Virus record (IMG/VR): IMGVR_UViG_3300042520_002820
Coordinates: 1 to 21,550 of that record
Length of the DNA stretch: 21,550 nt
From: a virus
Strand: one strand, 5' to 3'
Made by a program: the position numbers and the translations under genes. The notes under the pieces were generated by a model. It was not told the DNA's origin. It made no database searches and worked only from the letters and a program-made list of their open reading frames with translations. Positions 1 through 21,550 of the stretch are shown here, in pieces. Positions within the stretch are counted from its first letter, which is position 1. Each line of letters opens with the position of its first letter.

Positions 1-54
1 CCTTGCAGAAGTAGTAGAATCTTGTAACATGCAGATATTCACTACAGCTCAACG

Positions 55-393
55 ATGCCTGATCTTTCTACCTGTGTATATCTGCCAGTTGTAGCTGTTA
101 GCGAATGCCCTAAGTATTTTGCATTTTCTTGTTACGATTCTGATGTGGACACTACTTATGAGGTAAGGGGTTACGACAAAGCATCCCTTCTATCATACGT
201 TGACCAAGCCAGAAACTGGAGTAGGGCGCCACTTGTCCATGAACAGGCGGTTATCCCCGTCTATTTCCTTGAGGGGGTGATTCGGATCCATATGCCGACT
301 GTCTATGCCCATGCCTACATCGATACCCCCCCCCCCCTTAAATCAGCCAGGTTGACATTCCAACCAAGATCGGTTACTCTGCTTGCAGGTTGA
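55..393 (+). CDS. hypothetical protein, 112 aa
   Basis: I do not recognise this protein. It has an ATG start and the same strand as all neighbours. It is moderately rich in Tyr and Val, with no clear signal peptide, membrane segment or catalytic motif. Its C-terminal part is encoded across a run of 12 C (326-337) and then across the TTGACA promoter serving the next gene, so the last roughly 25 residues may not be constrained as protein; a one-base slip in the C run would change them. Start chosen at the first ATG; no Shine-Dalgarno sequence is visible. Real gene likely, exact 3' end less sure. Confidence 0.5.
   Translation: MPDLSTCVYLPVVAVSECPKYFAFSCYDSDVDTTYEVRGYDKASLLSYVDQARNWSRAPLVHEQAVIPVYFLEGVIRIHMPTVYAHAYIDTPPPLKSARLTFQPRSVTLLAG
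326..337. repeat. poly-C tract (12 C)
   Basis: Twelve consecutive C lie inside the upstream hypothetical gene, about 15 bases before the -35 box of the following promoter. Such runs are prone to slippage during replication or sequencing. Confidence 0.95.
352..380 (+). promoter_or_regulatory. sigma-70-type promoter before ssb
   Basis: TTGACA at 352-357, a 17-base spacer, then TACTCT at 375-380. The -35 box lies in the inverted repeat GGTTG-N6-CAACC. The context AGGTTGACA recurs at four other promoters in the window. Predicted start of transcription is near 387, giving a leader of about 50 bases for the gene at 439. Confidence 0.7.
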
Positions 394-429
394 TCCACGA
401 TCAACTCAAAACCCTCCATTCAACCTGCA
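384..429 (+). promoter_or_regulatory. two competing hairpins in the ssb leader
   Basis: GTTGATC (389-395), CAC, GATCAAC (399-405) is a perfect 7-bp stem. A second perfect 10-bp stem pairs TGCAGGTTGA (384-393) with TCAACCTGCA (420-429). The two share 389-393, so they cannot form together. They lie at the predicted transcription start and end 9 bases before the ATG at 439. They could be an operator on DNA or an RNA switch. Confidence 0.55.
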
Positions 430-438
430 TCTGTTTCC

Positions 439-981
439 ATGACCGCAGCATTTCTTGAGACTTCCGTTCTGGATGAACTCACAAAAGAACTCCAAAGTGG
501 CAAGTACTTGAATCTCAGCAAAATTAACGGAGACAAAAAAGTCCGTTTCTTTGGTACTGGGATTAAAGGATGGGAAGCCTGGACCGAAGACAACAAGCCT
601 CTCCGTTGGGAATCCAAGCCTAGTGAGTATCCCGCAAACATCAAAAGAGCTGAAGATGGAACCGTAAACATCAAACGCTTTATTGCGGCTGCTATCTGGG
701 ACTATGACGATGAGATGTTCAAGATTATTAACTTGAACAAGACAACTGTACTCAAAAAGTTTTTGACTTACTGCAAGGCTGAAGAGTATGGCAATCCCAC
801 TACATACGACATTCGCATTTCACGTACCGGAACAGGTATGGATACCGAATACGAGTTGCTAGCCCTGCCACCCAAAGCAGTGACCAAAGAAATCGCAACT
901 GCATACGCTGCAGAATGTGCCAACTGGAATCTTGCCGCCATGTTTGATGGTGATGATCCCTTTGGCGAATCCGCTGTTTAG
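439..981 (+). CDS. putative single-stranded DNA-binding protein
   Basis: The 180-residue protein has a basic and aromatic N-terminal half (KxxxLSKINGDKKVRFFG, then GWEAWTEDNKPLRWE, about residues 20-60) and ends in an acidic tail, MFDGDDPFGESAV, of the kind that recruits partners in SSB-like proteins. This fits a phage SSB coating single-stranded DNA during replication or recombination. It has its own promoter (352-380), a structured leader, and a hairpin with a T-rich tail just after the stop. The neighbouring exonuclease and dNMP kinase support a replication role. The assignment rests on composition, tail and context rather than a firm family match; a hypothetical early protein is the alternative. 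Confidence 0.55.
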   Translation: MTAAFLETSVLDELTKELQSGKYLNLSKINGDKKVRFFGTGIKGWEAWTEDNKPLRWESKPSEYPANIKRAEDGTVNIKRFIAAAIWDYDDEMFKIINLNKTTVLKKFLTYCKAEEYGNPTTYDIRISRTGTGMDTEYELLALPPKAVTKEIATAYAAECANWNLAAMFDGDDPFGESAV

Positions 982-996
982 TTCAACATCATACAT

Positions 997-1023
997 GGGC
1001 CCCCTTGGGCCCTTCTCTTTTTC
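997..1023 (+). terminator. stem-loop with T-rich tail
   Basis: GGGCCC (997-1002), loop CCTT, GGGCCC (1007-1012), then TTCTCTTTTTC. This has the form of an intrinsic terminator after the putative ssb, but it is also only 6 bases before the ATG at 1029, so it may act as a leader element. A very similar hairpin (GAGCCC-TCTT-GGGCTC-TTCTTT) is at 15494. Confidence 0.6.
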
Positions 1024-1028
1024 ATCTC

Positions 1029-1277
1029 ATGGGAACTGAAGCTCCTCTAATCCGCATTTATGTACGCAACATTGAGCTACTCGGCTTCAAACGCGGTTGG
1101 GATTCCACTCGTCTGGCTTCAGAGTTAGGGATCTCCACTAATACTTTTCGGCGTCTCCGCTCCGGAGTGAATCGCTACATCTGTACTGATCTATTTCGTA
1201 CAGTGCTGAAACTGTTTGACTGCAGCCCTAACGACCTACTGCTCCCTCAAGATGGCGTTGATTACACCTTTGACTGA
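1029..1277 (+). CDS. small XRE-like helix-turn-helix protein
   Basis: The 82-residue protein contains STRLASELGISTNTFRRLRSG (about residues 27-47), a helix-turn-helix of the Cro/CI (XRE) kind, followed by helices ending in CSPNDLLLP, where XRE proteins often have a conserved segment. It is likely a small DNA-binding regulator. I chose the ATG at 1029 over one at 1005 because the latter lies inside the preceding hairpin. The start follows a G-free stretch, TTTTTCATCTC, with no Shine-Dalgarno. The 3' end overlaps the next gene by 26 bases, suggesting coupled translation. Confidence 0.6.
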   Translation: MGTEAPLIRIYVRNIELLGFKRGWDSTRLASELGISTNTFRRLRSGVNRYICTDLFRTVLKLFDCSPNDLLLPQDGVDYTFD

Positions 1278-2007
1278 GCGTTTAATCGCGCTTCCCTGCT
1301 GGGAAATACCTAGCCACACAGCCCCTAACGGGGAGCGGACATACGAAGCCCCCACCGGCCTCGCTAGTTCAGTCACTACTATTTTGAGTGGCTCTCGTGA
1401 CAACACCGAGATCGAACTTTGGCGCGAGTCTGTAGGTACTGAAAAAGCCGATGCTATTCGTGATTTCGCCGCCGCGAGAGGCACAGATCACCACAGCCTA
1501 ATCGAGCAGTTTCTAAAAGATCACAAGGAGCCCGCCTTTGACTACGTCCAATCATCCTACTGGTCTTCTACTCGTCCTTTTCTCGATACGATTGATCATT
1601 GCCTTTTAAACGAAGGCACCATTTGGCATCCAGAGGGCTTCGCCGGTAAGCTAGATAATATCTCTTACCTGTCCCGTGCTGAGTTGCTGGTTTGGGATAA
1701 GAACCATGGAGCGGTCTCAGTAATCCAAGTAGCAGATGATTTACAACCCACTCTAATAGATTGGAAAACAGCAGATACCCCTCGTAATCCTAAAAAGATG
1801 TACGAGTATTCGCTGCAGGTCGCTGCTTATGTTGCTGGTGCTAATTACGTCTATGGCAATTTAGGTCTTGACATCCAGCGAGCCAAAATCGTGGTGGCAC
1901 TACCTGATCAACCGCCGCAGATAAAAATCATGGTAGGAGAGGAACTAGACCAATTATTCGAGCATTTTCTTGCCCGTTTACAGCGGTACACGTTCGCGAA
2001 GAAATGA
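1252..2007 (+). CDS. PD-(D/E)XK exonuclease (Cas4/RecB/MGME1-like)
   Basis: This is a 251-residue nuclease-like protein. Visible motifs are RGTDHH (76-81), GFAGKLD with Asp135, the core LIDWKT with Asp170 and Lys172, and YEYSLQVAAY (184-193), which gives the Gln/Tyr motif typical of the RecB/Cas4-type family. The order and spacing match the PD-(D/E)XK exonucleases encoded in many phage replication modules, which resect DNA ends in recombination or replication, or degrade host DNA. The start at 1252 avoids a longer overlap with the HTH gene. The stop overlaps the next start as ATGA. Confident on fold, less on exact role. Confidence 0.8.
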   Translation: MALITPLTERLIALPCWEIPSHTAPNGERTYEAPTGLASSVTTILSGSRDNTEIELWRESVGTEKADAIRDFAAARGTDHHSLIEQFLKDHKEPAFDYVQSSYWSSTRPFLDTIDHCLLNEGTIWHPEGFAGKLDNISYLSRAELLVWDKNHGAVSVIQVADDLQPTLIDWKTADTPRNPKKMYEYSLQVAAYVAGANYVYGNLGLDIQRAKIVVALPDQPPQIKIMVGEELDQLFEHFLARLQRYTFAKK

Positions 2008-2234
2008 TCCATCTACACTGGCTGAATCTATTCTGCTTGCTTTACGCAGCGTGTACGTTCGGGTATCTATTTTCTAAGTACCTAAACAATCGCAGATTGA
2101 AGCGCCTAGAAGCACGGATTCACTCAACTATCGAATCATCTACTACCCACCCTTCCTTCCTTATCGATCATGGCCCCTCACGTAATAGCCCTGTACTCTT
2201 CCGCTCCCGGCGCGGGAAAGTCCACAGTCGCTAG
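2004..2234 (+). CDS. small single-span membrane protein
   Basis: The 76-residue protein has a hydrophobic segment, roughly LNLFCLLYAACTFGYLF (residues 7-23), followed by a basic stretch (KYLNNRRLKRLEARI), which predicts one membrane helix with a cytoplasmic basic tail. Its ATG overlaps the exonuclease stop (ATGA), so it is probably translationally coupled. Its 3' part contains the motif TCATCTACTACC and overlaps the start of the dNMP kinase by 65 bases. No family recognised; the hydrophobic helix is the only functional clue. Confidence 0.5.
   Translation: MIHLHWLNLFCLLYAACTFGYLFSKYLNNRRLKRLEARIHSTIESSTTHPSFLIDHGPSRNSPVLFRSRRGKVHSR
2136..2147 (+). promoter_or_regulatory. TCATCTACTACC leader motif before dNMP kinase
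   Basis: Exact 12-base motif, 22 bases before the ATG at 2170. It extends to CTACTACCCACC and ends CGATCATG, closely matching the leader at 9589-9618. The interval is nearly free of G and has no Shine-Dalgarno. Confidence 0.5.
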
Positions 2235-2823
2235 ACACCTGTGTGACAAGCATTCATACACTAGGCTTTCTTTTGCGGACCCACTAAAGCGGGTAGTTGA
2301 AACCTTTCTTATTGAACTAGGTTACGACCACAGCTGCACTTATTCGCTACTGCGCGGCTCTCTCAAAGAAGTGAGACTCCCCGAGATCGGCACGACCCCC
2401 CGTCACCTGATGCGTACCCTTGGGACAGAGTGGGGGCGTCAATGTGTCCATCCTGATGTATGGGTCACCATTGCTGATAAGCACATCTCCCGCGCCTTGT
2501 CCGAGGGTCGAAATGTCGTCATTGATGATCTACGTTTCCCGAATGAATACGACCTATTGGTCAACAAGTACAACGCTACCATTTGGCACATAACCCGTGA
2601 TCTGCATACCAAGGACAGCACCCACGCTAGCGATGGAGCTTTAGAAAATAAATTCTTTACCGGATACATAAATAACAACAGCACTATTGTTGAGTTGCTC
2701 TCCTACGTCGATCTCCTCCTTCTTCCCCTCACCTGCTCAACAAAAAAGCCCCCTGAGCCTGACGATAGGAATAGGAATACTGTTGGCACAAGACTGTGCA
2801 TATCCGCATCATCACCAACGTAA
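2170..2823 (+). CDS. deoxynucleoside monophosphate kinase
   Basis: This kinase phosphorylates dNMPs to dNDPs to feed phage DNA synthesis. The 217-residue protein begins with the P-loop SSAPGAGKST (10-19), then FADPLKRVV (about 35-43), TPRHLMRTLGTEWGRQ and VIDDLRFPNEYDLL, the ordered set seen in T4 gp1-type phage dNMP kinases. The last 30 or so residues are low in conservation signals. The start overlaps the 3' end of the small membrane gene and follows the G-free TCATCTACTACC leader. The adjacent thyX supplies dTMP, so the two genes form a short nucleotide-supply unit. Confidence 0.82.
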   Translation: MAPHVIALYSSAPGAGKSTVARHLCDKHSYTRLSFADPLKRVVETFLIELGYDHSCTYSLLRGSLKEVRLPEIGTTPRHLMRTLGTEWGRQCVHPDVWVTIADKHISRALSEGRNVVIDDLRFPNEYDLLVNKYNATIWHITRDLHTKDSTHASDGALENKFFTGYINNNSTIVELLSYVDLLLLPLTCSTKKPPEPDDRNRNTVGTRLCISASSPT

Positions 2824-2835
2824 TGCACAACCGCC

Positions 2836-4587
2836 ATGACACTCCCTGATCCCCGTTTCCGCGTCGAACTAATTGCTCAGACACCTAATCCCCAGCGGGT
2901 AATCTGGGCGGCCATGCACCAGGACTACAGCGAGGGCTTCGTGGCCGCTGAGCGGGAGGCCTGGCCCGATGAGAAACGGTCCGGTGAGATATGTGTTAAG
3001 CGGCTACTTGCTGGAGATAGGGGCCATTATGGATGTTATGACTCTATTACAGAAGTCCTAACAAGTGACGGGTGGATGGCTTGGCCAGATGTAAAGGAGC
3101 AGTGGGACTCTGACTGCAGTCCCAATCTTCTAGCCGTTGACATCGCAAATGGAACCTGTCACTTCGAGGCACCCAAGGACATACAGGCCATCGAGTTACT
3201 CAATGGTGACCAACTCTATTCGCTAGGCAGCCAGTACCTAAACTTTGCGGTGACCCTTGACCATCGAATGGTCGTAAGCCATCGGCAGACTGGAGGTGCA
3301 TTCAGCTCATGGTATTTCAAGCGGGCTATAGATGTACTAGGGAAGCCTGTCCGCTACTTGCTGAATTCCTGCCTGGCGTCCGATTGCCGCAGCCTGCCTG
3401 ACGACATGCCAGTAGACGCAGATCCACTGACCGCGTTCAAGCTCGCTGGCTTTTTCTTTGGTGATGGCTTGAGATCTAACAACAAAAATCCCTTTTGCAT
3501 TCGTTTTCGCATTAGAAGACCACGCAAGATCGCCTACCTTTTAAGCCTTGGATTGCCAACAGAAGAGAAAAAGGGGGACCGATACACCATCGCCCGCCCA
3601 GACCTGGCACGGTGGATTCACAAACATTTTTCTAATAGTTCGGGCAAAGTTGTGCCTGTCTGGATCTTGACACTACCAGAGGAATTGGTCGCAGCCTTCT
3701 GGGATGGACTCAAGAACAGCGACGGAACCAGGATTGTAGAAAAGAGCTGGGCTTATGACAGCTCTGACAAGGAAAGCCTAGATCTTATTCAGGCGTTGGC
3801 CCACATAAATGGTTTTTCGGCAAATATGTCGTTAAATAATCTCAACGAAGGGCCCGAACATGCAAATCATAGGCCTTGCTGGAGGCTAACCATCGCCGAA
3901 AACTCTACGCGAAGAGTAGAGGCATGCTATGGGAGAAGTCCAGGGGTATCTGAGTCGCTAATTGACTATTCCGGTTTTGTTTATTGCGCCACGGTTTCCA
4001 CTGGTGCGCTAATGGTTCGCAGGAAAAACAAAGTATTTGTATCCGGCAACTGCCTAGAGCATCCGGCCATCACACTAAACGTAGGCTGGTTTCCTCACTC
4101 TGTAATGCAACAGGCTAGGACTCACAGAGTAGGAGTAAGTTTTGATGTCCAGAGCATGAGATATTCGGGACAACGAATCTGTGATGCTGCAGAGGGAAGG
4201 CTAAAGATTGAAGATGTATTTTATCTTAGGCCTGTTGGTGACTATGCAGATCGTCAAGGCAAAAAGTACACCTACACGGCTGATCAGCGAGCAATCGACT
4301 TAAACACTTGCCACCTTGCCGCTGAGCGTTATTGGGATCTGATGGCGGCAGGTTTTGCAGAGGAGCACGCTCGCGGCATCCTGCCCTTTGACTATCGCCA
4401 GCACTTCGTGGTCAGCTTCAGCTTGCGGGCCTTCCTCCACTTCCTTGACCTGCGGGCGAAGCTCGATGCCCAGGAGGAAATCCGCGCCCTGTGTGATCTG
4501 ATGTGGCCCCACCTAGAGGCCTGGGTCCCCGAGATCGCCGGCTGGTACGCCAAGACCCGCCTGCACAAAGCCCGCCTCGCCCCCTGA
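2836..4587 (+). CDS. thyX: flavin-dependent thymidylate synthase ThyX with intein
   Basis: After splicing this would make dTMP from dUMP using FAD and methylenetetrahydrofolate. The 583-residue precursor has a 66-residue N-extein ending RGHYG, an intein (67-405) and a 178-residue C-extein starting CLEHPAITLNVGWFPHSV. The C-extein carries RTHRVGVSFDVQS and MRYSG, the ThyX motif in its cyanobacterial form. The joined exteins are 244 residues, a normal ThyX length. The insertion falls inside the conserved HYGCLEHP segment, so splicing should be needed for activity. It follows the dNMP kinase by 12 bases. The last codons, stop and next bases (4573-4592) are repeated at 5447-5466. Confidence 0.9.
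   Translation: MTLPDPRFRVELIAQTPNPQRVIWAAMHQDYSEGFVAAEREAWPDEKRSGEICVKRLLAGDRGHYGCYDSITEVLTSDGWMAWPDVKEQWDSDCSPNLLAVDIANGTCHFEAPKDIQAIELLNGDQLYSLGSQYLNFAVTLDHRMVVSHRQTGGAFSSWYFKRAIDVLGKPVRYLLNSCLASDCRSLPDDMPVDADPLTAFKLAGFFFGDGLRSNNKNPFCIRFRIRRPRKIAYLLSLGLPTEEKKGDRYTIARPDLARWIHKHFSNSSGKVVPVWILTLPEELVAAFWDGLKNSDGTRIVEKSWAYDSSDKESLDLIQALAHINGFSANMSLNNLNEGPEHANHRPCWRLTIAENSTRRVEACYGRSPGVSESLIDYSGFVYCATVSTGALMVRRKNKVFVSGNCLEHPAITLNVGWFPHSVMQQARTHRVGVSFDVQSMRYSGQRICDAAEGRLKIEDVFYLRPVGDYADRQGKKYTYTADQRAIDLNTCHLAAERYWDLMAAGFAEEHARGILPFDYRQHFVVSFSLRAFLHFLDLRAKLDAQEEIRALCDLMWPHLEAWVPEIAGWYAKTRLHKARLAP
3034..4050 (+). mobile_element. LAGLIDADG intein in thyX
   Basis: This 339-residue in-frame insert begins with Cys (CYDSITEVLTSDGW, block A) and has VTLDHRMVV (block B, with TxxH). 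It has two LAGLIDADG-like motifs, KLAGFFFGDG and AAFWDGLKNSDG, each keeping an acidic residue, then a block F-like FVYCATVSTGALMV and block G VFVSGN before Cys+1. It should excise itself at protein level and may encode a homing endonuclease. The residue before the final Asn is Gly rather than the usual His, a known but less common variant that can slow Asn cyclisation. Both splice-junction nucleophiles, Cys1 and Cys+1, are present. Confidence 0.9.
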
Positions 4588-4592
4588 AGACA
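4573..4592 (+). repeat. 20-bp direct repeat, copy 1 (end of thyX)
   Basis: CGCCTCGCCCCCTGAAGACA covers the last thyX codons, its stop and six further bases. It is identical to 5447-5466. The two copies bracket an 854-base unit holding a promoter, a gene and a terminator. Confidence 0.95.
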
Positions 4593-4673
4593 TCATGCGA
4601 CGGGCTTGCGGTCTTGCTGAGTTGCTGCCTTGCTGAGGAAAGCAGTTCCAGTAGCGCCTCATTCAGGAACAGG

Positions 4674-4703
4674 TTGACAAAACCTATCAACCCTGTCTAG
4701 GAT
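4674..4703 (+). promoter_or_regulatory. sigma-70-type promoter
   Basis: TTGACA (4674-4679), an 18-base spacer, TAGGAT (4698-4703). AGGTT-GACAA-AACCT places the -35 box in an inverted repeat. Downstream sequence GTCTAGGATGCAATCGAAC resembles GTCTAAGATCGAAGCAAC at the 9445 promoter. Confidence 0.7.
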
Positions 4704-4734
4704 GCAATCGAACAGCAGGCCCCGGCCAGCTGAC

Positions 4735-4759
4735 CACACACACACACACACACACACAC
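4735..4759. repeat. (CA)n dinucleotide repeat
   Basis: Twenty-five bases of alternating CA lie in the leader between the 4674 promoter and the ATG at 4783. It could vary in length by slippage and so alter leader length. It is unusual in a compact phage genome. Confidence 0.95.
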
Positions 4760-4782
4760 CAAATAAAAGTCGCCCAGCCCTT

Positions 4783-5436
4783 ATGGTCACAACGCAACTG
4801 TCTACTGTTGACACCTGGAGAAGTGACATCAAGCACGCAACGCTTCTACATAATGAAGCCCGCAAAAAAGCTGAACCTTATGCAATATGGGACAGGGAAA
4901 GCAGGGTTGTTTTCGTCAGCGAAGTCCAAGGTATGTCCATGGAGCAACTGCGAACGTTGGCTGATGACTTGAGAATTGTAATCACAAGTCTAAATGACCG
5001 AATAAGCACGGAATACGTACTCCTTGCTGAGTGCCCGCAAGATAAGCCAATGGTGGCCCGCGACATCAGAAAAAAGATTAGAAGGCTAATTGCAAGAAAA
5101 GAGCAATGCAAATATGTCATGTTAGAAGCGACTAGGTATAAAAAGCACCTCAATAGAGAGGCGAACAAGCCGAAAGAAAAGCCCATGAAGCTTAATAACA
5201 GAGACGAAAACAAGCATGTAACCTTTTTGCGTGTACAAAAAAAGATGGAGTATTTAAGTCGAAAAAGGCAATTTGAAATCTTGGCTGACAGATTTGGTGC
5301 AGATACTCTCGCCGATCTTGAAAAGGAAGCTGTAACGGCTTCTATCGAACCTTTTACGCAATGGGCAAGAGAAAATGACGTAGAGCAAAACATCGTTGAT
5401 CACATCATCTTCCATGCGCTGAGAAAGGGGGCCTGA
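4783..5436 (+). CDS. hypothetical protein, 217 aa, in a bracketed cassette
   Basis: I do not recognise this protein. It is highly charged, Lys- and Arg-rich and probably mostly helical, with basic runs such as RKKIRRLIARK and KHLNREANKPKEK around the middle. No membrane segment or catalytic motif is obvious. I chose the ATG at 4783; an upstream ATG at 4702 would translate the CA repeat as His-Thr and overlaps the -10 box. Base composition is more AT-rich than the thyX 3' end and the gene at 5467. It has its own promoter and terminator and sits between 20-bp repeats, so it looks like an acquired moron-type gene. A nucleic-acid-binding role is possible from charge alone. Confidence 0.65.
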   Translation: MVTTQLSTVDTWRSDIKHATLLHNEARKKAEPYAIWDRESRVVFVSEVQGMSMEQLRTLADDLRIVITSLNDRISTEYVLLAECPQDKPMVARDIRKKIRRLIARKEQCKYVMLEATRYKKHLNREANKPKEKPMKLNNRDENKHVTFLRVQKKMEYLSRKRQFEILADRFGADTLADLEKEAVTASIEPFTQWARENDVEQNIVDHIIFHALRKGA

Positions 5437-5445
5437 CCCCCTTTT
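5424..5445 (+). terminator. intrinsic terminator
   Basis: AAAGGGGG (5424-5431), loop CCTGA, CCCCCTTT (5437-5444), then one more T. The 8-bp stem overlaps the end of the 4783 gene, whose stop codon lies in the loop. Confidence 0.75.
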
Positions 5446-5446
5446 A

Positions 5447-5466
5447 CGCCTCGCCCCCTGAAGACA
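5447..5466 (+). repeat. 20-bp direct repeat, copy 2
   Basis: Identical to 4573-4592 but non-coding here. It lies directly against the ATG at 5467. In copy 1 the same sequence is the thyX end followed by TCATG, so thyX and the 5467 gene may once have been adjacent. Confidence 0.95.
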
Positions 5467-5700
5467 ATGAGAATCATTATCACCAGCGCTTTCCCCCTCG
5501 ACCCCAGCTCCCCCGACCTTTGCAACTGGGAATTACGCGACGGCCCCGAGGAGATCTTCACCGAGACCGGAACCACTCTCAGCCTCTACTCCGCTTTCGC
5601 CGAGATCTGCCAGGCCCGGGCCCGACTCGCAGTACACATCACAGGAGAACCGGATCCCGAGGAGCTGCTCCCTGCACCTGAGTTCTCCCCGGATCACTGA
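5467..5700 (+). CDS. small acidic hypothetical protein, 77 aa
   Basis: No family recognised. The protein is acidic with a Pro/Glu-rich tail (EPDPEELLPAPEFSPDH). The N-terminal MRIIITSAFPLD suggests a first beta strand. The codons favour C and G in the third position, like the end of thyX and unlike the AT-richer gene between them, which supports the idea that it was originally next to thyX. The start is the ATG directly after the 20-bp repeat. A gap of 127 bases follows before the sigma gene, holding only a hairpin and a short ATG-initiated frame of 11 codons. Confidence 0.5.
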   Translation: MRIIITSAFPLDPSSPDLCNWELRDGPEEIFTETGTTLSLYSAFAEICQARARLAVHITGEPDPEELLPAPEFSPDH

Positions 5701-5795
5701 CTGTCCCCAGACCATCCGCCCCCTCGCACACGTCTCCCCCTGCAGCAGCACATCCCACCCCTCTGCCATGACCACTGACCCAGCATGCTTTACAG

Positions 5796-5820
5796 TTGCC
5801 TAACCAAATCCGGTTGGCAA
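5796..5820 (+). promoter_or_regulatory. hairpin or operator before the sigma gene
   Basis: TTGCC-T-AACC, loop AAATCC, GGTT-GGCAA: nine base pairs with one bulged T, ending 7 bases before the ATG at 5828. It could hide the ribosome landing site or act as an operator. No good -10/-35 pair is visible here. Confidence 0.45.
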
Positions 5821-5827
5821 GCTATGT

Positions 5828-6715
5828 ATGACCCGATCTGAAATACAGTCCTATTTAGACGATCTAGGTCGTTACCCTATTCTCACCAAGGAGACGCAAC
5901 TTCGTCATTGCTACAACATCCACGCTTGGGTGAACCACCCTGACGGAAAAGAGAACTGTCCTAAGAAGATACGACGCTTGGGCAGACGTTCCATGGAAGC
6001 TATGGTTCAAACTAATCTGCGCTTGGTCCTATCTGTTGCTAAGAACTACCAAAATCGCGGTTTAGACCTTGCAGATTTAATCCAAGAAGGGAACCTAGGC
6101 CTCATACGCGGTCTCGAACTTTTCGATCCAACTCGCGGCTACACAGTCAGCACTTACAGCTACTGGTGGATCCGTCAATCCATCACCCGTGCATTGCATG
6201 TCCGTGGTCGTGCCATACGTCTCCCTATCAATATTCACGAAGTCATAAGTCAAGCCGAGAAAGCCACCGCTGAATTCACCGCAGAGCACAGACGCAGCCC
6301 CACTATCGCTGAACTTGGCGCCGTTATCAATGAATCCGAAGAACGCATTAACTTCTGTTTTGAGATCGCAGGCATGACCAAGTGTCTATCCTACGACCTT
6401 GCCTGCAGTCCTGATGGCAGTAACTTTATAGAGTTTATCCCCTCCTCTGAAGGCAACGACTACGAAACCGATTACCCCGAAGACTTCTGCGAGCGTGCTG
6501 CACCCGACGCTGTGTCGTATGCCTACTCTAAACTTACTAATAACGAACGGCAGGTACTCGCCAATAACTTCTTCGACGAAATCACCATCAAAGACATCGC
6601 CGCACAACGTTCGGTATCTCGTTCCCGAATTGGTCAAGTCCGCAAGGACGCTCTTAATAAGATGCGAACGCACATCGAGCGCTACAACCTCGGTCTGATT
6701 GACAACCCGACATAA
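5828..6715 (+). CDS. sigma-70 family sigma factor (cyanobacterial group 2-like)
   Basis: This sigma factor should redirect host RNA polymerase to phage promoters. The 295-residue protein has region 1.2 (SYLDDLGRYPILT, about 8-20) and region 2 with NLRLVLSVAKNYQNRGLDLADLIQEGNLGL (63-92). Next come FDPTRGYTVSTYSYWWIRQSITRAL (99-123, regions 2.3-2.4) and a region 3 containing IRLPINIHE. Region 4 has LTNNERQVL and the helix-turn-helix IKDIAAQRSVSRSRIGQVRKDALNKMR (about 236-280). The pattern is close to cyanobacterial group 2 sigma factors, so a host-derived origin is likely. Region 1.1 is absent. The ATG at 5828 is used because the nearby ATG at 5824 meets a stop after five codons. Targets might be the repeated AGGTTGACA promoters, but this is inference. 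Confidence 0.92.
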   Translation: MTRSEIQSYLDDLGRYPILTKETQLRHCYNIHAWVNHPDGKENCPKKIRRLGRRSMEAMVQTNLRLVLSVAKNYQNRGLDLADLIQEGNLGLIRGLELFDPTRGYTVSTYSYWWIRQSITRALHVRGRAIRLPINIHEVISQAEKATAEFTAEHRRSPTIAELGAVINESEERINFCFEIAGMTKCLSYDLACSPDGSNFIEFIPSSEGNDYETDYPEDFCERAAPDAVSYAYSKLTNNERQVLANNFFDEITIKDIAAQRSVSRSRIGQVRKDALNKMRTHIERYNLGLIDNPT

Positions 6716-6747
6716 ACCTGTCAAGATTAATCATTCCCTGCCGCCCT

Positions 6748-7125
6748 ATGCCTCAGCCTGCGACTCTGGAAGCGCTCACCCACACCTGTGACGAGATCTA
6801 CAAACGTGACGGCTACGTCCGCTGGGCTGAAGTCGCTTCCATCCATGGCATCTCCCGCCAGGCTGTCCACGCTCGCATCAAGGATGCCGTTGCGCAAGGC
6901 TCCCTCTCCCCCGAGGACGTTGCCCGCTGGCAATCCATGTCCTCCCGGGCCGCCCTCGCCCGCCACCGCCGCGACACCCAGGAACTGCACCGCCGCTTAC
7001 GCTTAGACATCCAGTTGACTGTGGATAACTACACCTGGCTTGATTCTCAGTGCGCCAGTCGCAGCTGCACCCGTACAGATATTGTGAATGGTCTGTTAAA
7101 CAAGGAAAGGCAGGCACTTGGTTGA
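6748..7125 (+). CDS. HTH plus ribbon-helix-helix DNA-binding protein
   Basis: The 125-residue protein seems to join two DNA-binding units. Residues 27-49 (AEVASIHGISRQAVHARIKDAV) form a helix-turn-helix. Residues 84-121 fit a ribbon-helix-helix pattern: a strand LDIQLTV, a helix YTWLDSQCASRS, a Thr-Arg-Thr-Asp turn, and a second helix IVNGLLNKERQAL. A basic linker (RAALARHRRDTQELHRRLR) joins them. It is probably a regulator, placed between the sigma gene and the clamp promoter. The symmetric AGGTTG-A-CAACCT at 7169-7181, just downstream, is a candidate operator, but nothing here proves binding. Confidence 0.65.
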   Translation: MPQPATLEALTHTCDEIYKRDGYVRWAEVASIHGISRQAVHARIKDAVAQGSLSPEDVARWQSMSSRAALARHRRDTQELHRRLRLDIQLTVDNYTWLDSQCASRSCTRTDIVNGLLNKERQALG

Positions 7126-7168
7126 ATCCATGATGCTGTGCATTGACAGCCTGTGACCAGCCCGAGAT

Positions 7169-7201
7169 AGGTTGACAACCTGCGCAGCTCATGTATAGAA
7201 T
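7169..7201 (+). promoter_or_regulatory. promoter with symmetric -35 before the clamp
   Basis: TTGACA (7172-7177), an 18-base spacer, TAGAAT (7196-7201). The -35 box is inside the perfect inverted repeat AGGTTG-A-CAACCT (7169-7181). Another TTGACA lies at 7143-7148. Downstream, CAACGGAGCC...GTAGAC resembles the leader at 9486-9510. The 164 bases from 7126 to 7289 hold no other feature that I can support. Confidence 0.7.
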
Positions 7202-7289
7202 GAAGGTTCACCAACAACGGAGCCTGCCCACGTAGACAGCCCCTGTCGCACCCTTTGTTGCACCCCGACCCTTCCACTTGTACACCCCC

Positions 7290-7373
7290 ATGAATACAAC
7301 TATTTCCAGTCCCGAGCAAACAGCAGACATGTCCGCTAATCAAGAGCAAAAAAACGTTTATCCTTCCTGCTGA
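7290..7373 (+). other. 27-codon frame, probable N-terminal part of the clamp
   Basis: ATG at 7290 opens a frame (MNTTISSPEQTADMSANQEQ...) that ends at TGA 7371-7373, five bases before the ATG at 7378. In the clamp frame the bases just upstream of 7378 translate as SKKTFILPADI, which looks like a normal clamp start strand but has no start codon after the stop at 7291. The two frames would join at the A7 run (7348-7354) if one A were absent or skipped. Confidence 0.5.
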
Positions 7374-7377
7374 CATT

Positions 7378-7956
7378 ATGTATATTGCCGCCCAGTTTGC
7401 TTCGCAAGACTCGTTTAAAGGCATTCTTACTGGCATTTCAATCAAGCCATGTGTTACCACAGCCGACAGCGCACTGACACCCATCGAAATTTGCTCAACA
7501 GACGGCCATCGAATGTTCCGCTGCAGAATACCAGTTGCCGAAAAGGAATTCCCTCTTGACAGACATATTGTGGTAAATGCTGCAGCATTCAAGAAAAAAG
7601 TAGCTAAGGCAAGTACTATTCATCTCTCCGCGTATAATGGCGTGGAAATGGCTAACTTCTTCGGTCACAAGGCTGAGCTTATAAGTAGCGTACCTTACAC
7701 AACGTTAGACGGGGACTACCCAAACTATAATCAGCTTTGGCCCGATACTTTTACGAACCAACCAGGCGAGTCTATTACATTCAATGCGGGCTATCTCGCG
7801 TCTTTCCTGAAAGAAGTTCAAGCCTTCTCAAGTAATTCTAACGTCACAATGAATTGTAATCTCGCAACAACACCTTTAACGTTCTCTGCTACACATCATC
7901 TCTATTCAGACGTAACTCTTGAGTACCTGTTAATGCCGGTTCAGATCCGCCGCTAA
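7378..7956 (+). CDS. DNA polymerase sliding clamp (DnaN-like), short
   Basis: This is likely the processivity clamp for phage DNA synthesis. The 192-residue frame shows clamp features: a first helix with AAQFASQDSFKGILTGI, then the strand pair IEICSTDGHRMFRCRIPV with the conserved TDGHR. The later segment YPNYNQLWP is followed by the C-terminal strand LEYLLMPVQIRR, similar to the bacterial clamp ending with MP. Bacterial clamps have about 370 residues in three domains; here only about two domains are seen. The true start is probably the ATG at 7290 with a frame change at an A7 run, giving about 221 residues. The gene is AT-richer than the methyltransferase that follows. Confidence 0.75.
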   Translation: MYIAAQFASQDSFKGILTGISIKPCVTTADSALTPIEICSTDGHRMFRCRIPVAEKEFPLDRHIVVNAAAFKKKVAKASTIHLSAYNGVEMANFFGHKAELISSVPYTTLDGDYPNYNQLWPDTFTNQPGESITFNAGYLASFLKEVQAFSSNSNVTMNCNLATTPLTFSATHHLYSDVTLEYLLMPVQIRR

Positions 7957-7958
7957 CC

Positions 7959-7975
7959 GATTCCCGAACCAGTCA
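7959..7975 (+). repeat. 17-bp direct repeat, copy 1
   Basis: GATTCCCGAACCAGTCA directly after the clamp stop, identical to 9848-9864. The pair brackets the methyltransferase, a promoter and a small gene. Confidence 0.95.
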
Positions 7976-7997
7976 CGTAGCGACCAGCATCCGCCCG

Positions 7998-9431
7998 ATG
8001 TTCAACGCTGATTTCTACCCCACTCCGCCCGACGTGGCGGCCACCATGTTGGACCCGCTTGAGCTGCGCAGCCGAGTGGTGGTCGAGCCCTCCGCCGGTA
8101 GCGGCAACCTGGTGAGCGAGTGCTTGGCCCGTGGCGCTGCTGAGGTGCTCTGCTGTGAACCTGAACCGCAGCTCCGAGCGATCCTTGCGGCGATCACAGG
8201 CAGCCGCCTGATCGGCAGTGACTGGCTGGCTGTCACGGGAGATCAGATCAGCCACGTAGACGTGATTTGCATGAATCCGCCGTTCTCAGCGGACGAGGCC
8301 CACATCCTGCACGCCTGGGCCATTGCCCCACCGGGTTGCGAAATCGTAGCGCTGGCCAACTGGAACACGATCAGCGGTAAGTACCGTGGCCTACAGCTCC
8401 AACTGGCGAAGCTCACCGAGGCCTATGGCAGCAGTGAGCACCTAGGCGAGTGCTTTGCGGACTCCGAGCGCCCCACCCGCGTCTCAGTCGGAATGGTCCG
8501 CCTCACTAAGCCAGGCCAACGTGTAAGCGGCGCTGATGAGTTCGACGGTTTCTTCCTCGGCCCTGATGACATCGAGGCCCAGGGTGAGGGGATCATCCCC
8601 TACCGCCGCAGCCGCGACATCGTAAATCGTTACGTCGAGGCCTGCCGCATCTTCGATGAGCAGGTGGCGGCCGGCGTGCGGTTGCGCAGCGTGCTGGATG
8701 GCTTCTTCGGCAAGGACCTAGGCCTGCAGGTGACCGTCGAAGGCCAGGCCGTCACCCGCAACCGGTTCCGCAAGGATCTGCAGAAGGCCGCCTGGAGACA
8801 TGTGTTCGACGAATTCCTGCCGCAGCAGATGGCCACCAGCCAGCTGGCGCGGGACATCAATCGATTCGTAGAGGAGCAGTCGAAGATCCCATTCACGGAG
8901 CGCAACATTTACCGGATGCTGCAAATCGTCTCTGGCACCCAGGAGCAGCGGATCGACCGTGCAGTGGAGGAAGCGATCGATAGCCTCACCCGCTACACCA
9001 CGGAGAATCGCTACGGCGTCGAGGGCTGGGTCACGAACAGCGGCTACATGCTGAATCAGCGGTTCATTCGCGGTCACCTGGCAGAGCTTGCATGGAGTGA
9101 CCCCAGCAAGGTGCGGCTACAGACCCACGGCGGCCAGTGGGATGAGATTCAAGATCTGATCAAAGCCCTGTGCTTCATCACTGGCAGCGCTATCGACAAA
9201 ATGCGCTCCCCCGAGAACGTAAACGCCAACAGCTACGAGCCCGGCATGTGGTACGACTGGGGCTTTTTCCTGTTCCGCCCCTACAAAAAAGGCACCGTCC
9301 ATTTTCAGTTCAAGGATCCGGAACACTGGGCGGCCCTGAACGCCCGCTATGCCCGTATCAAAGGTCAGGTATTACCGGAGCAGCTCCGGCGTAAACCCCA
9401 GACGCGCCGACAGCCGCCCGTTGCGGCTTAA
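7998..9431 (+). CDS. adenine-type DNA methyltransferase with DUF4942-like C-terminus
   Basis: The 477-residue protein starts with DFYPTPPDVAATM, then the AdoMet motif VVVEPSAGSGNL (27-38) and catalytic motif NPPF (93-96), the arrangement of N6-adenine amino-methyltransferases. The C-terminal two thirds contain RNIYRMLQIVSG and end with PYKKGTVHFQFKDPEHWAALNARYARIKGQVLP, a pattern I associate with DUF4942. It probably methylates phage DNA to resist host restriction, and no partner nuclease is visible. The gene is clearly GC-richer than the clamp before it and lies between 17-bp direct repeats, both signs of separate acquisition. Start at the ATG at 7998, with no Shine-Dalgarno. Confidence 0.8.
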   Translation: MFNADFYPTPPDVAATMLDPLELRSRVVVEPSAGSGNLVSECLARGAAEVLCCEPEPQLRAILAAITGSRLIGSDWLAVTGDQISHVDVICMNPPFSADEAHILHAWAIAPPGCEIVALANWNTISGKYRGLQLQLAKLTEAYGSSEHLGECFADSERPTRVSVGMVRLTKPGQRVSGADEFDGFFLGPDDIEAQGEGIIPYRRSRDIVNRYVEACRIFDEQVAAGVRLRSVLDGFFGKDLGLQVTVEGQAVTRNRFRKDLQKAAWRHVFDEFLPQQMATSQLARDINRFVEEQSKIPFTERNIYRMLQIVSGTQEQRIDRAVEEAIDSLTRYTTENRYGVEGWVTNSGYMLNQRFIRGHLAELAWSDPSKVRLQTHGGQWDEIQDLIKALCFITGSAIDKMRSPENVNANSYEPGMWYDWGFFLFRPYKKGTVHFQFKDPEHWAALNARYARIKGQVLPEQLRRKPQTRRQPPVAA

Positions 9432-9444
9432 TCACCCAGGGAGG

Positions 9445-9474
9445 TTGACAGACTCCAGCAACCGTGTCTAAGAT
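9445..9474 (+). promoter_or_regulatory. sigma-70-type promoter after the methyltransferase
   Basis: TTGACA (9445-9450), an 18-base spacer, TAAGAT (9469-9474). The -35 box is inside GGAG-N9-CTCC. It matches the 4674 promoter in the GTGTCTAAGATCGAA region. The leader (9475-9615) then has AAAGGAG (9489-9495) before an ATG-TAG at 9503-9508, and the TCTTCTACTACC motif at 9589-9600. Confidence 0.7.
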
Positions 9475-9502
9475 CGAAGCAACCAAGCAAAGGAGCCAGC
9501 TT

Positions 9503-9508
9503 ATGTAG
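9503..9508 (+). other. start-stop element (ATGTAG) with Shine-Dalgarno
   Basis: ATG followed at once by TAG, 7 bases after AAAGGAG, one of very few good Shine-Dalgarno sequences in the window. The 7172 promoter leader has the parallel GGAGCCTGCCCACGTAG. It may let a ribosome dwell in the leader; function unknown. Confidence 0.3.
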
Positions 9509-9615
9509 ACCAAGACCCTCCAGGCCGTACAGCATCAACGGTTGGCATCTGTACAGTTCCGAGCTTTGCGTCAACCAATTCACAAACCTCTTCTACTACC
9601 CACCTTTTTCTGATC

Positions 9616-9819
9616 ATGTCTTCTTACGTCCACACTTTTGAAGTACGCCTTCAATTGGAATCCCCTTTTGAAACGTTCGATAGTGCCTTGAGTGATTTTA
9701 TCAACAAATATTCAGACCAGGAAATCAGAGACAGGTTGCTTGAGGGCAGGGACGTGTCTTCTCTACTGAGATATGCCGTGCATGCCGAGACCTTTGATGA
9801 ATCAGACACGGATTTTTGA
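9616..9819 (+). CDS. small acidic hypothetical protein, 67 aa
   Basis: No family recognised. The protein starts with a likely beta strand (HTFEVRLQLESP) and continues as two acidic helices (DSALSDFINKYSDQEIRDRLLEG), ending HAETFDESDTDF. It is AT-richer than the methyltransferase. It has its own promoter at 9445 and a long leader that shares CTACTACCCACC and GATCATG with the dNMP kinase leader. It is the last gene inside the 17-bp repeat bracket. Small acidic phage proteins often bind host proteins, but nothing specific shows that here. Confidence 0.55.
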   Translation: MSSYVHTFEVRLQLESPFETFDSALSDFINKYSDQEIRDRLLEGRDVSSLLRYAVHAETFDESDTDF

Positions 9820-9847
9820 CAGTTGCTTTTTCGACTCCTGTTCAACT

Positions 9848-9864
9848 GATTCCCGAACCAGTCA
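9848..9864 (+). repeat. 17-bp direct repeat, copy 2
   Basis: GATTCCCGAACCAGTCA, identical to 7959-7975. Its last A is the first base of the ATG at 9864. Confidence 0.95.
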
Positions 9865-10013
9865 TGCCCCAACCTTCCCACGTCTGCGGCTTCCTGCTGG
9901 CCCTTGCCTTTACCGGCTGGGCCCTCCATCAGGCTCGCATCACCCCGTCCACATTCCCCAGCCAAGAGCACCGCGCTGTCACCGCTGTCACCGCGCCCCC
10001 AGTCCACCAGTAA
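9864..10013 (+). CDS. small protein with N-terminal hydrophobic segment, 49 aa
   Basis: The frame from the ATG at 9864 encodes MPQPSHVCGFLLALAFTGWALHQ, then a polar tail rich in Pro, Thr and Val. The hydrophobic stretch (about residues 8-19) could be a membrane anchor or a signal peptide; there is no clear lipobox. The start coincides with the end of the 17-bp repeat. A longer frame opening at 9816 would overlap the previous gene. Short length and composition keep confidence low. Confidence 0.35.
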   Translation: MPQPSHVCGFLLALAFTGWALHQARITPSTFPSQEHRAVTAVTAPPVHQ

Positions 10014-10031
10014 CTGCACCTTTTCCCACAC

Positions 10032-10043
10032 TCATCTATTACA
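10032..10043 (+). promoter_or_regulatory. TCATCTATTACA leader motif
   Basis: Ten of 12 bases match TCATCTACTACC. It lies 7 bases before the ATG at 10051 in a stretch with almost no G and no Shine-Dalgarno. Confidence 0.4.
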
Positions 10044-10050
10044 AACCGCA

Positions 10051-10398
10051 ATGACCGCAACCGTTTCCCGCGTCCGCATGTATAAGCCCACTGGCGACAT
10101 CGGCAAACGCTTACAAGAGGCCTACCAACTGCAGGCCGACATCGCCGCTCTCGAAGATAAGCTAAAAGTGCATCGTGATTTTATACTCATGCACATGGAA
10201 GAGAAAGCACTTGACAAGATACAGCTTAACGACATCATTGTTTACAGAAGAATCCGCCACAAGTGGAGCTACTCTATTGCCACACGCAATGAGATGCTGA
10301 AACTACAAACCACCCAAGAATACGAACAGGCCGAGGGCATCGCCACCGATACCCCGCGTGTTTACATTGCTCTCACTCATAAGGGGGCCCAGAAGTGA
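10051..10398 (+). CDS. hypothetical helical protein, 115 aa
   Basis: No named family recognised. Residues 13-55 are a probable long coiled helix (IGKRLQEAYQLQADIAALEDKLKVHRDFILMHMEEKALD), followed by a beta-type section (KIQLNDIIVYRRIRHKWSY). This layout, a helical stalk then a short strand region, resembles small phage Gam-like or host-takeover proteins only in the most general way. The start at 10051 follows the leader motif. The stop overlaps the next ATG (TGATG), so the next two genes are likely co-translated with it. Confidence 0.6.
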   Translation: MTATVSRVRMYKPTGDIGKRLQEAYQLQADIAALEDKLKVHRDFILMHMEEKALDKIQLNDIIVYRRIRHKWSYSIATRNEMLKLQTTQEYEQAEGIATDTPRVYIALTHKGAQK

Positions 10399-10829
10399 TG
10401 ACTGATTCAGCAAGAGCCCGACGCATCAGCGACCTGATCGAAGAATCCGTTTATGGCCCTAGAGGAGCAGAAACCCCTCCCTGTGCAAACGCATGGGAAG
10501 TTTCCAAACTGATTGCTTCACTAGAGGCCCGCCTGGAAGCGCTAGAGGCCATCCCACAACCCCCCATCTCAATGGCACAGGCCCCCGAGAGCGCCACGAA
10601 AGAGCAGTCGAGCCCATGGCGAGATCCTCGTTTATATCCGAAAGAGATCTCAGACGGGCAGTACATAGAAGCTGCTCGCCTGGCCGTTCAGTACCTGGGT
10701 CATATCAGCATTGCTGAGACACCCTACGTTGAGCGCACTGACGACGATCTGGGCGCCTATGTTAGTGCTCAGATCTGGGTCCCTAAATGGCATGGAACTT
10801 CCTCTCTGATCACTAATTCCACACCATGA
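10398..10829 (+). CDS. hypothetical protein, 143 aa
   Basis: No family recognised. A central helix with heptad-like spacing (AWEVSKLIASLEARLEALEAI, about 33-53) is followed by a Pro-rich linker and a segment QYIEAARLAVQYLGHISIAETPYVERTDDDLGAYVSAQIWVP. The ATG at 10398 overlaps the preceding stop (TGATG); a GTG three bases earlier is less likely. The stop overlaps the next gene as ATGA. These chained overlaps suggest one mRNA for 10051-11548. Confidence 0.55.
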   Translation: MTDSARARRISDLIEESVYGPRGAETPPCANAWEVSKLIASLEARLEALEAIPQPPISMAQAPESATKEQSSPWRDPRLYPKEISDGQYIEAARLAVQYLGHISIAETPYVERTDDDLGAYVSAQIWVPKWHGTSSLITNSTP

Positions 10830-11548
10830 CCACCACCACCCTCACCAGGAACACCGACCTCCTTAAACAGGGAGTCCACGAACACATCACGGCGGATGTC
10901 GTCGTCCAGGGTAAGTACTGGTCAGACGGCAAAGGCTGCTTCATCGGGTGCCTGACTTATTCAGACGACCCCACTCCTGCTGTGGAGCGATTTGGGCTCA
11001 CTGAGTGCATTCTTCGCATTGCGGAACACATCTTTGAATCTCTTCCGCTTGAGGAAGCTAAGCAATTCTTCTTCGACTTTCCCGGCGCTGTGGCTACGGA
11101 CGGTAAAGACCTCTCCTTGATCCATTGGGCCTTCCTCGGTGAAACCCTAAGGAATCTCCCTCCTCAGCGGCCCGAAATCCAGGCCGTTATTGACCCAGTT
11201 ATTGATGGCATGGATTTACTGGCTTCTGGCAGCGTCTGGGAGAAAGGCACCCGTGCCGCCGCCAGTGACGCCGCCAGGGCCGCCTATGCCGCCTCCTGTG
11301 CCGCCGGTGACGCCGCCGGTAACGCCGGTAACGCCGCCTGGGCCGTCAGTGACGCCGCCGGTGTCGCCGCCGGTGACGCTGCCAGTGACGGCGTCTGGGC
11401 CGCCACCATGGCCGTCGACATGGCCTACTGCCGTGCCGCCGAAACTCGCCGGCAGCGGGAATCCCTGTTGCGGCTCATTCGAGAGGCGCCTGTTGTGACC
11501 CCTTCCCCCAGCCCGAGGAAGGCCCCCGAGGGCGACCTGGGAGAGTAG
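10826..11548 (+). CDS. protein with Ala-rich degenerate repeats, 240 aa
   Basis: The first about 130 residues are an ordinary-looking domain (GCFIGCLTYSDDPTPAVERFG, then HIFESLPLEEAKQFFFDFPGAV). This is followed by a low-complexity region at about 139-198 built from short units such as AASDAARAAYAAS and GDAAGNAGNAAWAVSDAAG. Similar Ala/Asp/Gly-rich repeat tails occur in phage hypothetical proteins. The DNA there repeats GCCGCC(A/G)GTGACGCC. I cannot give a function. The tail would form an Ala-rich helix. Overlaps the previous stop as ATGA. Confidence 0.6.
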   Translation: MTTTTLTRNTDLLKQGVHEHITADVVVQGKYWSDGKGCFIGCLTYSDDPTPAVERFGLTECILRIAEHIFESLPLEEAKQFFFDFPGAVATDGKDLSLIHWAFLGETLRNLPPQRPEIQAVIDPVIDGMDLLASGSVWEKGTRAAASDAARAAYAASCAAGDAAGNAGNAAWAVSDAAGVAAGDAASDGVWAATMAVDMAYCRAAETRRQRESLLRLIREAPVVTPSPSPRKAPEGDLGE

Positions 11549-11560
11549 TAGCTGCTGCCC

Positions 11561-11579
11561 GCCGGGAGCCCATCCCGGC
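11561..11579 (+). promoter_or_regulatory. intergenic stem-loop
   Basis: GCCGGGA, loop GCCCA, TCCCGGC: a perfect 7-bp stem between the stop at 11548 and the ATG at 11605. The downstream AATTTATT is not a clean T run, so termination is uncertain; it may be a leader or mRNA-stability element. Confidence 0.45.
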
Positions 11580-11604
11580 AATTTATTCAATCGCAGTTCC
11601 CACC

Positions 11605-11847
11605 ATGAGCAAATCCCAAATCCCATCAGATTTGGTCTGTTTCGTTCCCTTCGACGAAGCCGACAAAGACCTCGCCAACGCCTGCCGCGAATGGATTAAA
11701 GGGTGTAGCTGCGCTCCACCAGATTCGCCGCAGGAATGCACGGCCTGCACCAATGCCTTTCTGAACGCTGTGCTCACACGAGCCAAAAACCACGGACTAG
11801 AGATTGGCGCCAATGCCATCTGGGCAGACGGCTGCTACGACGTGTAG
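11605..11847 (+). CDS. small Cys-rich hypothetical protein, 80 aa
   Basis: Five Cys are clustered in about 20 residues: C28, KG, C33-S-C35, then ECTAC (about 44-47), with one more near the C-terminus. This could bind zinc, though the spacing does not match a classic ribbon. The N-terminal half is acidic. No family recognised. Starts after a G-poor stretch without Shine-Dalgarno, 25 bases after a stem-loop, and ends 12 bases before the next gene. Confidence 0.5.
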   Translation: MSKSQIPSDLVCFVPFDEADKDLANACREWIKGCSCAPPDSPQECTACTNAFLNAVLTRAKNHGLEIGANAIWADGCYDV

Positions 11848-11859
11848 TACTGAACAATC

Positions 11860-12162
11860 ATGTACCTAGACGAGATGCTGCAACTGCTGAACGAAGGTCC
11901 CAATCGCCTCGTTCAAAACAACAACATAAAGGAGAGCCCCAACACCATGTTGGTGCCCGTCAAAATCGCAACACAATTCAGTGACGCCTTTGCCGCCTTA
12001 CTCAAAGCCTTTTCCGCCTTCCAATCCTCTCCCAACTATGCAGAGCCCTGGTGGCCCCTAGACGTGACCGACACCAGCGGCTCCTTCGGCCGCTTCGTCT
12101 GGGTCAACTCCGATGAGTGTGGCTGGGGCCACTGCTACTGGGAGGATGACGACAATGCTTGA
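11860..12162 (+). CDS. hypothetical protein, 100 aa
   Basis: No family recognised. A first helix (MYLDEMLQLLNEGPNRLVQ) is followed by FSDAFAALLKAFSAFQSSP and then an aromatic, acidic C-terminus with Trp pairs (AEPWWPLD, GWGHCYWEDDDNA). An internal ATG at 11947 preceded by AAGGAGAG (11928-11935) could give a shorter 71-residue product. The aromatic end suggests a packing or binding surface. The stop overlaps the following gene by 8 bases. Confidence 0.5.
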   Translation: MYLDEMLQLLNEGPNRLVQNNNIKESPNTMLVPVKIATQFSDAFAALLKAFSAFQSSPNYAEPWWPLDVTDTSGSFGRFVWVNSDECGWGHCYWEDDDNA

Positions 12163-12373
12163 ACCTGTCACCCCCGCCCCCATGCCCACCTACACCATCC
12201 TCACCGTCGATCGGTACGGCCACTGGACCGATTACCTCGGTCCCGGTGACAACACCTGGCCCTCTACCACAGCTGCCACTCAAGCCATCACCGAACTGGA
12301 AGCCATCGGCTTCACCGGCCCCTGGGCCATCGTGCAGACCAGCACCCTGCCATTCCGCGACCTTGTTGCGTAA
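12155..12373 (+). CDS. hypothetical protein, 72 aa
   Basis: No family recognised. A beta-rich pattern is visible (YTILTVDRYGHWTDYLGPGDNTWPS, then a helix TAATQAITELEAIG, and WAIVQTSTLPF). This resembles a single small alpha/beta domain. Alternative starts are at 12146 and 12182; 12155 gives an 8-base overlap with the previous gene. The stop is followed by the promoter at 12399. Confidence 0.5.
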   Translation: MLEPVTPAPMPTYTILTVDRYGHWTDYLGPGDNTWPSTTAATQAITELEAIGFTGPWAIVQTSTLPFRDLVA

Positions 12374-12398
12374 TAAAGCGCAACCAAGACGGGATAGG

Positions 12399-12427
12399 TT
12401 GACACCCTGACCAAATCCCGCTACGTT
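12399..12427 (+). promoter_or_regulatory. probable promoter before the DUF932 gene
   Basis: TTGACA (12399-12404), a 17-base spacer, TACGTT (12422-12427), a weaker -10. The upstream GATAGGTTGACA is identical to that at the clamp promoter. CGGGAT (12390-12395) and ATCCCG (12415-12420) form inverted arms around the -35 box. Confidence 0.55.
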
Positions 12428-12441
12428 TTGAAAGTCCCCAC

Positions 12442-12471
12442 CCCAGGGGTGCGCCTGGGTCACCAACGCAC
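12442..12471 (+). repeat. 30-nt hairpin repeat, copy 1
   Basis: CCCAGG-GGTGCG-CCTGGG (6-bp stem) followed by TCACCAACGCAC. It matches 13609-13638 at 28 of 30 positions. The two copies flank the DUF932 gene. Confidence 0.9.
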
Positions 12472-12483
12472 AGTCCTCTCTTC

Positions 12484-12495
12484 TCATCTACTACC
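12484..12495 (+). promoter_or_regulatory. TCATCTACTACC leader motif before the DUF932 gene
   Basis: Exact motif, 3 bases before the ATG at 12499. It follows the 12442 hairpin with only a pyrimidine-rich G-poor stretch between. Confidence 0.5.
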
Positions 12496-12498
12496 ACC

Positions 12499-13599
12499 AT
12501 GCAGACAACCTTTATCCGTCCAGGCACTTACAACACCGTGACGCAGGCCGCCATCGCCCCCGGCCACGACGTCATGGTCTACGGCCGCTATCGCGAACGG
12601 GGCTACCACGTCGAACCCCTCACCTCCCGCGCCGGAGGTGTCTTCACCCCCGAGAACGCCTCCGCTTCCGAAGCCTTCGCCCTGGCAGGTCTGAACTGGA
12701 CGGCGGAGAAGCATGATGCGCTGTACAGCCCTGATGGCATCACCATCAAAAGAGCTACCGACCACTGCTCCATCGTCCGTTCCGATACCGGTGACCTGCT
12801 CGGCATCCACGGCGCTGGCTACACACCACTCCAGCACCACGCCATCATCAACCTCCTCGACTACCTGCGCGAAGACATTCGCATCGAGTCAGTACTGAAC
12901 ATTTGCCAGGGCCGCAGGGTCGTCGTCAGCGCCGCCCTCAAACTGCAGGATGAAGTCGTCCCCGGCGACCGCATCCGCCGGTACATCCACATCTTCAACT
13001 CTCACGACGGCTCCAGCGCCTTCGGCGTGATGTTCTCCGACAGGCGCCTCCGCTGCGCCAATGAGATCAACTTCATCACCGGCCGCGCCTTCCACAACGC
13101 CGTCGCCGAGGGTAATGGCCTCCGAGCCCGTCACACCGTCAACGTCGAGTGGTTCGCCCGTTCCCTGCCGGATCTGATCAATCTCCAGCAGCAGAGCTTC
13201 CACCAACGCATTTGGGAAATGCAGGACATGGCCGCCACACCCTGCACCATCGAGATGGCCCGCCGCATCCTGGAGCAGACCTACGCCGATCGTCTCGCAA
13301 CTCCCGTCCACGAGCGCAACGGCACTACTCGCCCTCGCCATCTCGGCGACATCCGCGACTTCGAGACGATCATGAGCCACTACCAGGGGGAGACCGGCTA
13401 CGGCATCAACGACGACGCCCGTCCGATTGGCGGCACGGTCTACGGCCTATACAACGCCATTACCCAGTTCCACACCCACGATGCTGGCCGCAAAACCGAC
13501 ACCACCGAGCACGCCCGCGCCCGCCTCGAATCCCTCTGGGGCGGCCCCAGCGCGACTCGCATGGAGAAGGCTTACCGGGCTTGTCTAGCTGTCTGCTGA
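12499..13599 (+). CDS. DUF932 phage/plasmid-like protein
   Basis: The 366-residue protein matches the DUF932 (phage/plasmid-like) layout. It has LNWTAEKHDALYSPDG (about 70-85), then SDTGDLLGIHGAGYTPLQHHAIINLLDYL (about 94-123), GRRVVVSAALKL, a central IFNSHDGSSAFGVMFSDRRLRCANEI, and a C-terminal helical part. Members are widespread on phages and plasmids; their biochemical role is not established, though they are often found near replication or repair genes. The gene is GC-rich, has its own promoter at 12399, and is flanked by copies of a 30-nt hairpin repeat, so it is a likely cassette. Start at the ATG 3 bases after the leader motif. Confidence 0.75.
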   Translation: MQTTFIRPGTYNTVTQAAIAPGHDVMVYGRYRERGYHVEPLTSRAGGVFTPENASASEAFALAGLNWTAEKHDALYSPDGITIKRATDHCSIVRSDTGDLLGIHGAGYTPLQHHAIINLLDYLREDIRIESVLNICQGRRVVVSAALKLQDEVVPGDRIRRYIHIFNSHDGSSAFGVMFSDRRLRCANEINFITGRAFHNAVAEGNGLRARHTVNVEWFARSLPDLINLQQQSFHQRIWEMQDMAATPCTIEMARRILEQTYADRLATPVHERNGTTRPRHLGDIRDFETIMSHYQGETGYGINDDARPIGGTVYGLYNAITQFHTHDAGRKTDTTEHARARLESLWGGPSATRMEKAYRACLAVC

Positions 13600-13608
13600 T
13601 CGCCGCAT

Positions 13609-13638
13609 CCCAGGGGTGCGCCTGGGTCCACAACGCAC
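13609..13638 (+). repeat. 30-nt hairpin repeat, copy 2
   Basis: CCCAGG-GGTGCG-CCTGGG followed by TCCACAACGCAC; two mismatches to 12442-12471. It is followed by a G-free leader (CTTCCCTTTTACATCTCACATCCC) just before the ATG at 13662. Confidence 0.9.
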
Positions 13639-13661
13639 TTCCCTTTTACATCTCACATCCC

Positions 13662-14066
13662 ATGACATCGTCTTCACACGAAAAAGACTCAGACGCCGGC
13701 TTCACAACTGACCCCGTAGGTCCAGCGCAAACCTACGCGGAATGGAAGGCAGCTAGGCAAGGCACAACCCCATCCTGCACACCCGAAGTCTGCACTCCCA
13801 CCGAGGGCGAAACCCTCCTACAGGAAGCCCTGGCGGAGATGACCTCCACCGTCCGCGACGAGGCCAAGGCCGTCATCCAGGAGCGCATCCGTGAGATCCA
13901 ACACCTCGAAGTCATCCTTGCCAAGGCCAAAGCTGATCTGCAGGCACTCACACAGCGCCCCGCCGCTGAAATCGCTATGGGCGTCAGTTCCAAGGCCAGA
14001 GGCTCTCTCCGTCCTCTTGGTGATATGTGGGTGCTCCCTTCCGGAACTGGCGTCTCCCGTTCCTGA
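13662..14066 (+). CDS. coiled-coil hypothetical protein, 134 aa
   Basis: The N-terminal 50 residues are polar and probably disordered. Residues about 52-102 are a strong helix with heptad-like character (LLQEALAEMTSTVRDEAKAV, then IQERIREIQHLEVILAKAKADLQAL). The C-terminus is short and basic. No family recognised; a structural or scaffolding partner is possible. The start follows the second hairpin repeat and a G-free leader. The stop and next ATG share one A (TGATG). Confidence 0.55.
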   Translation: MTSSSHEKDSDAGFTTDPVGPAQTYAEWKAARQGTTPSCTPEVCTPTEGETLLQEALAEMTSTVRDEAKAVIQERIREIQHLEVILAKAKADLQALTQRPAAEIAMGVSSKARGSLRPLGDMWVLPSGTGVSRS

Positions 14067-14401
14067 TGTCTCTCAACTTCGCTCACCACCTAGGCTCCGA
14101 TAACCTCATGCGTGCCCAGAGACTCGGTCTATTCAGTGATGGCGAAACCCTCGCTATTCATTTTGCCAATGCTTTCCATCTATTGCCTAATTTCCAATTA
14201 CGCAACCTTCAGATGATGTCGAGACTTAAGATAGGACAGCTATACACCAATAGCTATTCCTTCGACATCGTCACATTCCGGCCGCCCATCATCGAGCACA
14301 GCTCTACCAAGATCCACGATCTCTTCCAGAACGCCAACAACATGTCCGTAGACGAGCTGCTCAAGCTGGCCTACCGCCGCATGGATGCCCGCGCTTCATA
14401 A
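14066..14401 (+). CDS. hypothetical protein, 111 aa
   Basis: No family recognised. A helical N-terminal half (HHLGSDNLMRAQRLGLF, then TLAIHFANAFHLLPN) is followed by a beta section (SFDIVTFRPPIIEHSST) and a helical end (SVDELLKLAYRRMDARAS). It is translationally coupled to the coiled-coil gene through TGATG. The codons are more AT-rich at the third position than in the genes on either side, suggesting a different origin. The stop is followed within 10 bases by a stem-loop. Confidence 0.5.
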   Translation: MSLNFAHHLGSDNLMRAQRLGLFSDGETLAIHFANAFHLLPNFQLRNLQMMSRLKIGQLYTNSYSFDIVTFRPPIIEHSSTKIHDLFQNANNMSVDELLKLAYRRMDARAS

Positions 14402-14407
14402 AGAAAA

Positions 14408-14431
14408 GGCCCCGGGAACCACCCCGAGGCC
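14408..14431 (+). promoter_or_regulatory. stem-loop directly before a leader motif
   Basis: GGCC-C-CGGG, loop AACCAC, CCCG-A-GGCC: eight pairs with one C/A mismatch. It is followed by GC and then TCATCTACTACA (14434-14445), 14 bases before the ATG at 14460. The hairpin plus motif layout is the same as at 12442-12498. Confidence 0.5.
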
Positions 14432-14459
14432 GCTCATCTACTACACAGCCGTTTCGACC

Positions 14460-14651
14460 ATGCCACCCGATTATTTCACACTCCCGCCACCCCGCGCCAA
14501 ACTGCCCTTACCCGGGCCTCCATCCCCCAGGCCCCCTTCCCTTACCGCTTACCCGACACCTCATGGACATGGCCATGGCAGGTTTTGCTGTCTACGTGCT
14601 CCTCCAAGTGGATACAGGAGTATCCCTGTACTCCACAACTGCTCTCCCTGA
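14460..14651 (+). CDS. doubtful Pro-rich small ORF
   Basis: The frame follows the stem-loop and the leader motif, but the 63-residue product is Pro-rich (LPPPRAKLPLPGPPSPRPPS) and overlaps the better-looking frame at 14563. It may be a translated leader or chance. I list it because its start has the same leader as several solid genes. Confidence 0.25.
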   Translation: MPPDYFTLPPPRAKLPLPGPPSPRPPSLTAYPTPHGHGHGRFCCLRAPPSGYRSIPVLHNCSP

Positions 14652-14745
14652 GGAGATCACAGCAGCCAACGCATCGTTAGAAGCCTACGGCAATACATGC
14701 CGTTTTGTTCCTAAGAGCAGTCTACCGCATTCATCTACTACCTGA
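14563..14745 (+). CDS. small hypothetical protein, 60 aa
   Basis: A plausible alpha/beta product: strand AGFAVYVLLQVDTGVSLYS, helix PEEITAANASLEAYG, strand CRFVPKSS. Its last codons (SSTT then stop) are the leader motif TCATCTACTACC itself. Three clustered ATG codons (14563, 14569, 14575) are possible starts. No family recognised. Base use at third positions looks more coding-like than the overlapping 14460 frame. Confidence 0.4.
   Translation: MDMAMAGFAVYVLLQVDTGVSLYSTTALPEEITAANASLEAYGNTCRFVPKSSLPHSSTT
14731..14742 (+). promoter_or_regulatory. TCATCTACTACC leader motif
   Basis: Exact copy at the end of the 14563 gene, 2 bases before an ATG at 14745 whose frame I do not trust, and 63 bases before the ATG of the zinc-ribbon gene. 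Confidence 0.45.
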
Positions 14746-14805
14746 TGACCGCGCCAATCGCGGTATCACCACCCAGTCCCTTCCCCAGTCCAGTACCCGG
14801 AGTTC

Positions 14806-15051
14806 ATGACCGATGCCGAATTTCTCGAACACGTGCGCGGTATCTGCCCCACCAAGGCCTGCTACAGCACCTCCGCCGAAGCCAAAGCGATGATGCGCAG
14901 GCGCCAGTTCCCCGGCAGGCCCTATGCCTGCCCCTGGTGCGACTTTTGGCACATCACGACCCTCGACCGAGTCCGCAGCAAAGCGTTCTCCCGTCGCCTT
15001 AAAACTATCCGCTCTCTGGAGCTTGAAGACCCATGCGCTATTCCGTCTTGA
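14806..15051 (+). CDS. small zinc-ribbon-like protein, 81 aa
   Basis: Two Cys positions near the N-terminus (CPTKAC) and a later YACPWCDFWHITT knuckle give a probable four-ligand zinc site, with a helix SAEAKAMMRRRQF between them. The pattern (first knuckle, helix, YxCPxCxxWH) is common in small phage proteins of unknown function. The basic tail (RVRSKAFSRRLKTIR) suggests contact with nucleic acid, which is inference. The frame is open upstream only to the TGA at 14743. It overlaps the start of the lipoprotein gene by 19 bases. Confidence 0.6.
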   Translation: MTDAEFLEHVRGICPTKACYSTSAEAKAMMRRRQFPGRPYACPWCDFWHITTLDRVRSKAFSRRLKTIRSLELEDPCAIPS

Positions 15052-15209
15052 TTTTTTGCATATCGCTGTTGACTGGGTGTGCTTCTAGTTATCACCCGTT
15101 TCCGCAGACAGAAACACTGAAGTTCGACTACTCTATTACAGAGCCCCGTCCTTGTATAGACCCGGCAGTGCCTGGTTTAGCATTTTCATCATCTATTTAT
15201 CATGACTGA
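15033..15209 (+). CDS. small lipoprotein, 58 aa
   Basis: The product begins MRYSVLIFCISLLTGCASS: one basic residue, a hydrophobic core and the lipobox LLTGC with the modified Cys at residue 16. The mature part is about 43 residues and includes Pro residues (HPFPQTETLKF, EPRPC). This predicts a small membrane-anchored lipoprotein. Size and lipobox would fit an outer-membrane spanin subunit of Rz1 type for lysis, but no Rz-like partner or endolysin is visible nearby, so that is a guess; a superinfection-exclusion lipoprotein is another option. It overlaps both neighbours by 8-19 bases. Confidence 0.6.
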   Translation: MRYSVLIFCISLLTGCASSYHPFPQTETLKFDYSITEPRPCIDPAVPGLAFSSSIYHD

Positions 15210-15570
15210 ACAACAGCAGCATCTCAGCAGCCCGCCTCAGGAGCTGCGAAAACAGTGGATGGACGAAGTTCGCGGAACTTACTATCCGGACTTCCAACAC
15301 TTGATTGATCGCGCCGCCCAATGGGCCTGGGACCAGCGTGAGCCAGAGATTCAGGCCGCTGCAGATGCTGAGCTGGAGGCGTGCGTTTCGTCGGTGGTAC
15401 GGCTTTGCGGCTGCGCGATTTCCGATGATCTCCGCGTCGCCCGACGCCCTGAGCCGCCGAGCTTGAAACAACGTGCATTAAATGCACATAACCGAGCCCT
15501 CTTGGGCTCTTCTTTACCTGGCGACGGCGCCATCATCGGCCAAGCCCTGGAGGCCCTACCCGATGGGTAA
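15202..15570 (+). CDS. hypothetical protein with PPSLK ending, 122 aa
   Basis: The 122-residue protein is helical and Ala/Glu-rich in the middle (AAADAELEACVSSVVRLCG) and contains DDLRVARRPEPPSLKQRALNA (about 75-95), a motif I associate with short cyanobacterial and cyanophage hypothetical proteins. Between that motif and the terminal QALEALPDG lie a palindrome and a hairpin (15473-15515), which may be an insertion into the reading frame. The start follows TCATCTATTTAT with one base of spacing. Function unknown. Confidence 0.6.
   Translation: MTEQQQHLSSPPQELRKQWMDEVRGTYYPDFQHLIDRAAQWAWDQREPEIQAAADAELEACVSSVVRLCGCAISDDLRVARRPEPPSLKQRALNAHNRALLGSSLPGDGAIIGQALEALPDG
15473..15515 (+). promoter_or_regulatory. 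palindrome plus terminator-like hairpin inside a gene
   Basis: GTGCATT-A-AATGCAC (15473-15487) is a perfect inverted repeat. It is followed by GAGCCC-TCTT-GGGCTC (15494-15509) and TTCTTT. The second hairpin closely matches the one at 997. Its position within the 15202 gene is unusual. Confidence 0.55.
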
Positions 15571-15601
15571 AACGCTTCCCTCGCTTCCAACACGAATCGA
15601 A

Positions 15602-15886
15602 ATGACCGAGATCACCCAACCAGGCCTATTCATGGAAACGCCCGAAATCATCCAACCAGACCCGGCTCATGCCTATGCCGCTCTTGCCAGGCATGTTGCT
15701 GCTATTGATATAGCGCTCAAGTGTAGGAACGCCCACCAGACCAGGATGATAGACATCGCTACGTTCAAGGACGTTCAAGGACTGATCAGGGCTGAAGTCG
15801 AACAAAATCGCTACGTTCAAGGACTGATCAGGGCGGAAGTCGAAGCAGCCATGGGGGTCATTCATCGCTACGAGAGCTGTGACTGA
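15602..15886 (+). CDS. hypothetical protein with internal duplication, 94 aa
   Basis: Residues about 58-81 carry VQGLIRAEVE twice, from a tandem DNA duplication (15755-15802 and 15807-15844). An extra 10-base direct repeat ACGTTCAAGG occurs at 15761-15780. The rest is a helical stretch (AYAALARHVAAIDIALKCR). No family recognised. The ATG at 15602 is preferred over in-frame 15482, which overlaps the previous gene. Confidence 0.5.
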   Translation: MTEITQPGLFMETPEIIQPDPAHAYAALARHVAAIDIALKCRNAHQTRMIDIATFKDVQGLIRAEVEQNRYVQGLIRAEVEAAMGVIHRYESCD

Positions 15887-15939
15887 CCTCATCTCACTCT
15901 TAACCAACCCTCTTCAATATAAAACCCACTGTTTTTCCT

Positions 15940-15967
15940 GTGATTACCATGGACAACGATTCTAAAC
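15940..15967 (+). repeat. 28-nt imperfect direct repeat, copy 1
   Basis: Covers the start of the 15949 gene (GTGATTACCATGGACAACG and on). It matches 16233-16260 at 24 of 28 positions. Confidence 0.85.
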
Positions 15968-16236
15968 AGCTTGCCGATCTCTTTGCCGATCTTATCGGAG
16001 ATAAAAACCTTAGTGAAGTCTTAGAAGATGGCCGCGAATTCACCTTCAAACCTCTACTAAATATTACAACTTATGAACTGGCCCTGTGTTTATGCTTCTT
16101 ACTTATGCCACTAGCAGATCTAGGGCCTGCGGGACCGGAAGATTATTTTCAAACAATAAGAAAAATGCAAACCACATTTGACGCATTGCCTCCTGAAGTG
16201 CAAAGGCACTTTCGTGTACATCCGATCTCCTCGTGA
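15949..16236 (+). CDS. hypothetical protein, 95 aa
   Basis: No family recognised. Acidic N-terminus MDNDSKQLADLFADLIGD, then a hydrophobic stretch TYELALCLCFLLMPLADLG (about 41-59) that may be a buried helix or a membrane helix, and a polar end (YFQTIRKMQTTFDALPPEVQRHF). The ATG at 15949 is preferred to the GTG at 15940. Its start region is repeated just after its stop, where the second copy opens a short frame that soon stops. Confidence 0.55.
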   Translation: MDNDSKQLADLFADLIGDKNLSEVLEDGREFTFKPLLNITTYELALCLCFLLMPLADLGPAGPEDYFQTIRKMQTTFDALPPEVQRHFRVHPISS

Positions 16237-16260
16237 TTTTCATGAACAATGATTCTAAAC
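16233..16260 (+). repeat. 28-nt imperfect direct repeat, copy 2
   Basis: Copy of 15940-15967 with four mismatches. The repeated ATG (16242) gives MNNDSKPLSHSLPPCQN and a stop at 16295, so it looks like the remnant of a second start. Confidence 0.85.
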
Positions 16261-16512
16261 CACTCTCTCACTCTCTCCCGCCATGTCAGAACTAACCACC
16301 GCAACGACATTCCAAGAGCGCATGTTCGAACGTGTGCGCGGCCGGGGGCGGAGGATTGCGATTCGGATGGCCGTTGCTGGTGGGGTGACGCAGGTTGTGA
16401 TGAGTTTGTGCCGAGCTGGCGCCTCTGCGAGCAGCCTGACAACCCTCGCTTTACTCACTGGTGTCCTTATTGGGCCCTACCCCTGCCAACCCCATTGGAG
16501 ATGAATCCATGA
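16249..16512 (+). CDS. Cys/Trp-rich small protein, 87 aa, frame uncertain
   Basis: This frame ends with DGRCWWGDAGCDEFVPSW, then FTHWCPYWALPLPTP, an aromatic and Cys pattern that reads like real protein. Its stop overlaps the next ATG as ATGA. Its N-terminus does not look coding. In another frame an ATG at 16283 opens MSELTTATTFQERMFERVR, a typical gene beginning, but that frame soon turns low quality. The simplest reading is a gene starting at 16283 whose frame shifts to this one near 16335-16360, by mutation or by fusion of two genes. I give low confidence to any exact form. Confidence 0.4.
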   Translation: MILNHSLTLSRHVRTNHRNDIPRAHVRTCARPGAEDCDSDGRCWWGDAGCDEFVPSWRLCEQPDNPRFTHWCPYWALPLPTPLEMNP

Positions 16513-16937
16513 CCCGCACGATCACACTTTCTGACGACCACTGGCAAACGATCAGTGACGCCCTGTCTGATTTTTGCGACGAAGGGCCGCCAGACTCACC
16601 ATGGAAAAGCCCCGGTTTAGAGGCTGCTCAAGCGGCACTGGACGCAGCTTTAGCCCAGCCCGAGTGGCCTGTTCAAGATGACAAGACCCTCAAGTCGATC
16701 AGAGAGACTACGCCACGCTATCGAATGTCTGTCATTGTTAGGACAAATGACAGTGCTATTGATACCAGGATGATTGTCATTGGGAAAGCACTCGATCTGA
16801 GTAAGGAGATTCTTGAATCCGTTTCACTCCCGGAACGACTACCACCCTTTCTCTACTCTCCCGCAACCATTGCGGAATGTGCTGGAGGCCCCTGTCAGCA
16901 AGGCCCCGAATATTGCGATTGTGGCGCCATCCCCTGA
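16509..16937 (+). CDS. hypothetical protein, 142 aa
   Basis: No family recognised. The N-terminal half is helical and acidic (LSDDHWQTISDALSDFCDEG, then LEAAQAALDAALAQPEW). The second half contains a strand-like MSVIVRTND and RMIVIGKAL, and the C-terminus has four clustered Cys (CAGGPCQQGPEYCDC), a possible metal site. The ATG at 16509 overlaps the previous stop as ATGA, which decides the start over the upstream in-frame ATG. The stop is followed at once by 17 C. Confidence 0.55.
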   Translation: MTRTITLSDDHWQTISDALSDFCDEGPPDSPWKSPGLEAAQAALDAALAQPEWPVQDDKTLKSIRETTPRYRMSVIVRTNDSAIDTRMIVIGKALDLSKEILESVSLPERLPPFLYSPATIAECAGGPCQQGPEYCDCGAIP

Positions 16938-16954
16938 CCCCCCCCCCCCCCCCC
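16938..16954. repeat. poly-C tract (17 C)
   Basis: Seventeen consecutive C directly after the stop of the 16509 gene and 60 bases before the -35 region of the protease promoter. Long homopolymers are rare in phage genomes and are slippage-prone. Confidence 0.95.
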
Positions 16955-16993
16955 TGGAATCCCCGAGTACGCGCCGTCCCCTGAGCCGCCTTC

Positions 16994-17063
16994 AACCAAC
17001 TCAAGAACAGCTCATAGACACACCCAGACCCGAATGCTATGCTTGACCTAGCTTGACCGTCCC
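16994..17063 (+). repeat. imperfect direct repeat with promoter, copy 1
   Basis: Aligns with 19252-19326: shared blocks ACCAAC, GAACAG, CACCCA, the exact 17-mer CCGAATGCTATGCTTGA (17030-17046) and a final CGTCCC. The short CCCCGAGTAC also recurs at 16961 and 19221. The repeats bracket the protease gene. Confidence 0.85.
17015..17043 (+). promoter_or_regulatory. promoter of the protease gene
   Basis: TAGACA (17015-17020), a 17-base spacer, TATGCT (17038-17043) with an extended -10 TGC before it. The predicted start of transcription is near 17050, giving a leader of about 30 bases to the GTG at 17081. Confidence 0.6.
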
Positions 17064-17080
17064 CTACTGCTGCGCCTACC

Positions 17081-19246
17081 GTGGACAGCGATCAGCTCTT
17101 CACGAGCAACGTCACCATCAATGACCCCGGCTACACCAATGGCCACTTATGGGGCATGGGCCCTGGCTTTGGCTCCAATGCCGAAGCAGCATGGAAAACA
17201 GGCCACACGGGATCGAGGGATGTTTATGTGGGAATTATTGACACAGGGGTGGATTTTAATCACCCTGATCTGGCTGCGAATATCTGGGTCAACCCCCACG
17301 AGACCGTAGACGGAATTGATAATGACGGGAACGGCTACATTGATGATATTCGCGGCTGGGATTTCGATAGAAACGACAATACGGTTTTTGACGGCCCTCA
17401 AGATGGCCACGGCACCCATGTAGCCGGAATTATCGGGGCTGTTGGTGGAAATAGCCAAGGTGTGGTTGGAGTAGCCCCCAACCTGCGAATTATCCCCATC
17501 AAATTCATAGGGAATCGCGGCGGAACGACCATCGGGGTCCAGAGGGCCCTGGATTACTTGACGGATCTGAAACGGCGTCATGGCCTCAACATCGTGGCCA
17601 GCAACCATTCCTGGTCAGGTGGAACAGGCCCTTGGATGGAGGACGCCATCCTTCGAGCCGCGCAGGCAGACATTTTGTTCGTCGCGGCTGCTGGCAATTC
17701 CGGTCGGGACAGTGATGTTCATGTCTCCTACCCATCGGGGATCAGCACCTTGCAGAGAGCCGGTTACGAAGCCGTCATCTCTGTAACAGGATTGGATGTC
17801 AACGGAAATCAACAATACAATTATGGAAGGACAACGGTAGATCTAGCCGCACCCTCGTCTGGCATTTACTCCACCCTGCCAGGAAACAATTACTCAACCC
17901 TGAGCGGAACCTCTATGGCGGCGCCGCATGTTACGGGGGCGATTGCACTTTATGCCGCAAAGTATCCCAACGCTAGTGCTCAACAGATTCGAGAAGCGTT
18001 GCTAGCGAGTACCACTCCAACAGCCTCGTTGGCGGGCAAAACAGTGACAGGTGGTCGGCTGAACGTGGCGGCATTCCTGAACACTCCACCACCAACTGGC
18101 GCTTTTCCAGCTCCAACACCGGCCCCGGTACCTCCAACACCAGCTCCAGCACCAACCCCACCCCCTGCTCCAACTCCAGCTCCAGCACCTCCAACACCAG
18201 CCCCTCAACCGGGAGCGCTGGTGCCGGTAGAGGTCACGGCAATCGACCTGGACGGTTTTAGTGACTCTCCCAGATTCGAGCAGGTGGTCAACGCCTTTGA
18301 TAGCAATGCAAACACCAAATACCTCAACATCGGAGGTAGCAACTCAGGCATTCAGCTGCGCTTCGCGACCCCAACCCGTTTGGGCTCGTTCTCTCTCACC
18401 ACGGCCAATGACATGCCCGGCAGGGATCCGGCCTCTTACCAGGTCTATGGCCTCAACGGCAGCTCCTGGCAGCTCCTCACCTCAGGTGCTTTGCAACTAC
18501 CAGCGGCGCGTCTCACTGCTGGCAACAGCATTGCATTGCCAGAGCTGCCAATTCTGTCGAGCTACCGGGTGATTTTCCCGACGCTCAGAGCAGAAAACCA
18601 GATGATGCAGATTTCTGAATTGAAGCTCTATGGCCACGGCAGCACGCCAGCTCCCACTCCAGCGCCACCAGCCCCCACTCCTACTCCTGCACCACCGGCA
18701 CCACCGGCACCAGCGCCGCCAACACCAACACCAGCACCAGCACCAGCACCAGGGCTTCTCCCCTCGCCCGTAGGGATTACAGCAATAGATCTTGATGGTT
18801 TTAGTGCCTCCCCAACCTTTGAGAAGGTAGGCAATGCGTTTGATAATGATCCCGTAACAAAGTATTTGAATATCGGAGGTAGCAACGCTGGTATTGAGTT
18901 CAGCTACTTGACAGCAACCCACATCACTGGGTTCAGGGTAACCACAGCCAATGACATGCCAGGCAGGGATCCTGCCTCTTACCAGATCTATGGGCAGCGA
19001 AATGGCGGATGGGATCTTCTCATCTCGGGCGGCCTTCAGCTGCCCACTGCACGACTGACAGAAGCTCCAGCCGTCTCCCTAGATGGTCTGTCCGCACTTA
19101 CCACATACCGCCTGGTGTTTCCAACCCTCAGGACAGACGGCAACATGATGCAAATAGCTGACCTGAAGCTCTACGGCACCCAGGCCAGCCCCACCACAAT
19201 GTCCGATCCAGCCACAAGCCCCCCGAGTACGGACTGGCTTGTATAG
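17081..19246 (+). CDS. subtilisin-like (S8) protease with two discoidin-like domains
   Basis: The 721-residue protein opens directly with the protease domain. The catalytic triad is Asp54 (GIIDTGVD), His110 (DGHGTHVAG) and Ser278 (GTSMAAPH), with oxyanion Asn206 (AAGNSG). A Ca-binding-like DNDGNGYIDD lies at 80-89. Two Pro/Ala/Thr linkers (about 335-378 and 520-560) separate two similar domains (about 380-518 and 563-699) with NAFD, TKYLNIGGSN, TTANDMPGRDPASYQ and MMQI-LKLYG motifs, a galactose-binding or F5/8C-like fold. No signal peptide or propeptide is visible, so it would act after lysis or inside a virion. The start is GTG. Promoter copies flank it, so it is a likely acquired cassette, probably of cyanobacterial origin. 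Confidence 0.88.
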   Translation: MDSDQLFTSNVTINDPGYTNGHLWGMGPGFGSNAEAAWKTGHTGSRDVYVGIIDTGVDFNHPDLAANIWVNPHETVDGIDNDGNGYIDDIRGWDFDRNDNTVFDGPQDGHGTHVAGIIGAVGGNSQGVVGVAPNLRIIPIKFIGNRGGTTIGVQRALDYLTDLKRRHGLNIVASNHSWSGGTGPWMEDAILRAAQADILFVAAAGNSGRDSDVHVSYPSGISTLQRAGYEAVISVTGLDVNGNQQYNYGRTTVDLAAPSSGIYSTLPGNNYSTLSGTSMAAPHVTGAIALYAAKYPNASAQQIREALLASTTPTASLAGKTVTGGRLNVAAFLNTPPPTGAFPAPTPAPVPPTPAPAPTPPPAPTPAPAPPTPAPQPGALVPVEVTAIDLDGFSDSPRFEQVVNAFDSNANTKYLNIGGSNSGIQLRFATPTRLGSFSLTTANDMPGRDPASYQVYGLNGSSWQLLTSGALQLPAARLTAGNSIALPELPILSSYRVIFPTLRAENQMMQISELKLYGHGSTPAPTPAPPAPTPTPAPPAPPAPAPPTPTPAPAPAPGLLPSPVGITAIDLDGFSASPTFEKVGNAFDNDPVTKYLNIGGSNAGIEFSYLTATHITGFRVTTANDMPGRDPASYQIYGQRNGGWDLLISGGLQLPTARLTEAPAVSLDGLSALTTYRLVFPTLRTDGNMMQIADLKLYGTQASPTTMSDPATSPPSTDWLV

Positions 19247-19251
19247 CGCAG

Positions 19252-19326
19252 CACCAACCTATTCACGAACAGCGCATGGACGCACCCACATCCGAATGCT
19301 ATGCTTGAACCAAGTTCACCCGTCCC
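19252..19326 (+). repeat. imperfect direct repeat with promoter, copy 2
   Basis: Second copy of the 16994-17063 sequence, including CCGAATGCTATGCTTGA at 19292-19308. It lies between the protease stop and the ATG at 19330. Confidence 0.85.
19277..19305 (+). promoter_or_regulatory. promoter of the coiled-coil gene
   Basis: TGGACG (19277-19282), a 17-base spacer, TATGCT (19300-19305) with an extended -10 TGC. Same structure as the 17015 promoter. The leader to the ATG at 19330 would be only about 18 bases. Confidence 0.55.
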
Positions 19327-19329
19327 AAA

Positions 19330-19740
19330 ATGCTCACGGCTATTCGTGACTTCTCGCGGTCGGTGAGCCGAGATGTGGAGCGTTTCTCGAAAGCCCTCCG
19401 CACAATCGAGCGTCTGCCCGCCCTCCTGGCAGAAAATCACACCGCCCTCTTACGTCACATGTCCGCCCTTACCCAAATCCTGTCCGGCGTCGAATTCCTC
19501 ATCTCCGAGAACGCCTCCCTGAAGGCTGCCCTCGGTGAATCCGGCCTCGCCAACTCCGCTCTCCAAGCTGAACTGGCCGCCGCCGCTGAGCGCTTCCAGA
19601 CCCTTGTGTCCGAGGAAGTCGCTGAAGACGAAATGGAAACCCGCATCCTCGGCCGCCTCGCCGAAGTGCTGCCTCAGCCCCCTGTGGCCGACGAGCCTGT
19701 CGCTGACGAGCCTGTCGCTGACGCAGACCCCGAGGCCTGA
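19330..19740 (+). CDS. coiled-coil protein with acidic repeat tail, 136 aa
   Basis: Almost all of residues 1-110 are predicted helix with heptad-like spacing (MLTAIRDFSRSVSRDVERF, LLRHMSALTQILSGVEFLI, and ALGESGLANSALQAELAAAA). The tail has the repeat VADEPVADEPVADAD, from a duplicated 15-base unit. No family recognised; an oligomerising structural or adaptor protein is likely from shape alone. It has its own promoter copy and is followed by a strong terminator, so it is a one-gene unit just before the packaging genes. Confidence 0.6.
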   Translation: MLTAIRDFSRSVSRDVERFSKALRTIERLPALLAENHTALLRHMSALTQILSGVEFLISENASLKAALGESGLANSALQAELAAAAERFQTLVSEEVAEDEMETRILGRLAEVLPQPPVADEPVADEPVADADPEA

Positions 19741-19762
19741 TCCGCAGCCTGTTGACTGCACT

Positions 19763-19784
19763 GGGGGCCCCGCGCCCCCTTTTT
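19763..19784 (+). terminator. intrinsic terminator
   Basis: GGGGGC (19763-19768), loop CCCGC, GCCCCC (19774-19779), then TTTTT. It ends the unit that starts at the 19277 promoter. Confidence 0.85.
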
Positions 19785-19813
19785 GCTAGCTATTCGCACT
19801 TTGGTACAGCTCC

Positions 19814-19993
19814 ATGTCGGACCCTGATCCCATGCAGTTAACCCTTTATCAATCCTTTGAACTAGAAAGAATGTGCCGCACAGTAGATGAAACCAACGAT
19901 ATAGCTACCCTACGTAAACTATGTAAAGACACCCTCCGGGCCCGGCAAATGCAAAAAGCCGCCACAGCATGGGCCATGCGCCAAGGGCTGTAG
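19814..19993 (+). CDS. small helical protein, 59 aa, faintly NblA-like
   Basis: The product starts MSDPDPMQLTLYQSFELERM and continues as helices (TLRKLCKDTLRARQMQKAATAWAMRQGL). Length and the LTLxQxFxL opening recall NblA, the small protein that triggers phycobilisome breakdown and is known in some cyanophages. The match is by eye and weak, and an unrelated small helical phage protein is equally possible. A second ATG at 19832 would give 53 residues. It lies between the terminator and the terminase small subunit. AT-rich codons resemble the terS gene. Confidence 0.5.
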   Translation: MSDPDPMQLTLYQSFELERMCRTVDETNDIATLRKLCKDTLRARQMQKAATAWAMRQGL

Positions 19994-20028
19994 CTGTTTA
20001 GTATACTGAATATACAGCACCCACGCAC

Positions 20029-20481
20029 ATGCGCACAATCAATCCCAACCCCATTGACGGTCTTCGCGAGCAGGAACGGATGGCTGTCGCTCTCCTGGCC
20101 CGGGGAAAAAACAACCGAGAGACCGCTACAGAACTTGGCATCGCAGAGCGCACTCTCTATAACTGGCGTCAGAAACCAAGAGTTCAACGTGCTATCTTCC
20201 TCAGACAGCAGCAGATAATCTCAGACAACGAAAGTCAAACTATAGAACTTCTACCCGAAGCTATCGACACCCTTAAAGCCATCATGCGGGACCCCCGCGT
20301 GAATGCTTCTGATCGCATTGCTGCTTCTCGTGCCCTAATCAACGGTGCAGGCCGCTATCAAGAGACCCAGATGCTAAACCGCAAGTTGGCCAACCTTGAA
20401 GCCATGGTGGACCCCCTGACCGCTGAACTTCTCCCCGAGGACGAAGACAATCTCCCTTCATTCGAGCCCACCGATGAATGA
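20029..20481 (+). CDS. terminase small subunit
   Basis: This subunit recognises the packaging site and presents phage DNA to the large subunit. The 150-residue protein has a helix-turn-helix at about 28-48 (NNRETATELGIAERTLYNWRQ), then a helical oligomerisation region with PEAIDTLKAIMRDPRVNASDRIAASRALINGAG, and an acidic C-terminus (ELLPEDEDNLPSFEPTDE). This is the usual phage TerS layout (phBC6A51-type). It overlaps the large subunit by 4 bases (ATGA), as expected for a packaging pair. Confidence 0.85.
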   Translation: MRTINPNPIDGLREQERMAVALLARGKNNRETATELGIAERTLYNWRQKPRVQRAIFLRQQQIISDNESQTIELLPEAIDTLKAIMRDPRVNASDRIAASRALINGAGRYQETQMLNRKLANLEAMVDPLTAELLPEDEDNLPSFEPTDE

Positions 20482-21550
20482 CCACTTCATCGCTGACTCA
20501 ACTCGCCCGCCGCGCTGACAAGCTGCAGGCCGCAATCGAACGCCGCAAGGCCCAAGCCACCGCCTCCCCCGAGCCCGCTGTCAGCACCCTGCCCACCATC
20601 GACCGGTGGTCTGAATTCGCTCGACTCACCTGGATCACCACAAGCGGCACTGTCGCCCCGTTTGACCCGTATGACTTTCAAATAGACCTGATAAAGCAGA
20701 TCTATTCCCATCAAAATGTTATTGTAAATAAATCCCGACAAGTTGGCGTCAGTGAAACTGTTGTCAACGCCCTCAGCTGTCGCGCTGCTACTGAACCAGG
20801 ATACGTTGCTGTCGTATTCTCCAAAACTCAGGGCGACTCTTCTCAATTAGCTCGCCGCGCTAAGCGGATGCTTAACAGCATCCCAGGCCACTCATTCCGT
20901 TACGCCACAGACAGCGCCACGCTAATCAGCATCGTTGGCTTCGGCACTATCCACTTCCTACCCGGCAGCCCTCGCGCTGCTCGTGGCATCCCCTCTTGCT
21001 CAGACCTCTGGATCGACGAGGCCGCCTTCGTTGACGGCGCTGAAGAGATCTACCGTGCCGCCAGCCCTACGCTTTCCATGCTGGGCGAAAAAGGCCGGGT
21101 GATCGTCACCAGCACACCAGATACCGCCTCTGACTGGTACGGCTCCCTTTGGCACGCCGGTATTTTCCCCGATTGGTTGTCCTACGTCGAGCGTGCGCGT
21201 GATACCCCCGCCCAGGGCCCTGCTGTTATTGCAGAGCTCAATAGCCGCCTGGCGCAGTTGCCAGACAAGTGGCTCCGCGTCGCAATTCACTACTCCCAGC
21301 ATCCGGTCTACAACCAAGATCCCAACTGGGCGAAGAAAACCCGGGAGGATCGTCGCATCACCCAGTCCGCCTGGGCCACCGAGTACGAGCTTTCCTTCGG
21401 CGCCACCGACAGCCAGATCTACCCCTATGACCTGATCAGCCGTGGCGCCCGTGGCTCCTGGCGCGAATGCGGCTCGGTTAACCGTACATATGTACTAGCG
21501 ATAGATCCCAACGCAGGCGGCAGTGACTATTTCGTAGGACTGGTACTTGA
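20478..21550 (+). CDS. terminase large subunit (partial, 3' end outside window)
   Basis: This is the motor and nuclease that packages DNA into the prohead. The 357 codons seen are open to the window edge. Motifs in order are NKSRQVGVSET (Walker A-like, 84-93), LWIDEAAF with Asp180-Glu181 (Walker B), VTSTP (coupling motif, about 210-214) and the first nuclease motif LAIDPNAGGSDY (about 340-351). The N-terminal 40 residues are a helical extension. The gene starts at the ATGA overlap with terS. The rest of the nuclease domain is missing because the window ends. Confidence 0.92.
   Translation, partial: MTTSSLTQLARRADKLQAAIERRKAQATASPEPAVSTLPTIDRWSEFARLTWITTSGTVAPFDPYDFQIDLIKQIYSHQNVIVNKSRQVGVSETVVNALSCRAATEPGYVAVVFSKTQGDSSQLARRAKRMLNSIPGHSFRYATDSATLISIVGFGTIHFLPGSPRAARGIPSCSDLWIDEAAFVDGAEEIYRAASPTLSMLGEKGRVIVTSTPDTASDWYGSLWHAGIFPDWLSYVERARDTPAQGPAVIAELNSRLAQLPDKWLRVAIHYSQHPVYNQDPNWAKKTREDRRITQSAWATEYELSFGATDSQIYPYDLISRGARGSWRECGSVNRTYVLAIDPNAGGSDYFVGLVL

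Follow-up and report, generated by a model that had tools for sequence, protein, structure and literature searches.

A probable one-base frame break at an A7 run in an accessory, two-domain sliding clamp gene of a freshwater phage

The DNA analysed here, referred to as the window, is the whole of the linear IMG/VR record IMGVR_UViG_3300042520_002820, 21,550 bases from a freshwater phage, and the locus of interest lies on its plus strand. An open clamp frame occupies positions 7345-7956 (stop codon at 7954-7956), with what looks like a natural beginning; from base 7345 it translates as S-K-K-T-F-I-L-P-A-D-I-M. The frame is closed upstream by a TGA at 7291-7293 and is then open from 7294 to 7956. 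A script confirmed the statement of an earlier note on this DNA that no start codon (ATG, GTG or TTG) occurs in the clamp frame between 7294 and the ATG at 7378-7380, which specifies residue 12 counted from 7345, so that, unless the frame changes, no ATG, GTG or TTG leads into the strand and helix at the N-terminus of the first domain. Upstream lies a short ORF at 7290-7373, opening with ATG 7290 and ending after 27 amino acids at TGA 7371-7373, the first 20 codons of which are likely to represent an N-terminal extension of the clamp; a second ATG at 7329-7331 lies in the same frame and provides an alternative start, and TTG 7278 is also in frame with ATG 7290. A run of seven A's (7348-7354) marks a one-base offset between the extension frame and the clamp frame, in agreement with the earlier note, according to which the ATG 7290 frame would join the clamp frame if the run had one A fewer or were read +1 or -2. 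The heptamer A_AAA_AAC, a classic -1 frameshift site, is present in the ATG 7290 frame; a -1 shift at this site enters the third frame rather than the clamp frame, and it was rejected as a connection between the two.

The clamp gene and its leader form a cassette of reduced G+C content (7104-7948, plus strand) that is missing from the closest syntenic relative, L017. Upstream of the clamp, at 7172-7201 on the same strand, there is a sigma-70-like promoter match (TTGACA-18-TAGAAT, 11 of 12 consensus bases), which is suggestive only, as one site was found and shuffled sequences average 1.0. As this near-consensus match lies within the cassette, the clamp cassette may carry its own promoter.

Judged by sequence profiles and predicted fold, the gene is a two-domain sliding clamp of the DnaN type. 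The PHROG 3007 profile matches the clamp frame with an E-value of 3.8e-20, aligning residues 4-201 of the segment from 7345 with positions 2-186 of the 190-position profile, and PHROG 947 (processivity factor) matches with an E-value of 5.4e-13. The bacterial DnaN model TIGR00663 gives 6e-10, under the curated cut-off of the model, and PF02767 gives 0.028, likewise under its cut-off. A profile built from 39 rows, window included, matches bacterial beta clamps (6dj8, E 1e-7). AlphaFold, run on 35 sequences, modelled the clamp with a pLDDT of 90.9 and a pTM of 0.87, and the top Foldseek matches of the clamp in the PDB are beta clamps (2awa, E 3.8e-9, TM 0.70 on the query). In the BFVD, the Foldseek matches are phage proteins of about 200 residues, several of them annotated as DNA polymerase III beta (best E 3.4e-11), and the viral matches, annotated phage clamps among them, have TM scores of 0.73-0.77. 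Bacterial beta clamps thus share their fold and a sequence match to the central domain (TIGR00663, PF02767) with the window clamp, whereas DnaN chains have about 370 residues compared with about 200 here. The listed label of PHROG 3007, 'RusA-like Holliday junction resolvase', conflicts with this fold; both the structure and the DnaN profiles indicate a sliding clamp, and the label is probably a misannotation. The same profile, which matches the clamp from end to end, also finds matches in 9 of the 14 control genomes from bacteria and archaea. A literature search on two-domain clamps yielded nothing specific.

A named counterpart is the 'DNA polymerase III beta subunit' of Synechococcus phage S-SRP02 (QTP86370.1, MW822601.1; the phage literature includes PMC8790148), which shares about 39-43% identity across almost all of the clamp and has a similar two-domain length, with a long, Ser/Thr-containing N-terminal extension. 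Unlike the window clamp, it is encoded in an unbroken frame that starts 30 codons before the Leu-Pro pair (LP) of the F-I-L-P segment, and its gene neighbourhood, which includes an RNA polymerase gene, differs from that in the window.

To locate the expected N-terminus we compared the window with the best 80 of 99 IMG/VR loci and with S-SRP02, and examined start codons in 49 of the closer loci. This count covers L084-L131 and L001, with L054 and L110 treated as one because they are the same contig; the 32 more distant loci (L132-L163), most of which align only from about residue 43, fall outside it. One clamp (L100) runs off its contig, leaving 48 assessable relatives from the best 80 of 99 loci plus S-SRP02, and every one of these 48 has an unbroken frame with a start codon upstream of LP. 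The start is ATG in 47 and GTG in one, 3-39 codons before LP, and in this same set none of the 48 begins at the equivalent of Met 7378; five loci (L089, L097, L106, L107 and L114) have a Met one column before that position together with an ATG that precedes LP in frame. All 39 rows of alignment A3, which was prepared from 40 distinct complete relatives and includes the window, have the Pro of LP. In the AlphaFold model the residues F-I-L-P form a strand (residues 5-8) and helix alpha-1 spans residues 9-16, placing Met 7378 (residue 12) inside the helix, so that, on the predicted structure, a start at 7378 would cost the protein strand beta-1 and the beginning of alpha-1. The PHROG 3007 alignment, from profile position 2, reaches base 7354. 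The upstream starts, the invariant Pro and the predicted fold all bear out the suggestion of the earlier note that SKKTFILPADI is a natural clamp beginning, and its proposed comparison with related phage clamps, in which a homologue starting at the equivalent of Met 7378 would have spoken for that codon, produced no such homologue among the 48. ATG 7378 is accordingly an unlikely native start.

How long the ancestral extension was is less easily read from the relatives. The closest clamps among the best 80 of 99 loci are only about 43-45% identical and the window sits on a long branch; with no close relative, the ancestral start is not readable from a near neighbour. The placement of the window in the tree has a support of 69/31 with a branch of 1.08, and with so weak a placement the phylogeny does not settle the extension length of the ancestor. 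Extensions of only 3-5 residues precede LP in 10 of 38 tree relatives, and with such short-extension relatives a start inside 7339-7354 is conceivable. Neither peptide patterns nor a gapped DNA pattern placed across the A run found a near-identical copy of the clamp locus in IMG/VR; no near copy appeared in the phage search or in plasmids, and a search of genome contigs returned one distant locus, L245, which lies outside the set compared here.

The sequence immediately upstream of the A run carries signs of coding in the ATG 7290 frame. When 7293-7347 was scored with codon usage trained on the clamp, this frame scored +3.3, the clamp frame -7.2 and the third frame -3.9; 2000 shuffles of the segment gave a mean of -4.4 (sd 3.2), and 0.3% of them reached the score of the ATG 7290 frame. 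Its advantage was smaller with a broad gene set, when 4.3% of shuffles reached its score. The 20-residue peptide read from ATG 7290 resembles the Ser/Thr-rich extensions of the family, with a mean score of 10.9 against 20 long extensions, a hand-picked subset. This resemblance was equalled by 4 of 1000 base shuffles and by 60 of 1000 residue-order shuffles, the latter indicating that composition carries most of the signal. The G+C content is 0.62 for 7231-7290 but only 0.43, the level of the clamp gene, for 7291-7350. Codon usage, extension resemblance and G+C content together offer moderate support for a gene that formerly started at 7290, in preference to ATC 7339 or ACG 7354; the support is only moderate because about 19 codons underlie the codon and resemblance tests, which are also not independent of each other. 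By themselves, the presence of an upstream ATG and of the A run are unremarkable: shuffling the upstream region 5000 times produced an open frame led by an ATG 8-40 codons upstream in 39.7% of cases, and the window contains two A7/T7 runs against 1.24 expected under a first-order Markov model. What goes beyond chance is the need of the clamp fold for residues preceding Met 7378 and the coding character of 7293-7347 when read in the ATG 7290 frame.

A second contig, L164 (IMGVR_UViG_3300034166_001444), apparently represents a further part of the same phage; its alignment with window positions 826-6315 spans 5,490 columns free of mismatches and has a single 2-base gap in a CA repeat. An A7 run is among the five homopolymers of 6-7 bases at which L164 and the window agree. 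The match ends at window base 6315, before the clamp, and no copy of the clamp was found in the whole L164 record, which contains a family-A DNA polymerase gene. Comparison with L017 revealed no frame break in those window genes that have a full-length counterpart there. Both comparisons speak for a good consensus quality, without deciding the A run. The sole difference between L164 and the window in 5,490 bases is the CA dinucleotide repeat at window positions 4735-4759, which is one unit longer in the window; it sits at the 5' end of the ORF 4702-5436, the true start of which may be ATG 4783.

In L017, an HTH gene is directly followed by the gene encoding a DUF4942/methyltransferase-like protein, with about 94 bases in place of the 845 present in the window. 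No clamp was detected in the 59,981-base L017 record with three profiles (PHROG 3007, PHROG 947 and A3), of which the two PHROG profiles detect the clamp in the window and in two other phages, serving as controls, and A3 was run without a control. L017 does contain a family-A polymerase gene. Since the cassette is missing from the closest syntenic relative, a break in the gene would be tolerable, and on this genome comparison the clamp gene looks dispensable, although L017 and L164 are both fragments and absence of the clamp from them is not proof. The G+C content of the clamp gene is 0.447, compared with 0.545 for the window, and is among its lowest, with fewer than 0.5% of 600-base windows having a lower value, as expected for an imported accessory gene. 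The motif CCGAACCAGTCAC occurs shortly before the DUF4942/methyltransferase-like gene in both phages (window 7964-7976, L017 5966-5978) and again, with one mismatch, at window 9853-9865; allowing up to two mismatches, the window holds five matches against 0.52 expected.

The best reading of the locus is an ordinary one-base frame break, real or present in the consensus only, in an accessory two-domain clamp gene of the DnaN type. We give a probability of about 0.5 to a real and recent one-base change at the A7 run. According to this reading, the clamp coding sequence would first have begun at ATG 7290 (possibly at 7329), and a short Ser/Thr-rich N-terminal extension would have run directly into K-T-F-I-L-P, until a change of one base in length at or near 7348-7354 separated start and body into different frames. 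We infer that 7290 was the ancestral start, that the indel lies within the A run and that it exists in the DNA and not merely in the consensus, either as a recent replication-slippage mutation or as a low-level variant in the population. The outcome would be at most a start-less or N-terminally truncated clamp that is probably non-functional. The pattern is that of a recent indel, with intact relatives and a lone break located in a homopolymer; the clamp frame is otherwise wholly open, which means that the break is either very recent or not a loss of function. That openness, together with an N-terminal frame of coding character, is also what would be expected if nothing were broken and the A run were simply one base too long in the record, the gene continuing unbroken from ATG 7290. 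Only two A7/T7 runs occur in the window, moreover, and the break coincides with one of them, a classic place for length errors. Such a consensus or assembly error is a possible, though less probable, explanation, given that short-read consensus rarely errs at an A7, that L164 matches 5,490 bases with no mismatch and only the 2-base CA-repeat difference, its homopolymers (an A7 included) agreeing, and that no other frame break is apparent against L017. It is improbable that there is no frame break at all and that translation begins at a rare or mutated start, ATC 7339 or ACG 7354, to give a short N-terminus, the ATG 7290 frame being due to chance. Short extensions of 3-5 residues do occur in 10 of the 38 tree relatives, ACG 7354 is one base from ATG and coincides with the start of L116-L118, three codons before LP, and an upstream ATG frame is common by chance (39.7%). 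Nevertheless, the codon and composition evidence favours the other frame from 7290, the clamps closest to the window by tree path have long extensions (although the window is weakly placed), no clear ribosome-binding site was seen by eye before 7339 or 7354, and the relatives' starts are ATG in 47 of 48 and GTG in one, among the best 80 of 99 loci plus S-SRP02. Least probable is that Met 7378 is the true start, perhaps through reinitiation after the stop of the short ORF, yielding a clamp without its first strand: no other canonical start precedes it in the clamp frame, and it lies four bases from TGA 7371-7373, a distance that would permit coupled reinitiation, but such a protein would lack beta-1, the invariant Pro and the beginning of alpha-1, the PHROG 3007 match extends up to 7354, and none of the 48 relatives (best 80 of 99 plus S-SRP02) starts there, the five with a Met one column earlier all having an upstream ATG.

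Recoding, in which RNA polymerase slippage or +1 ribosomal slippage at CAA-AAA-AAC would join the frames in some products, is decidedly unlikely. Both frames are intact, and a +1 slip of the P-site Lys-tRNA from AAA to AAA would be perfectly paired and would land exactly in the clamp frame. Runs of A are known to be slippery in bacterial genes where, as in the window, two frames are offset at the run; the reported users have 9-11 A's, as described for tssM of Citrobacter (A11, PMC4256274) and dnaX of Thermus (A9, PMC1088944), whereas the window has only A7 and would need a one-base loss or a +1 shift that is not common to its relatives. None of the 48 assessable relatives from the best 80 of 99 loci plus S-SRP02 has a break at the position of the A run. 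The run also falls below the threshold for E. coli RNA polymerase, which according to PMC6260861 required eight A's or more to slip and, on the poly(A) runs examined, did not produce deletion-type slippage, although the host polymerase may differ and could allow leaky rescue. Runs of A9-A10 give little ribosome sliding (PMC4363877). No unusual RNA structure is predicted downstream: 7356-7435 folds worse than its shuffles (z +1.3), and 7356-7405 gives a z of +1.2, pseudoknots being outside the model. A replication clamp is, in addition, no obvious candidate for low-yield expression, and a search for phage sliding clamps combined with programmed frameshifting apparently found nothing on the subject in the literature text available. 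It is very unlikely that the phage toggles the clamp, or sets its dose, by reversible variation between six and seven A's or by low-level +1 decoding, that is, by phase variation or recoding. The earlier note had offered programmed slippage, a recent mutation and a sequencing error as possibilities; the first of these found no support, there being no relative with the break, no stimulatory structure and a run shorter than the E. coli threshold, and it is the least likely of the three, while recent mutation and consensus error both stand.

The frame break is chiefly of interest for clean annotation. An automatic gene-calling program would probably choose ATG 7378 and so report a clamp without its first strand, the likely true N-terminus being in the next frame. 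The locus also documents a small, accessory family of phage clamps with variable N-terminal extensions and a misleading PHROG label (RusA resolvase). Recoding or phase variation, if true, would be an unusual form of control for a replication factor.

Several other features of the window were recorded. The FAD-dependent thymidylate synthase ThyX (TIGR02170) is encoded at 2836-4587, and its N-terminal third is interrupted by an intein-like insertion a few hundred residues long. A subtilase (Peptidase_S8), unusual for a phage, is encoded at 17081-19246; it contains proline-rich linkers and matches F5/8 type C weakly, under the cut-off. Two poly-C runs, of 17 bases at 16938-16954 (about 130 bases before the subtilase ORF) and of 12 bases at 326-337, are candidates for length variation. 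Finally, a 96-base stretch at 16474-16569 recurs inverted, with 96% identity, in a distant region of the relative's genome (L244, 4237-4332), where a second, partial copy lies at 4533-4576.
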